In this document: one piece after another, positions 1 to 64,000 of the stretch
Numbering within the stretch: the stretch's first letter is position 1
Layout of the letters: every line of letters starts with the position of its first letter
DNA from: Hyphomonas chukchiensis
Lineage (GTDB): Bacteria; Pseudomonadota; Alphaproteobacteria; Caulobacterales; Hyphomonadaceae
NCBI RefSeq assembly: GCF_000682695.1
Contig: NZ_AWFG01000052.1
Location: 124,001 to 188,000, forward strand
DNA length: 64,000 bases
Direction: 5' to 3'
Made by a program: the position numbers and the translations under genes
The notes under the pieces: model-generated
The model's input: only the letters and a program-made list of their open reading frames with translations
Databases searched by the model: none
Told to the model about the DNA's origin: nothing

Positions 1-433
1 CATCCTGATCTCTTCCTATCGCGTTGCTTCCATCTCTGCGCTTGGCATGGCGAATGCCGAGCCGATCACCGAGGATGGCGAGCGCGGCTGTATCACGCTG
101 ACGGCCTCCGTGGCAGCGATGGACGCGCAGATTGGCCAGGTGGTCTATGGCTCGTGCAAGGCGGGCGTGAACGGGCTGGTGCTGCCACTGGCGCGTGACC
201 TGATGGACCTTGGCATTCGCGTGAACTCGATCATGCCGGGCATTTTTGCGACACCGCTGATGCTGGGCGCGCCGCAGAACGTGCTGGACAGCCTCGCGGC
301 CTCGGTGCCCTTCCCCAAGCGCCTCGGCAATCCGAAGGAGTTCGGCTCGCTAGCGATGGAGTTTGCGCGCAACGGCTATTTCAACGGCCAAACGATCCGC
401 CTCGACGGCGCGATCCGGATGGCGCCGCGCTGA
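1..433 (+). CDS. SDR family oxidoreductase, HSD10-like (3' part)
   Basis: The reading frame is open from base 2, so the gene starts before the window and only the C-terminal 140 or so residues are seen. The visible part has the catalytic Ser in TASVAA, the catalytic YxxxK as YGSCK, and the tail FNGQTIRLDGAIRM, which closely resembles type II 3-hydroxyacyl-CoA dehydrogenase (HSD17B10-like) enzymes of the short-chain dehydrogenase family. These oxidise (S)-3-hydroxyacyl-CoA with NAD+. The following acyl-CoA synthetase and CoA-transferase genes on the same strand support a role in acyl-CoA or beta-oxidation type metabolism. The Rossmann NAD-binding motif would lie outside the window, so cofactor use cannot be checked here. 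Confidence 0.88.
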   Translation, partial: ILISSYRVASISALGMANAEPITEDGERGCITLTASVAAMDAQIGQVVYGSCKAGVNGLVLPLARDLMDLGIRVNSIMPGIFATPLMLGAPQNVLDSLAASVPFPKRLGNPKEFGSLAMEFARNGYFNGQTIRLDGAIRMAPR

Positions 434-532
434 TCGCACGGACGCTGCGTCCATCGACTTTTCAGGCTTTGCTGCCCCAGCGGCAAGGTCGTAGAGTCGC
501 GCGAAATAATAACATTCAGGGAGAGAAACACC

Positions 533-2152
533 GTGACCAAGGCTTTTGACTGGAATTTCGGGGATATGCTGGATGCGCTGGGCGAGGTGCTCGGTGACGA
601 TGCCCCTGCCCTGATCCATGGTGACCGGGTGGTGACCTGGCCGGAGATGACGGCGCGCTCCAACCGGCTGGCGCGGAACCTGCGCGAGATGGGCGCGAAG
701 ACGGGCGACAAGGCCGGCTTCTACCTGCGCAACCAGCCGGAATATATCGAGGCGCTGGCCGCGTGCTTCAAGGCGCGGCTGACGCATGTGAACGTCAATT
801 ACCGCTATCTCGACGACGAGCTGGTCTACATTTTCGACAATTCCGATTCGACGGTCGTGTTCTACGATGTGGAGTTCATCGAGCAGGTGGAACGCGTGCG
901 CGGGCGCCTGCCCGGCGTGATCGCCTGGGTGCAAATTGGCGGCGACAGCGTGCCGGACTTTGCGGTGGCCTATGAAGACCTTGCCAGTAAGGGCGATGCC
1001 TCACCGTTGGGCATTGAACGGTCCGGCGACGACCTCTTGTTCCTCTACACGGGCGGGACGACCGGCATGCCGAAGGGCGTGATGTGGTCGCACGGCATAT
1101 GGCGGCAGGCGGGCATGGAGGGCGTCGCCAAGGCAGGCGGCGTTGTGCCGAAGGACCTTGAAGAGCATGTCGCCAATGCACTGGAGCTTGGCCGGCACGC
1201 GCGGATCATTCCGGCCTGCCCGCTGATGCACGGCACGGGCCTGTTCACGGCCATGGGCGTGATGCTGAATGGCGGCACCGTGGTGACACTGACCGAGAAC
1301 AAGAATTTCAGCCCGCAGAACCTGTGGGAGACGGTCGACAGGAATGGCGTGACCAATATGGCCATCGTGGGCGATGCGTTCGGCAAGCCGATGCTGAAGG
1401 AACTGGAAGAGAACCCGGGCAAGTATGACCTCTCGACGGTGGTGGCGGTCGTGTCATCCGGCGTGATGTGGTCGGTCGAGATCAAGCGCGGGCTGCTGAA
1501 GCATATGCCTCAGGCGGCGATGATGGACAGTTTCGGCGCGTCTGAGGCTGTGGGCTTTGGCTCCTCCGCGATGACGGCGGACGGCGAGGTGAAGACGTCC
1601 AAGTTCGAACTCGGCCCGAACTGCAGGGTGTTCAGCGAAGACCATCGCGAGATCCAGCCGGGCAGCGGCGAAGCGGGCTTTGTGGCGCGCGGCGGCGCGG
1701 TGCCGCTCGGTTATTACAAGGACCCGGAGAAGACCGCGAAGACCTTCCCGACGATCAATGGCATGCGCTATTCCATTCCGGGCGACTGGTGCACGGTGGA
1801 AGCCGATGGCTCGATGACTTTGCTGGGGCGCGGATCGAACTGTATCAACACCGCTGGCGAGAAGGTCTATCCCGAGGAAGTTGAAGAGGCGCTGAAGCTG
1901 CACGATGCGGTGATCGATGCGCTGGTCGTCGGCCTGCCGGACGACAAGTGGGGACAGGCCGTGACGGCGGTTGTGTCGACGGACGGCGAGGTGAGCGAGG
2001 ATGAGCTGCGCGCGTTTGTGGCGACCAAGATTGCCCGCTTCAAGGCGCCCAAGCGCATCTTCTTCAAGCCGGACCTTGGCCGCGCCGTGAATGGCAAAGC
2101 CGACTACAAGACGATCAAGGCGTTTGCGGTGGAACAGGCCGAGAAGGCTTGA
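533..2152 (+). CDS. Acyl-CoA synthetase (AMP-forming)
   Basis: This 539-residue protein belongs to the adenylate-forming superfamily and should activate a carboxylic acid to its acyl-CoA through an acyl-adenylate. The P-loop-like motif LYTGGTTGMPKG lies near residues 171-182, the hinge and C-terminal lid region reads GRGSNCINTAGEKVYP near residue 430, and the catalytic lysine is in NGKADYK (about K522). The start is GTG, chosen because a purine-rich ribosome site (AGGGAGAG) lies 8 bases upstream. It follows the HSD10-like gene by about 100 bases and precedes a CoA-transferase, so the three may be one catabolic unit. The acyl substrate cannot be told from sequence. Confidence 0.93.
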   Translation: MTKAFDWNFGDMLDALGEVLGDDAPALIHGDRVVTWPEMTARSNRLARNLREMGAKTGDKAGFYLRNQPEYIEALAACFKARLTHVNVNYRYLDDELVYIFDNSDSTVVFYDVEFIEQVERVRGRLPGVIAWVQIGGDSVPDFAVAYEDLASKGDASPLGIERSGDDLLFLYTGGTTGMPKGVMWSHGIWRQAGMEGVAKAGGVVPKDLEEHVANALELGRHARIIPACPLMHGTGLFTAMGVMLNGGTVVTLTENKNFSPQNLWETVDRNGVTNMAIVGDAFGKPMLKELEENPGKYDLSTVVAVVSSGVMWSVEIKRGLLKHMPQAAMMDSFGASEAVGFGSSAMTADGEVKTSKFELGPNCRVFSEDHREIQPGSGEAGFVARGGAVPLGYYKDPEKTAKTFPTINGMRYSIPGDWCTVEADGSMTLLGRGSNCINTAGEKVYPEEVEEALKLHDAVIDALVVGLPDDKWGQAVTAVVSTDGEVSEDELRAFVATKIARFKAPKRIFFKPDLGRAVNGKADYKTIKAFAVEQAEKA

Positions 2153-2201
2153 GGCCGACGGCGCGCTTGTTGTGGCGTAAGCGAATGCGCTAGAGGCAGG
2201 C

Positions 2202-3368
2202 ATGACCGATACACCGAAACCGAATGGGCCGCTGCATGGCCTGCGCGTCGTGGAGATGGGCCAGCTGATTGCGGGCCCGTTCTGCGGCCAGTTGCTGGGC
2301 GACATGGGCGCGGAAGTCGTCAAGATCGAGCCGCCCGGCAAGGGCGACCCGATGCGCGAATGGGGCCAGGGCGACAAGCCGGCCTGGTGGCGCGTGATCG
2401 GGCGCAACAAGTTTTCGGTGGCGGTGGACCTGCGCACCAAAGACGGCCAGCAGCTGGCGCGCGACCTGATCGGCGAGGCCGATGTGCTGGTCGAGAATTT
2501 CCGGCCGGGCGCGCTGGAAAAATGGGGACTTGATCCGGTCAAGCTGCGCGAGGCCAATCCGGGGCTGATCGTGGCGCGCATGTCGGGCTATGGGCAGACG
2601 GGGCCCTATGCAGACAGGCCGGGTTTCGGCCTGATTGGCGAGGGCTTTGGCGGCCTGCGCGGGATTACCGGCGAGCCGGACCGGATGCCGTCACGCGTGG
2701 GCATTTCCATCGGGGATACGCTGGCGGCCTCCTATGGCGCCATGGGCATTCTCGCGGCGCTGCATCACCGCAACCAGAGTGGCGAAGGACAGATCATCGA
2801 CGTGGCGCTGTATGAGAGCGTTCTGCAGGTGATGGAAAGCTATGTGGCGGATTATTCGACGAGCGGCTTCATGCGGACGCGGACCGGCGCGATATTGCCG
2901 AAGATTGCACCCTCGAATGTCTATCCGTGCAAGGATGGAGAATTCCTGATTGGCGGCAACCAGAATCCGATCTTCAAGCGCCTGTGCGATGCGATGGGGC
3001 GACCGGATCTTGCGTCTGACCCGCGCTATGCGACGCATCTGGCGCGCGGCGAACACCAGGCGGAGCTGGACGGAATCATCAGCGACTGGACTCGCACGCT
3101 GACCGTGGCGGAGCTGGAATCGCTGCTGCTGGAACACGCGGTGCCGTCGGGCAAGATCTATACGGCCGCAGACATGGTGAGCGATCCGCATTACGCGGCG
3201 CGTGAGGCCATTGTGACAGTTGATGACCCGGAACTGGGCCCGGTGAAGATGCAGAACACGTTCCCGAAATTCTCGGCGACGCCCGGCTCCATCCGCAAGC
3301 AGGCGCCGCACCGTGTGGGCGAGGATACGGCGGCGATCCTTGAGCGCTGGCTGGGCCGCCCCGCCTAA
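2202..3368 (+). CDS. Family III CoA-transferase (CaiB/BaiF)
   Basis: The 388-residue protein has the CaiB/BaiF fold signature: the N-terminal RVVEMGQLIAGPFCGQLLGD segment, the ADVLVENFRPG motif around residue 95, and an Asp in SIGDTLAASYGA (D172) at the place of the catalytic aspartate that forms the anhydride intermediate in formyl-CoA transferase. Such enzymes move CoA between carboxylic acids. It lies 49 bases after the acyl-CoA synthetase on the same strand and probably shares its transcript. Its stop codon overlaps by four bases the stop of the convergent hypothetical gene. The acid pair is unknown; alpha-methylacyl-CoA racemase is a related fold and cannot be fully excluded. Confidence 0.9.
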   Translation: MTDTPKPNGPLHGLRVVEMGQLIAGPFCGQLLGDMGAEVVKIEPPGKGDPMREWGQGDKPAWWRVIGRNKFSVAVDLRTKDGQQLARDLIGEADVLVENFRPGALEKWGLDPVKLREANPGLIVARMSGYGQTGPYADRPGFGLIGEGFGGLRGITGEPDRMPSRVGISIGDTLAASYGAMGILAALHHRNQSGEGQIIDVALYESVLQVMESYVADYSTSGFMRTRTGAILPKIAPSNVYPCKDGEFLIGGNQNPIFKRLCDAMGRPDLASDPRYATHLARGEHQAELDGIISDWTRTLTVAELESLLLEHAVPSGKIYTAADMVSDPHYAAREAIVTVDDPELGPVKMQNTFPKFSATPGSIRKQAPHRVGEDTAAILERWLGRPA

Positions 3369-4012
3369 AGCACGCGACCCTTTGCTGCCGTCTGAGCATA
3401 CTCGACTAGATCAGCAGGACACTTTCCCGCGGCAATGTATTGTTCGACGATCTGAGCCGCGCGGGGATAGCTGCGTGCAGAATGCCCAAGACCGTGAAGC
3501 CCACTTTCGATCACTGCCATGTTCGGGATCGTCAGGCAGGATTCCATTACATCGATACAGGCTTCAGCAATTGGCCGGGACGGCGAAAATGGTAAAGGGC
3601 AGGTTTCCCAAAACATGTAGCACTTGTTGTTGATGTCTTTCTGCACGCCAGCCCCGCCGTCGTATTCCCACTCTGCATGCAGTTTGAACGTGTCGGCAAA
3701 GATGTTTCGGATCCCCCTTACGACTGCAACACGCCTTTCGATAGCCAGCCGTTCGTCAGAAAAAAGAGAGACATGGGGTGACAGGATGGAGTCCAACAGG
3801 AACGACGTTCCCATGGCTATTTGCCAAGGTGAATAGGGAGCGAGGTATGTCGCGAAGTGAACAAATACCGCTTCCAGAATATCGAAGGATTCTGGCTCAA
3901 CCGGCACTCCGGCCGCAATCCGATCTGCTGCATCTTCCCAGTGCCAGTCTACACCCTCAGGATGATCGAAAATGAGGGCGATCTTCTCGGTGAGCGCGGG
4001 GTCTCGCTCCAC
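3365..4012 (-). CDS. Hypothetical protein, family not recognised
   Basis: This 215-residue protein starts at GTG with an AAGAAG ribosome site just upstream. I do not recognise a family. It is mostly helical by composition, with no signal peptide and no convincing membrane segment; the region MGTSFLLDSILSPH is the most hydrophobic. It has a few cysteines (for example NNKCYMFWETCP near residues 128-139) without a clear metal motif. Its base composition is lower in GC than the flanking acyl-CoA genes, hinting at separate acquisition. It is convergent with the CoA-transferase, with a four-base stop overlap. The open frame, the plausible ribosome site and the fit between neighbours make it a likely real gene. 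Confidence 0.6.
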   Translation of the reverse strand: MERDPALTEKIALIFDHPEGVDWHWEDAADRIAAGVPVEPESFDILEAVFVHFATYLAPYSPWQIAMGTSFLLDSILSPHVSLFSDERLAIERRVAVVRGIRNIFADTFKLHAEWEYDGGAGVQKDINNKCYMFWETCPLPFSPSRPIAEACIDVMESCLTIPNMAVIESGLHGLGHSARSYPRAAQIVEQYIAAGKCPADLVEYAQTAAKGRVL

Positions 4013-4115
4013 CTTCTTTTCAGCCTTGTTTTGCCATTTGTTGGGCAGGACGATTCTCCCGGAATAACCGCATTATATTGCGAGAACGCGATCCGAGTAC
4101 GAGTCCAAAAGAGGC

Positions 4116-4817
4116 CTAGGCCGGAACGGGCACCGGCGGGCCGGGGAATTTGGCGGCATTGGCGATGACATCGTCAGGCGTCTTCAGCATCGCCTGGTAC
4201 ATTTCCGGCGGGTAGACCATGTGCGGCTTGGCGGGGTCGTAGGGCGGCTGCGGCTCGTTGCCCTTCCCTGCATAAGGCGCTGGCGCCTTGTAGCTTTCCG
4301 CTTCTGCGGCCGAGATGCCGGCCTTTTCGAGCACGGTCGGATCGATCCATTGTTTCGGGTCGACAGGCGTTGCGGGCGCGGCGACTTCGAGCGTCATCTG
4401 GTCGGGGCCGGCGAAATAGATCGACTTGCAGAAGCCGTGATCGAGCGGGCCGATGACGTTGATGCCGTGGCTGCGCAGACGGTCGCGCATGCCGAGGAGG
4501 CCTTCTTCATCATCAGCGCGGAAAGCCAGATGCTGCATCGTGCCAGCGGCGCTGGGCAATGCGCCATTGCCGGAATGGGTGACGCCGAGCGTGACCGGAA
4601 TCTTGTCGACATCCGGCAGTTGGACGATCGAGAAGAAGCTGTGATCGTTCATGCGCAGGAACGCATGCAGCCCGCCCGGCACGCCGTGCATGTCAAACAG
4701 GGCGACCAGCGGGAAGTTCATGACCTCCGAAAAGAAGGCGATATGTTTCTTGATGTCGGACGACATGATGGCGATGTGGTGTATGCCGCTTGGCTGCGGC
4801 CGGGACTGTTCAGTCAT
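4116..4817 (-). CDS. VOC family (glyoxalase/dioxygenase fold) protein
   Basis: The 233-residue protein begins with GIHHIAIMSSDIKKHIAFF, the typical first beta-alpha unit of the vicinal oxygen chelate fold, and has a second half with QHLAFRADD and GPDQMTLEVA. The metal-ligand pattern of the fold is visible: H in HHIAI, H in MQHLAF, and E in LEVA. Members include glyoxalases, extradiol dioxygenases and methylmalonyl-CoA epimerases, so the reaction is open. A proline-rich C-terminal tail of about 60 residues ends the protein. It is divergent from the alpha/beta hydrolase gene, with about 80 bases between them that could hold both promoters. Confidence 0.82.
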   Translation of the reverse strand: MTEQSRPQPSGIHHIAIMSSDIKKHIAFFSEVMNFPLVALFDMHGVPGGLHAFLRMNDHSFFSIVQLPDVDKIPVTLGVTHSGNGALPSAAGTMQHLAFRADDEEGLLGMRDRLRSHGINVIGPLDHGFCKSIYFAGPDQMTLEVAAPATPVDPKQWIDPTVLEKAGISAAEAESYKAPAPYAGKGNEPQPPYDPAKPHMVYPPEMYQAMLKTPDDVIANAAKFPGPPVPVPA

Positions 4818-4900
4818 TCCTCGGGCCTTTCCTGCTTTCCCCTTGAGAGTGTTTGCGCAAGTATGCGCCTCATAAAAAACAAGGGCAAGGAAACACGCAA

Positions 4901-6055
4901 ATGGCTATCGCAAGGGAACCCTACGGGTTTGTGCACGCGGATTCGGGGCGGCTGAAGGAGACGTATGGCGGACCGGCGGGGCAGGTTTTCGTGGAGTGCA
5001 TGCGCATCCGGCCGGACGATGTGGAATCGAAAACGGTCATCCTGTTCAGCCATCCGATTGGCGGCGGGAGCTTCCTGCCGCTGGTGACGGCGCTCGCCCG
5101 TGAAGGCCATCATGTCATCTATTGCAATCCGCGCTATCGCGGCAATGACACGGCGCTGATCATGGAAAAATGCGTGCTGGACCTCGGAGCGTGCATTGCC
5201 GACGCGAAGAAGCGGTTCGGCTATGAGAAGGTTGTTTTGGGCGGATGGTCCGGCGGCGGATCGCTGTCGCTGTTCTATCAGGACCAGGCCGAGAACCCGA
5301 CGATCACGGAAACGCCGGCGGGCGACCCAGTGGACATTGCCGGCGCGGGCCTGATCGCGGCCGATGCGATCCTTCTGCTGGCGGCCCATATAAGCCGGTC
5401 GCACACGATGACGGAATGGATCGACCCGTCGATCCTTGACGAGGACAAGCCGTTCGAACGCGACAGGGAGCTGAACATCTATGCGGCGGACTGCCCGAAC
5501 CAGCCGCCCTATTCCCATGAATTCGTGACGCGGTTCCGCGCAGCGCAGGTCGCGCGCAACCGGCGCATTACAGACCGCGTGCTGACGCAACTGGCAGCCA
5601 TCAAGGCGAGCGATGACCCGGATGCCGAGCGGTGCTTTGTGGTGCAGGGCACGATGAGCGATGTGCGCTGGCTGGACCCCACGCAGGACCCGTCAGACCG
5701 CAAACCGGGCACATGTTACCTCGGCGATCCGCGCATTGCCAATGACGGGCCGGTCGGGCTCGGGCGGTTCACGACGCTGCGTTCCTGGCTGTCGCAGTGG
5801 AGCTATGACAAGAGCCGGGCGGACGGTACCGGGAATGCCTCGCGCGTTTCCTGCCCTGTGCTGGTCATCAGCAACTCGGCTGACCTGGCGTGCACGCCGA
5901 GCCATGCGCAGCGCCTGTTCGAGGCTGTCGGCTCAGAGGACAAGCAGATGGTGACGATCAAGGACGCTGATCACTATTATATTGAGCGACCGGACCTGTT
6001 GCCGAAGGCCGTCAAGGAAGTGACCGACTGGATGGCGGCACGCTTCAGCCAATGA
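4901..6055 (+). CDS. Alpha/beta hydrolase
   Basis: A protein of 384 residues if it starts at the ATG preceded by CAAGGAAA; the frame is open 48 bases further upstream, but that longer version has no ribosome site. The nucleophile elbow GGWSGGGSL gives the catalytic Ser, HPIGGG is a plausible oxyanion region, and ADHYYIERPDLL near the C-terminus supplies the catalytic His. It is probably a cytoplasmic esterase or thioesterase-like enzyme; no signal peptide is seen. The setting among acyl-CoA genes suggests a role in acyl or aromatic acid metabolism, which is inference. The 3' end overlaps the small DUF2474 gene by 11 bases on the opposite strand. Confidence 0.85.
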   Translation: MAIAREPYGFVHADSGRLKETYGGPAGQVFVECMRIRPDDVESKTVILFSHPIGGGSFLPLVTALAREGHHVIYCNPRYRGNDTALIMEKCVLDLGACIADAKKRFGYEKVVLGGWSGGGSLSLFYQDQAENPTITETPAGDPVDIAGAGLIAADAILLLAAHISRSHTMTEWIDPSILDEDKPFERDRELNIYAADCPNQPPYSHEFVTRFRAAQVARNRRITDRVLTQLAAIKASDDPDAERCFVVQGTMSDVRWLDPTQDPSDRKPGTCYLGDPRIANDGPVGLGRFTTLRSWLSQWSYDKSRADGTGNASRVSCPVLVISNSADLACTPSHAQRLFEAVGSEDKQMVTIKDADHYYIERPDLLPKAVKEVTDWMAARFSQ

Positions 6056-6206
6056 AGAGCATGGCCCTCAGGGCATAGGCGACAGCCGCTACGACCAGCA
6101 TGGATACCAGCGCGATACCAACGAACCAGCCGAGGCGCTTGACGAGTGGGCCTTCCGGCTGATCTTCCGGCAGCGGCTCGGTCGGGCGGAAGACGGGATC
6201 AGCCAT
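6045..6206 (-). CDS. DUF2474-type small membrane protein of the bd oxidase operon
   Basis: A 53-residue reading frame read directly from the minus strand. It has a charged, proline-rich N-terminus (MADPVFRPTEPLPEDQ), a KRLGWFVG junction and one transmembrane helix (IALVSMLVVAAVAYALRAM). This layout matches the DUF2474 family found next to cydAB genes, thought to be small accessory subunits comparable to CydX. Its ATG lies inside the end of cydB, with an 8-base overlap that implies translational coupling. The 3' end overlaps the convergent hydrolase gene by 11 bases. The family assignment is by pattern and position; the role in oxidase assembly is inferred from family knowledge. Confidence 0.72.
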   Translation of the reverse strand: MADPVFRPTEPLPEDQPEGPLVKRLGWFVGIALVSMLVVAAVAYALRAMLFIG

Positions 6207-7248
6207 GGTAGCCATCGCCGGGCTTCACCTTGCCCCAGAAGAGTGAATACACATAAGCCGTGTACAGCAGGATGATCGGCAGCATGATGGCCGCACCGAC
6301 CAGCATGAATGCAAGAGCGTTGTCGCGCGCGGCGGCCTCGTGCAGCGTGAACTCGAACGGTACGATGTAAGGATAAATGCTGACGCCGAGGCCGATATAG
6401 CCGCTGAGGAAGATTCCGATGGCGAGCAGATAGGGGCGCCAGTCCGGCGCGGCGCCCTGCCCCGGCTTCATCGACAAGTCTCGCCACAGCCAGGCGCAAA
6501 GCGCCATGCCGGCGACCGGTGCGGGAGCAAGCGGCAGGAGGCGGGAAAAGTCGATACTGGTCATGGTGAAGCCCCAGCGATCACCAACCGCCGGATCAAT
6601 GGCAAGCGTGGCGAGGCTGACGGCGAGGAAGGCGATGGCTACGCCGATAAGGGACATGCGCGCCCAGTTGCGGGCACGCTTGTAGAGCTCGCCTTCCGTC
6701 TTGAGGACCAGCCAGCAAGAGCCGAGCAGCAGGTAACCAATCACGACGGAGACACCGACAAGGATGGAGAATGGCGTGAGCCAGTCGAACGCGCCGCCGG
6801 CAAAGGCACCGCCCTCGACATTGATACCCTGGATCATGCCGCCGAGCATGAGCCCTTGCGCGAAGGCAGCGATGGCAGAACCGCCAAAGAAGGCACCGTT
6901 CCAGAATAGGCGCGTGGGCACCCGGACGGCCTTGTGGCGGAATTCAAAAGCAACGCCCCGGAAGATGAGCGCGGCCAGCATGATAAGGACCGGCAGATAG
7001 AAGGCGGGCATGATGATGGAATAGGCTTTTGGAAAGGCGGCGAAGAGGCCGCCCCCGCCAATGATGAGCCATGTCTCGTTGCCGTCCCAGACAGGTTCGA
7101 TCGTGGCGGTCATCATGTTGCGCTCCTCATCGGAGCTGGCGTGGAAGGTGAGCATGCCGACGCCAAGATCGAAGCCATCGAGCATGACATACATGAAGAC
7201 GCCGATAGCGAGGATGAAACCCCAGATCATTGGAAGGTCGAGTGTCAT
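6199..7248 (-). CDS. cydB: Cytochrome bd ubiquinol oxidase subunit II
   Basis: The 349-residue polytopic inner-membrane protein carries the CydB signatures FMYVMLDGFDLGVGML and EPVWDGNETWLI near the N-terminus, then seven or so further hydrophobic helices. With CydA it forms a quinol oxidase that reduces O2 to water, typically at low oxygen or under respiratory inhibition. It follows cydA by 9 bases and overlaps the DUF2474 gene by 8, so the three are one operon. The size and sequence fit the cyanide-insensitive (CioB) subgroup, an inference that also rests on the short CydA. Confidence 0.96.
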   Translation of the reverse strand: MTLDLPMIWGFILAIGVFMYVMLDGFDLGVGMLTFHASSDEERNMMTATIEPVWDGNETWLIIGGGGLFAAFPKAYSIIMPAFYLPVLIMLAALIFRGVAFEFRHKAVRVPTRLFWNGAFFGGSAIAAFAQGLMLGGMIQGINVEGGAFAGGAFDWLTPFSILVGVSVVIGYLLLGSCWLVLKTEGELYKRARNWARMSLIGVAIAFLAVSLATLAIDPAVGDRWGFTMTSIDFSRLLPLAPAPVAGMALCAWLWRDLSMKPGQGAAPDWRPYLLAIGIFLSGYIGLGVSIYPYIVPFEFTLHEAAARDNALAFMLVGAAIMLPIILLYTAYVYSLFWGKVKPGDGYHG

Positions 7249-7257
7249 GGGCCTCTC

Positions 7258-8673
7258 CTATTCCGCTGCCACAATATCGTCGCCGGACTCGGCAGGATCC
7301 TCCACGGAGCCAAGCGGCGAACCGGGCGCGCGGCGGCCTTCCTTCGGACCCGTCGGATCATCATCGAAGCCACGGGTGGCGATACGCGCCATGTAGACCG
7401 TGCCTGCGGTGAAGATGATCGCGTAGGTGACCATGAAGACGAGGAGCGATGTGGCGACCTGGGCCGTCGAGACGGGCGAGATACTGTCGACCGTTCGCAG
7501 GTGGCCATAGACCGTGTAGGGCTGGCGGCCGACTTCGGCGACGATCCAGCCGGTAATGACGGCGATAAATCCAAGCGCGCCACCGGGAACAGCGACCCAG
7601 TGGAAGAGCCCCTTCTCGTCCAGTCGGCCGCGCCACCAGAGGAAGCAGCCCCAGAGGCCTATGCCGAGCATGACGAGGCCTGCGCCGACCATGATGCGGA
7701 AACCGTAGAAGACGGGCCAGATGGGCGGCGTGTCTTCCGCTGCAAACTGGTCGAGGCCTTTCAGGTCTTCACCTTCGGGCTTGCCGGCGAACAGATAGGG
7801 GCTGGTGCCCGGGATGGTAATGCCGGCATGGCCGCAGGCATTGTCGGCGGGCCAGGCGAGCAGCATCGTGCCCTGGATGGGCGCTGTTTCGCACCAGCCT
7901 TCGGCAGCGGCGATCTTTGCGGGCTGATGCTCGTGCGCGACAAGGCCCGACTCGTGGCCGAGCATGATCTGCAGGGGCAGAAGAATGGCGAGCGTGCCCG
8001 AGGCCATGCGCATCTGCCAGCGCGTCGGCTTGGTGACGCGTCCACGGATCACCTGCCAGGCACCGGCCGCAAGAACGACTGCAGCCGTGGTGATATAGGC
8101 GGCGACCAGCATGTGCGCGAGGCGCGACGGGAAGCTGGGCGTGAAGATGACCTTGATCCAGTCGGTGGCGTAGAAGTTGCCCGTGACCGGATCGACCGCG
8201 AACCCCTGCGGCGTCTGCATCCAGCTATTGGCCGAGATGATCCAGAAGGCGGAAATCGTGGTACCGATGGCGACAGCGCAGGTGGCGACGAAGTGGAGTT
8301 TGCGGCCGACCTTGTTCCAGCCGAACAGCATGACGCCCAGGAAGGTCGCCTCAAGGAAGAAGGCCGTCAGCACTTCATAGCCAAGGAGCGGACCGATAAC
8401 GCTGCCGGCGATTTCGGAGAAGACGCTCCAGTTGGTGCCGAACTGGTAGCTCATGACGACGCCGGACACGACGCCCATGGCGAAGGCCAGCGCGAAAATC
8501 TTCACCCAGTGCAGGTAGAGCCGCTTGAATGCTTCATGGCCCGTCTTCAGCCACAGACCCTCGCAAACGGCGAGAAACGCCGCGAGGCCAATGGTGAAAG
8601 CCGGAAACATGATGTGGAAGGCAATGACGAACGCAAACTGGATGCGTGACAGGAGAAGGGCGTCAAATTCCAT
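7258..8673 (-). CDS. cydA: Cytochrome bd ubiquinol oxidase subunit I (CIO type)
   Basis: The 471-residue protein has the CydA N-terminus LLSRIQFAFVIAFHIMFPAF with the haem-ligand His, the EATFLGVMLFGWNKVG helix with conserved Glu, and the GRQPYTVYGHLRT motif that is typical of this family. E. coli CydA is about 520 residues; the shorter length here fits the short Q-loop form found in cyanide-insensitive oxidases. It carries haems b558, b595 and d and oxidises quinol on the periplasmic side. It is the first gene of the cydA-cydB-DUF2474 operon. The 93 bases upstream separate it from the thioesterase gene and probably hold its promoter. Confidence 0.97.
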   Translation of the reverse strand: MEFDALLLSRIQFAFVIAFHIMFPAFTIGLAAFLAVCEGLWLKTGHEAFKRLYLHWVKIFALAFAMGVVSGVVMSYQFGTNWSVFSEIAGSVIGPLLGYEVLTAFFLEATFLGVMLFGWNKVGRKLHFVATCAVAIGTTISAFWIISANSWMQTPQGFAVDPVTGNFYATDWIKVIFTPSFPSRLAHMLVAAYITTAAVVLAAGAWQVIRGRVTKPTRWQMRMASGTLAILLPLQIMLGHESGLVAHEHQPAKIAAAEGWCETAPIQGTMLLAWPADNACGHAGITIPGTSPYLFAGKPEGEDLKGLDQFAAEDTPPIWPVFYGFRIMVGAGLVMLGIGLWGCFLWWRGRLDEKGLFHWVAVPGGALGFIAVITGWIVAEVGRQPYTVYGHLRTVDSISPVSTAQVATSLLVFMVTYAIIFTAGTVYMARIATRGFDDDPTGPKEGRRAPGSPLGSVEDPAESGDDIVAAE

Positions 8674-8766
8674 CGGCCAGGTATCCCTACGGCAACTTCA
8701 CTTAGCGCCGGGATAACATAGTTTGCGGTCTTGCGCGCGTTTAGCGTTGTCGCGCGCCATCCTGCC

Positions 8767-9180
8767 TCATGTGGTGCGCCGCCGCAGGGACCGGAACACC
8801 GCATCGGCGCGGGCCGCGATATGTCCATCTTCCTTGAGAAGGCGGGCCGTGACGTGGACAATATCGCCGTCCACGGCGGTCACTTCGGGATGCGCTTCGA
8901 GCCATGTACCCTCGGGCACAATATCCATGAATTCGAGCGTGAGTTTCAGGGTAACGGACATGCGGCCTGTGACCGTCCAAACGGCCCATGCCAGCGCACT
9001 GTCAGAGAAAGCGCAGGTCATGCCGCCATGCATGAAGCCCATGCCGTTGCAGTGGCGGTCGAGGACCCACATGCCTGTGCGCATGTCGCCCTCTGCGCTG
9101 GCCCGATAAGTGGGGCCATTGTGCAGGGTGAACTTGCCGCGTGAGGGATTTGGCGCAAAGCCCGATGGCGGCGGCTTCAT
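8767..9180 (-). CDS. PaaI-like hotdog-fold thioesterase
   Basis: The frame is open further upstream, but the ATG at residue 31 of the long version was chosen because the longer N-terminus would lie inside the DUF192 gene; the chosen form has 137 residues, the usual family size. The motif CNGMGFMHGGMTCAFSDSA is the hotdog-fold active site of PaaI/YigI-type acyl-CoA thioesterases, with His and Gly at the expected places. It would hydrolyse acyl- or aryl-CoA thioesters in the cytoplasm. It starts 13 bases after the DUF192 stop, so the two are likely cotranscribed. There is no strong ribosome site, which again suggests coupling. Confidence 0.85.
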   Translation of the reverse strand: MKPPPSGFAPNPSRGKFTLHNGPTYRASAEGDMRTGMWVLDRHCNGMGFMHGGMTCAFSDSALAWAVWTVTGRMSVTLKLTLEFMDIVPEGTWLEAHPEVTAVDGDIVHVTARLLKEDGHIAARADAVFRSLRRRTT

Positions 9181-9193
9181 GAGGCCGCGCAGA

Positions 9194-9649
9194 TCATTGC
9201 GCGAGATTGCCGAACAGCGCGTGCTCGACCACATCGCCCGGCTCGATACCAAGCGCTTCGGAGCGGCCACCGTTCAGCTCCAGCACGGCCTTGACCGGAA
9301 CGCCGGGGCCGATGGAGCGCAGCGAGCCAGGAACGGCATTGCGGGCAATGGCGATGATCTTGCCGTCAGTGTCGAGGAACAGCATGTCGAGCGGGATGAG
9401 GGTGTTCTTCATCCAGAAGCTGGCTTCGCGCGGCTCTCCCAGATCGAACAGCATGCCGGCATTGGGCGCCATTTCAGGGCGGTTCATGAGGCCGATGCGG
9501 ATCTCTTCCGGATCATTGGCCAGTTCCACCGTGAACTTGTGGACGGAGTCGCCTGTATCAATGGCGAGCGGGCCCGTCTCCAGCTGGGCGAAAGCGCCCT
9601 GGACAAGGAAAAGAGCGGCGGCAAAAAGACTGGCAATCAAACGGGTCAT
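9194..9649 (-). CDS. DUF192 family secreted protein
   Basis: The start was moved to the internal ATG giving 151 residues, because it yields a clean signal peptide ([21 protein letters not shown], cleaved before QLE). The mature part has the DUF192 hallmarks [35 protein letters not shown] and [14 protein letters not shown]192 proteins are small beta-rich extracytoplasmic proteins of unknown function. The gene sits between the dual cold-shock protein gene and the thioesterase gene, all on the minus strand. The cold-shock and DUF192 pair is, as I recall, common in alphaproteobacteria, so a shared transcript is likely. Confidence 0.88.
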
Positions 9650-9706
9650 GCGGGTTGGTTTAGCCGCGCATGCGAGGCGGAGCAAGCGCTCTTGGCTGTT
9701 TGCCGC

Positions 9707-10237
9707 TCACCCCTGACGGGGCTTCACGAGGGTGACATTTTCGCCCTTGGAGCCTTTGCCGAGAACGACCTCGATCCGGGTGCCGGGCTCGATATCCTCA
9801 TAGCCGGCCTGGCGCAGCGCCACGGCATGAACGAAGATGTCGATCTCGACACCGTCGCGCTGCACGAAGCCATAGCCACGCGTGCGGTTGAACCATTTCA
9901 GCGTGACGGGCGTGTACTCGAAATCGACGCCCTTCTCGCGAGCGATGACCGCACGCGGGCGCTCCATCTCGATGATGTGGGCGGTCTGCCATCCACGCTC
10001 GCGCTGCACGGCGTCGCAGACGATGCGAGCGTCTTCGTCAGCATAGGTTTCGCCATAGTCGCGCAGGCAAGAGACATGCAGCATCACATCACCCGTCAGG
10101 GCAGCGTCCGACGTGGAGTCGGCCACGATGAAGCCATAGCCTTTGGCGCTGTCGAACCACTTAACGCGGCCGATCACACGCACCACGGGCTCAGCCGCAG
10201 GCATATCTGATTCGGATGTCGCCACTGCTTTCGCCAT
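9707..10237 (-). CDS. Dual cold-shock domain protein
   Basis: The 176-residue protein has two cold-shock domains. The first (about residues 20-90) shows GRVKWFDSAKGYGFIV and DVMLHVS, the second (about 110-175) shows LKWFNRTRGYGFVQ and DIFVHAVAL; both keep the RNP1 and RNP2 aromatic residues that stack on single-stranded nucleic acid. Two-domain cold-shock proteins of this size are typical of alphaproteobacteria. The role is RNA or ssDNA binding in the cytoplasm, as an RNA chaperone or in stress adaptation. The ATG was preferred to a TTG one codon upstream. About 125 bases separate it from tRNA-Glu, with room for a promoter and a 5' leader. Confidence 0.93.
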   Translation of the reverse strand: MAKAVATSESDMPAAEPVVRVIGRVKWFDSAKGYGFIVADSTSDAALTGDVMLHVSCLRDYGETYADEDARIVCDAVQRERGWQTAHIIEMERPRAVIAREKGVDFEYTPVTLKWFNRTRGYGFVQRDGVEIDIFVHAVALRQAGYEDIEPGTRIEVVLGKGSKGENVTLVKPRQG

Positions 10238-10363
10238 CAACCCAAATTCCCCAAGGAAGCAACCTAAAATGCGATGGCGCGCTTGTCACGCGATCTTCAC
10301 AACAAATGCCGGAAACATCGGCATTTATGGATTTAAGCCATTGATTGTCGGATGAAAAAAACC

Positions 10364-10438
10364 TGGCAGTCCCTAGGGGAGTCGAACCCCTCTTTTCAGG
10401 TTGAAAACCTGACGTCCTAACCGATAGACGAAGGGACC
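10364..10438 (-). tRNA. tRNA-Glu (TTC)
   Basis: A complete cloverleaf read on the minus strand: acceptor GGTCCCT pairs with AGGGACT (one G-U at the end), the anticodon loop is TTTTCAA giving anticodon TTC, the T-loop is TTCGACT inside a GGGG/CCCC stem, and the CCA end is encoded. It has 75 bases. Confidence 0.97.
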
Positions 10439-10517
10439 GCACCGGTTTGAAGAAGAGGCGATATAGCGGCTGTTTCGGACGAGAGCAACCCGTCTTTGAT
10501 GGGTATATGCAGAATAT

Positions 10518-12311
10518 TCAGTCAGCCGCCACGTCGGCAACATCCAGCTGGACTCTGCGGCGGCCATTCCACTCGTCAGCTTTCAGTTTGCCCGCAATAT
10601 GTACACGCGCGCCGTTTCGCAACACATCGCCCATGGGCGTGTCGGCGGCGCGCCAGGCGATACATTCAATCCGGCCCCCGGCATCTTCGGCGATGAAACG
10701 CAGATGATTGACGCCGACCTGCCGCACGCCTGTGACATGCACGGATTTCAGCGCAAACACCGGCTCCGGCGAACCGATGCCGAACGGGCCGATCTGCGCG
10801 ATCTGGTCGACAAGTGCCGGGCTGGCAGCGCCGGGGGCGAGCACAGCATCAATGGCGAGTTCAAGCGCGGCGGTACGCTCGGCCGAAAATTGCGCCATAT
10901 GGGCGACCATCCAGTCGTCAAAAGCCTGGACCTGATCGGGCTCCAGGCTGAGGCCGCCTGCCATGGCATGGCCGCCGCCTGAGAGGATCACGCCCTCCCG
11001 CGCGGCCATGGAGATGGCGTCGCCGATATTGACGCCCTTCACCGAGCGGCCGGAGCCCTTGGCGACGGGGCCGAGCCCCTCCCCCCAGCCTATGACAATG
11101 CTGGGCAGGTGGTAGCGTTCCTTGAGGCGGCCGGCGACGATGCCGATGACTCCGGGATGCCACCCTTCGCCGCTGGCGATGATTATGCCGCGATCAGGGT
11201 TGCGGGCCAGCGCCTGTTCAGCCTGTGCCATGGCGAGGTCGAGAATGGCGCTTTCGACTTCCTTGCGTTCCTCGTTGAGAGCGTGGAGGCGTTCGGCGAG
11301 TTCAATCGCTTCCTGCCGGTCATCCGTGGCGAGCAGCTTGGCGGCGATCCATGGGTCGCCGACGCGGCCACCAGCATTGAGGCGGGGCCCGAGCATGAAG
11401 GTGGCGTGATAGACGGTCTCGGTCTTGCCGATGCCAGCAACATCGGCGAGGGCGCGCAGGCCGGGGTTCTGGTCACGCGCCATGATGGTGAGCCCTTGAC
11501 GCACGAAGGCGCGGTTGACGCCGTGCAGCGGGGCCATGTCGCAGAGCGTGCCGAGCGCGCAAAGGTCGAGGAAGGGCATGATGTCCGGCAGGCCATCGGC
11601 TGGCGCGAGACCGCGCTCGCGAGCGAGGCGGTTGAGGGCGGCGACGAAGACGAAGACGACGCCCGCCGCCGCGAGGTGGCCGCAGCCGGATGTATCGTCG
11701 AGGCGGTTCGGATTGACGAGCGCGGCGGAAGGCGGGAGTTCGGCTGACATGAGGTGGTGGTCAATCACGACGACCGGCAGGCCAATGGCTTCAGCCTCGT
11801 TGAGCGCATCCACGGCCGCGCCGCCGCAGTCGACGGTGATGACGAGGTCCGAGCCGGTGTCTTTCAGGTGCCGGAAGGCAGCGGGCGATGGCCCATAGCC
11901 CTCTTCCAGACGGTCCGGCACATAGAGGCCGAGATCTTGCCCCCACGCGCGGAAATAGCGTGCGAGGATGGCCGAGGACGTGCCGCCATCGACGTCATAG
12001 TCGGCAAAGACGGTGACGCGCTTTTTGGCAAGGATGGCATCGAGGATGATGCCCGCGGCCTTGTCCATGTCAGCAAAGCTGGAGGGGTCAGGGAAATAGT
12101 CACGCAGTGTGGGGGCGAGATAGCTCGCCGCCTGTACCGGATCGACATCGCGTGAGGCCAGCAGGCGGGCAAGCAGGTCAGAACCGCCGACACTGGGAGC
12201 AAGCCGCCGGACCAGCGCCTCGTCCGCGTCAGCCAGCGTCCAGAAGCGGCCTGAGGCCGACTGGTCAACCTCGAACAGGTGGGGACTGGACTGTTGAGCG
12301 GCTTGGGCCAT
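10518..12311 (-). CDS. recJ: Single-stranded-DNA-specific exonuclease RecJ
   Basis: The 597-residue protein contains the DHH phosphoesterase motifs: FADYDVDGGTSS (motif I), VITVDCGG (motif II), VVIDHH (motif III) and CALGTLCDMAPL (motif IV), followed by the DHHA1 segment with SGGGHAMAGG and a C-terminal OB-like region (VRQVGVNHLRF). RecJ degrades ssDNA 5' to 3' with Mn2+ in recombination and mismatch or base excision repair. It follows glpX and hom on the same strand, an order common in alphaproteobacteria. All manganese-binding motifs look intact. Confidence 0.97.
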   Translation of the reverse strand: MAQAAQQSSPHLFEVDQSASGRFWTLADADEALVRRLAPSVGGSDLLARLLASRDVDPVQAASYLAPTLRDYFPDPSSFADMDKAAGIILDAILAKKRVTVFADYDVDGGTSSAILARYFRAWGQDLGLYVPDRLEEGYGPSPAAFRHLKDTGSDLVITVDCGGAAVDALNEAEAIGLPVVVIDHHLMSAELPPSAALVNPNRLDDTSGCGHLAAAGVVFVFVAALNRLARERGLAPADGLPDIMPFLDLCALGTLCDMAPLHGVNRAFVRQGLTIMARDQNPGLRALADVAGIGKTETVYHATFMLGPRLNAGGRVGDPWIAAKLLATDDRQEAIELAERLHALNEERKEVESAILDLAMAQAEQALARNPDRGIIIASGEGWHPGVIGIVAGRLKERYHLPSIVIGWGEGLGPVAKGSGRSVKGVNIGDAISMAAREGVILSGGGHAMAGGLSLEPDQVQAFDDWMVAHMAQFSAERTAALELAIDAVLAPGAASPALVDQIAQIGPFGIGSPEPVFALKSVHVTGVRQVGVNHLRFIAEDAGGRIECIAWRAADTPMGDVLRNGARVHIAGKLKADEWNGRRRVQLDVADVAAD

Positions 12312-12398
12312 GCGGAGCGGGCTTCCTCATTCAGAGAATCGGAAAGCCCATCCTAGCGCAGAATGCGGGCGCTGTGACCCGGCTTGGCAGCGTCTGTG

Positions 12399-13352
12399 TC
12401 AGACCTTGCGGTCGGATCGGACGTGGCGGACCATGCCATCCACCGAGGTCATCACCAGCGTGTGCGTGTGGACACGTCCACCAGCATACTTCACGCCGCT
12501 CAGCAGGCTGCCACTGGTGACGCCGGTTGCGCAGAAGACGGTATCGCCGGACGCGAGTTCGTTCAGCGAATAGGTGCGCGCGAAATCGGTGATGCCGACG
12601 CGGGTGGCCCGCTTCTTTTCGTCATCATTGCGGAAGACGAGACGTGCAAACATCTGCCCGCCAACGCATTTGAGGGCTGCGGCCGCCAGAACGCCTTCAG
12701 GCGCGCCGCCGGAGCCGACATAGAAGTCGATGCCCGTTTGCGGGTCTGTCGTCGCGATAACGCCTGCGACATCGCCGTCCGTGATAAGGGCGATACGGCA
12801 GCCGACTTCACGCAGGCCCGCGATGATGGCCTCATGGCGCGGGCGGTCGAGCACGCAAGCGGTCATGTCGGACACGGGGACACCCTTGAACTCAGCCAAG
12901 GCCGTGATGTTCTCGGCAGGCGTGGCATCGAGGCTGATAATGCCTTCCGGATAGCCCGGGCCAATCGCGACCTTGTCCATATACGTATCGGGGGCGTGCA
13001 GCAGGCCGCCGCGCGGGGCGATGGCAAGCACGGCCAGCGCATTGGACATGGCCTTTGCCGTGAGTGTCGTGCCTTCAAGCGGGTCCAGTGCAATATCGAT
13101 CTCGGGACCGCGGCCTGTGCCGACTTCCTCGCCGATATAGAGCATGGGGGCTTCGTCGCGCTCGCCTTCGCCGATCACGACGCGGCCTTTGAATTCAACA
13201 GCATTAAAGGCGGTGCGCATCGCATCAACCGCGGCAGCATCGGCCTTTTTCTCGTCGCCCCGGCCGACTTCGCTGGCAGCCGCGATGGCCGCAAGCTCGG
13301 TCACACGGACCATGGCATCTGCAAGACCTGGCGTAAGAACGTTGTTTTTCAT
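12399..13352 (-). CDS. glpX: Class II fructose-1,6-bisphosphatase
   Basis: The 317-residue protein carries the GlpX signatures GRVVIGEGERDEAPMLYIGE, IALDPLEGTTLTAKAM and TGIDFYVGSGGAPEGV. It removes the 1-phosphate of fructose-1,6-bisphosphate in gluconeogenesis, with Mn2+ or Mg2+ and, in the family, lithium-sensitive chemistry. The metal-binding Asp and Glu in GEGERDE and DPLEGT are present. The ATG follows a GGGGG-rich stretch about 10 bases upstream. It lies between hom and recJ, the usual alphaproteobacterial order. Confidence 0.96.
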   Translation of the reverse strand: MKNNVLTPGLADAMVRVTELAAIAAASEVGRGDEKKADAAAVDAMRTAFNAVEFKGRVVIGEGERDEAPMLYIGEEVGTGRGPEIDIALDPLEGTTLTAKAMSNALAVLAIAPRGGLLHAPDTYMDKVAIGPGYPEGIISLDATPAENITALAEFKGVPVSDMTACVLDRPRHEAIIAGLREVGCRIALITDGDVAGVIATTDPQTGIDFYVGSGGAPEGVLAAAALKCVGGQMFARLVFRNDDEKKRATRVGITDFARTYSLNELASGDTVFCATGVTSGSLLSGVKYAGGRVHTHTLVMTSVDGMVRHVRSDRKV

Positions 13353-13408
13353 CGTTTTATTGCCCCCAAACGTACTGACTCCATGGCTAGTACGGCGTGT
13401 TTCACACT

Positions 13409-14707
13409 TTAGCTTGCAGTTTCGATACGGATCAGGCGCGGCGCGTCAATCAGCATTGTTAGCTTACCGAGCCGCGTTAGGGCGGCCTGCATGTGGGAGC
13501 GCGGGCATCTGTGAGTGACAATTGCGACCGGGCTGGCGCCGGAATCATCCGCAGAATCCTGAACCAGCTGGTTGACCGAAACCCCCTCGGCGGCCAGCGC
13601 TTCCGTAAGCGCAGCGAGCGCGCCTGGCTGGTCAGCCAGACGAACCCGCAGGAAGAAGGCCGACGTCTCGTCACCCATTGCGGCCACGAAGGGACGCGCG
13701 ACATGGTGCTCGGCACGGCCGAAGGCCGGCCGGATCGCCGGACGGAAAAGCTTGGCAACATCACCCATGACGGCGCTGGCCGTCGGGCCAGCCCCTGCCC
13801 CGGGGCCAGTCAGCGTGATCGCGCCGACAGGGTCGCCCTCGATGCGGACCGTGTTGAGCGAGCCATTGACTCGGGCGAGCGGATGATTAGCCGAGAGGGC
13901 CATGGGCTCAACGCGGCAGACGACGCCGTCTTCGGTGAGGAGCCCTTCGGCGATCAGTTTGATGCGCAGGCCGAGGCGATCAGCCAGTTTGAGGTCGAGC
14001 AGGTCGATCCCGTCGACGCCAGACACTTTGACCTTGGAGAAGTCTAGATCGGCGGAAAAGGCGATGGCGGAGAGGATGGCGGCCTTGTGGGCCGCGTCCA
14101 TGCCGGAAACGTCGAGCGTGGGGTCCGCTTCGGCATAGCCGAGCTTCTGGGCCTCGGCGAGCACCTCGTCATAGGACCGGCCGGTTTCGAGCATGCTGGT
14201 CGTGAGGTAGTTGCAGGTGCCGTTGAGGATGCCCGCAACGCGCTTGATCTCGACACCGGCGAGGCTGTCACGCAGGACGCGCACCACCGGGATGCCGCCA
14301 GCGACCGCGGCTTCGAACAGGAGATCGACGCCTTTTTCCTCGGCTAGCGCGGCGAGCGCCATGCCATGCTTGGCCATCAGGGCCTTGTTGGCGGTGATGA
14401 CATGCTTGCCAGCCTTGAGGGCGCTTTCGACGGCGAACTTGGCCGGGCCATCAGACCCGCCGATCAGCTCGACGAACACGTCGACATCAGGGTCTTCAGC
14501 GAGCGTGGCCGCATCATCAAACCAGCGATACTTGTCGGTATCGACCGGCCGGTTGCGGCTTTGGCTGCGCGCGCTCACGCCTGTAATCTCGACAACACCG
14601 GGCAAGCGAAGCTTGTCCTGGCGTTCGACCAGTTCGATCAATCCACAGCCAACATGGCCGAGACCTGCGATGCCTATCTTTAGAGGTCCCAAAGTCCTCC
14701 CCTTCAC
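13409..14707 (-). CDS. hom: Homoserine dehydrogenase
   Basis: The 432-residue protein has an N-terminal Rossmann motif (GIAGLGHVGCGLIELV), the catalytic domain with GGIPVVRVLRDSLAG and ILNGTCNYLTT, and a C-terminal ACT domain beginning at about residue 345 (RLADQPGALAALTEAL) that usually mediates threonine feedback. It reduces aspartate semialdehyde to homoserine for threonine and methionine synthesis. The start is uncertain: the GTG used here lacks a good ribosome site, while a TTG five codons downstream has GGGAGG only three bases ahead. It is followed by glpX and recJ; in many relatives the AlaC-like aminotransferase lies directly upstream, whereas here three genes intervene. Confidence 0.96.
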   Translation of the reverse strand: MKGRTLGPLKIGIAGLGHVGCGLIELVERQDKLRLPGVVEITGVSARSQSRNRPVDTDKYRWFDDAATLAEDPDVDVFVELIGGSDGPAKFAVESALKAGKHVITANKALMAKHGMALAALAEEKGVDLLFEAAVAGGIPVVRVLRDSLAGVEIKRVAGILNGTCNYLTTSMLETGRSYDEVLAEAQKLGYAEADPTLDVSGMDAAHKAAILSAIAFSADLDFSKVKVSGVDGIDLLDLKLADRLGLRIKLIAEGLLTEDGVVCRVEPMALSANHPLARVNGSLNTVRIEGDPVGAITLTGPGAGAGPTASAVMGDVAKLFRPAIRPAFGRAEHHVARPFVAAMGDETSAFFLRVRLADQPGALAALTEALAAEGVSVNQLVQDSADDSGASPVAIVTHRCPRSHMQAALTRLGKLTMLIDAPRLIRIETAS

Positions 14708-14849
14708 GGTTCTGAGTATTCCGGCAGGTGCCTAGCGGGTTTGGCGCTCGTGTGGAAGGGGCAGACAGCCCAAACCCGTATCATTACAGTGGATCGGAAA
14801 GTCGTGTTTAATCGATGCCAATAATGGAAACCAAGGGAGCACCGTCGCA

Positions 14850-15725
14850 ATGCCAATCAACAAGGATGCCGTAGGATCAAAGGGGTCAGCACGCACGTGG
14901 GCGTGGGATTCACGGGACGCGCTGATTTACGCGCTGGGTGTCGGCTGCGGCGTTGCAGACCCGGTTGGGAGCGAGCTTGAGTTCACGACTGAAAACACGA
15001 TGGGCGTCGACCAGAAGGTGCTGCCGACCTTTGGCGTTCTGGCGGGATTCAATGCACAGGGCGGGAAAAGCGCCATGTCCGGCATCGGCACCTATGATCC
15101 GCGCATGCTGGTGCACGGCGAACAGGGAATCAGGCTCCATCGGCCCATTCCTGTCGCGGGCGAGATCACGCTCGTGGACGAAATCACAGGCATTTATGAC
15201 AAGGGAAAAGGCGCGGTGGTGGCAACCAAAGCGGTAGCGACGCTGACCGCCGACGGCCAACCGCTATTCGAGTTGACCTCATCGGTGTTTATTGTGGGCG
15301 AAGGCGGCTTTGGCGGCGACCGGGGGCCATCGGACAAGACCAATGTCGCGCCGGAGCGCGCGCCGGATCACTCCGTTACGTACCAGACGCGTGAGGACCA
15401 GGCCCTGCTCTACCGTTTGAGCGGCGATCGTAACCCGCTGCATTCGGACAAGAAATTCTCCGATGTGGGGCGCTTTCCAAAGCCCATCCTGCACGGCCTG
15501 TGCACTTATGGCTTCACAGGGCGCGCGCTGCTGTCGGCATTGTGCGGGAACGAGCCTGCACGCTTCAAGGCGATGGAGGGACGGTTCTCGTCGCCTGTCC
15601 TGCCCGGTGAAGCCCTCACCATCCGCATATGGACCGGTGAAGGGGACGCGGGAACAGCCATCTTCCAAACCGTCGGCGGCGACGGACGTGTCGTGCTGAA
15701 CAATGGCGGGTTTAGTTACAGTTGA
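14850..15725 (+). CDS. MaoC-like (R)-specific enoyl-CoA hydratase
   Basis: The 291-residue protein is a double hotdog of the hydratase-2/MaoC type. The C-terminal half holds the active-site motif YRLSGDRNPLHSD (near residues 189-201) followed by FPKPILHGLCTYG, with the catalytic Asp and His at the usual spacing. Such enzymes hydrate trans-2-enoyl-CoA to (R)-3-hydroxyacyl-CoA, either in beta-oxidation of branched acids or to feed PHA synthesis. phaC is 3 kb away, so a supply role is possible but inferred. It is convergent with the MerR gene, nine bases from its stop. Confidence 0.92.
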   Translation: MPINKDAVGSKGSARTWAWDSRDALIYALGVGCGVADPVGSELEFTTENTMGVDQKVLPTFGVLAGFNAQGGKSAMSGIGTYDPRMLVHGEQGIRLHRPIPVAGEITLVDEITGIYDKGKGAVVATKAVATLTADGQPLFELTSSVFIVGEGGFGGDRGPSDKTNVAPERAPDHSVTYQTREDQALLYRLSGDRNPLHSDKKFSDVGRFPKPILHGLCTYGFTGRALLSALCGNEPARFKAMEGRFSSPVLPGEALTIRIWTGEGDAGTAIFQTVGGDGRVVLNNGGFSYS

Positions 15726-15734
15726 GGTCTCCCG

Positions 15735-16085
15735 TCAGTAACCTGCCTCTTTCAGTTGCGAGATAATTTCAGCAATCGCCTGCCGTCGTGCGCGCACCTC
15801 TTCAAGATGCGCGTCGATCTCGACTAGTTTTACTTCGAGCCGGGAAAGGAATCGGGGTTTCCGTGCTGCCCCAGACGGAGAGCGCAGGTGCTGGGTAACC
15901 TCCTCCAGGGTGAAGCCGAGGCTTTGGGCGCGGCTGATGAACACGAGTACCTTCAGGTCATAATCTCCATAGACCCGATACCCATTCGGCAGCCGTTCCG
16001 GAGGGCTGAGAATTCCCCGTGATTCATAGAAACGGATGCGGGATGTACTGACCCCCGCCCGCCTTGCCAGTTCGCCGATCCGCAT
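15735..16085 (-). CDS. MerR family transcriptional regulator, cysteine-free
   Basis: This 116-residue regulator starts with MRIGELARRAGVSTSRIRFYE, the MerR winged helix-turn-helix, followed by the wing (NGYRVYGDYD), the LGFTLEEV segment and a long coiled-coil dimer helix (about residues 72-114). A TTG start five codons upstream was rejected because GAAGG sits 8 bases before the ATG. There is no cysteine in the whole protein, so it cannot be a thiolate metal sensor of the CueR or ZntR kind; a short effector domain suggests sensing of an organic ligand or a signal I cannot name. It is divergent from an alpha/beta hydrolase gene, and the shared gap holds a perfect palindrome in a 20-base promoter spacer. 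Confidence 0.92.
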   Translation of the reverse strand: MRIGELARRAGVSTSRIRFYESRGILSPPERLPNGYRVYGDYDLKVLVFISRAQSLGFTLEEVTQHLRSPSGAARKPRFLSRLEVKLVEIDAHLEEVRARRQAIAEIISQLKEAGY

Positions 16086-16089
16086 GTGC

Positions 16090-16121
16090 TTGACCTTCAA
16101 CCGTAGTTGAAGGTGTAGACC
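16090..16121 (+). promoter_or_regulatory. MerR-type operator and promoter for the hydrolase gene
   Basis: A perfect inverted repeat with 9-base arms (ACCTTCAAC, 4-base centre CGTA, GTTGAAGGT) spans 16093-16114. On the plus strand it overlaps a TTGACC -35 element (16090-16095) and lies in the 20-base spacer before a TAGACC -10-like element (16116-16121). A long 19-20 base spacer with the palindrome inside is the hallmark of MerR-controlled promoters, which the regulator activates by untwisting the DNA. The regulator gene starts 8 bases to the left, so it probably also controls itself. Confidence 0.75.
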
Positions 16122-16148
16122 ATGCCTTCAGGACGAGTAAAGGCACAC

Positions 16149-16844
16149 ATGATGGAAACGCTGGTAATGATTCCGGGCCTCGCAAGCGACCGGGCCGTCT
16201 GGGAAAGAACAATCGCTGCACTGGGCGACGAGGTAAACTGCCTGGTGGGCGACACACTGCAGGATGACAGCCTGACTGCGATGGCCCGGCGCATTCTGGA
16301 TCAGGCACCGCAGGAATTCTGGCTGGCGGGTGTCTCAATGGGCGGCATGATCGCGCTTGAGATACTGAATCTGGCGCCGGCCCGGCTCAAAGGCCTCGCG
16401 CTGGTCGATACCCGCATCCGACCCGATGCGCCGGATGAGATCTCGAGGCGCCAGGCGCAGAATGCCGCCCTCTCGGCTGCGAGCCCGGAGGAACGACGAT
16501 ACATGTCCGTCGAGGGCATGAAATTCCTGATTCACTCCTCTGCCACCGAAGATGTTCGCGAAGAGCTGCTGGGCATGTCGAAGTCGATCACGGTCGACAT
16601 TTATGTCCGTCAGAACACCGCCGTGATCGAACGCCGCGACCTGCGCCCGTTCGTGGCCAATGCTCCTCTGCGCACGAAGGTGATCGTCGGCGAAGAGGAC
16701 ATGATGACCCCTATGGACCAGTCGCGCGAAATCCACGACGCCATTCCACATTCGGAATTTCATATAATCCCGGACTGCGGCCACCTGCCGCCGATAGAAA
16801 AACCGGAGGTGATGGCCGACCTGCTGAGAGAGCTGATCAGCTAG
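16149..16844 (+). CDS. Alpha/beta hydrolase under MerR control
   Basis: A 231-residue alpha/beta hydrolase with an early VMIPGLASDRAVWE oxyanion segment, the nucleophile elbow LAGVSMGGM giving the catalytic Ser, an Asp in VGEEDMMTP, and the catalytic His in PDCGHLPPIEKP. The ATG at 16149 was chosen because the AAAGG ribosome site is 5 bases upstream; the upstream ATG at 16122 would sit inside or right at the -10 element. It is probably a small carboxylesterase or lactonase-like enzyme. The divergent MerR gene and the operator between them suggest induction by a compound related to its substrate. This is inference; substrates cannot be read from sequence. Confidence 0.88.
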   Translation: MMETLVMIPGLASDRAVWERTIAALGDEVNCLVGDTLQDDSLTAMARRILDQAPQEFWLAGVSMGGMIALEILNLAPARLKGLALVDTRIRPDAPDEISRRQAQNAALSAASPEERRYMSVEGMKFLIHSSATEDVREELLGMSKSITVDIYVRQNTAVIERRDLRPFVANAPLRTKVIVGEEDMMTPMDQSREIHDAIPHSEFHIIPDCGHLPPIEKPEVMADLLRELIS

Positions 16845-16860
16845 TCGCCGCGCAAGGCGC

Positions 16861-18075
16861 CTACTCCGCCGCGGCGGCCGCGTGCTTGATCTCCTTCACG
16901 CCGCGTTTTTCCAGGAATTTCCTGATGTTGCGGGCAGCTTGCCGGATACGCTGCTCGTTCTCGACGAGCGCAATCCGGACGTGTCCGTCGCCGTGCTCGC
17001 CAAAGCCGGCGCCGGGCGCGACGGCGACATGAGCCTCGTTCATCAGCATGAGCGAGAATTCGAGGCTGCCAAGCTCCTTGAACGGCTCCGGAATGGGCGC
17101 CCAGGCAAACATGGAAGCCTTCGGGCTGGGAATATCCCACCCTGCCCGGCCGAAACTCTCAACCAGCACGTCACGGCGCTGCTTGTAGATCTGGCGGAAT
17201 TCCTCGACGCAGTCCTGCGGGCCATCAAGCGCAGCCACGGCTGCGACCTGGATTGGCGTATAGGCGCCGTAATCGAGGTAGGATTTGACACGTGCCAAGG
17301 CCGCAATCAGCGTCTCGTTGCCTGCGACAAAGCCCATGCGCCAGCCGGCCATGGAATAGGTCTTGGACATGGTGGTGAACTCGACCGCGATGTCTTTCGC
17401 GCCGTCAACCTGCAGGATCGAGGGGGTCGGCTCCTCGAAGTAGATTTCGTTGTACGCGAGGTCGGACAGGATCCAGAGATCATGCTTTTTCGCGAACTTG
17501 ACCGCATCCTTGTAGAATTCGAGGTCGCAGACGTCCGCCGTCGGGTTTGACGGATAGCAGAGCACCATGGCGGTTGGCGGCGGAACGCAATGTTTCACGG
17601 CCTTTTCAAGGTTGCGCAGGTATTGTTCCGGCGATGGCGCCGGCACGGCGCGGATCGACGCGCCGGCAATGATGAAGCCGAAGGAATGCAGCGGATACGA
17701 CGGGTCCGGCGACAGGATCACGTCGCCGGGCGCGGAAATAGCCTGCGCCAGGTTGGCAAAGCCTTCCTTGGAGCCAAGGGTGACGATGACTTCCTTGTTC
17801 TTGTCGAGCGTGACGCCGAAGCGCCGCTTGTAATAATCGGTGACCGCGCGGCGCAGGCCCGGAATGCCGCGCGAGGCGGAATAGCCGTTAACGTCAGGCT
17901 TGCGGGCGGTTTCAACCAGTTTGTCGACAATGTGCGTCGGTGTCGGCAGATCGGGGTTGCCCATGCCGAGGTCGATAATGTCAGCGCCCTCAGCGCGCAA
18001 AGCCGCCTTAGCCCGGTTCACCTGCTCAAACACATAGGGTGGCAGGCGACGGATCTTGTGAAAATCGGTGTTCAT
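16861..18075 (-). CDS. PLP-dependent class I/II aminotransferase, AlaC-like
   Basis: The 404-residue fold-type I enzyme has IDLGMGNPDLPTP at the N-terminus, the cofactor-binding LSDLAYNEIYF, and the Schiff-base lysine in TMSKTYSMAGWRMGF. It resembles AlaC (glutamate-pyruvate aminotransferase) and proteins annotated as LL-diaminopimelate aminotransferase in alphaproteobacteria, where the gene usually lies next to hom. It probably transfers amino groups in alanine or aspartate-family metabolism. It overlaps the upstream lipoprotein gene by a 4-base ATGA junction. A poly-alanine C-terminal tail is unusual but likely harmless. Confidence 0.92.
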   Translation of the reverse strand: MNTDFHKIRRLPPYVFEQVNRAKAALRAEGADIIDLGMGNPDLPTPTHIVDKLVETARKPDVNGYSASRGIPGLRRAVTDYYKRRFGVTLDKNKEVIVTLGSKEGFANLAQAISAPGDVILSPDPSYPLHSFGFIIAGASIRAVPAPSPEQYLRNLEKAVKHCVPPPTAMVLCYPSNPTADVCDLEFYKDAVKFAKKHDLWILSDLAYNEIYFEEPTPSILQVDGAKDIAVEFTTMSKTYSMAGWRMGFVAGNETLIAALARVKSYLDYGAYTPIQVAAVAALDGPQDCVEEFRQIYKQRRDVLVESFGRAGWDIPSPKASMFAWAPIPEPFKELGSLEFSLMLMNEAHVAVAPGAGFGEHGDGHVRIALVENEQRIRQAARNIRKFLEKRGVKEIKHAAAAAE

Positions 18076-18506
18076 CTCTGGCCTTTCAGACCTTGGGTGA
18101 CGCGCGGGACGTTGAAGGATTCCCTGATGGCTGTGATCTCGGCGTCAGTCAAAAAATTCGAGGACAGGTCCAGGCCAGCAAATTGCTGGCGGATCTCGGC
18201 CCCAACGGCTGCGATTTCGGCCGGCCCATTGGCCGGCAATTCCGCTCGCGCGTTGGCCGCGAATGCCGCCGTAAGTTCATTCACACGTTCAGCAGATGCC
18301 GGCAGCGTCTTGCCGGGCAGGTCGTCCTCTGCAATCGTGGGCACCTCGACAAGCTTTGGATACCCTTCACCCCGAATTTCGGCACGACGGGTCTCATACC
18401 AGTCCGGAGCCTGGTTTACGGCGTCACGCATCTTTGAATACGAGCCGGTACAGCCTGCCAGAAGCAAGCATGAAACGCCTATGAGGGGAATCGTCGTGTT
18501 TTTCAT
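18072..18506 (-). CDS. Small lipoprotein of unknown function
   Basis: The internal ATG was chosen because it gives a textbook lipoprotein signal: MKNTTIPLIGVSCLLLAGC, with the lipobox LAGC. The mature part of about 125 residues is acidic to neutral and helical, without a family I recognise. It may sit on the periplasmic face of the outer membrane. It overlaps the aminotransferase start by ATGA, so the two are translationally coupled, although no functional link is obvious. It is divergent from phaC; 71 bases separate the starts. Confidence 0.72.
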   Translation of the reverse strand: MKNTTIPLIGVSCLLLAGCTGSYSKMRDAVNQAPDWYETRRAEIRGEGYPKLVEVPTIAEDDLPGKTLPASAERVNELTAAFAANARAELPANGPAEIAAVGAEIRQQFAGLDLSSNFLTDAEITAIRESFNVPRVTQGLKGQR

Positions 18507-18577
18507 CGTTAAACTCATTAAATCACAAACATTCTCATGAATAGTTACGCAACTACAAACAGGCGATATTGGGACAG

Positions 18578-20407
18578 ATGAGCGGCAATAAAAAAGAAAA
18601 GGCTGCACTTCCTTCACTTCAATCGCTGATGGCTGAGCAGAATCCACTGCAGATGCAGGTGTTGATGACAACGCTCGCGCTCGCCAATACGGAATCACAG
18701 GCCTTGATCAGCGATGTCCTGATGGGCTCAGGGCCGGTCGGCACGATGGCACAAGGCGACCCGATGGGCGCTGGCGAAGCCTTTCGCGCCGTCGGCATGA
18801 ACCTCGCGCAGAATCCGGCAGCGCTTATGCGTGCCAATATGGAACTGATGCGCGGATGGATGGGCCTGTGGAATGAAATGACCCAGGAGGCGCTGGGCGC
18901 CGAACCTGCCCCGGAAACGGACAAGCGGTTTTCCGATCCTGAATGGCAGACCAATCCGGGCTTCAAGTTTATCCGCAAGGCCTATGAGGTGAATACCAAA
19001 TGGCTGATGGGCCTCGCTGACCACGCCACGGACCTGCCGGAAAACCTGCACCTGCGGACCAAGTTTTTTACCCAGCAGCTGACCGACATCATGTCGCCGA
19101 CGAATTACCTCGGCACCAACCCGCAAGCCCTGCGCGCCTTCATGGAAAGCGGCGGCGAGAGCGTGCTGAACGGCATCCGCCTTGCGCGCGCCGACGTGAA
19201 GAAAGCCGGCGGCAAGCTGCACATCAGCCAGACCGACGAGACGCCCTTCGAGATCGGCGAGAACATCGCCACCGCGCCCGGCAAGGTTGTGTTCCGCAAT
19301 GACCTGATCGAGCTGATCCAGTATGCGCCGACACAGGAAACCGTGTACTCGCGGCCCCTGCTGATCTTCCCGCCCTGGATCAACAAGTTCTATATTCTCG
19401 ACCTGCGCGAAGAGAATTCGATGATCCGCTGGCTGGTCGACAAGGGCCTGACCGTGTTCGTCGTGTCGTGGCGGTCGGCGGACGACGTGACCAAGGACTA
19501 CACCTGGGACGATTACAGCAAGAATGGCGTCTATGCCGCCGTTGAGGCCGCGCTGCAGGCCTCCGGCGCCAAGAAGCTCAATGCCGTCGGCTACTGCATC
19601 GGCGGCACGCTGCTGTCGGGCACGCTGGCGCATATGGCAGCCAATGGCGACGACCGGGTGAACTCGGCGACCTTCTTTGCGTCGCAGTCGGACTTCGAAC
19701 TCGCCGGCGACCTGAGAGTGTTCACCGACGGGCCGGGCCGCAGCTATATCGACAGCCTGATCGAGAAGAGCGGCGGCGTGATGCCGGGCGCGATGATGTA
19801 CGAGACCTTCAACTGGCTTCGCCCGATCGACCTCGTGTGGCGCTATGTGATCGACCAGTACATGCTGGGCAAGTCGCCCCGCCCGTTCGACCTCCTCTAC
19901 TGGAACGCCGACCAGACCAATATTCCGGGCAAGGTGCACCAGCGCTATCTCAAGGACTGCTATTACGACAACAAGCTGTCGAAGGGCGAGTTCGAACTGC
20001 TGGGCGAGACCGTGGACCTGAAGAACGTGACCATACCCGTGATGGTCCAGGCCAGCCGCGACGACCATATCTGCCCGTTCGAGAGCGTGTATCGCACGGC
20101 AACCGTCTTCGGCGGCGATACCAAGTTCGTGCTGTCGAGCTCGGGCCATATCGCGGGCGTGGTGAACCACCCGGACGCGAAGAAATACCAGCACTGGACG
20201 GGCGGCAAGATCACAGAGACGGGCGCGGAATGGCTGGAGACGGCCCAAGAGGCCCCAGGCTCATGGTGGCCCTATTGGTGGGACTGGCTGAAGCCGAAGT
20301 CGGGCGCCAAGAAGAAGGCCGTGCAACCGAAAGACATGGGACTCGGCGCGGCGCCGGGCACTTATGTCAAAGTGCGCCTTCAGCATATCAAGCTGCCGCT
20401 TAAATAG
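18578..20407 (+). CDS. phaC: Class I poly(3-hydroxyalkanoate) synthase
   Basis: A 609-residue enzyme, the usual class I size. The lipase-like box is GYCIGG with the catalytic Cys at about residue 340, the Asp lies in SRDDHICP (about D496) and the His in SSSGHIAGVVNHP (about H524), so the triad is intact. It polymerises (R)-3-hydroxybutyryl-CoA into PHB granules. The ATG is used rather than a TTG three codons upstream. No phaA, phaB or phasin gene lies beside it, so monomer genes must be elsewhere; a MaoC-like hydratase is 3 kb upstream. It is convergent with argC, with only six bases between stops. Confidence 0.97.
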   Translation: MSGNKKEKAALPSLQSLMAEQNPLQMQVLMTTLALANTESQALISDVLMGSGPVGTMAQGDPMGAGEAFRAVGMNLAQNPAALMRANMELMRGWMGLWNEMTQEALGAEPAPETDKRFSDPEWQTNPGFKFIRKAYEVNTKWLMGLADHATDLPENLHLRTKFFTQQLTDIMSPTNYLGTNPQALRAFMESGGESVLNGIRLARADVKKAGGKLHISQTDETPFEIGENIATAPGKVVFRNDLIELIQYAPTQETVYSRPLLIFPPWINKFYILDLREENSMIRWLVDKGLTVFVVSWRSADDVTKDYTWDDYSKNGVYAAVEAALQASGAKKLNAVGYCIGGTLLSGTLAHMAANGDDRVNSATFFASQSDFELAGDLRVFTDGPGRSYIDSLIEKSGGVMPGAMMYETFNWLRPIDLVWRYVIDQYMLGKSPRPFDLLYWNADQTNIPGKVHQRYLKDCYYDNKLSKGEFELLGETVDLKNVTIPVMVQASRDDHICPFESVYRTATVFGGDTKFVLSSSGHIAGVVNHPDAKKYQHWTGGKITETGAEWLETAQEAPGSWWPYWWDWLKPKSGAKKKAVQPKDMGLGAAPGTYVKVRLQHIKLPLK

Positions 20408-20413
20408 ACCGGC

Positions 20414-21361
20414 TCAGGCCTCCAGCCCCGTCCACTCATCAAGGCCGAGGGCGATGTTCAGGTTCTGGACGGCGGCGCCTGAGGCACCCTTGCCCAGATT
20501 GTCGAGGCGGGCGACGAGGCGCGCCTGTTCATCATTGCCGAAGACAAAGAGTTCGAGCCGGTTCGTGCCGTTGCAGGCTTCAGGCTCAAGGCCTGTCAGC
20601 TTGTCGGACTCCGCCAGTGCCACGACCTTGACGAAGCGTTCGCCCTCATAGGCCTGCGTCAGGGCGGCGTGCAGGTCTGTCCTGCGCGGCGTGTTGGGCA
20701 ACATGCGCAGAGTGAGCGGCACTTCGACGATCATGCCCTGCGCAAAGCGGCCAACGGCCGGCATGAACATGGGCAGGTTTGCGAGGCGCCCGTGCCGCAT
20801 CATTTCCGGGGGGTGCTTGTGCTTCTGGCTAAGACCATAGATGCGGTAATTGTCGCTGGTATGGTTCGCGGCGGATGCGTCCTCAAACTCGGCAATCATG
20901 GCGTTGCCGCCGCCGGTGTAGCCGGAAACGGCATTCACGGTGAGCGGATACGACGGCGGCACGAAGCCCCGCACCACAAGCGGCCGCACGAGCGCGATCA
21001 CGCCTGTCGGATAGCAGCCGGGATTGGAAATACGGGTGGAGGCACGGATGGCGGCGCGCTGCCCCTTGTCCATCTCGGGGAAGCCATAGGTCCAGCCCGG
21101 CGCCGTGCGGTGCGCCGTGGAGGCGTCAATGATGATCGTGTTCTTGTTGGTGACGAGCGACACGCCGAGCCGGGCCGCATCATCCGGCAGGCAGAGGATG
21201 ACGGCATCGGCCGAGTTCATCATGCTGGCGCGGGCATCGATATCCTTGCGCTTGGCCGGATCAATCGAGATCAGCTCGATATCGTCGCGCGCCCGCAGCC
21301 GGTCGGCAATCTGAAGGCCGGTCGTGCCGGCTTCGCCATCAATGAAAACTTTTGGCAGCAT
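20414..21361 (-). CDS. argC: N-acetyl-gamma-glutamyl-phosphate reductase (short type)
   Basis: The 315-residue protein begins with VFIDGEAGTTGLQIADRL, an NADP-binding motif of the short ArgC form, and has the catalytic Cys in SNPGCYPTG (C116). It reduces N-acetylglutamyl phosphate to the semialdehyde in arginine synthesis. It lies downstream of rplM-rpsI on the same strand, but a strong terminator stands between rpsI and argC, so argC probably has its own promoter or depends on read-through. The same neighbourhood (rplM-rpsI-argC) is, as I recall, common in alphaproteobacteria. Confidence 0.96.
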   Translation of the reverse strand: MLPKVFIDGEAGTTGLQIADRLRARDDIELISIDPAKRKDIDARASMMNSADAVILCLPDDAARLGVSLVTNKNTIIIDASTAHRTAPGWTYGFPEMDKGQRAAIRASTRISNPGCYPTGVIALVRPLVVRGFVPPSYPLTVNAVSGYTGGGNAMIAEFEDASAANHTSDNYRIYGLSQKHKHPPEMMRHGRLANLPMFMPAVGRFAQGMIVEVPLTLRMLPNTPRRTDLHAALTQAYEGERFVKVVALAESDKLTGLEPEACNGTNRLELFVFGNDEQARLVARLDNLGKGASGAAVQNLNIALGLDEWTGLEA

Positions 21362-21385
21362 GGCCGCCTCCCACCACAGAACAAT

Positions 21386-21417
21386 AAAAAACGGGCGCTT
21401 CGTTCCCGAAGCGCCCG
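21386..21417 (-). terminator. Intrinsic terminator after rpsI
   Basis: On the minus strand an 11-base-pair GC-rich stem (arms 21392-21402 and 21407-21417, loop of four) is followed at once by six T residues. It lies 27 bases beyond the rpsI stop and 25 bases before the argC start. Confidence 0.9.
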
Positions 21418-21443
21418 CCGGAATTGGTAAACCGGAATACGGC

Positions 21444-21929
21444 CTAGCGCTTGGAGAACTGGAAGCTACGACGGGCTTTAGCCTTGCCGTACTTCTTACG
21501 CTCGACGACGCGTGGATCGCGGGTCATGAAGCCGAATGGCTTGAGCACGGCGCGCAGGCCTGGCTCATAGTTGACGAGCGCGCGCGAGATGCCGTGACGC
21601 ACTGCACCGGCCTGACCCATGAGGCCCGAACCTTTGACAGTCGCGATGACGTCGAATTCGCTGTCGCGACCGGCTTCGATCAGCGGCTGGGCAATAACCA
21701 TGCGCAGGACCGGACGTGCGAAATACTGCTCCTGGTCGCGGCCATTGATCGTGATCTTGCCGGAACCCGGCTTGATCCAGACTCGTGCCGTGGCTTCCTT
21801 GCGGCGGCCTGTGCCGTAGGCGCGGCCAAGAGCGTCGATCTTTGGTTCGATCTTCGCGGCAGGCGCTTCAGCGGCTGGCGTGCCCGACATGGTGCCGAGG
21901 TCCTGGAGGGAATTTGCAGTATCGGTCAT
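21444..21929 (-). CDS. rpsI: 30S ribosomal protein S9
   Basis: The 161-residue protein has the S9 core, with [28 protein letters not shown] and the C-terminal basic tail ending in RRSFQFSKR that reaches the ribosomal P site. An N-terminal extension of about 35 residues, Ala and Pro rich, precedes the core, as in several alphaproteobacteria. It follows rplM by three bases and ends in a strong terminator. Confidence 0.98.
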
Positions 21930-21932
21930 GGA

Positions 21933-22397
21933 TTACGCTGCCTTGATGTTCTTGCGGTTCATCGATTTGAAATCGACGACTTCAGGCTGTTGGGCCGTGT
22001 GAGGGTGCTCTGCACCGGCATAGACGCGCAGCTTGCCGAACTGGGTGCGAGCGAGCGTGCTTTCCTTTGGCATCATCCGCTTCACAGCCATCTGGATGGT
22101 GCGCTCAGGAAATTTGCCATTGAGGATTTTCTCAGGCGTGGTCGACTTGATGCCGCCCGGGTAGCCGGTGTGACGGTAGTAGATCTTGTCCGTCATCTTT
22201 TTGCCTGTGAATTTTGCTTTATCCGCATTGATAATGACGACATGATCGCCCGTATCGATGTGCGGCGTGAAATCGACGCGGTGCTTGCCGCGAAGACGTT
22301 TTGCGACGTAAGAAGCAAGGCGTCCGATGACGACGTCAGTCGCATCAATCACGACCCACTTGTGCTCCACATCTGCTGGTGCGTTATAGGTTTTCAT
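21933..22397 (-). CDS. rplM: 50S ribosomal protein L13
   Basis: The 154-residue protein shows the L13 pattern: [20 protein letters not shown] near the N-terminus, [12 protein letters not shown] in the middle and KRMMPK near residue 108. It is one of the first proteins to bind 23S rRNA in assembly. It forms the rplM-rpsI operon, with the usual order for bacteria. Only 38 bases separate it from the divergent lipoprotein gene, so its promoter may lie partly within that gene. Confidence 0.98.
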
Positions 22398-22435
22398 CGC
22401 TCTAATCAGAGCCTCTCGACTTCGGAGTTCATGGA

Positions 22436-23401
22436 ATGCAATTCAAGCGCTGGCGTTTAAGCGCCGTGTCCCCCCTTGTCAACGCCGGGCTTGGACTTGC
22501 CCTGCTTTTTACAGCAACGGCGTGTTCAAAACAAGACAAACAGGCCGAAACCAAGCCTGAAACCCCCGTCATTGCTGCAGGGACACAGCTACCTGCCGTC
22601 TGGGCCACACGCCCTCTGGAAGGCCAGGTTTCGTCCATAGGCCTGTCTGGCGGCCTACGTGGCATTCTGGCCATCGCCTATGAGAAAGGCGGCGTGCAAT
22701 TTTTCGATATGGAGGCTGAAAAGCTTGGCGAAAAAGCCAATTTCCGCCTCTCCGCACTAGGCAGCGGCGAGTCTGCCGTCATTGATGACCGGTCGATCAC
22801 CGTTTTTCCGGGAATCACCCGCGAGGGCGAGCTCAAGGGCTATATCTATGGCGAAGGCCTGATTGCCCCGGCGCAGATCGACCTGCCCGTCACGAGTGAC
22901 CATGCGGTTGTCGGCGTCTGCTCCGGCCCGGCCCCGGGAACGGGCCTGATGCGCCTTGCCTTCTGGACCGACGTGAACAGCAGCGTGCTCCAGAATGGAA
23001 TCATCAAGACAGATGAGGGCGACCTGCGCTGGGTGCCCGGCGAATCGACCTTCACGGACTTTCCGATCAAGTCGTGCGCCTTCACGAGCGATACGCTCGT
23101 CGCCTCGCCGCGCGCGTCTGATGCCGCCTCTCTGGTACGCGGCCCGCTCGACGCGCTCGTATCGCTGGAGAATGGCAAGCTCGGCATTTCGACCGACATG
23201 GGCATGACAAATGCCGAAATCGACGTGAAGGACGGCATAACCGTCGTGGCGCCCGATACGCCGGATGCGATGGCCGCGATGGGCACGATGATGTCGGGTG
23301 GCTATCCCGGTGGGCTGATCGTGATCGCGGGCGAAACCAAGCCTGGCGAATATCACGCCGTGTTCGTGGATCCGAGCCCGCTGACTCTGGAGACCAACTA
23401 G
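22436..23401 (+). CDS. Putative lipoprotein of unknown function
   Basis: A 321-residue protein with an N-terminal signal (residues about 8-29) ending in LLFTATAC, a reasonable though not ideal lipobox. The mature part has repeated short strands ([32 protein letters not shown]), suggesting a beta-propeller-like or beta-rich extracytoplasmic fold; phytase-like or 3-oxoacyl propellers come to mind but I cannot name the family. It is divergent from rplM and convergent with ctaA, the stops overlapping by four bases. No link with haem A synthesis is evident. Confidence 0.72.
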
Positions 23402-24426
23402 GCTGGTCGGCGCGTCAGCCAGACAAGCCGGACCGCCGCCAGCGTGACAATCACACCGATGGCCTGGTGCAGCAGCGCCAGGTTCATCGGGGCGGCGTTC
23501 ATGAGCGTAAGAATGCCCCAGCAGGCCTGAAGGCTGACCAACACCGCAAGGCCTGCAAAGGCGCCCTTGAGCGGCGTTGAGCGGAAAGCCCATGCGGCCC
23601 CCAGCGACAGGGCCCAGATAGCATAGGCGAGCATGCGGTGGTTGAACTGGGTCGTTGCCCGGCCTTCGAACAGGCTACGCAGGCCAAGCCCCTCCCCGAG
23701 ATAACCGTGAGGCACAAACTCGCCCGCCATCAGCGGCCAGTCATTATAGGTGCGCCCGGCATCCAGCCCGGCGACGAGTGCGCCTGCTGCCATCTGCAGG
23801 AAGATGAGGCCGAGCAGGACAACCGCGACTGTGCGAATTGCCGGCGCGACTACCGGGCGCGACTTGCCGCCAAGGTCCAGCCAGAGCCAGCACGTGTAGG
23901 CGATGATCAGCAAAGCCAGCATGAAATGCGTGGCAAGGCGGTAGGGCGCGACATCCACACGGGTTGTCTCGCCGATGCCGCTGGACACCATCCACCAGCC
24001 GATGGCGCCCTGAAGGCCACCGAGCAGGATAAGGATTACGAATTTGGTTGCGAGGCCGCGTGTCAGCCAGCCGCGAATCGCGAAAATGGCGAGGCCGCCC
24101 ATGGCCACAAGGCCGATCAAGCGGCCGAACAGGCGATGGCTCCATTCCCACCAGAAAATCTGTTGGAAATCGCCCAGTGACATGCCGGAATTCTGCAGCT
24201 TGTACTCGGCGGTCTGCTGGTACTTCGCGAACAGGCTAGCCCAGGACGCATCGCTCAGTGGCGGCAGGGCACCCTTGATCGGGTCCCATTCGGTGATCGA
24301 CAGGCCGCTGTCTGTCAGGCGCGTGGCGCCGCCGATCAGGATCATGGCGTAGACGAGCAGGCCAACGAGCACGAGCCAGTTGCGCATCCAGCGCGTCGCC
24401 TGCGGGGATTTGCCTGTATGGGACAT
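23398..24426 (-). CDS. ctaA: Haem A synthase (CtaA/COX15)
   Basis: The 342-residue polytopic membrane protein has the type 2 CtaA/COX15 signature: VGGATRLTDSGLSITEWDPI-like text near residues 30-50, the haem-ligand His in WEWSHRLFGR, a second in ATHFMLAL, FNHRMLAY and LLHQAIG. It oxidises the C8 methyl of haem O to the formyl of haem A for aa3-type cytochrome oxidase. The organism therefore has both aa3 and bd oxidases. It is convergent with the upstream lipoprotein gene and divergent from the DUF2842 gene. Confidence 0.96.
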   Translation of the reverse strand: MSHTGKSPQATRWMRNWLVLVGLLVYAMILIGGATRLTDSGLSITEWDPIKGALPPLSDASWASLFAKYQQTAEYKLQNSGMSLGDFQQIFWWEWSHRLFGRLIGLVAMGGLAIFAIRGWLTRGLATKFVILILLGGLQGAIGWWMVSSGIGETTRVDVAPYRLATHFMLALLIIAYTCWLWLDLGGKSRPVVAPAIRTVAVVLLGLIFLQMAAGALVAGLDAGRTYNDWPLMAGEFVPHGYLGEGLGLRSLFEGRATTQFNHRMLAYAIWALSLGAAWAFRSTPLKGAFAGLAVLVSLQACWGILTLMNAAPMNLALLHQAIGVIVTLAAVRLVWLTRRPA

Positions 24427-24495
24427 GCGGCCTAAATGGCCTATTCAGGCGGGACGGCAAGAGGCAACCGTGTCGCAGAGCCCTGCCCCCGCCCA

Positions 24496-24720
24496 ATGAA
24501 AGCCCGCCAGACCATGCGCAAACCGATCGCCAGCCTGATCCTTCTTGCCTTCATTGTCGCGTGGATCGTGATCGTGGGCACCCTGTCCGGCATGATCGGC
24601 ACATGGCCGCGCTGGGCACAGCTGGTGTTCTATATCGTGGCAGGGTTTGGCTGGATCATCCCGCTGAAACCGCTGTTCGCATGGATGAACAGCGGGCCGC
24701 AGGAAGAAACCGACGACTAG
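24496..24720 (+). CDS. DUF2842 small membrane protein
   Basis: A 74-residue protein with two transmembrane helices: one at about residues 11-31 and a second in LVFYIVAGFGWIIPLKPLFAWM. The PRW...YIVAGFGW..P pattern matches DUF2842, a small alphaproteobacterial membrane family of unknown function. Two in-frame ATGs exist (24496 and 24514); I use the upstream one. It is divergent from ctaA, and DUF2842 genes are often near cytochrome oxidase assembly genes, which may hint at a respiratory role. Its stop overlaps the stop of the PSD-like gene by four bases. Confidence 0.75.
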   Translation: MKARQTMRKPIASLILLAFIVAWIVIVGTLSGMIGTWPRWAQLVFYIVAGFGWIIPLKPLFAWMNSGPQEETDD

Positions 24721-25604
24721 TCCTCTTCGCCATGCTTGCGGGCAGCTTCGCGCAGGCGAGCGAAGATTTCGGCGGGATCTTCGGGAACGGATACTTCGTC
24801 AGGCGACGGGTAATCGTCGTCTTCCTCTTCCTCGATCTCGGGTTCCGCCTCCGTTTCGACCTGAAGGACGGGCGCCTCTTCCTGCTCCTCGGCTGTCATG
24901 CCGTCAAACAGGTCGGGATCGCCCTGCGATTTCAGCCGGCCGAGGACAGTTTCACCGCCAATGAGGGTCTGACCGGGCCAGATCAGAATGCCCGTATTGC
25001 TTGGCACGTAGATATCGCACCAGCCACCAAGACGCCGCGTCCCGAAGGGGCGGCCAAGGCGGACGATATCGCCAGCTTCAGTGCTGAGTTCGATGCGCGG
25101 GCCGAAGCCGCCTGAGGCGAGCCGCACACCGACCTGCTGGCCGCGGCTTTCAAAGGTGAGATAGGCGCGCGTCAGGCCGTCATCCTCAGGGCGGGTGGCC
25201 AGCGGCACGCCGTTTTCGCCAGCTTCGAGGATCAGGGATTCGAGGCTGCCCGCGATCGGCGTATAAACCTTGTTCGTGGCCGATGGCGCCGATGAGACCC
25301 GAATCCGCATCGTGGCAGACTCGGTGAGGCGCAATTCTGAAGGCGCCTCAACGCGCTCGACCGAAACGACCACGCCGTCACAGGGCGATACGATGCCATT
25401 GGCGAGATCAGGCGGTGTCCGGTGCGACCAGCGCGCGGCCATGAGCGCCAGGATAACGCCGGCAAATCCGATCCAGAACAGCGGTGACCAGATCAGGCCC
25501 AGCAACAGCGCAACGAGAAGCGCGCCGAGCGCGGCGGCGACGCCTTCCCAGTCCAGACCGACTGTGAGCCAGGGTGTGCTTCTGCGATCAAGGTCTTCAG
25601 ACAT
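24717..25604 (-). CDS. Phosphatidylserine-decarboxylase-like protein, catalytically degenerate
   Basis: The 295-residue protein aligns by eye with short (PSD-A type) phosphatidylserine decarboxylases: an N-terminal membrane hairpin (about residues 21-55), then IVSPCDGVVVSVE, APSELRL, TPIAGSLESLI and a C-terminal CDIYVPSNTGILIWPGQ block. The residues needed for self-cleavage and catalysis look lost. The GS at the pyruvoyl site (RFGSR in active enzymes) is RLGGW here; the His in the VNxHVNR region is replaced (PSATNKVY); the ETxHG His is ESRG. A strongly acidic tail of about 60 residues follows. It lies 28 bases after the ABC exporter gene and no pssA is adjacent. It may bind lipid or act as a scaffold; a PSD enzyme role is unlikely. 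Confidence 0.72.
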   Translation of the reverse strand: MSEDLDRRSTPWLTVGLDWEGVAAALGALLVALLLGLIWSPLFWIGFAGVILALMAARWSHRTPPDLANGIVSPCDGVVVSVERVEAPSELRLTESATMRIRVSSAPSATNKVYTPIAGSLESLILEAGENGVPLATRPEDDGLTRAYLTFESRGQQVGVRLASGGFGPRIELSTEAGDIVRLGRPFGTRRLGGWCDIYVPSNTGILIWPGQTLIGGETVLGRLKSQGDPDLFDGMTAEEQEEAPVLQVETEAEPEIEEEEDDDYPSPDEVSVPEDPAEIFARLREAARKHGEED

Positions 25605-25632
25605 TCAAATGGGCCCCTTCCCCGGGCAATTC

Positions 25633-27480
25633 CTATTCGTCTACCAACGCCAAATCGGCATTCTTGGCCTGACGTTCCCACATATCAGCATATTTGCCGT
25701 CTTTGGCCAGCAGGGTCGCATGGTTGCCACGCTCGATAACACGTCCTGCCTCCAGTACGATGATCTCGTCTGCAGATTTCACCGTGGACAGGCGGTGCGC
25801 GACCATCAGCGTGGTACGGCCGCTGGCGGCCTCTTCGAGGGCGTCCTGAACAGCTTCTTCTGTGGCACTATCCAGCGCAGACGTGGCCTCGTCCAGTACG
25901 AGGATAGCCGGGTCCGCAAGAATGACGCGAGCAATACCGACACGCTGCTTCTCGCCGCCGGAAAGCTTGAGGCCGCGCTCGCCGACGCGGGTGTTCCAGC
26001 CGTCCGGCAGGCTGTCGATGAAGTCGAGCAGCTGGGCGCGGCGGGCGGCATCGCGAAGCTCCTCTTCGCTCGCATCCGGGCGGGCATAGCCAATATTGTA
26101 GCGGATCGTGTCGTTGAAGAGGACGACATCCTGGGGCACGAGGCCGAGCGCCTTGCGCAGCGATTCCTGCGTCAGCGTGCGCACGTCCTTGCCGTCGACC
26201 AGCACGCGGCCGGAATCCACTTCATAGAAGCGGAACAGCAGTTTGAGCAGTGTGGATTTGCCGGCGCCCGATGTGCCGACAAAGGCGATCTTGCGCCCCG
26301 GCGCCAGATGGAAGCTGACATCGCTGACGCCGACGGCGCGGCCTTCATGGGAAAAGCCGACATGCTCGAAGGTCACCTCGCCCTTGGGCGACGTGAGCGG
26401 AACCGCATCGGGGGCGTCGGAAATGTCGGCCGTCATCGAGAGCAGGCCAAAGAGCTTTTCCAGATCGACCGCGCCCTGCTTGATCTCACGCCAGGCCCAG
26501 CCGAGGATGTTCAGCGGCGCATAGAGCGATAGCAGCATCAACATGACGGCCGTCAGGTCGCCAATCTGCATCCTGCCGTCGATGACGTTCCATGCCGACA
26601 GGACCATGACCGCCAGCAAGCCGAAATTCATGACAAGCGCCTGGACCGTATTCAGCACGTACATGCTGCGCACGGTTTCAACGTAGCGGTCGTTATAGTT
26701 GCCCATGGCCTTGTCAAAGCGGCCGGTCTCGCGCCGCTCGGCAGCGAAGGATTTCACCGTCTCGAAATTGGTGAGGATATCGACGGCCATGGCGCGGAAA
26801 TGCGTGTCGGCCTCGTTCATGCGCCGGCGCTGGCGCACGCGCCATTCGGTGATGATGACCGTGGCGATTACATAGATGATGATCGTGCTGATCGCGATCA
26901 GCGCGAGGCGATAATCATAGGCAACGCCAAGCGCAATGGACGCGAGCACAAGGCGGATGAAAGTCGGCCCGATATTGAACGCAAGGAAGCGGATCAGGTA
27001 GTCGATGGCGCCGGCGCCGCGCTCAATGACGCGGTTGAGCGCGCCGGTGCGGCGCGTCTGGTGGAAGTTCAGCGACAGGAGCTGGGCATGGCCGAAGGCA
27101 TCGACACTGGCGACGCGCTGAGCATCCTGGCTGACCGGCGCGAACAGGAAGTCCCGCATCTGCGGCAGAGCGGCAGCAAGGAATCGCACGCTTATGCCGA
27201 TGGTTAGCCACATCGCAGCGGCCGCAAAGGCCGGTGGCTCACCGCCCTCAGGTGCGGCGCGGTTGATCGCGTGGCCAAGGACGAGTGGCGAGACAACCTC
27301 AAGCACGGAAGCGGCCAACGTGACGATCACGGCGATGGCCATGACAGGACGCCACTTGGCCAGCTCCGACCGGCCGAGCAGTTTCAGGATTCGCAGGATC
27401 GATACGCCAATACCGCCGTCGGCACTGTCGATCTTGTCATGATTGGCTTGTGTATCTGTGGGAGGGCTCATTGGCGCCAT
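25633..27480 (-). CDS. Atm1-type ABC exporter (fused permease and ATPase)
   Basis: A half-transporter of about 615 residues: six membrane helices in the first 330 residues with the Atm1-like motif RRTGALNRVIERGAGAIDYLIRF, then an ABC domain with Walker A GTSGAGKST, signature LSGGEKQR, Walker B AILVLDEATSALD and the H-loop VAHRLST. Atm1/HMT1 family exporters handle glutathione-linked sulfur or metal species and support Fe-S protein maturation or metal detoxification. The frame is open 60 bases further upstream, but that N-terminus is atypical and no start has a good ribosome site. The PSD-like gene follows closely. It is divergent from the LOG gene. Confidence 0.92.
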   Translation of the reverse strand: MAPMSPPTDTQANHDKIDSADGGIGVSILRILKLLGRSELAKWRPVMAIAVIVTLAASVLEVVSPLVLGHAINRAAPEGGEPPAFAAAAMWLTIGISVRFLAAALPQMRDFLFAPVSQDAQRVASVDAFGHAQLLSLNFHQTRRTGALNRVIERGAGAIDYLIRFLAFNIGPTFIRLVLASIALGVAYDYRLALIAISTIIIYVIATVIITEWRVRQRRRMNEADTHFRAMAVDILTNFETVKSFAAERRETGRFDKAMGNYNDRYVETVRSMYVLNTVQALVMNFGLLAVMVLSAWNVIDGRMQIGDLTAVMLMLLSLYAPLNILGWAWREIKQGAVDLEKLFGLLSMTADISDAPDAVPLTSPKGEVTFEHVGFSHEGRAVGVSDVSFHLAPGRKIAFVGTSGAGKSTLLKLLFRFYEVDSGRVLVDGKDVRTLTQESLRKALGLVPQDVVLFNDTIRYNIGYARPDASEEELRDAARRAQLLDFIDSLPDGWNTRVGERGLKLSGGEKQRVGIARVILADPAILVLDEATSALDSATEEAVQDALEEAASGRTTLMVAHRLSTVKSADEIIVLEAGRVIERGNHATLLAKDGKYADMWERQAKNADLALVDE

Positions 27481-27604
27481 ATGGGGCGGAATCGGTTGAA
27501 GACAAAACGCCAAATGCGCTTCCCGAAACCGCACAGACATTGGAACTGGCGCCCGGGCGCCTCAGTCGTTATCTCTGCGCGTCGAGAAAAGAGCCGGATT
27601 TGCC

Positions 27605-28168
27605 ATGAAGAAGTTGAAATCGATCTGCGTCTATTGCGGCGCGTCGGATGCCGTAAGCCCTGGATATATTGCGCTGGCCGTTGAGCTTGGCCGGGAACTT
27701 GCCAAGCGAGACATCCGCCTGGTTTACGGCGGCGGTGGCGTCGGCCTGATGGGTGCGTGCGCCCGCGCGGCCCACGAATCAGCTGGCGAAGTGCTGGGCA
27801 TCATGCCCCGCTTCCTGCTGCAGAAAGAGCGTATCTTCGAAGACGTGGAGCACCGCATTGTCGAGGACATGCACACGCGCAAGCAGATGATGTTTGACGA
27901 ATCGGACGCGTTTATCGTTCTTCCGGGCGGCATCGGCACGCTGGAAGAAGCCGTCGAGATCCTGTCATGGGCGCGCCTTGGCCTGCACCAGAAGCCAATG
28001 GCCTTCCTTGATGAAGACGGGTTCTGGGAGCCCTTCTTCGACCTGATGGAAAAGATCATCGACGGCGGGTTCACGCCGGAAAGCTTCCGGTCGCTGCTCG
28101 TTCACTCGGACTCACCCCAGACAGCCATTGCTGCCCTCGACGACCGCGTGGTGGTTATCGACGTCTAG
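27605..28168 (+). CDS. LOG family protein (nucleotide 5'-monophosphate phosphoribohydrolase)
   Basis: The 187-residue protein has a Rossmann-like start (SICVYCGASD), VYGGGGVGLMG and the LOG signature LPGGIGTLEEAVEI with the catalytic Glu and Arg (RKQMMF) upstream. LOG proteins cleave cytokinin riboside monophosphates or, in bacteria, AMP-type nucleotides to base plus ribose 5-phosphate; the bacterial role is usually nucleotide turnover. It is divergent from the ABC exporter and convergent with secF, with a four-base stop overlap. Confidence 0.93.
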   Translation: MKKLKSICVYCGASDAVSPGYIALAVELGRELAKRDIRLVYGGGGVGLMGACARAAHESAGEVLGIMPRFLLQKERIFEDVEHRIVEDMHTRKQMMFDESDAFIVLPGGIGTLEEAVEILSWARLGLHQKPMAFLDEDGFWEPFFDLMEKIIDGGFTPESFRSLLVHSDSPQTAIAALDDRVVVIDV

Positions 28169-29154
28169 CGTATGCCCTGAAAGCCGGTGACTTCCTCAGC
28201 CGGCTTCTTGTTCAGGTCCATGCCAAGCGACAACACGATCGCGGACGCGATGAAGATGGACGAGTAAGTACCGATAAAGATGCCCCAGATCAGCGCGAAG
28301 CTCATGCCGCGCAGGACCGGGCCGCCAAGGAAGAAGATGGCGAACAGGGCGAGCAGTGTCGTGCCCGAGGTCAGCAGCGTCCGCGACAGGGTGGAGTTCA
28401 GCGACTGGTCGATGACTTGCCGGTCGGGCATCTTCTTGTACTTGCGACGCTCTTCGCGCACCCGGTCGAACACGACGACCGTGTCGTTCATCGAGTAACC
28501 GATAATGGTCAGCAGGGCCGCGATCGTGGTCAGGTTGAACTCAAGTTGAAGCAACGAGAACACGCCGAGCGTGATGATGACGTCGTGCGCCAGTGCTGCA
28601 ACGGCGCCGACCGAAAACTGCCACTCGAACCGGAACCAGATGTAGGCGAGCATCAGGCCAAGCGCGACGACCAGCGCCATGATGCCTGAGCGGAAGAGTT
28701 CGCCGGAGACTTTCGGGCCGACGGAATCGTCGCGCAGGAAATCCGAATCCGTCAGGCCGAGCTTGTCTTTCAGCGTCCTGGCGACAATGTCGTTCGTCAC
28801 CTGCTGGGCACGCTCTGCCTGTGCGGCAGGAGCCAGATTGGCAAACTCGTCACCGAGCTGTGCGGGATCTGCCGCACCGAACTTCACCACCACGATGGGG
28901 CGGGCATCTGTGCCCACAGCGGTGTTCACTTCCGCATTGAAGGGCATGGCTGCGCGCACGGACTCAACCGTGACGGTCTCGGTCTGCTGCAGTTCCATGA
29001 CGGTGCCGCCGGCGAAGTCGACGCCAAGGTTCAGGCCACGTGAGGCGAGGAAGAAGATCGACGCCGTGATCATGATCACCGACAGGAGCGCACCGCCCAT
29101 GCGCAGGCTCATGAACTTGATGTTCGTGCTTTCAGGCCAGTATCTGAGTAGCAT
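28165..29154 (-). CDS. secF: Protein translocase subunit SecF
   Basis: A 329-residue membrane protein with the SecF layout: one helix near residues 18-36, a periplasmic domain (about 37-165), and five helices, with the hallmark LGVDFAGGTVMEL and the RND-like motif SMNDTVVVFDRVREERR. Together with SecD it uses the proton gradient to pull exported proteins from SecYEG. It follows secD by 18 bases. Confidence 0.97.
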   Translation of the reverse strand: MLLRYWPESTNIKFMSLRMGGALLSVIMITASIFFLASRGLNLGVDFAGGTVMELQQTETVTVESVRAAMPFNAEVNTAVGTDARPIVVVKFGAADPAQLGDEFANLAPAAQAERAQQVTNDIVARTLKDKLGLTDSDFLRDDSVGPKVSGELFRSGIMALVVALGLMLAYIWFRFEWQFSVGAVAALAHDVIITLGVFSLLQLEFNLTTIAALLTIIGYSMNDTVVVFDRVREERRKYKKMPDRQVIDQSLNSTLSRTLLTSGTTLLALFAIFFLGGPVLRGMSFALIWGIFIGTYSSIFIASAIVLSLGMDLNKKPAEEVTGFQGIR

Positions 29155-29172
29155 TGTCTCTCTCCTGTCCGC

Positions 29173-30780
29173 CTAAAGCGCGAATTTCTTGGGCTTGAAG
29201 CCCTTGAGCCACATGACCGTGAACCAGCGTGTCAGCACGAATGCGGTGAACACGGAGGTGACGATACCGATGGCCAGCGTCACTGCGAAGCCCTTCACCG
29301 GGCCCGAACCGAGGAGGTAAAGGATTGCAGCCGCAATGAAGGTCGTGATGTTGGCATCGAGGATGGTCGACAGGGCGCGTTCATAACCCGCCTGTACGGC
29401 CGTCAGCGGCGAGCGGCCTGCGCGTTGTTCTTCCCGGATGCGTTCGAACACGAGCACGTTGGCGTCCACGGCCATACCGATAGTGAGAATGATACCCGCG
29501 ATACCCGGCAGGGTCAGCGTCGCCCCAAGGCCGGACAGTGCGCCGACAATCAGGATGATGTTGGCAGCGAGCGAGCCGACGGCGAAGATGCCCATCAGGC
29601 CGTAGGCCAGGATCATGAAAATGGCGACGAGGGCCAGACCGATCAGCGAGGCCCGGATACCGGCGCGGATTGAGTCCTGCCCCAGCGTGGCGCTGACCGT
29701 GCGCTGGTCGAGAAACTGGACCTTGGCAGGCATTTCGCCGGCTTCGATGATGGCGGCGAGATCCTGCGCTTCTTCCAGCGTGAAATCGCCGGTGATGCGA
29801 ACGCTGCCGCCCGGGATCGGCTCGTTGATGCGGGGCGCAGACATGATCGTATCGTCGAGCACAATGGCGAACAGCTTGCCGGAATTGTTGCGGGTGGTCT
29901 GGTAGAACTTCGCCGCGCCATTGCCATTCAGGCGGAAATTGATCTGCGGACGGTTGCCGTCATCGTAGCCCTGGCTGGCCGTGGCGATATCAGCGCCGGT
30001 CACTTCAGGAATGTTGCGGACGAGGAGCTGGCCTGTCTGCGGGCCGCTGAGCAGGCGATAGCCCGGCTTCACAACGCCCTTTTCAGCCGCGGCAATCGCC
30101 GAAGGGCTGCTTTCGACCAGGTTGAATGTCATCTTGCCGTCACGGCTGAGCAGGTTTTTCAGGCGGGTCGCGTCGGGTTCACCGGGAGCTTCCAGGATAA
30201 TCCGGCTATTACCCTGCGGTGTGATCGAGATTTCACTGACGCCTTCCGGGTCAACGCGGCGACGCACGATGGTCATCGTCTTGGCCAAGGCGTCTTTCAT
30301 CAGCGCTTCTTCGGCCGTTGCCGGCACCGTGACCTTGATCAGCGCCGGACCCGCAGGCTCAACCTCATAGGTCTTGGCGCCGCCAATGGCGCCTTCAACG
30401 CTGCTGTTCAGTTTGCGAATGCGTGTGAGCGCCTCGTCCATCGGGAACTTGCCGTCGGCATCCGGGCGGGTGAGTTCGATATTCAGCGTGCGACCTTCGA
30501 CCGTGGACAGGTGCCCGATCAGCGGCTTGCCATCCTTGTTGCCGAGCGCATTGCGCACATCGATGGCGAACACTTCCAGCCGGTTGGCGACCACTTCGTC
30601 CGGGTTGATCTCCATCATGAGATACACGCCGCCCTGAAGATCGAGCCCGAGATTGACGCCCTGCTTGGGGACACCGGCAGGCGCGCCGGACATGTTCACG
30701 ACATTGGGCAGCGCCATCATCGTGCCCCACAACATGATGCCGAGGATCAGGCAGATTTTCCAGGCTGGAAACTGAAGCAT
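29173..30780 (-). CDS. secD: Protein translocase subunit SecD
   Basis: The 535-residue protein has the SecD features GVNLGLDLQGGVYLMMEI near residue 42, a large periplasmic domain with the SecD-TM1 region (TMTIVRRRVDPEGVSE), and the C-terminal membrane domain with GMAVDANVLVFERIREE, which carries the proton-relay Asp. It lies between yajC and secF in the standard yajC-secD-secF order and sits 42 bases downstream of yajC. Confidence 0.98.
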   Translation of the reverse strand: MLQFPAWKICLILGIMLWGTMMALPNVVNMSGAPAGVPKQGVNLGLDLQGGVYLMMEINPDEVVANRLEVFAIDVRNALGNKDGKPLIGHLSTVEGRTLNIELTRPDADGKFPMDEALTRIRKLNSSVEGAIGGAKTYEVEPAGPALIKVTVPATAEEALMKDALAKTMTIVRRRVDPEGVSEISITPQGNSRIILEAPGEPDATRLKNLLSRDGKMTFNLVESSPSAIAAAEKGVVKPGYRLLSGPQTGQLLVRNIPEVTGADIATASQGYDDGNRPQINFRLNGNGAAKFYQTTRNNSGKLFAIVLDDTIMSAPRINEPIPGGSVRITGDFTLEEAQDLAAIIEAGEMPAKVQFLDQRTVSATLGQDSIRAGIRASLIGLALVAIFMILAYGLMGIFAVGSLAANIILIVGALSGLGATLTLPGIAGIILTIGMAVDANVLVFERIREEQRAGRSPLTAVQAGYERALSTILDANITTFIAAAILYLLGSGPVKGFAVTLAIGIVTSVFTAFVLTRWFTVMWLKGFKPKKFAL

Positions 30781-30822
30781 GGTCTAGTCCTTGAGACGGT
30801 AAAACAGCCGGAAAGCGGCGGC

Positions 30823-31194
30823 CTAGTCGTTGGCAGCAACGGGCTCGTTCTTGCCCTTCACGTCAACAACCATGGCCTTGATCACGCGGACGCGGACGTT
30901 TTCGGCCAGTTCAAGCGAAACTTCCGTCTCCCCGACCTTGACCACCTTGCCGATCAGGCCGCCCGAGGTGATCACCGTGTCGCCGCGCTTGACGGCTTCG
31001 ATCATCAGCTTGTGCTTCTTGGCACGCTGCTGCTGCGGGCGGATCAGGAGGAAGTAGAAAATCAGGATCAGTGGCAGGAAGAACATGACCTGCGTCAGGA
31101 CACCTGGGCCTGCGGCTGGCGGTGTGGCCTGCGCGAGGGCCGGCAGGGACAGGCCCGCGAAAACTACGGCAGCCGCGGCGAATTTGTTCAGCAT
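30823..31194 (-). CDS. yajC: Preprotein translocase accessory subunit YajC
   Basis: The 123-residue protein starts at an internal ATG that follows AGGGAG. It has an N-terminal hydrophobic signal-like segment, a second transmembrane helix (VMFFLPLILIFYFLLI) followed by RPQQQRAKKHKLMIEAVKRGD, the YajC signature, and a small cytoplasmic beta domain (TVITSGGLIGKVV). YajC joins SecDF at the Sec translocon. The extra N-terminal hydrophobic stretch is common in alphaproteobacterial YajC. Confidence 0.95.
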   Translation of the reverse strand: MLNKFAAAAVVFAGLSLPALAQATPPAAGPGVLTQVMFFLPLILIFYFLLIRPQQQRAKKHKLMIEAVKRGDTVITSGGLIGKVVKVGETEVSLELAENVRVRVIKAMVVDVKGKNEPVAAND

Positions 31195-31317
31195 GATGGT
31201 CCAACTCCCTGTAACCCTTGTCCGCAATGGCGCCCACAGGCACCCGCGAAAGTCATGCCCCTATAGCTGTGGCCGCAAGCCTTGGCAAACAAGCCCTGCA
31301 GGTCGCGCGAATCTGTC

Positions 31318-31971
31318 CTAGAGCGCCCGCGAGCGCCCCTCCATCAGCGGCGCGAGCGGGTGGGCGATGGCAAGCCGCTCCTGAGAGCCGTCCGCACCCA
31401 TGCGCAACAGGACCTGACCGTCGGCCGTGTCATAGGGCGCGATCAGCACACCGCCCTTGGCCAGCTGCTGCAACAGGACATCCGGCACTTCGTCCACGGC
31501 ACCTGTCAGGAGAATCCGGTCATAAGGGCCCCGCTCAGGCCAGCCGGCCAGACCATCGCCATGCCGCACGGCCACATTGCCGAGGCCGAGGTCCAGCATC
31601 CGCATGCGCGCCGCGTCGCAGAGGCGGCGAAAGCGATCCATCGCAAAGACATCCGCGCCGAGCTGCGCCGCCAGCGCGGCCGTGTAGCCACTGCCCATGC
31701 CGATCAGCAGGATACGGGCTTCCCGCATCTGGCGAATCTGTAGCGCCTGCAGCAGCTGGCCGGTCACAGCTGGGCGTGGAATGATCTGCCCACACGGAAT
31801 CGGCAGGATACAATCCTCAAAGGCGAGCTTGTCGAGGCCGGGTGTGTCTACAAAAGCGCCGCGATCGATCGTCTCCATGGCCTTAAGCACGCCATCGTCG
31901 GTGATGCCCTCCTGGCGCAGGTGCAACACGAGGCGCGCGGCCCGGAAGGGATCGGCGATCAGCTCTGCCAT
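31318..31971 (-). CDS. pcm: Protein-L-isoaspartate O-methyltransferase
   Basis: The 217-residue SAM-dependent enzyme has the PCMT pattern: PIPCGQIIPRPAVTGQLLQAL, then motif I LLIGMGSGYTAALAAQL, VRHGDGLAG and YDRILLTGAV. It methylates isoaspartyl residues so that damaged proteins can be repaired. It overlaps the end of surE by 13 bases; surE and pcm are partners in stress survival in many bacteria. In relatives a LysM/M23 peptidase gene usually follows; here yajC comes next. A second pcm-like gene lies at about 46 kb. Confidence 0.94.
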   Translation of the reverse strand: MAELIADPFRAARLVLHLRQEGITDDGVLKAMETIDRGAFVDTPGLDKLAFEDCILPIPCGQIIPRPAVTGQLLQALQIRQMREARILLIGMGSGYTAALAAQLGADVFAMDRFRRLCDAARMRMLDLGLGNVAVRHGDGLAGWPERGPYDRILLTGAVDEVPDVLLQQLAKGGVLIAPYDTADGQVLLRMGADGSQERLAIAHPLAPLMEGRSRAL

Positions 31972-32720
31972 GTCTCGCGGAGTTTCGTGAGATAGGCCTC
32001 ATGTGTCAGGTCCACATGCAGCGGCGATACGGAGACATAGCCGTCATATATGGCACGCAGGTCCGTGCCATTATCGGGCTTGGACAGCCTCGCCTTGTGG
32101 CCGATCCAGTAATAGTCGTTTCCGCGCAGATCTTCGCGGCGGTCGGTATGGATAATGCTCTCGTCCCGGAAGCCCTGACGGGTGATCTGGATGCCCGCCA
32201 CGTCCTCCGGCTCGCGGTCGGGGAAGTTGACGTTGATGACGACGTCCTTCGGCCAGGGTTGCGCGAGCAGCGGCTTCAGTGTCCTGGCGCCCCATGCGCG
32301 CGCCGTATCCCAGGGCAGTGAACCACGCTCCCGGAAGCTTTGCGCCTGGCTAAGCGCGATGGACGGAATGCCCAGCTGCATGCCGAACATGGCGGCCGCA
32401 ATCGTGCCGGAAAAGCTCGTGTCCTCGGCAATGTTCTGGCCGCGATTGACGCCGGAGAGCACAAGGTGCGGCGCATCGGGCATCAGGTCCTGCGTTGCTA
32501 GCAGCACGCAGTCGGACGGCGTGCCGGCAATCGCCCACGCCTTGGCGCCAACCTTTCGCACGCGCACGGGCTGGGTCAGCGAAATGGCGCGGCCCTTGCC
32601 GGACTGTTCCTCTTCCGGCGCGGCGATCCAGATATCGTCGCTGAGTTCCTTGGCAATGTCTTCAAGCACCGACAGGCCCGGCGCGTTGATGCCATCATCG
32701 TTGGTGAGGAGGATTCTCAC
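31959..32720 (-). CDS. surE: 5'/3'-nucleotidase SurE
   Basis: The 253-residue protein starts with [16 protein letters not shown], the SurE metal-binding motif with the two Asp residues, followed by [11 protein letters not shown] and [29 protein letters not shown] text containing the metal-site Asn. It dephosphorylates nucleoside 5' and 3' monophosphates. It is coupled on both sides: ATGA overlap with serS upstream and a 13-base overlap with pcm downstream. Confidence 0.96.
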
Positions 32721-34015
32721 GAAATCACCTCCAGCCCGCCCATGTAGGGGCGCAGCACGTCCGGCACCGTGATGGAGCCGTCTTCATTCTGGTAGTTCTC
32801 GATGACGGCGACCAGCGTGCGGCCGACGGCGAGGCCGGAGCCGTTGAGCGTGTGGACGAATTCGGGCTTGGCGCCGACTTCCTTACGGAAACGCGCGTCC
32901 ATGCGGCGGGCCTGGAAGTCGCCGCAATAGGAGCACGAGCTGATCTCGCGATAGGTGTTCTGGCTGGGGATCCAGACTTCGAGGTCATAGGTCTTGCGGG
33001 CCCCTGCCCCCATATCGCCGGTGCAGAGCAGCATGCGGCGGAACGGCAGGTTCAGGCGCTTCAGCACTTCCTCGGCGCAGCCGGTCATGCGTTCCAGCTC
33101 TTCGAGGCCCGCCTCTTCGTTCTCCACGATGGAGACGAGTTCGACCTTGTTGAACTGGTGCAGCCGGATCATGCCCTTCGTATCGCGCCCCGCACTACCC
33201 GCTTCCGAACGGAAGCAAGGCGTGTGCGCGGTGAAGCGGAGGGGAAGACGGGATGCGTCTAGGATTTGTTCGCGGACAAGGTTTGTGAGCGGGACTTCGG
33301 CGGTGGGGATGAGGTAATGGTCCAGCGTTGTCTTGAAGAGATCTTCAGCGAACTTCGGTAGCTGTCCCGTACCGACAAGGGCATCATCTTTCACCAATAG
33401 CGGCGGGCTCACTTCCTCATAGCCATGCTCCTCCGTCTGCAGGTCGAGCATGAACGCGGCCAGCGCGCGTTCCATCCGGGCGAGCTTGCCGCGCAGGGCG
33501 ACGAAGCGGGCGCCGCTCATCTTCACGGCGCTGTCGAAATCCATCTGCGAGAAACCGAGATCACTCTTCAGCGCCTCGCCGAGATCGGCATGGTCTTTCG
33601 GGTTGTTGATGCGCGCAGGATCGCCCCAGCGGTGCTGTTCCTCATTGCCCTCTTCGTCGCTGCCTTCCGGCACCTCGGCCAGCGGCAGGTTGGGCAGGCC
33701 CATCAGCAGATCGTCGAGCAGCGCCTTGGCGGCGGCTTCCTGTTCACCGGCCGTTTCAATCGTGCTCTTGGCCTCGGCGACCAGCGCCATCAGGCGGGCG
33801 GCCTCTTCCTCGTTCTTCTCCGCCTTGGCGCGGCCGATGAGCTTGGAATTCTCGTTGCGGACCTTCTCGGCATCCTGCTTGTCGGTCACCGCCTTGCGCA
33901 GCGCCGAGTCGTGCCGGAGGATTTCGGCGACCGAGTCGCCAAGGCCCGGCTTGCGGCGGTTCCAGGCGGCGCGGAAAGCGTCCGGATTGTCTCGGATGGC
34001 ACGGATATCGAACAT
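32717..34015 (-). CDS. serS: Seryl-tRNA synthetase
   Basis: The 432-residue class II synthetase starts at [11 protein letters not shown], which matches the usual SerRS N-terminus and has CAGGA seven bases upstream. The N-terminal coiled coil spans about residues 27-100; motif 2 is [21 protein letters not shown] and motif 3 is [19 protein letters not shown]. It charges tRNA-Ser and tRNA-Sec. It is followed by surE and pcm. In related genomes serS directly follows tatC, while here an NYN protein gene intervenes. Confidence 0.97.
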
Positions 34016-34088
34016 GGATCGGTCCTGAGTTGGCTTTGCCACTCGCTCTAATGCGCGCGGCGCGCGGCGTCCACTGCTCGAAGTGGTC

Positions 34089-35060
34089 TCAGGCGCGCGC
34101 TTCGGCCTGTGTCACGGCCGACTTCACGGCCTTGTCAGGCATGCGGCAGATGACCTGCGTGCCGTTGCGCTTTTGCGGGCGCACCTCAATGCAGGGCTCA
34201 AGGGCGCGCAGCCGCATCATCATCACGGCAAAATTGCGCAGGCCGAACCAGGCCGGTTTGCCCTTCTGAGGCGTTGGCGTGAAATCCGGAATGGCGCCGA
34301 GGGCCTTGATGATCTTCTCCCGCGCGATGGGCTGATCCGGCGTGCGGGCGCCGAGCTGCATGACGAGTTCCGCAGCGCGGGTAAGGTGCGGGTGCGCGTC
34401 GTCCGACCGGGGCTCGTCGCTGCGCGAATCCATTTCGTCGCGCACAGCACTGCGCACCCGCATCATCAGGGGCGAGCGACGCTCGTGAACCAGGCGCGGT
34501 TCGGGCACTTCGGGCGGCGGACTGCGGAAGCGATACCATTTGCGCTTGGTGCGCTCATAGTCGCATGCGGCCTTTAGCGCCGACATGTGCACAACCGCAT
34601 CGGCATGCTGGCTGTACAGGTCGTAAGTCGGGTCGGTTTCCTTGCCGCCGACAACGACACGCAACCGGGGAGACTGGATACGATTCACCACAGGCACGAA
34701 ATCGGAGTCGGTCGTCAGAACGATGATTTCCTCGAGACCCTTGCGCTGCAGGGCCATCTCGACCGCATCCATAGTCAGCACGATATCGGCCGAACTCTTG
34801 CCGGAATTGATCTTGTTCTTGGCGAAGGCCCGGCAGTTGAAGGCTTCGAAACCGGCGGCCTCGAATGTCTGCCTGTGTATATCGTGCTGCAGGTTCCAGT
34901 AGACACGCTTGCTCAGGAACTTGCGCCGTTTCTGGCGGTGCGACAGCGCGCCATCCTCCAGCCAGAGTACCCAGTTCGCCACTTTTTCGGTGAAGGCCTC
35001 GCCCGTCGCAGCGTGGATATTGTCGAAATCGACAAGCAGGACGCTGTTAACGCGTGACAA
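34089..35060 (-). CDS. NYN domain RNase-like protein with OST-HTH-like C-terminus
   Basis: The 323-residue protein has an NYN (PIN-like, LabA/DUF88) domain in residues about 5-165, with the acidic metal-site residues in [20 protein letters not shown] and [11 protein letters not shown]. The C-terminal part (about residues 205-310, ending in GTQVICRMP) looks like a winged-helix OST-HTH/LOTUS domain, which binds RNA in other proteins. The start is my choice: a TTG with GGGAG eight bases upstream, which begins the protein right before the domain; a longer ATG form exists to 35135. It likely cleaves or binds RNA in the cytoplasm. It lies between tatC and serS, where most relatives have no gene. 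Confidence 0.82.
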
Positions 35061-35149
35061 AAGGGTTTCTCCCTGATTCGCGGACGGAGCGAGTGACAGA
35101 TGTTCTACATCCGAGGTCGGAAAGCAACCTTGCACCGCACCAAAATTAA

Positions 35150-35977
35150 CTATTCAGCGGGAGAGTCGGCGTCCAGTTCGGCCTGTTTCTTCTCGATCAG
35201 CTTCACGCAGAAGATCGATATCTCATACAGGAAATAGACCGGCCCCGTGAGCAGGAGCTGGGAGATCACATCCGGCGGCGTGAACACCGCCGAGAACAGG
35301 AGGATGATGACGATGGCATACTTGCGGCCACTGATCAGCGTCTGCGCGGAAACGAGCCCGATCTTGGCCAGCAGCGTGAGGATCACCGGCAGCTGGAACG
35401 AGATGCCGAAGGCCAGCATCAGGGCCATAACCAGCGACAGGTATTCCGAGACCTTGGGCAGCAGCTTGATCGTCGCGACGCCGCTGTTGATCTGCTCCTG
35501 CGAGATCGAGAAGCGCGCCAGCATGGGCAGCATGAGCACATAGACAAAGGCCGCGCCAGCAGTGAACAGCAACGGCGCAAAGACGAGGAAGGGCCAGAAA
35601 GCGCCCCGCTCGTTCTTGTAGAGGCCTGGCGCAACGAAGGCGTAAATCTGCCAGGCGATGACGGGGAAGGACAGGAAGATGCCCGCAAACAAGGCGAGCT
35701 TCACCTTGGCGAAGAAGAATTCCATCGGCGCCGTGAAGATCAGTTCCAGCGGCGCGCCGCGCAGCGCTTCGGCCTTGGCGGCAAAGGGCGCGAGCAGGAA
35801 GTCATAGATCGGCTGGGCGACGAAGAAGCAGCCAAGCGAGGCGATGGCCAGCACGCTCAGCGAAATGATCAGGCGGGAGCGCAGCTCGGACAGGTGCTCG
35901 AGCAGCGGGGCGCGGCTCGCCTCAACTTCATCATCCAGGATTTCAGGCTGTTCGTCCTTGGGCGGGGTGGTGTTCAC
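35150..35977 (-). CDS. tatC: Sec-independent translocase subunit TatC
   Basis: The 275-residue protein has six transmembrane helices and the TatC hallmarks: PLLEHLSELRSRLIIS at the N-terminus, with the conserved Glu that contacts the twin-arginine signal, and FLSFPVIAWQIYAFVAPGLY-type text near residue 100. It forms the twin-arginine receptor with TatB. Its start overlaps the tatB stop by four bases. Confidence 0.97.
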   Translation of the reverse strand: MNTTPPKDEQPEILDDEVEASRAPLLEHLSELRSRLIISLSVLAIASLGCFFVAQPIYDFLLAPFAAKAEALRGAPLELIFTAPMEFFFAKVKLALFAGIFLSFPVIAWQIYAFVAPGLYKNERGAFWPFLVFAPLLFTAGAAFVYVLMLPMLARFSISQEQINSGVATIKLLPKVSEYLSLVMALMLAFGISFQLPVILTLLAKIGLVSAQTLISGRKYAIVIILLFSAVFTPPDVISQLLLTGPVYFLYEISIFCVKLIEKKQAELDADSPAE

Positions 35978-36399
35978 GCAGCATCGTCCTTGGACTTGGG
36001 CGCAGGCGCTTCAGGCGATGCAGATTCCGCCGTTGCCTCGGCCGCTTCGGGGGCTGGTGCAGCAGGCTTTGCAGCACCCTCAGCCGCGGCCTTTTCCTCG
36101 GCCATTGTCTTCTTCATGACGGCGGAATTGATCTCGCCTTCCATATTGGCGAGGTCGGCCTGCGCCTCGGTCATCATGTTGGTGCGCTTGAGATCTTCGA
36201 TTTCCTTGCGCAGCTCTTCCAGCTCGCTCTGGCGGGCAATGTCTTCGAATGCTGCCTGGAATTCACGCGCCATGGCACGGCCCTTGCCGACCATCTGGCC
36301 AACCTTCCGCATCATCAAGGGCAGGTCCTTCGGGCCCACGATGATGAGCGCCGCAAGGGCCAGGACAAGGAGTTCGGAAAATCCGACGCCGGGCAGCAT
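35974..36399 (-). CDS. tatB: Sec-independent translocase subunit TatB
   Basis: A 141-residue protein with a short N-terminal helix (MLPGVGFSELLVLALAALIIVGPKDLP), a proline hinge and an amphipathic helix (MMRKVGQMVGKGRAMAREF), followed by a coiled coil and an Ala/Pro/Glu-rich tail. The Glu at residue 9 of the membrane helix and the VGPKDLP hinge are TatB features. It joins TatC in substrate recognition. It lies between tatA and tatC. Confidence 0.95.
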   Translation of the reverse strand: MLPGVGFSELLVLALAALIIVGPKDLPLMMRKVGQMVGKGRAMAREFQAAFEDIARQSELEELRKEIEDLKRTNMMTEAQADLANMEGEINSAVMKKTMAEEKAAAEGAAKPAAPAPEAAEATAESASPEAPAPKSKDDAA

Positions 36400-36421
36400 T
36401 ATGCGCCCTCCACCAGGAACA

Positions 36422-36643
36422 CTATGACGAGACTTTCGACTCGTCTTTCTTCTTCGGGGTCACGTCGACGAGGTCATCCTTGTCGACGGCCTTGGGCTCA
36501 TCATCATCCGCAAGACCCTTGCGGAACGATTTCACACCCTTGGCCATATCGCCCATGATGGAAGAAATCCGTCCACGCCCCCCGAACAGCAGCAATGCCA
36601 CTACGATGACGAGAACGATCTGGAGAGGTCCGACTGAGCCCAT
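36422..36643 (-). CDS. tatA: Sec-independent translocase subunit TatA
   Basis: The 73-residue protein starts at an ATG with AGGAGG five bases upstream. It has the TatA pattern: a short membrane helix ([18 protein letters not shown]), the hinge with FGGRGR, an amphipathic helix ([19 protein letters not shown]) and an acidic/basic tail. TatA oligomers form the variable translocation path. It opens the tatA-tatB-tatC run and is divergent from xth. Confidence 0.95.
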
Positions 36644-36730
36644 TGGGGCCTCCTGATTAGGTGTTTCGCATTGCAGCATAGCGCTCCGTTCCTGCTGGAA
36701 CAATGGGGCGAAGCTGTTAAAGGAAGTGGC

Positions 36731-37507
36731 ATGCGTATCGCGACCTGGAATGTCAACTCGATCAAGGCCCGCCTTTCCACTGTTCTGGAAGTGCTGGGCG
36801 CAATCGAATGTGACGTCGTTTGCCTTCAGGAACTCAAGTGTGAGACTGACGGCTTTCCCTATATGGAGCTTGAGGAACTGGGGTGGACCTGCGCCGTTCA
36901 CGGGCAGAAATCCTATAATGGCGTCGCCATCCTCTCGAAATACCCGCTGGACGACGTCCAGAAGGGTCTCTCGACCATGGAAGACGACCAGTCACGCTAT
37001 ATTGAGGCGCTGGTTATGGCCGAGACGCCGATCCGCGTGAGCGCAATCTACCTGCCCAATGGCAACCCTGCGCCGGGCGTGAAATATGACTATAAACTGG
37101 AATGGATGGAGGCCCTTGAAGGCCATGCGCGCCAGTTGTTGAAGCAGGAAGAGGCCTTTGTTCTCTGCGGCGACTACAACGTCATCCCCGGTATCAATGA
37201 CAGCTGGGACGAAACGGTCTGGGCCGAAGACGCCCTCGCCCTGCCTGAAACGCGGCAAGCCTTCCGGCGCCTGCGCAATCTCGGCCTGACCGATGTGTTC
37301 GACATGTGCGACGGACGTGCGCACCAGTATACGTTCTGGGATTATCAGGGCGGCGCCTTCCCGAAGGATCACGGCATCCGGATTGACCACCTGCTCTGCT
37401 CGCCCCAGGCGGCAGACCGCCTCAGCGGCGTCGAGATTTACCGCAAGGCGCGCGAGCTGGAAAAACCTTCAGACCACGTTCCCGTGATCGGCATTTTTCA
37501 GGACTGA
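36731..37507 (+). CDS. xth: Exodeoxyribonuclease III family AP endonuclease
   Basis: A 258-residue endonuclease/exonuclease/phosphatase-fold enzyme. Motifs seen are [22 protein letters not shown] with the metal Glu, [17 protein letters not shown], and the C-terminal RIDHLLCS and PSDHVPV with the catalytic Asp and His. It cuts at abasic sites and trims 3' blocks in base excision repair. The start was moved to the internal ATG after AAAGGAAG. It is divergent from tatA, with 87 bases between the starts. Confidence 0.94.
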
Positions 37508-37510
37508 TGC

Positions 37511-37888
37511 CTATTTTTTAGGCGTGCAGGACTGGTTGTAGTCAGCGACGTCCTGATTGAACTGCCGCGCATTGGCCTGCAGCGCGAATTCCGCCTGCGC
37601 GAAGGCGCGCTTGGCGGCATCGAACTCCGCCTTCGCAGAATCGGCGGCCTCGGCATTTGACGCCGAAGCGAGGCGCATGACCTGCGCGTCTTCATATCCC
37701 TCGCCGAGCGCCTCGGCCTTGGCCGCGAGTGCGTCCCGCTTGGCCGTCGCCTCTTCCAGCTCGGCCTTTTTCGGCGCCAGCGTCACCTGCATGGCCTTGC
37801 AGCGCTCCACCTGCTTCGGCGAGAGCGAATCGGCGGCCGCCGGCGTGGCAACGGTCAAAGCGAGCGAGGCAAGGAGCAAACGGATCAT
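37511..37888 (-). CDS. Small secreted coiled-coil protein
   Basis: The 125-residue protein has a clear signal peptide (MIRLLLASLALTVATPAAA, then DSLSP) and starts at an ATG with GAAGGA seven bases upstream. The mature part is a long alanine- and glutamate-rich helix (about residues 35-110), probably a coiled coil, with one Cys near each end (ERCKAM and NQSCTPKK) that could form a disulfide. I do not recognise the family. It is convergent with xth, with three bases between the stops. Confidence 0.7.
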   Translation of the reverse strand: MIRLLLASLALTVATPAAADSLSPKQVERCKAMQVTLAPKKAELEEATAKRDALAAKAEALGEGYEDAQVMRLASASNAEAADSAKAEFDAAKRAFAQAEFALQANARQFNQDVADYNQSCTPKK

Positions 37889-38117
37889 GGCGGGGTCCTT
37901 CTTCATTTTCCTGCCTAATGCCCGATGGCGACTGAAGCAAACCTGAATGAAGCCGTCACAGACTGGCCCCAATTGGGTCCATTTCCGCCATCGTTCAAGC
38001 GACGGCACGTGCCGCAAATTAAAAATGATCAAATGCTCACTTCGCCGTATTTTTGCCGCATTCCGAGATGATTTTGTGATTGCTCGCTCACATAGCGCAC
38101 ATTCAGGAGATAGACCA

Positions 38118-38348
38118 ATGACTGCCCCGAAGATCGACACCGCCTCAAAGCATCCCGCACTGGACGTCGCTGTCACGCTGGATCAACTTGTCGCCCCGCT
38201 CGAAATACCCGCTGACCTGAGCCGCGCCCGCTGGGCCCCCAAATGGACGCTGATCCTGCCCATCGCCATGCTGGCAGCCTTCACCATCCCTGCCCTGCCC
38301 GTGGACGCAAACGCCCCGACTGGAACAGCCGCCACGCATGTGGCCTGA
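38118..38348 (+). CDS. Small single-pass membrane protein
   Basis: A 76-residue protein with AGGAG ten or so bases upstream of the ATG. It has a hydrophilic N-terminal half (MTAPKIDTASKHPALDV) and one membrane helix (WTLILPIAMLAAFTIPAL), then a short Ala/Thr tail. No family is recognised. An upstream extension of the frame to 37947 lacks a ribosome site and looks non-coding. It is convergent with the DUF3137 gene, 11 bases apart. Confidence 0.55.
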   Translation: MTAPKIDTASKHPALDVAVTLDQLVAPLEIPADLSRARWAPKWTLILPIAMLAAFTIPALPVDANAPTGTAATHVA

Positions 38349-38359
38349 CCGGTCAACCG

Positions 38360-39394
38360 TCAGCCGCCTGCGCGCGGGTCCTGTGCGCGGCGGTTGGCGA
38401 CGACCGAGTCGATGATGTCGAACACGGCCGCGAAGTCGCTCAGCAGCTCGCGCACCCGGTCGGGATCATCAAGGCGCTTGAACATGGTGCCCGGCTCGAA
38501 CAGGTTGCCGCCCTGCACCGTGATGAACATGTCGCCGCCATCGAAGCAGCATTTCAGTTTGCCGCCATGGAAAGTCGTCTCCATGTCGACCAGCTTCTGC
38601 ATCAGGTCGGGCGTCAGCAAGTAGCGGCTCTCGACCTGATCTGTCGTGTAGACTTCAAAGATCTTCTCGAAGACCGGATCCTCAAGGCTCGCGCGCTGCA
38701 TGCCTTTGCCACCGCCGAACCGGTTGAAGAATCCCGCATCGCGCGTCACCAGCGTGCGACCATAAAAGGTCTTGTCGAATTCGAAGCGCAGGCACTGGCC
38801 CTTGAACACGGTCACCCAGTGCGTGCGTGAACGGCCCTTGGAATCGGTTGTCTGCCGCCGCTCTTCAAGGTGCGCCTCGAACAGCTCGAACTCCACGCCC
38901 TTGCGCGCACCGGTAACCAGGTCCTCATAGCTGGCCCTGTCCCAGCTGGGCACGAGACCGATTTCCCGATGCTTGTGGATCGCATCCACCTGCCCGGGAT
39001 CGGCCGTGAAGCTGAGCTCGAACTGGCGCGCGACGGGCGTGACCAGAAGCGTCTTGGCCTCCTTGGCGAGTTGCGTGACGTCCCGCGAGCCCCACCAGAC
39101 ATAGCCGAACCCGACAATGGCCGCGATGAATGCAACAAATGGCATCTTGGCCACAAAGAGCCCAACCAAAACGCCGACGACACCGATCGCCCCGCCGACA
39201 TAGCGCGCCTGCCGCGCCTTGCCGACGGCCGCCAGACGGTCACCCTCACGCGCCTGCAGCGCGGGGCGGATCTCGTCCTGGAAGACTTGTCCGAAATGAT
39301 GGAAGCCATCCGGCAGGCCGGCAAGGGCCACCGTGATTTCGGGATCCACCCGTGGCGGCTCGCCGCCGGGAAGGTCAGGTGTCTCGTCCGTCAT
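38360..39394 (-). CDS. DUF3137 family membrane protein
   Basis: The 344-residue protein has two close transmembrane helices (about residues 66-101, including IGVVGVLVGLFVAKMPFVAF) and a large soluble C-terminal domain with FELFEAHLEERR, FKGQCLRFEF and VESRYLLTPDLMQKLVD, a pattern I associate with DUF3137. Members are uncharacterised; the soluble domain recalls galanin- or plasma-membrane-associated beta folds, but function is unknown. It lies 24 bases before the isoaspartyl peptidase gene end, on the same strand, and may be cotranscribed. Confidence 0.8.
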   Translation of the reverse strand: MTDETPDLPGGEPPRVDPEITVALAGLPDGFHHFGQVFQDEIRPALQAREGDRLAAVGKARQARYVGGAIGVVGVLVGLFVAKMPFVAFIAAIVGFGYVWWGSRDVTQLAKEAKTLLVTPVARQFELSFTADPGQVDAIHKHREIGLVPSWDRASYEDLVTGARKGVEFELFEAHLEERRQTTDSKGRSRTHWVTVFKGQCLRFEFDKTFYGRTLVTRDAGFFNRFGGGKGMQRASLEDPVFEKIFEVYTTDQVESRYLLTPDLMQKLVDMETTFHGGKLKCCFDGGDMFITVQGGNLFEPGTMFKRLDDPDRVRELLSDFAAVFDIIDSVVANRRAQDPRAGG

Positions 39395-39417
39395 AGGTCG
39401 TCGTTTCGCGTCTGCAT

Positions 39418-40452
39418 CTATTCGTCTCCTGCTGGCGGATCACGAAATATGGCCGTTGATGATCCCGAGGGGCTGATCTCTCCGCGATACATGCCGGCCG
39501 AGTTGAATACGAAGTCCACATTCCCGGCCCCATCGATAACGATCACGCCGCCATCGCCGCCCAGCGCAGCGACTTCGCCTAGCGCCACACCAGCGGCTGT
39601 CCCCACTCGTTCGTCCCGGAACTTCACACGGTCGCAGATCGTCTTGGCAACACCGACGCGGATGAAGTACTCGCCATGGCCTGTGGCTGACACGGCGCAG
39701 ACGCCATTCTCGGCATAGGTCGCCGCACCGATCAGCGGCGCATCGCCCACACGGCCCGGCGCTTTGGCTGTCATGCCGCCCGTCGTGGTCGCCGCCGCCA
39801 AATTGCCTTCGCTGTCTATTGCCACCGCGCCAACCGTACCGAAGCGCTCTTCATCCGAGCGCAGTGCGGCGAGCGGCTTGGCCTCCCGCGCTTCAAGCAG
39901 CCGGTCCAGCGCCTCACGCCGCCTGTCAGTGTCGAAATAGGTGTTTACAACCATCTCAAGCCCCTGCCCGTCAGCAAAGGCATCCGCGCCCGGCCCGGCG
40001 AACATGACATGCTCTGACTTGTCCATAACGGCCCGCGCCGCGAGGATCGGGTTCTTGACCCGCATGACGCCCGCGACGGCGCCCGCATCACGGTCGCGTC
40101 CGTCCATGATCGAAGCGTCCAGCTCATGTGTGCCATTGGCCGCGAACACGGCGCCATAACCGGCATTGAACAGCGGATTGTTTTCCATCGGAATGACAGC
40201 GGCCTGCACCGCGTCCACCGCGCTGCCGCCTTCACGCAGCACGGCCGCCCCGGCTTCCAGCGCCGCGTTGAGACCCGCAGTATAGGCCGCCTCTTCTTCC
40301 GGCGTCATGTTCTCGCGCAGGATCACGCCTGCGCCGCCATGGATCGCAAGATGCCATTTGGGGGCCGCAACGGGCTCAGGTTCAACCGGAGTTGCACACG
40401 CCGCCAGGAACAGGCCAGCACCCGCCAGGATCGTCAGGGATTTCAGTGTCAT
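39418..40452 (-). CDS. Isoaspartyl peptidase/L-asparaginase with lipoprotein signal
   Basis: The 344-residue Ntn-hydrolase of the plant-type asparaginase (IaaA) family. WHLAIHGGAGVI opens the enzyme part, and the N-terminal nucleophile after autocleavage would be T206 in ERFGTVGAV, followed by AATTTGGMTAK. Such enzymes cleave beta-aspartyl dipeptides and asparagine. Unusually, the N-terminus is a lipoprotein signal (LTILAGAGLFLAAC with lipobox LAAC, C19), so the enzyme would be anchored outside the cytoplasm; E. coli IaaA has no such signal. It is the gene downstream of valS on the minus strand. Confidence 0.92.
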   Translation of the reverse strand: MTLKSLTILAGAGLFLAACATPVEPEPVAAPKWHLAIHGGAGVILRENMTPEEEAAYTAGLNAALEAGAAVLREGGSAVDAVQAAVIPMENNPLFNAGYGAVFAANGTHELDASIMDGRDRDAGAVAGVMRVKNPILAARAVMDKSEHVMFAGPGADAFADGQGLEMVVNTYFDTDRRREALDRLLEAREAKPLAALRSDEERFGTVGAVAIDSEGNLAAATTTGGMTAKAPGRVGDAPLIGAATYAENGVCAVSATGHGEYFIRVGVAKTICDRVKFRDERVGTAAGVALGEVAALGGDGGVIVIDGAGNVDFVFNSAGMYRGEISPSGSSTAIFRDPPAGDE

Positions 40453-40492
40453 CGCCGCCTCCAGTTTGCTGAAGGCAGGATGGACTGATTAC

Positions 40493-43438
40493 CTAGAGGT
40501 CTTCAAGGCTTTTGCGGGCGGCCTTGAGCTTTTCACGGCGGCCCGTCCAGTCGACGATACGCTCGCGGTTCTCTTCCACGATCTCGGGCGGCGCTTTCGA
40601 AACGAAGGCCTCGTTGCCGAGCTTCTTCTCGGTGGACATGATATCCTTGTCGAGTTGGCCGATCTCCTTGTCGAGCCGATTGCGCGCTTCGGCCACGTCG
40701 ATCTGATCGGCAATACCGAGCGCCACGACCGTTTCGCCAACAACCGTGGAGACGGCGCCATCCGGAACCGCCTCACTGACAACAATGTCTTCAAGGCGCG
40801 CGATGCGTTTGAGGATATCTTCGTGTCGGTAAGCGCGATCCTCGATGACCGGCCCGGCATTGACCAGCGACAGCGGAATCTTCGAGCCTGCCGGCACGCC
40901 AAGATCGTTGCGCAGCGAGCGCACTTCCGTGATCAGGTCGATCACCCACTGGATCTCGTCATCGGCTCCCGCATCGCGCGCGATATCATATTGCGGCCAG
41001 GACTGGAGCATCAGGAAACCCTGTTCGTCCACACGGCCCGCGGCGCGGCGCTCCCACAGCTCTTCCGTCACGAACGGCATGAACGGGTGGAGCAGTTTCA
41101 GCGTCTCGTCCAGCACATAGCCGCAAACGTCGCGCGTCTCCTGCTTGGCCGTATCGTCCATGCCCATCAGCAGCGGCTTGATGAGTTCGAGATACCAGTC
41201 GCACAGTACGTTCCAGATGAACTTGTAGAGCGCGCCCGCCGCATCGTTGAAACGGTATTCCTCAATGGCTTTCGTGGCTTCGGCTTCGCAGGCGTCAAGC
41301 TCGCCAAGAACCCAGCGGTTCACGGGGCTCGTCACCTTGGCGAAATCGATCTCGCCCGGCGCGCCGCATTCGTTCATCTCGGCAAAGCGCGCCGCGTTCC
41401 ACAGCTTGGTTGCGAAGTTGCGGTTGCTTTCGACGGCCTGTTTCGAGAGGCGGATATTGCGCCCCTGACCGGCCATGCGGCCCATTGTGAAGCGCAGCGC
41501 GTCGGCGCCATATTCGTTCACCAGTTCCAGCGGGTCCATCACGTTGCCCTTGGACTTGGACATCTTCTGGCCCTTCTCGTCGAGAACGAGGGCGTGGATA
41601 TAGACATCCTTGAACGGAACTTCGCCCATGAACTCAATGCCCATCATCATCATCCGGGCAACCCAGAAGAAGATGATGTCGAAGGCCGTGATGAGCGTGG
41701 CAGTCGGGTAGAAGGTTTCCAGCTCAGGCGTCTTGTCTGGCCAGCCCATGGTCGAGAACGGCCAGAGCGCGGAGGAGAACCATGTGTCGAGGACGTCTTC
41801 GTCCTGTTTCAGCACTTCTTTGCGAAACTCCTCAATTCGCCCCGACGATCGTAGAATTGCAGAATTCAACATGAGGTCGGTTGGATCCGAAGCATCGGGA
41901 TCAGATTCGTTTTCCTCAAGCAGCGACCGTGCCGATGGCGAGAATCTCGAAAGAACCCAAGCCAGTTCCGAGTGGGGAATTGTCACTTCTCGTGACGATG
42001 GGTCCTGAGTAAATGGACGTTCTTCCTCCCGCAGCAAAGAAGCCCAAGCATCACCCTCGGTATTGCAAACAAATATCGATCCGTTTGGACCAAACCATGC
42101 CGGGATCCGGTGTCCCCACCAGAGCTGGCGGCTGACGCACCATGGCTGGATGTTGTCCATCCAGTTGTAATAGGTCTTTTCCCAGTTCTCGGGCACGAAA
42201 CGGGTCTTGCCCTCTTTTACCGCAGCGATGGCAGGCTGGGCCATGGTCTTGGCGTCGACATACCACTGGTCGGTCATCCACGGCTCGATGACCACGTTGG
42301 AGCGGTCGCCAAAGGGCTGTTCGATCTTGAGGTTCTCGATTTCCTGCAGCATTTCAAGCGCCTCGAACGTCTCCACCACTTTCTTGCGTGCATCGAACCG
42401 GTCAAGCCCGCGATAGTCCGCCGGTATGCCAGCCGCGTCCGCATCCGCGCCATCAACGATGTGCGCCGTGGCGTTCAGGATGTTCAGCGGCGTATGTCCA
42501 GCGCGCTTGCCGACTTCGAAATCGTTGAAGTCATGCGCAGGCGTGATCTTCACCGCGCCGGAGCCCTTTTCAGGGTTCGCATAGTCGTCCGCGATGATCG
42601 GCACGCGGCGGCCAACGATGGGCAGCTCCACGAACTTGCCGACGAGGCCCGCATAGCGTTCGTCATCCGGATGCACGGCCACGCCCGTATCGCCAAGCAT
42701 GGTTTCAGGGCGCGAGGTGGCGACGACGATATAGTTGCGCGTCTCGGTGCCGGTGACGTTTCCGTCCTCGTCCTTGACGGGATGCTCATAGGTCACGCCG
42801 TCTGCGAGCGGATAGCGCAGGTGCCAGTAATGGCCGTTGACTTCGCGCTGGTCGACTTCGAGGTCCGAGATCGCCGTCTGGAAATGCGGGTCCCAGTTCA
42901 CGAGGCGCTTGTCGCGGTAGATCAGGCCCTTCTTGTAGAGTTCGACGAACACTTTGGTGACGGCGCGCATCATATTGTTGTCGGGCTCGGCCCGGTCGCC
43001 CATCGTGAAGGCGAGGCGCGACCAGTCGCAAGAGGCGCCAAGGCGCTTCAGCTGGCCAACGATGGCACCGCCGGATTCCTCTTTCCACGCCCAGACGCGA
43101 TCAACAAAGGCGTCACGGCCCATCTCGCGGCGGCTTTCATTGCCTGCCTCGGCCAGCTGGCGCTCGACGACCATCTGCGTGGCGATGCCCGCATGGTCGG
43201 TGCCCGCCTGCCAGAGCACGTTCTTGCCGCGCATGCGCTCGAAGCGGACCAGAACGTCCTGCAGCGTATTGTTCAGCGCGTGGCCCATGTGCAGCACGCC
43301 GGTGACGTTCGGCGGCGGGATAACGATGGAATAGGCTTGTGCGCTGGTGTCGCCCGAAGGCTTGAAGCATCCGCGCGCCTCCCAGGCCTTGTAGAGGCGT
43401 GTTTCGGCTTCGGCGGGGTCAAATCGTTGGTCGAGCAT
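40493..43438 (-). CDS. valS: Valyl-tRNA synthetase with internal insertion
   Basis: The 981-residue class I synthetase has the HMGH motif in PPPNVTGVLHMGHALNNT, the KMSKS motif in GQKMSKSKGNVMDP, the editing domain in between and a C-terminal coiled coil. It charges tRNA-Val. It is longer than usual. Residues about 457-541, just before QDEDVLDTWFSS, hold roughly 60 extra residues that are Ser, Glu and Asp rich, encoded by visibly lower-GC DNA (about 41815-42075) than the rest of the gene. The frame is kept through it. It follows popZ, the Caulobacter-like order, with a terminator in between. Confidence 0.96.
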   Translation of the reverse strand: MLDQRFDPAEAETRLYKAWEARGCFKPSGDTSAQAYSIVIPPPNVTGVLHMGHALNNTLQDVLVRFERMRGKNVLWQAGTDHAGIATQMVVERQLAEAGNESRREMGRDAFVDRVWAWKEESGGAIVGQLKRLGASCDWSRLAFTMGDRAEPDNNMMRAVTKVFVELYKKGLIYRDKRLVNWDPHFQTAISDLEVDQREVNGHYWHLRYPLADGVTYEHPVKDEDGNVTGTETRNYIVVATSRPETMLGDTGVAVHPDDERYAGLVGKFVELPIVGRRVPIIADDYANPEKGSGAVKITPAHDFNDFEVGKRAGHTPLNILNATAHIVDGADADAAGIPADYRGLDRFDARKKVVETFEALEMLQEIENLKIEQPFGDRSNVVIEPWMTDQWYVDAKTMAQPAIAAVKEGKTRFVPENWEKTYYNWMDNIQPWCVSRQLWWGHRIPAWFGPNGSIFVCNTEGDAWASLLREEERPFTQDPSSREVTIPHSELAWVLSRFSPSARSLLEENESDPDASDPTDLMLNSAILRSSGRIEEFRKEVLKQDEDVLDTWFSSALWPFSTMGWPDKTPELETFYPTATLITAFDIIFFWVARMMMMGIEFMGEVPFKDVYIHALVLDEKGQKMSKSKGNVMDPLELVNEYGADALRFTMGRMAGQGRNIRLSKQAVESNRNFATKLWNAARFAEMNECGAPGEIDFAKVTSPVNRWVLGELDACEAEATKAIEEYRFNDAAGALYKFIWNVLCDWYLELIKPLLMGMDDTAKQETRDVCGYVLDETLKLLHPFMPFVTEELWERRAAGRVDEQGFLMLQSWPQYDIARDAGADDEIQWVIDLITEVRSLRNDLGVPAGSKIPLSLVNAGPVIEDRAYRHEDILKRIARLEDIVVSEAVPDGAVSTVVGETVVALGIADQIDVAEARNRLDKEIGQLDKDIMSTEKKLGNEAFVSKAPPEIVEENRERIVDWTGRREKLKAARKSLEDL

Positions 43439-43459
43439 GGGTCAGGCGTATTCCAGGGC

Positions 43460-43494
43460 AAAAGAAAAGGGCGCGCCGGTGGCAGCGCGCCCTT
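43460..43494 (-). terminator. Intrinsic terminator after popZ
   Basis: On the minus strand a perfect 10-base-pair stem (arms 43467-43476 and 43485-43494, loop of eight) runs into a T-rich tract TTTTCTTTTG. It lies between the popZ stop and the valS start, so valS is probably transcribed from a separate promoter in the short gap. Confidence 0.82.
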
Positions 43495-43520
43495 CCCTAT
43501 AAACAATTTGGCGGGAGAGG

Positions 43521-44192
43521 CTAGCGCGCCATGCGGGCGATGCGCTGTACTTCCGCTTCGACCTTTTCCTCGACAATGCCGGGCAGGTTGGCGTCGAGCC
43601 AGTCCTTGATCATCGGCTTGAGCAGCTCACGAACGAGGCCCTCGATCGTGTTGTCGCCGCCGAAATCCATCCGGGAGATCAGCTTGCCGAGCGCGCCGGC
43701 GGCGGCATCGGATGTCGACTCGTCAGTCAGGACGGTCTGCTGGTAGCGGGCGCTGGCGGGCATTTCATTCTCCACGGGAGCATAGGCTTTTTGACGGGGG
43801 GCAGGTGCCGGAATGGGTTCCGGCTCGGGTTCAGGTTCATGACGGAACGTGGGGGCCGGCTCAGGCTCTTCGACAGAGCGGGCCGCGCTGAGCAGGTCCT
43901 CGAAGGAATCGGCAGGCTCCGGCTCGCTTTCCTCGGCAACCTGTTCCGGCTCTTCGAGAACGAACGTGTCATCTTCCTCAGCCTCGAAGATGCTGTCATC
44001 GGCATCTTCCTCAACCGGGTCGAACGTCATGTCGGAGAAACCGCCATCATCCGCTTCTTCGAGTGCTTCCTCGCGAACGGGAGTCGGCGCACCGGGACGG
44101 CGGGCCGTGCTGGCATCGTCCTCTGAGATTATCTTGCGGATCGACGCGAGGATTTCCTCCATCGTCGGTTCCTTGTGCGCTTCGTTGGCCAT
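43521..44192 (-). CDS. popZ: Polar organizing protein PopZ (DUF2497)
   Basis: The 223-residue protein has the PopZ layout: an N-terminal helix EPTMEEILASIRKIISED that binds client proteins, a long disordered acidic and proline-rich middle (about residues 25-140), and a C-terminal helical oligomerisation domain with NTIEGLVRELLKPMIKDWLDANLP. In Caulobacter PopZ forms a polymer matrix at the cell pole that tethers ParB-parS and recruits signalling proteins. The location between tolC and valS matches Caulobacter. The long PED-rich middle is expected of its condensate-forming linker. Confidence 0.92.
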   Translation of the reverse strand: MANEAHKEPTMEEILASIRKIISEDDASTARRPGAPTPVREEALEEADDGGFSDMTFDPVEEDADDSIFEAEEDDTFVLEEPEQVAEESEPEPADSFEDLLSAARSVEEPEPAPTFRHEPEPEPEPIPAPAPRQKAYAPVENEMPASARYQQTVLTDESTSDAAAGALGKLISRMDFGGDNTIEGLVRELLKPMIKDWLDANLPGIVEEKVEAEVQRIARMAR

Positions 44193-44278
44193 GTCAGCCC
44201 CTTACTCTTTACCCATCAGAATCAGTACAGGTTAATGGGTAAGATGTATCGGTTAACAACCGCTTGACGATGTTAACC

Positions 44279-45583
44279 TTATTCGATTTCCGGCGCGGCG
44301 CCAGTGGGAACCGGCTTGTCCAGCTCGCCAGCCGCACGCAGAAGTCGAAACGCGGCAACATACGCGTCACGCTCGGACTGCACGAGCGCCAGACGCGCCT
44401 CGAACAGCTGTTGTTCCTGGTCCAGAACGTCCAGCGTGGTGCGAACGCCAACGGCGAGTTCTTCCTTGGCGCCATCATAGGCAATTTCGGCCGCATCGAC
44501 CTGGCGCTTGGAGGCCTCAATCGAGCGTAGCGACGCATCATAGCCATACCAGGCCTGTGCGATCTGTGCGCGAACCTGGCGCTCAAGCACGTCGATCTGC
44601 TGGCGCGCCTGGTCGCGGCGCAGGCGCGCTTCGCTGACCTGGCTCTTGATCAGGCCACCCGAGAGAATCGGTATCGAGCCCTGCGCGACGGCCGAAACGC
44701 TCGTGTTGCGCTGCTCCGGATCGCCATAGGTCGATTCGACACCGGCTGTGCCGACAAGGTTGATCTGTGGCCGGTACTGCGACTTGGCGACGGAAATAGC
44801 CTCGTTCGCGGCGCGCTCGGAATGCCGGGCAGCCTGGATGTCGGGATTGCCGTCCAGCGCGATCTGAATGGCCTCTTCAATGGAACCCGGCAGGGGCGGC
44901 ACGGGTGGCGGCGGGGGCAGGTCGCCCGGCTTCAGGCTGGTGAGGAACTGGTAATTGGCTTCGCTCGCCTCAAGCTGCGCCTCGGCCCCGGCCAGCGCGG
45001 CACGGGCCCCTTCAAGGCGCGCATTGGACAGCGAGACATCGGTCCGTGTGACAACGCCCACTTCGAATCGGTCATCTGCGGCGCGGACCTGCTCGCCGGT
45101 GACGTCGACATTGTTCTTGCGAATCGTAACCGCCTCTCGGTCGCGACGCACGTCCACATAGGCCGTCACGACCTGCAGGATCATGTCCTGCTGGGCGGCA
45201 TCATATTGCGACTTGGCCGCACTGATTCCCGCTTTGGCCTGACGGATCCCGGCACTGACACGCCCGCCCGTATAGAGCGGCTGCACGGCCTGGACCTGCG
45301 CGCTGGCAATCGGACGGTCGCCAAGCCCGAAGGCAAATGGCGACGTCGTATCGACATATTCATAACCGGCGCTGCCAACGACGTTCACCGTCGTGCGCCG
45401 CCCGGACCGGGCCTGCTCCAGGCTTTCGCGTGCCACATCGGTCTCATAACGCTGGATATCGAGCTGGGGGTTCGTCGCAAAGGCCGAGGCAATCGCCTGA
45501 TCAAGCGTTTCCGCTGATGCAGAGCTTCCGGCAATCATCGCAACGACCGCCGCACCCATAAGGCAACGATACTTCACACGCAT
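44279..45583 (-). CDS. tolC: TolC family outer-membrane efflux channel
   Basis: The 434-residue protein has a signal peptide (MRVKYRCLMGAAVVAMIAGSSASA, cut before ETL) and two OEP repeats: ETLDQAIASAFATNPQL at the start and GSIEEAIQIALDGNPDI near residue 230, each followed by long helical hairpins. It forms a trimeric beta-barrel and periplasmic tunnel for type I secretion or multidrug efflux. No inner-membrane pump lies beside it, as in Caulobacter, where a tolC homologue also stands next to pcm and popZ. Confidence 0.94.
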   Translation of the reverse strand: MRVKYRCLMGAAVVAMIAGSSASAETLDQAIASAFATNPQLDIQRYETDVARESLEQARSGRRTTVNVVGSAGYEYVDTTSPFAFGLGDRPIASAQVQAVQPLYTGGRVSAGIRQAKAGISAAKSQYDAAQQDMILQVVTAYVDVRRDREAVTIRKNNVDVTGEQVRAADDRFEVGVVTRTDVSLSNARLEGARAALAGAEAQLEASEANYQFLTSLKPGDLPPPPPVPPLPGSIEEAIQIALDGNPDIQAARHSERAANEAISVAKSQYRPQINLVGTAGVESTYGDPEQRNTSVSAVAQGSIPILSGGLIKSQVSEARLRRDQARQQIDVLERQVRAQIAQAWYGYDASLRSIEASKRQVDAAEIAYDGAKEELAVGVRTTLDVLDQEQQLFEARLALVQSERDAYVAAFRLLRAAGELDKPVPTGAAPEIE

Positions 45584-45716
45584 CCTGAGCTCCTTGATAA
45601 CCCGGTTTCAGCAGCATCATATAGCGACGCCCAAAGATAGTGAACACTGTTCACTTTCCTGGAGTCTTAAACACTGAATATAATTCTGGTGATGCGGGCA
45701 ATCAGCGCAGTCCGGC

Positions 45717-46370
45717 CTAGAAAACGAAGGCCTGCTTGCGGTTGAACTGCTCGAACTTGGGCGGGAAGGCGTCAAAACCGTCGCGCGCCGCAACCGTATC
45801 GCCCGCCTTCGTGAACACTTTCGCGCGGCCAAGGCCTTCGCGCTCCATGACAACGGCCGCGAGTCGTCCGCCATCAGCCAGTTGAGCTGTCCACGCGTCC
45901 GGAACGGTTTCGACCATGCCACACACATAAATCACGTCGAACGGCGCCTGGTCAGGCAGGCCAGCCGCAATACCGCCTTCAACGGCCACGGCGCGGTCAA
46001 GGCCAAGCGTCGCAAAGCGTTCAGACATGGCGTCGACCAGCTCGGTCGTTTCCTCAAGTGCGATGACGGTTTCCGACAGGTGGCTGATGAGGGCGGCCTC
46101 ATAGCCGGCCCCTGCCCCGATCACGAGAACGATATCGCTCGGACGAATCCCGGCCAGCTTGATCAGCTTGCCTGTGTCGCGCGGAATCCAGAGCGAACGG
46201 CCCGGCGATGTCGCGATTTCCAGTTCGGAATAGGCCACTGACTTGCGGGAGTTCGGCACGAAAGCCTCACGCGGCGTGCGAAGGAAGGCCGAGACGATCG
46301 GCGCATCGGAGACATCATTGGGGCGGATCTGGCTATCCACCATGATTTCACGGGCTGCGTCATAGCTCAT
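45717..46370 (-). CDS. Protein-L-isoaspartate O-methyltransferase (second copy)
   Basis: A 217-residue PCMT-like SAM-dependent methyltransferase with MVDSQIRPNDV at the N-terminus, motif I LVIGAGAGYEAALISHL and PFDVIYVCGMV. It is only distantly similar to the pcm at 31.3 kb: the N-terminal half differs, and the PIPxGQ-type substrate loop is replaced by ATSPGRSLWIPRD. This subgroup, placed upstream of tolC, is typical of alphaproteobacteria and may not repair isoaspartate. The 134-base gap to tolC could hold the tolC promoter. Confidence 0.88.
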   Translation of the reverse strand: MSYDAAREIMVDSQIRPNDVSDAPIVSAFLRTPREAFVPNSRKSVAYSELEIATSPGRSLWIPRDTGKLIKLAGIRPSDIVLVIGAGAGYEAALISHLSETVIALEETTELVDAMSERFATLGLDRAVAVEGGIAAGLPDQAPFDVIYVCGMVETVPDAWTAQLADGGRLAAVVMEREGLGRAKVFTKAGDTVAARDGFDAFPPKFEQFNRKQAFVF

Positions 46371-46515
46371 GGGCGCATGCTTCCCTCTGGTAAAAACGGA
46401 TCAGAACCGCCCTTTAGCATGGGCCGCGCCCCGCGCAATGCGCGATAAACGCACGGGGGCTGAAAACGCTGATTGAAAGCCTGCCTTTTGCTTGCTAGTG
46501 ACGCGCCTCTGGTCA

Positions 46516-46589
46516 GGCTCTATGGCGGAGTGGTGACGCAGCGGATTGCAAATCCGCGCACCCCGGTTCGATTCCGGGTGGAGCCTCCA
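46516..46589 (+). tRNA. tRNA-Cys (GCA)
   Basis: Full cloverleaf of 74 bases: acceptor GGCTCTA pairs with TGGAGCC (one G-U), the anticodon stem is GCGGA/TCCGC with loop TTGCAAA giving anticodon GCA, the T-arm is CCCGG TTCGATT CCGGG, and CCA is encoded. Confidence 0.97.
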
Positions 46590-46689
46590 GACCCAATCCA
46601 CAGATTTGGATCATTCTTAACGCATTCTTGCGCTAATTTTGCGCGTTTGCTGGTTAATCATTTACGGCGCGTTAACCAATTCGGGCGAT

Positions 46690-46768
46690 CTTGGGCATGT
46701 CTTCTCTTGGAGACACCCACCATCACCCAACGCCTCGGCGGGAGCTTTCAGCTTCCGCCATTTTTTTG
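46690..46768 (+). terminator. Hairpin cluster ending in an intrinsic terminator, possible small RNA
   Basis: A 9-base-pair stem (46737-46745 with 46751-46759, loop TTTCA) is followed at once by a run of seven T residues, a strong plus-strand terminator. Just upstream, GGGCATGTCT and AGACACCC (46693-46717) form another hairpin. The pair may simply end tRNA-Cys transcription, or may be a short structured RNA of about 80 bases between two tRNA genes. A 54-codon open frame from 46698 also crosses it, so coding cannot be wholly excluded. Confidence 0.55.
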
Positions 46769-46852
46769 TCCGAACACAAGTTTTTGGACAGGAGCAGCAT
46801 GTTGGGGCTTGAACCGGATCATCGGTCTGCTATTCACCCGCTCTCGGCTGAT

Positions 46853-46927
46853 CCGCGATAGCTCAGTTGGTAGAGCAGGCGACTGTTAATCGCCCGGTCG
46901 TAGGTTCGAGTCCTACTCGCGGAGCCA
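46853..46927 (+). tRNA. tRNA-Asn (GTT)
   Basis: Full cloverleaf of 75 bases: acceptor TCCGCGA pairs with TCGCGGA, the D-arm is GCTCAGTTGGTAGAGC, the anticodon stem is GGCGA/TCGCC with loop CTGTTAA giving anticodon GTT, the T-arm is GTAGG TTCGAGT CCTAC, and CCA is encoded. Confidence 0.97.
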
Positions 46928-47610
46928 ACAACCTCACGCAACTAATTGTTTTTATTGTGTTATTTCTATTTTTAAACAATTTCGCCCCACAACCCGCCCC
47001 ACAAAAAAGCCGGGTATGGTGCAACCGTAATGAACGAGATTGATCGTTGCCGCAGGATTCGGGACCGAGTTTTAACCGTTCCAATCTAAATACGAGGGTT
47101 CAATTCTCTTCACCCCCCCCTCCAATCTTATGCTCATCGTCGCCGTTGTCATCATTCCCATCTTCTGGCCGCTTTCACACGTTAAGGGGTGATGCGGGGC
47201 CTCCCTGTGTGCTTCCTCGCATCGCGGCCACCAATTTCAAAAGGCGCCAAGCCCTTGTTTCCAGTGGTGCCGGTTGGGAGACTCGAACTCCCGCCCCTGT
47301 GATTACAAAATGGCGTGGCTTAAGCTTGGGATCTGCGGCTGTACCAAATTAGCGCCATCAATCTAGCCTTGGCACAACAAGGCCTGCCCCTCGCCAACCT
47401 ACCTGCTGACAGGCCAATGCAGCTTTTGCTAGCCGCTCATGGCGCAGGATCTTGCAAAACGTGTCCGCACGCTCTATCCGGTGCATGTGCTGCGCCGCTG
47501 CATGCTGCTGGATGCGTTCAGTCTAATTATCCGAAATCGAAGTCACACGCTCGCGTTTGCCGCCTTGAGAGGTGCAAGCGCACCCGATCTGCAAGAGGGA
47601 AATAACCCCA
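46928..47610. other. Gene-free junction with tRNA remnants
   Basis: About 680 bases without a convincing gene. AT-rich sequence follows tRNA-Asn (46930-46980). Around 47094-47124 a plus-strand piece resembles a tRNA T-arm and acceptor end (GAGGG, TTCAATT, CTCTT, then a C run and TCCA), perhaps a worn tRNA-Ser. At 47265-47310 lies the 3' half of a tRNA-Thr on the minus strand. The short open frames here do not show codon bias or ribosome sites. The last 200 bases before the SulP gene probably contain its promoter. Confidence 0.6.
47265..47310 (-). pseudogene. 3' half of a tRNA-Thr(TGT) gene, likely attachment-site remnant
   Basis: Read on the minus strand, this piece starts in an anticodon loop (TTTTGTAA, anticodon TGT), continues with the 3' anticodon stem TCACA, a T-arm GGGAG TTCGAGT CTCCC and an acceptor strand AACCGGC followed by ACCA. 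The 5' half of a tRNA does not precede it: the bases that should pair (GCCGGTT, TGTGA) are absent. A break exactly at the anticodon loop is what tyrosine integrases leave when an element inserts in a tRNA gene. Its orientation places the element to the right, where broken mobile genes are found. Confidence 0.55.
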
Positions 47611-49101
47611 ATGCCGCTGCCAGCCCTCACCTCTTTAAAGGACATTTGGTTTTTCAATATTCGCGGTGACCTGCTCGCCGGCCTTGTCGTGGCTCTCGCC
47701 CTCATTCCCGAAGCTATTGCTTTCTCAATTATCGCGGGCGTCGATCCAAAGGTTGGACTTTACGCCTCATTCTGTATCGCGGTCGTCACCGCCATCGCGG
47801 GTGGGCGCCCCGGTATGATCTCAGCGGCGACCGCCGCAACTGCCGTGCTCATGGTCACCTTGGTGAAGGATCATGGTCTTGAATATCTGCTCGCGGCGAC
47901 CGTCCTGGCAGGTCTTCTTCAAATTCTAGCTGGCCTCCTCAGACTTGGCCAGCTGATGCGGTTCGTCTCACGTTCGGTCATTACAGGCTTCGTCAATGCC
48001 CTGGCCATCCTGATCTTCCTCGCCCAGATTCCCGAACTCGTGGGTGTCCCGATGCTGACCTATCCAATGGTCGCTCTTGGCCTGGCCATCATCTATCTCT
48101 TCCCCCTGCTCACGCGTGCGGTGCCCTCGCCCCTTATCTGCATCATTGCGCTCTCGGCCATCGCCATTGCTTTCGGCCTGGATGTCCGCACCGTCGGCGA
48201 TATGGGCGAGTTGCCCGCCACCCTGCCAATGTTCCTGATCCCGGACATCCCGCTGACCTTGGAAACCCTGCAAATCATCTTCCCTTATGCGCTCGCCGTC
48301 GCCGTCGTCGGCCTGCTTGAGTCCCTGATGACGGCCACGATAGTCGATGAACTCACCGACACGCCGAGCGACCGGAACCGCGAATGTGTTGGCCAGGGCG
48401 TTGCCAATACGATCACCGGTTTCTTCGGCGGCATGGCGGGCTGCGCCATGATCGGCCAGTCAATCATCAACATAAAATCAGGCGGCCGCGGACGACTTTC
48501 GACGCTATCTGCGGGCATTTTCCTGCTGGCCATGATCCTCCTGATCGGAGACTGGGTGAGCCGTATCCCGATGGCTGCCCTTGTCGCCATCATGATCATG
48601 GTCTCCATCGGCACGTTCAGCTGGTCGTCGCTCAAAAACCTGCGGGTCCATCCGCGCAGCTCGTCGATCGTCATGCTAGCGACTGTTGCCGGCGTTATCT
48701 TCAGCCATAACCTCGCCATCGGGGTACTGATCGGCGTGCTACTGTCCGGCGTGTTTTTCGCCGGAAAGATTTCTCAGATTTTCCGGGTCTCATCGGAACT
48801 GTCCGCAGGCGGCCGCACGCGCCGCTACAGGGTGGAAGGCCAGGTGTTCTTCGCGTCGGTGGAGGCCTTCAATGCCGCCTTCGATCTGAAGGAAGCGCTC
48901 GATGAGGTGATCATTGATGTAAGCCAGGCCCATATCTGGGACATTTCCAGCGTGGCCGCGCTCGATATGATCGTGCTGAAATTCAGGCGCGAAGGTGCTA
49001 AAGTTGAAATCATCGGCCTCAACGAAGCCAGCGAAACCATCGTCGACAAGCTCGCCATCCACGACAAGCCTGGTGCGATCGACAAGCTGATGTCGCACTA
49101 G
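47611..49101 (+). CDS. SulP family anion transporter with STAS domain
   Basis: The 496-residue protein starts at the ATG after GAGGGA. It has ten or more membrane helices in residues 20-380 with SulP features ([56 protein letters not shown]) and a C-terminal STAS domain (about 395-495, [21 protein letters not shown]). SulP carriers move sulfate, bicarbonate or chloride. A universal stress protein gene follows after 12 bases, a pairing seen in several bacteria. The substrate is not readable; bicarbonate or sulfate are both possible. Confidence 0.93.
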
Positions 49102-49113
49102 GGAGGAACGACA

Positions 49114-49962
49114 ATGACCCATATTCTCGCACTCATCGATGGCTCGGTTTATACCCACAGCGTCTGCGACCATGCCGCTTGGGCAGCCCGCCAGTATGGC
49201 GGGGACATTGAGCTTCTCCATGTTCTGAGCACCCAAAAATCCGGCGCCTTGCCAACGGACCTGTCAGGCGCCATCGGCCTCGGCGCCCGTTCATCGCTCC
49301 TGGATGATCTTGTTGAGCATGATGCCCGCACCGCGCAGCTCGACAAGGAGCGGGGCCGTGCCATTCTCGACGCTGCCCAGCAGCGCCTCGAAAGCCAGGG
49401 CATCGGGAACGTCAGCCTCGCCTTGCGCACCGGGGAGATTGCCGACTCCCTCGTCAAGCGGGCCGGCGACCTCATCGTCATGGGCAAGCGCGGCGAAGGC
49501 GCAGACTTTGAGAAGCTCCATCTTGGCTCAAATCTTGAGCGCGTCGTGCGAGCCGTCCACCGGCCGGTTCTGATCGCCAGCCGGACGTTCAAGCCGATCC
49601 AGCATGCCGTGTTCGCGTTCGATGACGGAGTCAGCGCGCGTAAGGCACTCGACAGCCTGGTCCAGTCTCCCTTGGCCGATCGCCCGCGTATCACCGTCTT
49701 CAGCGTTGCCGAAGCGGGCTCAGATATCGCCCGCGGCGGGATCGCGGCAGCAGCCCGCCTCATCAAGGCGGGTTATGAGGCCGTTGCAAAAGAACGGCCC
49801 GGCCATGCAGAAAAGATCATTGCCGAGGAAACCGAACGCGACGATGCAGACCTGCTGATAATGGGCGCTTATGGCCATTCGCGCATTCGCAGCCTGATTA
49901 TTGGCTCAACAACGACCGCGCTCATCCGGTCGTGCGCGATCCCGCTGCTGCTTTTCCGGTAA
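49114..49962 (+). CDS. Tandem universal stress protein
   Basis: The 282-residue protein carries two UspA domains (about residues 1-150 and 155-282). Both keep the ATP-binding pattern G-x2-G-x9-G-S: MGKRGEGADFEKLHLGS in the first and MGAYGHSRIRSLIIGS in the second. It starts 12 bases after the SulP stop with GGGAGGAA upstream, so the two are cotranscribed. Such proteins may sense ATP and regulate the partner transporter; that is inference. Confidence 0.92.
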   Translation: MTHILALIDGSVYTHSVCDHAAWAARQYGGDIELLHVLSTQKSGALPTDLSGAIGLGARSSLLDDLVEHDARTAQLDKERGRAILDAAQQRLESQGIGNVSLALRTGEIADSLVKRAGDLIVMGKRGEGADFEKLHLGSNLERVVRAVHRPVLIASRTFKPIQHAVFAFDDGVSARKALDSLVQSPLADRPRITVFSVAEAGSDIARGGIAAAARLIKAGYEAVAKERPGHAEKIIAEETERDDADLLIMGAYGHSRIRSLIIGSTTTALIRSCAIPLLLFR

Positions 49963-49969
49963 TACTCTG

Positions 49970-50685
49970 TCAGCCAATCACTTCAAACGAGTGCGCGTCG
50001 ACCTGCTCGGCGCCGTTGAGATCGAACAGGGCCGTATTCCGGCCTGTTTCGGCAAACGCGCTGCCATAGATAATCCCGTCGAAGCCCTCCAGCCGGAAGA
50101 ACTCGGCGATCAGCTGGGTTGGCGCGTAGAAGGCTGTGTTGTCACTGCGCAGGACAGGTGCGCGAATGCCCGGTCGATGTCCCGCCATACCTGTTCGTCC
50201 GAATTGGCTGAACGACTGTCCGGAGCGGTCTCGGTGAGCGTGTGGAAAAGGGAACAGTCGACGATCCTAAGCGCCCGGACAGTCCGAAAGCGGGCCAGAG
50301 ACAGCGTCGCGCCGATCCAGGGCCGTAACTCGGACATGGCCACATATTCTGAGGTCGCAAGATAAAGACAGGAAATACCCTTGGGATTTACCCGGCCCTC
50401 AAATGCCTTGTCGATCCAAGGCTTCGTCCGTTCATTCTGAAGCGGCACGCGCCGACGCTGTGCCTCTTCATCACCGGATTCCCAGTCGCGGCCAATCTGC
50501 GCGCGCCAAAATGCCTCCCCTACCGGGAGTACCTCTATCCGGTCACGCAGACTTCGTCTGATCCAGCTCAGGAAAGCGTCGCAGGTCTGTGACCGGATAT
50601 ATCTCTGACGATAGAGGACTTCGTCCCTAAATTCACGAAAACTTATACAAGGCGATACTTGTCGATCTTCCGGACTCTCCTCCAT
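49970..50685 (-). pseudogene. RES-domain protein gene with a frameshift
   Basis: The first 191-codon frame has an N-terminal helical part and the start of a RES domain: FWRAQIG, RVNPKGISCLYLATS and VAMSELRPWIG, containing the Arg, Glu and Ser that name the family. After AFA (about 50160) it leaves the family pattern. The missing end (APVLRSDNTAFYAPTQLIAEF and DGIIYGSAF) is found in the next frame, to a stop at 49970. A single-base loss near 50159-50160 explains this. RES proteins are NAD-degrading toxins of type II toxin-antitoxin pairs. No clear antitoxin gene remains upstream, consistent with an inactivated toxin; a sequencing error is the alternative. Confidence 0.75.
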
Positions 50686-50821
50686 CTTGTCCTACCTGCC
50701 CGGCGCAATTTCGACCACTGGAAAAGCACCCCCATGATGTGCTCATCGCCGCGCTTTATCTCATGAATATCCTTGTCGAGGCGAGGTTCCCACCGACGTT
50801 CCAGGGAGACGATCCCGATTT

Positions 50822-50986
50822 CTCCCGGCAAAGATCCGTCATCGATTCGCCCTCAAGCCGCCGGGCAACAAAACGCAGTCTCTCGTCCATTTTCGATGGG
50901 TCCTTCCATGGCATCGCAACCTCCCGCCAAAGCGGAAAGTGTTACCCATGTGTCCGGTACAATCTGTCACCTATGTCTCGAGCCGC
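50822..50986 (-). mobile_element. IS481-family transposase start, truncated
   Basis: On the minus strand an ATG at 50914 opens MPWKDPSKMDERLRFVARRL then EGESMTDLCRE, a well-conserved start of IS481-family transposases. After the Glu (50822) the similarity stops and the frame ends at 50756, so all of the catalytic domain is gone. The bases between 50915 and about 50986 look like the element's outer end, which abuts the relaxase fragment. Confidence 0.72.
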
Positions 50987-51312
50987 TCAAGCTTGCCCAT
51001 CGTTGACGGGCATCACCCTGCCGGAGACCTCCCTGCCGGGCTGGTACGGAACGTAGGCCATACCACTTTCTCCGGCATAGGCGCGGCCATAGTCATGCAT
51101 CGACCGGATATGGAGCATCTCCATCGCCTGCGGTTCCAGTGCCCCGCTATGGCCCGCTTGCGCGATACCGCGCGCGACGAGCACGGCCCGGCGCTGTCGG
51201 ATAAGCTCGCGCGCCTCGCCGCCAAACCCGGAATAGCCCACCTGTTGGCTGGTCTCGCCAGCCAGATGACGATCAAGCCAGGTAAGGCCTTGCGCGCTGA
51301 GGCGTGCATATC
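50987..51312 (-). pseudogene. Relaxase (DUF3363-type) C-terminal fragment
   Basis: The minus-strand frame reads LSAQGLTWLDRHLAGE near 51300, then FGGEARELIRQRRAVLVARG and GMAYVPYQPGREVSGRVM. This resembles the C-terminal DUF3363 part of VirD2/MobA-like relaxases of integrative conjugative elements, in which a winged-helix stretch ends with a YVP..PGE.VSG motif. No start codon fits; the 5' end abuts the stop of the next gene and the 3' end runs into the IS481 remnant. It is a truncated relic, not a working relaxase. Confidence 0.6.
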
Positions 51313-51799
51313 ACAATGCTAAAGTGTGCAGATCCTTCAGCGCGCTCGTGATCAGGTTGTAGGCTTGTTCGTTCTCGTCCGGCATCACGATGATCGCGAG
51401 GATGGCAAGCTTCAGAGCGAGACCTTGAGGGGTACTTGCCGGTACTTCTGGCAGGGCAGTGAGAAGTTCTTGCCGCGTCTCATATAGAGCCTCCAGACGG
51501 TGGTCCATTGCATCTAGTTCCACAGCTTCAGGCATGGCGGCGCATCGTTGCCGGGAAAGGTCGCTCCAATAGCGCTCCCGAATGAGGTAGGTGTCGAGCG
51601 CCTGCCAACGCCTGACCAGATCCTGGTGTGTTTCCTCAAGCGCAAGCCAGGCCCTGCAAGCGTCGACAGATGGATCCGTCCGTGCGGGGATATCTCGTAC
51701 GGCTGCGACGGCAACTGATCCCGCGATAATTTGCCGGCGCGAGAGTTCAAGAATAGCGCGTGAATCAGCATCCGCCGCACCAAGAGGGCGTCGCGACAT
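51311..51799 (-). CDS. Hypothetical protein with Tat-like signal
   Basis: A 162-residue protein starting at the ATG after AAAGG. It has SRRQIIAGSVAVAAV near residues 20-34, which recalls a twin-arginine signal, then a helical body (DPSVDACRAWLALEETHQDL, RRWQALDTYLIRE). Similar small proteins occur, as far as I recall, in alphaproteobacterial mobile islands near Xre regulators and relaxase genes, but no function is known. It is divergent from the Xre gene, and its stop overlaps the relaxase fragment. Confidence 0.65.
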   Translation of the reverse strand: MSRRPLGAADADSRAILELSRRQIIAGSVAVAAVRDIPARTDPSVDACRAWLALEETHQDLVRRWQALDTYLIRERYWSDLSRQRCAAMPEAVELDAMDHRLEALYETRQELLTALPEVPASTPQGLALKLAILAIIVMPDENEQAYNLITSALKDLHTLAL

Positions 51800-51888
51800 T
51801 GGTTTACCTTTATGGTACATGTGAGTCGTTTAGTGTCACGCACCATAACAGCGTGATCGTTTTAAGTAAATATGATCGTAAAAAGAAA

Positions 51889-52137
51889 ATGACTGATCTC
51901 ACCTCCGCTCAGATTCGCGCAGCGCGCGCCCTGCTGGATTGGACGCAGCCGAAACTGGCTGAGATGGCGAAACTGTCTGTGCCGACCGTCCGCCGGATGG
52001 AGAGTGCTCGCGGGCCTTCAGCGAGTACTCCGGCCAATGTGGACGCAGTGTGCCGGGCGCTGGAAGCGGGTGGAGTTGTTTTCCTAGCCCCGGAAGAAAA
52101 TAAAGATGGCGGTCCAGGTGTCAGGCTAAAGCTGTAG
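51889..52137 (+). CDS. Xre-type HTH regulator
   Basis: An 82-residue protein almost filled by a Cro/C1-type helix-turn-helix: SAQIRAARALLDWTQPKLAEMAKLS with recognition helix VPTVRRMESARG, then AGGVVFLAPEEN at the end. This compact form, with GGVxF near the C-terminus, is common in integrative elements of alphaproteobacteria, where it represses transfer genes. It is divergent from the Tat-signal-like gene with 89 bases between starts, an AT-rich control region. It may be the last intact regulator of the decayed element. Confidence 0.8.
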   Translation: MTDLTSAQIRAARALLDWTQPKLAEMAKLSVPTVRRMESARGPSASTPANVDAVCRALEAGGVVFLAPEENKDGGPGVRLKL

Positions 52138-52159
52138 ACTAGGTGAGCGCCCGACATTC

Positions 52160-52400
52160 GTGACGGAACGTCGCAAAGCCACTGTAAAGCGGCCGTGTCA
52201 GCGTCAAGGAAGTCAGATTCGCTCCAGCATCGTCACGGCTTGGAAATGGGCGGTGAAGAATCGTTATGACTATCGTGGTAGCGCGCGGGACTACAGCAAT
52301 ACCTACGATATCGCCGAACAGCTTCCCACGAGGTCCAAGGGCAAACCGGGCAACCAGTTCCTGTCAAACGAGGAATTGACGACGCTCTGGCTGACCCAGC
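52160..52400 (+). pseudogene. Tyrosine integrase fragment
   Basis: The plus-strand frame contains SQIRSSIVTAWKWAVKNR and, after a spacer, NQFLSNEELTTLW. This matches the end of the SAM-like core-binding domain and the first helix of the catalytic domain of phage-type tyrosine recombinases. The catalytic Arg, His and Tyr boxes are not found downstream, where the sequence passes into an opposite-strand DUF2840 relic. The call is by pattern only. Confidence 0.4.
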
Positions 52401-52700
52401 CCGGTGAACTGCGCATGAGCATGACGCCAATAAGCAGGATGTGTCTCGTGCAGAATGTGAGCGTCTGAGAGAACGTCAATCGCACGCAGGGCACGCCTGG
52501 AGCGGATCATGCCAAAGGCGTGGAGCAGTAAATGTGCGCCGGTTATGATACCAGGAGTCCGGGTCAGTTGCTCTACGGGTTGACCTGCCTCGGCAACCAG
52601 AATGCGCCGGATTGGGCGCCAAAGCTATCACAGCGCCAGCGTACAAAACCGAAGACCTGGCCCGGTTCGAAGAGATGTATTGCGCCCCGACAGGCCACCC
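52364..52700 (-). pseudogene. DUF2840 family gene relic
   Basis: On the minus strand one frame reads HLFEPGQVFGFVRWRCDSFG then stops after LPRQVNP (about 52577). A neighbouring frame continues with VEQLTRTPGIITGAHLLLHA, IRSRRALRAIDVL and HPAYWRHAHAQFTGLGQP down to a stop at 52364. Together they match DUF2840, a family coded beside relaxase and parA-like genes in alphaproteobacterial integrative elements. A frameshift and a premature stop show it is dead. Its 5' end is cut by the IS256-family remnant. Confidence 0.55.
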
Positions 52701-52866
52701 TGCGTGAATGGGCGGGCACGTCTGGTCCGTCATGGTCACTTACCGAAAAGCGAAGTAATGACCGGCACTGATCCAGTGCCGGTGAAAGTGCCGCGCGTGC
52801 GCGATAGGCGAGTAAACGAAGTGAAGATCACCCTCACGTCCAGCATCCTGCAGCGATTGTTCCCCG
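52701..52866 (+). mobile_element. IS256-family transposase fragment
   Basis: The plus-strand frame gives VNGRARLVRHGHLPKSEVMT, GTDPVPVKVPRVRDRR and ITLTSSIL. This is the conserved N-terminal block of IS256/Mutator transposases (VRHGHLPxRxxxTGxGPVxVxxPRVRDR and FxSxIL). Neither the start nor the DDE catalytic part is present. A 23-base palindrome at 52761-52783 falls within this coding remnant. From 52867 to the TetR stop at 53013 nothing is recognised. Confidence 0.65.
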
Positions 52867-53012
52867 ACAGCGACCTTGACACTTCACGGCATAAAGCGAA
52901 TCCATCACTCTATGGGTCTAAACATTCGTCTGAAAATGGACTGTTTCAAGACAATGTCTGTGACCTGGTAGCGATGTTAAAATATCATCGTCAATGAGGA
53001 CGTGACAAAATC

Positions 53013-53567
53013 TCAGCGACGCTGCCCAATCGCCTTAGCGGCCAAGGTCGAGGCAGCAAGGATCTGCTTTTTTGACGCGCCAGATCTGGCGAGTGCGTGA
53101 AATCCGAGCGCGGATGCCAGAGCGAAAGACGCCAGCGCCTCGTCACCACCACTCAACCTTTTCAGTTTGCGCAACAAATCAGAACGGATGCGCCGGACCT
53201 GCCGGCGCAAGGCCGGGTCGAACTGGGGCGACTGGACGAGCGCCTCGGACAGCATACACCCCCGATTTCCCTGCTTTGCGACAAATGCGCCAACAGCTTC
53301 GAGAAATTCCACAAGCTCGCGTCGCTGGCCAGCCTCGCCCTCAAGCATGTCCAGCCGGGGAAGGAGCGTGAATTCCATATAGCGGCGGAGGGCGTCGAGG
53401 AAGGCGGTCGGCTTGTCCCTGAAGGCGGCATAGAAGCTGCCACGCTGGATGCCGGCAGATTGCTGCAATTTGTCGACGTCGGCGCCATTATAGCCGTGGG
53501 TCCAGAACACGTCGACGAGCGCGTCCAGCGCCAGATCTCTGTCAAAGCTGCGAGGTCTTCCTGCCAT
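53013..53567 (-). CDS. TetR/AcrR family transcriptional regulator
   Basis: The 184-residue protein has the TetR DNA-binding domain (AGRPRSFDRDLALDALVDVFW, with recognition helix IQRGSFYAAFRDK around residues 38-53) and a helical ligand-binding part with LGFHALARSG near the end. This subgroup (GNRGCMLSEAL) often controls small oxidoreductase or efflux genes. It lies upstream of the two AhpD-like genes, all on the minus strand, which suggests that it regulates them; a palindrome in front of the second fits a TetR operator. Confidence 0.92.
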   Translation of the reverse strand: MAGRPRSFDRDLALDALVDVFWTHGYNGADVDKLQQSAGIQRGSFYAAFRDKPTAFLDALRRYMEFTLLPRLDMLEGEAGQRRELVEFLEAVGAFVAKQGNRGCMLSEALVQSPQFDPALRRQVRRIRSDLLRKLKRLSGGDEALASFALASALGFHALARSGASKKQILAASTLAAKAIGQRR

Positions 53568-53656
53568 GCGCCCTAAATGTCGTCTGCAGCAGCCTTCGGC
53601 AAGGGACCGCTGCAGACGTTTCTCACAATTTCCGGATTCTGGCGGCCTCTGCGCCC

Positions 53657-54217
53657 CTAGTCCGCGACAGGGTCGACCCAGGAAAAACGGGCAAAAGCCG
53701 GGTCAACAGGCGTATCGGCTATGTGATTCACATAATTTGACAGGGTCTTCTGGGCGACCCCGAGTAGCACATCCAGCACATGCCGCCTCGCATAACCTGC
53801 CTCAAGGAACGTGCTCACCTGCTGCGTATCCAACACGCCCCGCTGGCGAACAATCGCCAGCGTGAATTGACGCAAGGCCTCCAGTTTGGGGTCATCCAGC
53901 GCATCACCGGCACGCAAAGCATTGATCGTCGCTTCGTCGACCCCTTGCATCATGGCGATTGCGGTATGGGCTGGCACACAATAGTGGCAGGCGTTTTCAA
54001 CATTAATCGTAAGCCAGACCACATTCCGCTCAACCTTGCTCAGGTCTGACCGCTCGAACAATTCATGCAGGTTCTTGTAGGCTTCAAGGTGCTCAGGGCT
54101 TTCGGCCATGACGGCATGCAGGTTGGGGATTCTCCCGAAGGCCTTGGCGGATTCTTTCAGAAGTGGCCTTGCGGCTTCAGGCGCCGTGTCGATGGTATGC
54201 AAATCAAATAATGCCAT
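53657..54217 (-). CDS. Carboxymuconolactone decarboxylase-like (AhpD-fold) protein
   Basis: The 186-residue all-helical protein has the AhpD-type redox motif ENACHYCVPAHT, with C77, C80 and H84 in the C-x2-C-x3-H arrangement. AhpD-like proteins act as thiol peroxidases or electron donors against peroxides. The C-terminal part (KTLSNYVNHIADTPVD) is typical of the subfamily with this CxxC. It is the middle gene of a TetR/AhpD-like/AhpD-like set next to the bufferin cluster; a link to copper or redox stress is inferred from position. Confidence 0.9.
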   Translation of the reverse strand: MALFDLHTIDTAPEAARPLLKESAKAFGRIPNLHAVMAESPEHLEAYKNLHELFERSDLSKVERNVVWLTINVENACHYCVPAHTAIAMMQGVDEATINALRAGDALDDPKLEALRQFTLAIVRQRGVLDTQQVSTFLEAGYARRHVLDVLLGVAQKTLSNYVNHIADTPVDPAFARFSWVDPVAD

Positions 54218-54303
54218 GGGTCTTTCTCCTTGAGGCCCTTCTAGCTGGGTATTCTGTACTGACCGATCAAGAACAGGATAACTGAATTATTCCGAACTGG
54301 CGC

Positions 54304-54861
54304 TCAGGTGATACCTGCATCCCGTCCCCAGGACAGGTACGACCCGCTCCTGCGTCGTTCGATGGCTTCAGGCGACGGGTCGGCATATTCTTCTCCCGGA
54401 AGAATACCCGCGGCATCGACCACCCGGTTCATGAACGCATACAGCCCGCAAACGAGCGCGGCATCGTGTATCGCCTCTTCTGACCAGCCGGCCTTCAGCA
54501 GTCCCGCGACATCGCTACGGCGCACAAGTGACGGAGTCAGGGCGAGCTTTTCGAGGAACCGGAGCAATTTCAGGAATCGGGCTGGAAGCGGGGCCTCGTC
54601 AAATCGCTCAAACAACATGTCGACCAGTGCCGGATCAACATCGAACGCGTGCGCCATGAGCTTGTGTGCGCCATAGCAGAACTTGCACTGATTAAGGCCT
54701 GAGACCCAGGCTGCTATCAGCTCCCGTTCGCCAATTGACAGCTCGCTATCGCTTCGCAGGACAGCGTCGTGGAACGCGAGCAGTGGCTCGACGCCCCTTG
54801 GGAATCGTTTGAACAGGTCGCTCAGATGCGCGCGGTCCGGAAGGCTCGGATAATAGCTCAT
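54304..54861 (-). CDS. Peroxidase-related AhpD-fold protein
   Basis: A 185-residue protein starting at MSYYPSLPDRAH, after AAAGGAAA. The redox motif is SGLNQCKFCYGAHKLMAH, with C59, C62 and H66. It fits the uncharacterised peroxidase-related subgroup of the AhpD/CMD family rather than classic carboxymuconolactone decarboxylase. It is divergent from the bufferin precursor gene; a perfect 14-base palindrome lies 77 bases upstream of its start, probably an operator for the nearby TetR protein. Confidence 0.88.
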   Translation of the reverse strand: MSYYPSLPDRAHLSDLFKRFPRGVEPLLAFHDAVLRSDSELSIGERELIAAWVSGLNQCKFCYGAHKLMAHAFDVDPALVDMLFERFDEAPLPARFLKLLRFLEKLALTPSLVRRSDVAGLLKAGWSEEAIHDAALVCGLYAFMNRVVDAAGILPGEEYADPSPEAIERRRSGSYLSWGRDAGIT

Positions 54862-54937
54862 GTCGGATTTCCTTTCACGGCGAGTGGTACAGCATTGCAT
54901 ATAAGCGAGGATTGTCAGTCCCCGCATAAGAAATAGT

Positions 54938-54951
54938 GGACTGAACAGTCC
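54938..54951. promoter_or_regulatory. Palindromic operator candidate between divergent genes
   Basis: GGACTGAACAGTCC is an inverted repeat with 6-base arms and a 2-base centre. It lies 77 bases before the AhpD-like gene (minus) and 122 bases before the bufferin precursor gene (plus). The size and symmetry fit a TetR-type operator, and a TetR gene stands 1.4 kb away in the same group. A weaker related pattern (TGTACTGACCGATCA) lies in the gap at 54262-54285. Confidence 0.45.
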
Positions 54952-55072
54952 GGAATGCCGGATCGTTGATCCTTCCGCACGCTTTCGTGAGTTTCAGTTC
55001 AATAGGGCTTCACGTATTCAGACCCTGCGCCGCCAAACTTGCGGAGCTGATTTCAACCTGGAGACTAGACAT

Positions 55073-55444
55073 ATGTCGCACACAACGTTCATTGCAAAAT
55101 CCCTGATCGCTGGCCTTGCACTCGCCGCAGCCGCTGGCGCCGCAAACGCGAAGCCAAACGCTCAACTTACCCTGGCCGACAATGCGCCCGCGGACGTTCA
55201 GTCCGCCTTCACGGCATGGCAGGCTGGTGAGCGAATCGAAGGCCGCAAGGACAAATGTTACGGTATTGCCCTTGCTGGCGAGAACGATTGCAAGGCCGGC
55301 AAAGGAACAAGCTGCGAAGGCACATCCACCGTCGACTTCCAGGGAAATGCCTGGACGTTCGCGCCCAAAGGCTCCTGCGACTTCATCGTCTCGCCCGAAG
55401 GTCCTGCTGCGTTGAACGAACTGGATCGTAATACACCGGCCTGA
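55073..55444 (+). CDS. bufA: Bufferin-type RiPP precursor (DUF2282)
   Basis: The 123-residue protein has a Sec signal peptide (about residues 1-26, ending in AGAANA) and the DUF2282 core. The core has four conserved cysteines: C62 in [15 protein letters not shown]73, C81 in [15 protein letters not shown] and C102 in PKGSCDF. DUF2282 proteins are now known in Caulobacter as bufferins, exported peptides whose cysteines are converted by an MNIO enzyme to thiooxazole groups that bind copper. The ATG has CTGGAG eight bases upstream. The MNIO enzyme and its partner follow directly, so this is the precursor of the cluster. Copper binding here is inferred from the family. Confidence 0.93.
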
Positions 55445-55480
55445 TCCCAGCCCGGCAACAGAGTTCCTCGGATCACAGTC

Positions 55481-56338
55481 ATGCAACTTCCACCGTCCCC
55501 CCCGTCCACTGCGGGTCTCGGGCTAAAACCGGAGCACTTTGCTCCGGCGCTCGAGACCGAAGTTGAAGGATTGTGGTTCGAGGTTCACCCTGAAAACTAT
55601 ATGGTCCAAGGCGGCCCACGCCTGGCCTGGCTGACTGCTATCCGCGAAAAGCGCCAGCTCAGCTTTCACGGCGTCGGCGCGTCTCTCGGCGGACTGGATC
55701 CATTCGACAGGCAGCACACCCATGATCTACGTTTATTGATCGAGCGGTTCGATCCGTTTCAGGTGTCCGAGCACGCAACGTTCTCCGCGCACAAGACGCG
55801 CTACCATGCAGATCTGCTGCCGCTTCCCCGTACACAGGAAGCGCTGATACATCTTGCAGACCGGGTCGATGCTTTCCAGGCCTTGATCGGTCGGCGAATT
55901 CTGATCGAAAACCCCACCAACTACCTGCCGTTCGCCTGCGAGCTCGACGAACCTGAATTTCTTGTGGAAGTCGCCCGCCGATCCGGATGCGGTCTCCTGA
56001 TGGACATCAATAATATCTGGGTGAGTGCAAATAATGTCGGCGTGGACCCTTATGCTTATGTTCGCGCAATCCCTGGCGAGCTCGTCGGCGAGATTCACGT
56101 TGCAGGGCACTCGCAAGACCCTGGGCTTGGCGCCAAATTTCTGATCGACAGTCATGACGCGCCCGTCAGTGAGGGCGTGTGGCACCTTTTGGCCGTTGCG
56201 CTTCACGCATGGGGGGCCAGGCCGGTCCTCGTTGAACGTGATGGCAATATCCCACCGTTTGACGACTTGCTTGCCGAATTTCACCACGCCACGCGGATAC
56301 TGACAGCTTCACAAGAGGCGGCACACGATGCGGCTTGA
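55481..56338 (+). CDS. bufB: MNIO family RiPP-modifying enzyme (DUF692)
   Basis: The 285-residue TIM-barrel protein of DUF692, the multinuclear non-haem iron oxidase family. Candidate iron ligands are in LSFHGVGASLGG (H63), SEHATFS (H98), IENPTNY (E143), LLMDINNIW (D175), GEIHVAGH (H206, H210), SHDAPV and LVERDGNIP (E252). It should modify cysteines of the DUF2282 precursor in the cytoplasm before export. It starts 36 bases after the precursor gene and overlaps bufC by 11 bases, which indicates tight coupling. Confidence 0.95.
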   Translation: MQLPPSPPSTAGLGLKPEHFAPALETEVEGLWFEVHPENYMVQGGPRLAWLTAIREKRQLSFHGVGASLGGLDPFDRQHTHDLRLLIERFDPFQVSEHATFSAHKTRYHADLLPLPRTQEALIHLADRVDAFQALIGRRILIENPTNYLPFACELDEPEFLVEVARRSGCGLLMDINNIWVSANNVGVDPYAYVRAIPGELVGEIHVAGHSQDPGLGAKFLIDSHDAPVSEGVWHLLAVALHAWGARPVLVERDGNIPPFDDLLAEFHHATRILTASQEAAHDAA

Positions 56339-57143
56339 GCAGCATATCGAAGCCATGTCGTCCTTCGCTGCTGGCCGCGCCGGCGCCGCTGCGCTTACCC
56401 CTTTGATGGACTCCAGAGCGCACCCGGGCCAGCGCGCGCAAGTCTATCGCAATTCTGGCATCCTCGCCTGCGTTGAGGCCCTCAGGTCCAACAATCTACG
56501 ACTGGCAGCCGTCATGGGCGACGCGTTTTTCAGTGCCCTGGCACGGGCCTATGCCGATGCGGAACCGCCCTCGACCCGGAGTCTGGTCGGATACGGTGTG
56601 TCGCTCGCTCATTTTATCGCCGCAGCTGAATCTGAACATGGACTGCCCTGGCTCGCAGATATCGCCCGGCTGGACCGGGGTTGGCTCAATGCCCACCTCG
56701 CACCAGATGCAGACCCGCTGGCACCGGGCGCGCTTGCCGAGATCGATGGCTCGACCCTGATGGTATCCACCCTGACCATGCATCCGAGCCTTAATATTAT
56801 CGACATCGAATGGGCGGTGGCATCCCTTTGGACAGACCTGAAATCAGGCGAGCTTCCGAACCGCCAGATGCACCTGGCGTGCCGATCTGAACACGTTCTT
56901 TTCTGGCGTCCCGAAGGAGAGGTCAGGATGCGCGTTCTTCATCCCGGAGAACACGCGTTTCTCAGTTCGGCCATGTCCCAATCGCCACTTGGGGATGCAT
57001 GTGAAGCCGCCCTGGCTGCCGAGCCGTCTATTGATCTTTCGCATCTCATTGCCGGCGCCGTCTCGTCGGGATTGTTCATCACCATCGCTCAACAAGGGGG
57101 AGCTAATCATGATACTCATTCAGAGGCTGCAGGCTGGTTATAG
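56328..57143 (+). CDS. bufC: MNIO partner protein (DUF2063)
   Basis: The 271-residue protein starts inside the end of bufB. Its N-terminal part (about residues 1-100) has the DUF2063 helical pattern RAQVYRNSGILACVEALRSN and AVMGDAFFSALARAYADAEPPSTRSL, which in characterised systems binds the precursor leader and delivers it to the MNIO enzyme. The C-terminal half is a mixed alpha/beta domain (VLFWRPEGEVRMRVLHPGEH). The end overlaps the DoxX gene by 35 bases, a long overlap that is unusual but supported by the strong ribosome site of doxX. Confidence 0.92.
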   Translation: MRLEQHIEAMSSFAAGRAGAAALTPLMDSRAHPGQRAQVYRNSGILACVEALRSNNLRLAAVMGDAFFSALARAYADAEPPSTRSLVGYGVSLAHFIAAAESEHGLPWLADIARLDRGWLNAHLAPDADPLAPGALAEIDGSTLMVSTLTMHPSLNIIDIEWAVASLWTDLKSGELPNRQMHLACRSEHVLFWRPEGEVRMRVLHPGEHAFLSSAMSQSPLGDACEAALAAEPSIDLSHLIAGAVSSGLFITIAQQGGANHDTHSEAAGWL

Positions 57144-57642
57144 CTGGCTTACCAGCAAGGCCAACATGCTGGAACCGTTTGCGCTACTTATCGCGCGCCT
57201 GGCCGTGGCCCGGGTATTTTTCATGTCAGGGCTTACAAAATGGAATGGCTTCCTGTCATTCAACCCTGACAAATACGACCTCTTCCTGTTCGAATTCTTC
57301 TGCCCGGAAGATAAGCGCGCTGGCGCCCTCGTGCTGTGCACAGACCAGGCGGCGGGCACATACGCACCGACAACACAATGGATTGTCGAGCGCTTCGCCA
57401 ACATGGCCGGTATCATGGAAATCCTTCTGCCGATCCTTCTTGTCCTCGGACTGACGTCAAGACTGGCGGCCGCCGGACTGCTCACGATGACCCTGGTGAT
57501 CGAACGCCTTGTCTTCCCGGATGCCGATAGCTGGTGGGGTAGTCACGTCTGGTGGGCGGCCATCCTGTTTGTGATCGTCGCCCGTGGTCCCGGCCGATTC
57601 TCTCTTGACCGACTATTCAAGCTCGAATCCTCGAGAACGTGA
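57109..57642 (+). CDS. DoxX family membrane protein
   Basis: A 177-residue protein with four membrane helices and the DoxX pattern LLIARLAVARVFFMSGLTKW near the N-terminus and EILLPILLVLGLTSRLAAAGLL in the middle. The ATG is chosen because AAGGGGGAG stands just upstream. DoxX proteins are common last genes of bufferin-type operons; they may pass electrons or help oxygen or thiol chemistry in the membrane, but the role is not settled. Its stop overlaps the next gene by GTGA. Confidence 0.93.
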   Translation: MILIQRLQAGYSWLTSKANMLEPFALLIARLAVARVFFMSGLTKWNGFLSFNPDKYDLFLFEFFCPEDKRAGALVLCTDQAAGTYAPTTQWIVERFANMAGIMEILLPILLVLGLTSRLAAAGLLTMTLVIERLVFPDADSWWGSHVWWAAILFVIVARGPGRFSLDRLFKLESSRT

Positions 57643-59294
57643 GAGCCTTGGGGGCCAGCATGTTTCGATCCACCCCAAAATGGTTCTGGCTTGGCTGTGG
57701 CGCACTGGGGATCGGTACAGTCCTGGTCGTCCTCCTCAGCTCAGGCTGGCTCGGTTTTCGCCTCGTGCAACTTGAGTGGAAAACGCAAGGCAGCACAGAC
57801 CTCAGATTTGTATCCGTTGATCTGGCGTTCGAGAACCAGTCAGACATCCAGGCAAAGTCGGGATCCCTGCCCTTCATGGCGGGCGTGGTCATCGATACTG
57901 ATCGTGATATCTACGACGAGGTGTTCCTGGGAGGAGGCCGTGATCAACCGGATGCACTTTTCAGCTACAGCGCCTTGCTCGGGAGGTTTGTAAATCAGAG
58001 CGCAGATCATGATCTCTCAAAACCTTCAAGCGATGCAACAATGGGCGGCGTCTCCGTCGACGTCGACCGGGATGGATGGACCGATTTGATTCTTGCCCGC
58101 GAGAGCGGCGTCTGGTTGTATCTCAACTCCAGTGGCAGACTCGGTGATGGAAGAACCATTTTCAAGCCGGAAGCCGGCACCACCGCTCTTTCGGTGACAC
58201 CTGGAGACGTCAATGCCGATGGGCATGTCGATCTCTACGTTTCCGGCTATATCAGCAATGATCGCGTCGAGGGTCAGACCATCTTCACGCGCCCTTACGG
58301 AGGCTACAGTTATCTGTTGCTGGGGGATGCGGCAGGCGACTTCACCGACGCAACGGAATTGTGGGGCCTACGCCGCCAGCACAACACGTTCACGGCCGTC
58401 CTGGCCGATATCGATGATGATGGTGACCCAGACCTGGTCGTTGCCCAGGACACAGGACATGTCGAAATCTGGAGAAACAACGACGCGCCGCCTTTCGAGC
58501 GGCTCGAAAGCCCATCCGTGAATTCCTATCCAATGGGGATCGCAGCAGGCGATTTTACCGGTGACGGCGCCCTCGATTTCTATTTCTCGAATGTCGGGAA
58601 CACTCTGCCGTCCTCGCTTCTGCGCGGTGACTTGCCGAAATCAGCGCCATTCAATTCCAACTACATGCTGTTTGTCGGCAACGACCAGGGAGGCTTCAGC
58701 GACCATGCCGCTGAAATGAACGCCGCACGGTTGGGTTTCGGCTGGGGTGTGGTTGCGGCTGATTTCAATCTCGATGGCTGGGAAGACATCGCCGTCGCCC
58801 AGAATTACGCCAAGTTCGGACAACCGGCACTGATCCACCGCTATGCCGGAAAGATTCTGCAAAATACCCGGGGGCGCAAATTCAACCCGGTAGAGAAGCG
58901 CGCAGGCGTGGCCAATCGGCTATTTGCTATTTCCCCACTGGTCGGTGACTTTAACGGCGACGGCCTGCCCGATCTAATCTGGGCCAATCTCAAGGGGCCG
59001 GCCAGGGCTTTCCTCAATGCAACGCCCGACCGGCATGGTATACGCATTCGGCTCGACGACTCGGTTTCAGCCTATTCGGCCCGTATTGAGGTTCTTGTCG
59101 ATGGTCGAACACTTGTCCGCCAGGCGGTACCGGCTCAGGGACTGTGTTCCGATAGCACGGCGGATATTTTCATCGGACTGGGCGATGCCGCGACCGCCGG
59201 GAGAATTACCCTCCGGTTTCCGGATGGCGAGGTACGCTCAGCAGAGCAAGTCGCGGCCAACACCGTCCTGGACTGGCGGGTCGATGCGCCATGA
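57639..59294 (+). CDS. FG-GAP repeat / ASPIC-UnbV-type secreted protein
   Basis: A protein of about 551 residues with an N-terminal membrane anchor or uncleaved signal (WFWLGCGALGIGTVLVVLL). It carries at least five FG-GAP/VCBS-type calcium loops of the form DxDxDGxxDL: DVDRDGWTDLI, DVNADGHVDLY, DIDDDGDPDLV, DFTGDGALDFY, DFNLDGWEDIA, DFNGDGLPDLI. The tail (RIEVLVDGRTLVRQ and RITLRFPDGEVRSAE) matches the ASPIC/UnbV domain of CRTAC1-like proteins. It probably forms a beta-propeller in the periplasm or on the surface. The GTG overlaps the doxX stop by four bases; an ATG at 57660 is the alternative start. Its link to bufferin function is new to me. Confidence 0.85.
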   Translation: MRALGASMFRSTPKWFWLGCGALGIGTVLVVLLSSGWLGFRLVQLEWKTQGSTDLRFVSVDLAFENQSDIQAKSGSLPFMAGVVIDTDRDIYDEVFLGGGRDQPDALFSYSALLGRFVNQSADHDLSKPSSDATMGGVSVDVDRDGWTDLILARESGVWLYLNSSGRLGDGRTIFKPEAGTTALSVTPGDVNADGHVDLYVSGYISNDRVEGQTIFTRPYGGYSYLLLGDAAGDFTDATELWGLRRQHNTFTAVLADIDDDGDPDLVVAQDTGHVEIWRNNDAPPFERLESPSVNSYPMGIAAGDFTGDGALDFYFSNVGNTLPSSLLRGDLPKSAPFNSNYMLFVGNDQGGFSDHAAEMNAARLGFGWGVVAADFNLDGWEDIAVAQNYAKFGQPALIHRYAGKILQNTRGRKFNPVEKRAGVANRLFAISPLVGDFNGDGLPDLIWANLKGPARAFLNATPDRHGIRIRLDDSVSAYSARIEVLVDGRTLVRQAVPAQGLCSDSTADIFIGLGDAATAGRITLRFPDGEVRSAEQVAANTVLDWRVDAP

Positions 59295-59962
59295 CTTGTG
59301 TCGACACCAATCCTCGTCAAAACCTTGTCTGGTTCGGAATTGCCGGCCTTGTCGGCGCCCTGCTGACCGGGATCGGCGAAGGGGTCTTGCAACTTGTCCC
59401 GGGGGGCAATTACACAGACCCGGACTATGGATTTTTTCTGGATGTCAGTCGGGCAAGATTGACGTTTGGGCACTTCCTCAGCGTCTCGGCTGCCCCTCTC
59501 TATCTTGCCGGTTATTGGCACCTCACAGGTCATCTCCTGCCGCAAGCGCCCAAATGGCGTTTTGGAATTTTCGTATGTTGCGCCTGGGCGTTCATTCTCG
59601 CAACGGTCTGGATCGGTCAACGCGCGTTGATTGCTGAAACCGTGCAAGATCTCAGTTCGGACGGAGCCAGCCTGGATCTTCTGGTTCACCAGAGGTTGCT
59701 TCACGAGCCCTTGGTGAATGCACTTCGCTTCGTCATGGCGGCCTTTTCGATTATCTGGATACGGCGCATCCTTTCGGGAAAGACACGCTACCCGCGCTGG
59801 ATGGCATTGTTCAGTCCGGCACTTTTGCTCGCTCTGATTTTTGGCCTATATGCCGCGGCGCCCGTGATCGGATGGCTGGTATTGCCGACGGCCATGAACA
59901 CGTCACACGCCATACTTTTCACATTGTCCCTCCTCACGACGAGCCGGATTGAAGGACAATGA
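59291..59962 (+). CDS. Polytopic membrane protein, possibly DUF6796
   Basis: A 223-residue protein with about six hydrophobic helices (for example FGIAGLVGALLTGIGEGVL, FGIFVCCAWAFILATVWIG, LFSPALLLALIFGLYAAAP). The pattern of GLVGALLTGIGEGVLQ then GHFLSVSAAPLYLAGYWHL recalls the DUF6796 family, which I assign only tentatively. It starts with an ATGA overlap with the FG-GAP gene and ends with an ATGA overlap with the next membrane gene. No enzymatic motif is seen. Confidence 0.72.
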   Translation: MTCVDTNPRQNLVWFGIAGLVGALLTGIGEGVLQLVPGGNYTDPDYGFFLDVSRARLTFGHFLSVSAAPLYLAGYWHLTGHLLPQAPKWRFGIFVCCAWAFILATVWIGQRALIAETVQDLSSDGASLDLLVHQRLLHEPLVNALRFVMAAFSIIWIRRILSGKTRYPRWMALFSPALLLALIFGLYAAAPVIGWLVLPTAMNTSHAILFTLSLLTTSRIEGQ

Positions 59963-60360
59963 CATCGCGGTTGTTTCTGGCCATTGTCGCCATGTTTGGA
60001 CTGATTCCGGCAGCTTTGTTGACGGGAGAACATTTCTCGACGGGTACCGCTTGTCCTCTGATCGGACCGCTACCTGCCTGCCTTCTTGTCTTCGCTGGAT
60101 ATGGTCTCATTTTCTATTCCGCGATGGCATGGGGATGGAAGAGACATTTGGCGTTCCTGGCCGGATGGTTGCCTGTCGCTTTTCTTGCGTTTCTCGCGAC
60201 GGTTCTCGAGATCGCCAACGGGCCCTTCTGTCCACGTGCATTTGGCTTTCTGCCACAGTGTTTCCTCTCCCTGCTGCTATCTGTGCTCATCGGAGCCGTC
60301 TGGGTGACCGGAATTCTGCGTCACCGCAAAGCCCGATACTTCGAAAGGTCAAGAAGATGA
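59959..60360 (+). CDS. Small polytopic membrane protein, family not recognised
   Basis: A 133-residue protein with four helices (FLAIVAMFGLIPAALLTG, CLLVFAGYGLIFYSAMAW, FLAGWLPVAFLAFLATVL and a fourth in CFLSLLLSVLIGAVWVTG). It has four cysteines, three of them (TACPLIGPLPAC, NGPFCPRAFG and PQC) near membrane ends, which could serve redox or metal chemistry, but no family is recognised. ATGA overlaps on both sides show translational coupling. The second reading frame across this stretch is a shadow of the downstream lipoprotein frame. Confidence 0.7.
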   Translation: MTSRLFLAIVAMFGLIPAALLTGEHFSTGTACPLIGPLPACLLVFAGYGLIFYSAMAWGWKRHLAFLAGWLPVAFLAFLATVLEIANGPFCPRAFGFLPQCFLSLLLSVLIGAVWVTGILRHRKARYFERSRR

Positions 60361-61691
60361 AACGCCTTTGCTTGCTAGCCCTGTGTGCTCTGCTGGGCGG
60401 TTGCGTCAGCGTCTACCCTGCAGCCGTTTCGCCGACGCCCTGGGAGACTTCAGGTGCAGCGGCGTCGCGGCCGGGAGACGGCGTGCCACAAAACACCTCG
60501 CAGATGCTTTATGTCACGGATCGCAACATGCTCGAGACCGAACAAGGCTTTGGTACCGACCGGTCGACCGCGATGGCTTTTGGCCATGTCAGGATTGACA
60601 CCACCAATATGGGGCAGCGAGACTTCGACGCCTACATGTCGGGACACGCGATCAGCGACAAGCGACCGCGTTATGCCGCGACGCTGACTGATGAAATCGT
60701 TCGGTTTCCGGGAACGCCCCTGCCTTTTGCGATCGAGAAGGGCGTGCTCATCCGTGATAGAAGCGCAATGGCCGCCTACAAGGGCGCAGGCGCACAATTT
60801 CAAGCCGCACTCACGCAGGAGCTGGAAGACAACGACACCGGCAAAGTCATTCTCTATGTTCACGGCTTCAACAATACGTTCGATGATGGTGCGTTCAACC
60901 TGTTCGAACTCTGGTCAGCTGCCGGCAGGGCCGGCGTCCCGATACTGTTCAGCTGGCCGACGGGCGGGCACAAGGCATTGGGCTACTTCAGTGACACGCA
61001 AAGCGGTGACTTTTCAGTCTACCATCTGAAAGAAACGCTGCGACTCATCTCTGCAACAGGAGCGGTCGATGAGTTAGTTGTTGTTACGCACAGTCACGGC
61101 GCATCAATTGTGACGTCAGCCCTGCGGGAACTGTTGATCGAATCCCGAGGTGCTGGAGTATCGATGCGCGACACTTATCGGATCGACACTTTGATCATGG
61201 CTGCGCCAGACATCGATCTTGGCGTGATGGAGCAACGTCTTGTCGCCGAAGCCTTCGGCATCGGATTTGGCCAGATCGATGTCTATCTCAACCCAGGCGA
61301 CAACGCGCTTGGTCTTGCTGGCTGGATATTTGGGTCGCCGCGATTTGGCGCAGCCCGGCCCGATCAATTGTCGCCTGAATCGCGGGCTGTTTTTCAGGGC
61401 GTCAAATCCGTTCACTTCATCATGGTCCAGGACGCCAATCAGTTTGATAGGCACAATTATTTTCGGCTACATCCAGGCGTCCTCGCAGACATCGCCGTCA
61501 CACTCCGTACCGGCGCCCGTCCTGGCGACCGCGAGCGTGGGCTTGTACATATTGACCTGAATTTCTGGCAGATCGACCAGACCTACAGGCCAGGCCAGGC
61601 TGAGTCGGGACGATCCAGATCCGCTCTGCCTGCCCGGACTTACAGCAGCCATCCATCTGAAAGTCGCGCCTCAGGAGGGTCAAGCCATTGA
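60357..61691 (+). CDS. DUF900-type alpha/beta hydrolase lipoprotein
   Basis: The 444-residue protein starts at the ATG after AAAGG that overlaps the previous stop. It has a lipoprotein signal (MKRLCLLALCALLGGC). The body is a DUF900-type hydrolase: NTSQMLYVTDRN, then ILYVHGFNNTFDDGAFN, FSWPTGG, and VVTHSHGASIVTSALRELL, where the Ser lies in HSHGA, a variant of the usual G-x-S-x-G elbow. It may be an esterase at the outer or inner membrane. It ends with a TTGA overlap with the GGDEF-EAL gene. A longer frame from 59949 was rejected because it would overlay the membrane gene. Confidence 0.9.
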   Translation: MKRLCLLALCALLGGCVSVYPAAVSPTPWETSGAAASRPGDGVPQNTSQMLYVTDRNMLETEQGFGTDRSTAMAFGHVRIDTTNMGQRDFDAYMSGHAISDKRPRYAATLTDEIVRFPGTPLPFAIEKGVLIRDRSAMAAYKGAGAQFQAALTQELEDNDTGKVILYVHGFNNTFDDGAFNLFELWSAAGRAGVPILFSWPTGGHKALGYFSDTQSGDFSVYHLKETLRLISATGAVDELVVVTHSHGASIVTSALRELLIESRGAGVSMRDTYRIDTLIMAAPDIDLGVMEQRLVAEAFGIGFGQIDVYLNPGDNALGLAGWIFGSPRFGAARPDQLSPESRAVFQGVKSVHFIMVQDANQFDRHNYFRLHPGVLADIAVTLRTGARPGDRERGLVHIDLNFWQIDQTYRPGQAESGRSRSALPARTYSSHPSESRASGGSSH

Positions 61692-63754
61692 GCCGCGACG
61701 TGCCTGGCGTCCTCACTCATCGCGCTCTCGAAGGGAACGTGCATATGCAAACCAGACCAGCCGCACCTGACACACAACTCGAGAATGAAATCCGGATAGG
61801 CGATCGCTCGATCGCGCTTGTAACAGCCATACTCCTGATCCTGATGGCGCTGGTATACGTGATGACCCCGGCGCCCGGTGATGCAAGTTCGAAAAGCTTG
61901 GATCCTGTCTGGCCGGCCATGTCTGCGCTCGCAATCCTATCGCTTTTCCGCATCTACATGTCACGTCGGCGACCGCTTCCGTCCTGGCTTTCATACATAA
62001 CAATGGCTGGCGAATTTGCCGTCCTGTTCACTCTGATCGTCTGTTTTGAAGCCAAGTATGATCAGCCTCCTGCTTTTGTGCTGAAATCACCGACGGTCAT
62101 CTGGCTCTTCGTTCTGATTGGCCTGCGAGCCCTGAGATTAGATCCCCTGGAGGTTCTCGCAGCCGGCGCAATGGCTGCCACCGGATGGACCGGCCTGACC
62201 CTGTGGGCTGTCTGGCAAAGTCCGCCGAGTGCAATAACGCACGACTTTGTGGCCTATATGTCCGGACCGTCCATTCTTGTCGGCGCCGAAGTCGAGAAAG
62301 TCCTCGCCATTCTCCTGTTCTCGTTCAGCCTCGCGATTGCGATGCGGCGAGGACAGCGCTTCATGGGGCGTGTGACTGATTATGCCAGCCAGCTCGTGCG
62401 CCTGCTGAAAAAGGAAAAGCGCCTTCTCGCAAAGCTCAGGCAGGAATCTGAAGAACGACAGCAGACAGCGCGTCAGCTGCATGATGCCTTGTACACAGAT
62501 GCCCTGACAGGGCTGCCCAGCCGGCAGGCACTGAATGATGAACTCGATCAGCGGGCAAGGCAGCGCCCCTTTCGCCCGCTCCGGCTTGTTCTCGTTGATC
62601 TCTGCAGCTTCAGGCGTTTCAACGACACAATGGGCCGGGTTGCCGGGGATGCGCTGCTTGTGCGCGCGGCTCAGGACCTGCGTGGCGCGTCCCGGCCTTC
62701 GACATTCATCGCGCGGATCGCCGCAGACGAATTCGCGATTCTTGCGTCCGTGCACCCGGATGAATTGGAAGGCGAGGATATTCCGAGCCTTGGGAGTTTC
62801 GGCCGGTCGATTGACGCTGGCAGCTTCACGTTCTCAGGGGGGGCCAATTCCGGTGCCGCATGGGCGAGGGAGTCTCGGGATATCCCGATGCTGATGCACA
62901 ATGCCAGCCTCGCCCTGAACGAGGCCAAGCGCCTCGGGCGCCAGAGGTCGGTTGACTTTGACAAGGGGCAACGCCAGCGCGCCGAGCGCCTTGCTCAGTT
63001 GGAATCCCACTTGCACACAGCCATCCGGAGCCGCCAGTTGTGGGTCGCCTACCAGCCGATCGTTTGCTTGTCGACCAATCTGCTCGCAGGTTGGGAGGCG
63101 CTGCTGCGCTGGACGCACCCTTTGCTGGGTCCGGTGCCGCCGGTCGATTTCATTCCGCTGCTTGAAGAATCTGGCCTGATCAACCAGGTCGGCCGCCGCA
63201 TCCTGATCGTTGCGGCTGAAGACGCGCGCCGCATGTCGCTCGCGCTCGGCCGGAAAGACCTCTTCATGAGCGTCAACGTGTCCCCGTTTCAGCTCAACGA
63301 GCCCTCTACACTTGTGGGAGCCGTCCACAAGGCGCGTACGCGCTTTGCCCGGCTGAAACTGGAGCTCACCGAGAGTGGTGTGGCCGAGGATCCTGTCCGC
63401 GCCCGGTCGGTCCTGTCACAGTTGCGAGACGCCGGGGTTGAATTGTCACTGGACGATTTCGGCACCGGCATGTCGTCGCTGGCCCACCTTCAGCAATTCG
63501 AGTTCGACTATCTCAAGATCGACCGGGCCTTTGTCCAGAGTGACGAGGACGCCTTTATCAAGGGAATCCTGCTCCTTGCCGGCTCACTTGGGCTCGTCAC
63601 GATTGCCGAGGGCATTGAAACAGATGCAGACCGGAAAAGGCTGCTTGAACTCGGAGCGCGGTATGGTCAGGGTTATTTCTGGGGCGCAGCAACGCCAGCA
63701 GCGGCATGGATCAACGGCGCGCCTTTTACTACCTTCCGCAAGGCAGCAGTCTGA
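61688..63754 (+). CDS. Membrane GGDEF-EAL protein, degenerate GGDEF with intact EAL
   Basis: A protein of about 688 residues: six or so membrane helices in residues 40-225, a GGDEF domain (about 270-425) and an EAL domain (about 435-680). The GGDEF motif is AADEF (residues 345-349) and the inhibitory RxxD is RPST, so cyclase activity is unlikely. The EAL domain keeps its metal and catalytic residues: WEALLRW (E470), SVNVSPFQL, KLELTES, LDDFGTGMSS (D589, D590), YLKIDRAF, AEGIET and GQGYFWG. It is most likely a c-di-GMP phosphodiesterase, perhaps tuned by GTP. The TTG start has AGGAGG nine bases upstream; an ATG at 61745 with AAGGGA is the alternative. Confidence 0.92.
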   Translation: MSRDVPGVLTHRALEGNVHMQTRPAAPDTQLENEIRIGDRSIALVTAILLILMALVYVMTPAPGDASSKSLDPVWPAMSALAILSLFRIYMSRRRPLPSWLSYITMAGEFAVLFTLIVCFEAKYDQPPAFVLKSPTVIWLFVLIGLRALRLDPLEVLAAGAMAATGWTGLTLWAVWQSPPSAITHDFVAYMSGPSILVGAEVEKVLAILLFSFSLAIAMRRGQRFMGRVTDYASQLVRLLKKEKRLLAKLRQESEERQQTARQLHDALYTDALTGLPSRQALNDELDQRARQRPFRPLRLVLVDLCSFRRFNDTMGRVAGDALLVRAAQDLRGASRPSTFIARIAADEFAILASVHPDELEGEDIPSLGSFGRSIDAGSFTFSGGANSGAAWARESRDIPMLMHNASLALNEAKRLGRQRSVDFDKGQRQRAERLAQLESHLHTAIRSRQLWVAYQPIVCLSTNLLAGWEALLRWTHPLLGPVPPVDFIPLLEESGLINQVGRRILIVAAEDARRMSLALGRKDLFMSVNVSPFQLNEPSTLVGAVHKARTRFARLKLELTESGVAEDPVRARSVLSQLRDAGVELSLDDFGTGMSSLAHLQQFEFDYLKIDRAFVQSDEDAFIKGILLLAGSLGLVTIAEGIETDADRKRLLELGARYGQGYFWGAATPAAAWINGAPFTTFRKAAV

Positions 63755-63804
63755 CATGGGCGAATTGACCGCCTGCCACCGCTTGAAGAGAGTTTGACGA
63801 CATC

Positions 63805-63993
63805 ATGCGCCCCATCCTGACCAGAGGTCTCATTGTCGCGATACTGGTCGGTTCGCTCCTGACCCTGATCAACCAGTTCGAACGGGTCGTGGCGGTTGAA
63901 CCCCTGAACTGGTGGAAAATGGGCCTCAGCTATATTGTACCTTTCTGCGTGTCGGTCTTCAGCGCCATGGCTGTCGGCCCCAAGTCAGACTGA
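63805..63993 (+). CDS. NrtS-like small membrane protein
   Basis: A 62-residue protein with two helices (LIVAILVGSLLTLINQF and MGLSYIVPFCVSVFSAMAV) and the pattern VGxxLTLINQ...LxWWKxxLxYxVPFxVS, which resembles the NrtS family reported in cyanobacteria as a nitrate/nitrite transporter of two small subunits. Only one such subunit is visible here. It follows the GGDEF-EAL gene by 50 bases and could be part of the same transcript or a separate one. Confidence 0.72.
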   Translation: MRPILTRGLIVAILVGSLLTLINQFERVVAVEPLNWWKMGLSYIVPFCVSVFSAMAVGPKSD

Positions 63994-64000
63994 CCCACGC

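Follow-up and report, generated by a model that had tools for sequence, protein, structure and literature searches.

The closest described system is the Caulobacter bufferin-1 operon CC3254-CC3257 (Buf1, gig-type), whose four genes (DUF2282, DUF692, DUF2063, and DoxX) match the core described below in content and order. According to PMC3511200, that operon adjoins sigF-nrsF. The parts of the bufferin literature covered here describe modification of BufA Cys residues by BufB and BufC, followed by Sec export, after which the exported peptide chelates copper; Hyphomonas and bufferins are both mentioned in PMC12509749. The main text of a 2025 bufferin survey (PMC12452194) names none of FG-GAP, ASPIC, DUF900, GGDEF, or EAL. 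Likewise, among the papers listed in the literature searches, none joined DUF692/DUF2282/DUF2063 with the FG-GAP/UnbV/CRTAC1 family, and DUF900 and DUF6796 were absent from those listed. Within that scope, the literature agrees with an initial sequence-only reading of the present locus, which placed the genes behind its core outside the described bufferin systems.

The bufferin core

The window analyzed here, a 64,000-nucleotide stretch of Hyphomonas chukchiensis DNA, carries nine genes reported from 55073..63754, all of which are real and lie on the forward strand. The first, bufA (55073..55444; PF10048, E 1.3e-20), encodes a DUF2282 bufferin-1 precursor with four Cys residues that are kept in six of six orthologs. 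Inspected by eye for a possible Sec signal peptide, its N-terminus is hydrophobic, with an AxA ahead of the mature part. The adjoining bufB (55481..56338; MbnB_TglH_ChrH, PF05114, E 1.7e-87) encodes the MNIO enzyme, whose solved relatives include the DUF692 protein 3bww, to which it was aligned, and MbnB. Next come the DUF2063 partner gene bufC (PME-type 1; 56328..57143; PF09836, E 8.3e-12) and doxX (57109..57642; PF07681, E 1.9e-9), a frequent core gene, the product of which scores under the cutoff of the NCBIfam HvfX family (38 of 80 bits). The Pfam matches of all four genes bear out the proposal of a known RiPP layout, and the core is, by domain content, an ordinary bufferin-1 operon. Copper-binding thiooxazoles derived from Cys, a further mark of such operons, are a prediction for this product.

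A four-gene tail behind doxX

The gene after doxX, fgGAP (57660..59294), encodes an N-terminal helix, an FG-GAP propeller, and a C-terminal UnbV_ASPIC domain (PF13517, PF01839, and PF07593, all above cutoffs). Compared with solved structures, the predicted model was closest to murine CRTAC1 (E 3.5e-23, TM 0.70/0.69), also the best match by sequence (E 2.7e-16). The protein shares the fold of CRTAC1/ASPIC-UnbV FG-GAP proteins but is bacterial, has an N-terminal helix in place of secretion, and is only 16% identical. Propellers of this fold include the ligand-binding heads of integrins. The initial description of a surface calcium propeller is supported for the propeller fold and not for the surface calcium part: the helix that precedes the propeller in the model, itself of low confidence (pLDDT about 44-68), suggests a topology in which the protein would be tethered to the inner membrane on its periplasmic side.

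Each of the next three genes begins within the end of its predecessor. The product of tm223 (59291..59962) belongs to the DUF6796 membrane proteins (PF20599, 40.9 bits against a cutoff of 26.9) and differs from them in its pairing with fgGAP. The membrane protein encoded by tm133 (59959..60360) matches no Pfam family; a C-P-x(6)-A-C pair is present in four of four aligned rows and a second Cys pair in two of them. For lipo900 (60357..61691; PF05990, E 8.4e-40), a lipobox-like Cys16 and the Ser nucleophile elbow H245-S246-x-G248 are invariant in four of four rows, and these features together with the domain identify the product as a predicted DUF900 alpha/beta-hydrolase lipoprotein.

Conservation of the tail across genomes

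Within the genus, fgGAP, tm223, tm133, and lipo900 follow doxX in all four non-identical core-bearing genomes (G000, G040, G056, and G057). Gene order and packing from bufB to lipo900, ranging from a 14-nt overlap to a 25-nt gap, are the same in G040, G056, and G057, with protein identities to the window of 61-76% for fgGAP, 50-68% for tm223, 29-49% for tm133, and 57-68% for lipo900. According to gene lists for flanks and stand-alone loci made with our own ORF and codon-use script, the flanking genes differ among G000, G040, and G056/G057, save for a divergent block and weak paralog hits. The proposed extension of the bufferin core by a conserved tail is thus upheld for the first four tail genes; the same linkage does not extend to the ninth gene.

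Across the family, close orthologs of fgGAP and of lipo900 occur in the same 6 of 105 genomes, all with bufB; bufB itself occurs in 15, nine of which have no close fgGAP. Hypergeometric values take no account of kinship and do not serve as probabilities here. Among 376 genomes of the class, the only close lipo900 is the window's own, marking a narrow lipoprotein subfamily of DUF900 hydrolases that is close only in the six module-bearing genomes. One of these, the Henriciella genome G021, carries the core, an fgGAP-tm223 pair, and lipo900 on three contigs of matching composition; none of the 28 other Henriciella genomes has a close ortholog of the core, fgGAP, or lipo900. The presence of all three parts, unlinked and each rare in the genus, is a hint, from this one genome, of a functional tie that goes further than gene position.

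The propeller and its partner also occur apart from bufferins. Pairing of tm223 with fgGAP was found in eight of nine aligned fgGAP loci, the exception being G293; the queries of the locus scan were two short N-terminal peptides, with which remote relatives may go undetected, and the whole-genome search for tm223 covered a sample of the class. In G105 and G106 the pair is found on its own next to queA/tgt, and G105 and G117 both contain it with no MNIO detected. The pair therefore does not need bufferin, which suggests an older module that was recruited. In phylogenetic trees, the G021 fgGAP groups with the Hyphomonas rows (support 83/81) and the G021 tm223 with G105/G106 (support 92/88). Given this discordance, the history may involve either ancestral scatter or later breakup.

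The GGDEF-EAL gene

The ninth gene (61688..63754, from TTG 61688, or from ATG 61745) encodes a GGDEF-EAL protein with a degenerate GGDEF motif (AADEF), the motifs being intact in the EAL half alone; beside known GGDEF-EAL phosphodiesterases, it is unusual only in position. The gene is at the locus only in G000 and the identical copy G049. It is missing there in G040, G056, and G057, and the G057 ortholog sits on a different contig. Full-length close orthologs were confined to G000, G049 (100%), and G057 (72%), the next being G086 at 38%; matches to the query in 104 of 105 family genomes reflect generic GGDEF/EAL similarity. Absent from three of three non-identical relatives that carry the block, the gene was rejected as a member of the unit and is a late, probably unrelated addition. 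The sequence-only reading had ended a coupled nine-gene run with this c-di-GMP gene, which synteny contradicts. The run does not stop at 63754 either, as a co-directional 62-aa NrtS-like ORF follows (63805..63993, forward strand; NCBIfam NrtS, 27.6 bits, cutoff 25); its counterpart begins 3 nt after lipo900 in G056 and G057.

Gene junctions and transcription signals

All junctions after bufC had been read as overlaps. Those of bufB/bufC (11 nt) and bufC/doxX (35 nt) hold, as do the 4-nt ATGA overlaps of fgGAP/tm223, tm223/tm133, and tm133/lipo900. The GTGA junction of doxX and fgGAP is probably a wrong start: orthologs begin at an ATG aligning with window position 57660, leaving a 17-nt gap, and the GTG at 57639 is therefore probably unused. 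The TTGA junction is uncertain. AGGAGG precedes TTG 61688, but the 72% ortholog of the GGDEF-EAL protein is alike only from ATG 61745, and a 53-nt gap after lipo900 is equally possible. A promoter or terminator between doxX and fgGAP, which would set the tail apart, was not found in scans of 53000-64000. These scans returned chance numbers throughout (4 promoter-like sites against 4.2 expected; 12 terminator-like sites against 9.0 expected, sd 2.8).

Upstream region and regulation

On the reverse strand, a block divergent from bufA encodes a TetR-type regulator (53013..53567; Pfam TetR_N) and two AhpD-like CMD proteins. The first of these (53657..54217; Pfam CMD) scores under the TIGR01926 cutoff; the second (54304..54861, with an ORF extending to 54927) lies above the cutoff of this peroxidase-related family. 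Same-place counterparts of the regulator occur in G056 (62%) and G057 (59%), as do counterparts of CMD protein 1 (74% and 73%) and CMD protein 2 (57% in both), and the entire block is missing in G040. The palindrome GGACTGAACAGTCC (54938..54951), with a similar core in G056, was considered as a TetR operator and set aside as a lead only, being equaled by 19 of 100 shuffles for the window and 33 of 100 for G056.

A tandem repeat of two 11-bp half-sites 21 bp apart (54959..54990, forward strand) is a candidate regulator site for bufA. The weight matrix was built from G056, G057, G021, and G040, which makes their scores partly circular; the window was held out, and none of 200 resampled controls scored as high. 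The similarly held-out G088 gave p 0.035, and the region upstream of fgGAP in G117 gave p 0.020, though a link was not expected there. Values of p 0.075-0.97 were obtained in seven further held-out regions, ahead of fgGAP in G021, G105, and G106, lipo900 in G021, and the buf genes of G106, G090, and G094. Given that no tandem repeat precedes the unlinked fgGAP or lipo900 of G021, common control is unseen in that genome.

Unlike the Caulobacter operon, the present locus has four envelope genes after doxX and lacks both elements of sigma-F control. NrsF was not found in G000, G049, G040, G057, G021, or G088 (PF06532, no match in G000). No sigma-F site with up to two mismatches occurs ahead of bufA in 54928-55072, and matches across the window numbered 41 against 35.2 expected. 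The absence of NrsF and of this site sets the locus apart from bufferin-1 operons of the sigma-F/NrsF type.

Origin and possible role of the tail

We give an even chance to the reading that, within the Hyphomonas lineage, a bufferin-1 operon acquired a four-gene envelope module, which would assist the envelope under copper or oxidative stress. With low confidence, the action of the tail is placed in the envelope rather than in the chemistry of the peptide. Anchored in the inner membrane through its N-terminal helix, fgGAP could form with tm223 a platform for docking or sensing in the periplasm; a metal or a disulfide may be held by the Cys pair of tm133, and lipo900 may remove damaged lipids or esters. 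Together with the two divergent AhpD-like genes, this would make the locus an island for copper and oxidative stress of the envelope. The transcript probably begins ahead of bufA, under a regulator that would read the tandem repeat in place of Caulobacter's sigma-F/NrsF pair. Recruitment is supported by the shared order and packing, the co-occurrence of fgGAP, lipo900, and bufB, the rarity of close lipo900 in the class, the G021 genome, the differing flanks, the tandem repeat, and the absent NrsF. It is weakened by fgGAP-tm223 pairs without MNIO, cores without fgGAP, the lack of the divergent block in G040, the lack of the repeat ahead of the unlinked fgGAP and lipo900 of G021, and an unlinked co-occurrence seen in a single genome. 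Alternatively, a chance fusion in a single ancestor of Hyphomonas might have placed a stand-alone envelope operon, functionally unrelated to bufferin, after doxX, with which it was then inherited. Consistent with such a passenger are the solitary pair beside queA/tgt in G105 and G106, its presence in MNIO-free G105 and G117, and a core-tail linkage confined to one genus, which may be a single event. We nevertheless consider it unlikely: packing and order are kept despite protein divergence (from 29-49% for tm133 up to 61-76% for fgGAP), flanks differ between genomes, and G021 has all three parts unlinked in a genus whose 28 other genomes lack a close ortholog of any of them.

The envelope role of the tail is a tentative prediction, and its extension to bufferin handling still more so. 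The four products could make up a receptor in the periplasm for docking or retrieval of the peptide with its copper load, derived from the older propeller/DUF6796 module and kept even where scattered, as in Henriciella. The propeller would bind the exported peptide or copper complex, tm223 and tm133 would link this binding to sensing or transport, and the peptide or its anchor would be the target of the hydrolase. Conserved coupling, the envelope-like appearance of the products, and the integrin heads within the fgGAP-type fold speak for such a machine; the fgGAP-tm223 pair exists without bufferin, however, and the conserved block has no exporter or TonB receptor, and we regard it as improbable. 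Least credible by far is the nine-gene unit, in which a c-di-GMP enzyme would couple the metallopeptide to a lifestyle switch. The ninth gene is co-directional, closely spaced, and preceded by a ribosome-binding-like sequence before TTG 61688, and its EAL motifs are kept, but its absence from the loci of three relatives and the location of the G057 ortholog elsewhere leave c-di-GMP coupling unsupported and largely refuted by synteny.

To our knowledge, the fate of bufferin after export is an open question. The four tail genes are named candidates for the step that follows export. These candidates stay behind the core despite divergence and partly co-occur unlinked, and their genus includes H. 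johnsonii, a species that has been named and sequenced. Two further features of the locus are a propeller/DUF6796 pair that exists elsewhere on its own and, where sigma-F control is missing, a possible site for a regulator.

A bufferin operon with a conserved four-gene extension

At this locus a bufferin operon is extended by four envelope genes, an addition that is conserved and specific to the lineage. In the 3.86 Mb genome holding the window (G000, contig C52, positions 124001-188000), the + strand encodes, in the order described by the earlier sequence-only reading, bufA (DUF2282), bufB (MNIO), bufC (DUF2063), doxX, fgGAP (an FG-GAP/ASPIC protein), tm223 (a DUF6796 membrane protein), tm133 (a membrane protein with no Pfam family), lipo900 (a DUF900 lipoprotein), and a GGDEF-EAL protein. 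The bufferin-1 core is an ordinary set, as BufA retains its Cys residues (four, conserved in 6/6 aligned orthologs) and BufB matches the solved structures of a DUF692 protein and MbnB. For the peptide's modification, export, and copper chelation, the reading relies on published work on bufferins (PMC12452194).

Across the family sample of 105 genomes, fgGAP is matched in 29 at the threshold of E 0.001, and close matches (E 1e-210 or better, 58-100% identity) occur in only six: G000, G049, the genus relatives G040, G056, and G057, and the Henriciella metagenome genome G021. The next match lies at E 2.6e-14. For lipo900, 13 family genomes have a match at E 1e-20 or better, and close matches (E 1.7e-201 or better) are found in the identical six, followed by G015 at 6e-95. 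BufB was retrieved from 15 family genomes at E 1e-20 or better. Within the window's genus (42 genomes; G000 and G036-G076), BufB and close fgGAP fall in the same five, and the order bufABC-doxX-fgGAP-tm223-tm133-lipo900 is identical in all of them. Conserved linkage in related genomes, which the sequence-only reading had named as a check, therefore holds for the four genes behind doxX in every genus carrier; G049 equals G000 in all ten compared proteins and was not counted as independent. A further metagenome contig (L040), 93-100% identical, keeps this order for the part from bufB up to its own end at lipo900. In G040, G056, and G057, the 18-kb loci lack the window's flanking genes, save for weak paralogue matches (25-34%). 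The exception is a divergent TetR-CMD-CMD block (53013-54927, - strand) that adjoins bufA and encodes AhpD-like peroxidase-related proteins; it is common to G000, G049, G056, and G057 (57-74% identity in the latter two) and missing from G040.

Occurrence of core and tail apart

The association has limits. Nine of the 15 BufB-bearing family genomes, including G088 and eight from a single genus (g10), have no close fgGAP. In the class-wide sample, MNIO is common (144/376), fgGAP appears in 3/385 genomes at E 1e-40 or better, tm223 in 4/385 at E 1e-8 or better, and close lipo900 in the window's own genome only (1/376). Two genomes, G106 and the Parvularcula genome G105, have the fgGAP-tm223 pair next to queA/tgt (named by eye from ORFs), and the pair is also present in G117. 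No MNIO was detected in G105 or G117; G106 has a more distant MNIO, on a contig with NrsF, and G293 has a distant fgGAP with no tm223 match and no MNIO found, some of these being incomplete metagenome assemblies. Its presence in G105 and G117, where no MNIO was detected, marks fgGAP-tm223 as an older module with no need of a bufferin.

The strongest indication of joint function comes from one genome, G021, which carries bufABC-doxX on contig C12, fgGAP-tm223 on C32, and lipo900 on C44. These stretches very likely belong to one genome, because their composition agrees (GC 0.56-0.57; mutual tetranucleotide correlation 0.95-0.96 versus 0.77-0.88 with six other loci). Among 29 sampled genomes of its genus, G021 is the sole carrier of BufB, close fgGAP, and close lipo900. 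Separately, an OmpR-type response regulator look-alike (by eye; L021:11888-12583, - strand) stops 95 bp short of the unlinked fgGAP-tm223 pair.

Gene junctions and the operon end

The proposal that all junctions after bufC are overlaps stands for fgGAP/tm223, tm223/tm133, and tm133/lipo900 (4 nt each). It probably fails for doxX/fgGAP, where the GTGA overlap is doubtful as a start junction because ortholog starts correspond to ATG 57660. A promoter or terminator in that junction had been named as a refuting sign; the scans, which returned chance numbers overall, placed neither inside it. From bufB to lipo900, neighbouring genes of G040, G056, and G057 overlap by at most 14 nt or lie at most 25 nt apart. 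At lipo900/GGDEF-EAL, the proposed overlap is one of two possible readings: a good ribosome-binding sequence precedes TTG 61688, but likeness to a 72% ortholog begins only at ATG 61745.

That ortholog, from G057, sits on a different contig from the operon. Conserved EAL-type motifs, together with a GGDEF site that carries AADEF in both the window and G057 proteins, make a phosphodiesterase likely. In the window, a 62-aa NrtS-like ORF (63805-63993; barely above the NCBIfam cut-off) lies downstream of the GGDEF-EAL gene. An NrtS-like gene starts 3 nt behind lipo900 in G056 and G057, attached to the operon end; behind lipo900 of G040, neither gene was found. The preferred reading is that the GGDEF-EAL gene joined the operon end late; that the other three genomes lost it is the less simple alternative. 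The suggested coupling of the tail to c-di-GMP was not borne out, as the gene is not at the locus in G040, G056, or G057. GGDEF-EAL relatives lie near CMD genes in G057 and G086 (L086:7986-10866, L087:4831-8180), the latter also with a TetR gene. An older partnership of the enzyme with AhpD-like proteins is possible. In G090, a gene 30% identical to the window's GGDEF-EAL protein (L065:3887-6433) is located upstream of a bufferin operon on the same strand.

Predicted functions of the tail

The fgGAP model is a propeller (mean pLDDT 81.8; about 44-68 for the N-terminal helix only), for which CRTAC1 is by far the best solved match. The tm223 model is a confident one (mean pLDDT 89.1) and shows about six long helices packed in a bundle; searches turned up no informative relative. 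lipo900 carries a lipobox-like Cys16 together with an H-S-x-G elbow that is invariant across the aligned rows (4/4). Judging from where its products are predicted to lie, from the hydrolase, and from the AhpD-like pair of the divergent block, the tail would be an accessory of the envelope that deals with copper or oxidative damage. Direct handling of the bufferin peptide is a possible, putative role.

Upstream region

A weight matrix was built from the upstream regions of G056, G057, G021, and G040, with the window and G088 held out. In the window, it retrieved a tandem repeat (54959-54990) of two half-sites 21 bp apart, with 0/200 resampled controls scoring as high; the G088 repeat is weaker (p 0.035). 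Both lie about 110-120 bp before bufA. The repeat also precedes bufA in G040, G056, and G057, and the spacing is 20 bp in G021. The fgGAP region of G117 also scores (p 0.020), and the matrix scan found no repeat upstream of the unlinked fgGAP and lipo900 of G021. The repeat may be the binding site of a response regulator, which we infer to act instead of sigma-F. NrsF had no match in G000, G049, G040, G057, G021, or G088; its gene lies on the buf contig, no more than about 3 kb from bufB, in 4/4 g10 genomes covered by the search as well as in G106, whereas G056 has it on a different contig from the operon.

Near the bufferin operon of G106 lies an AhpD-like CMD gene (L062:4811-5368). Besides the core doxX, small DoxX-like membrane proteins are encoded near the bufferin loci of G056 (L019:11844-12266) and G106 (L062:5374-5769), of which only the latter exceeds the DoxX_2 cut-off.
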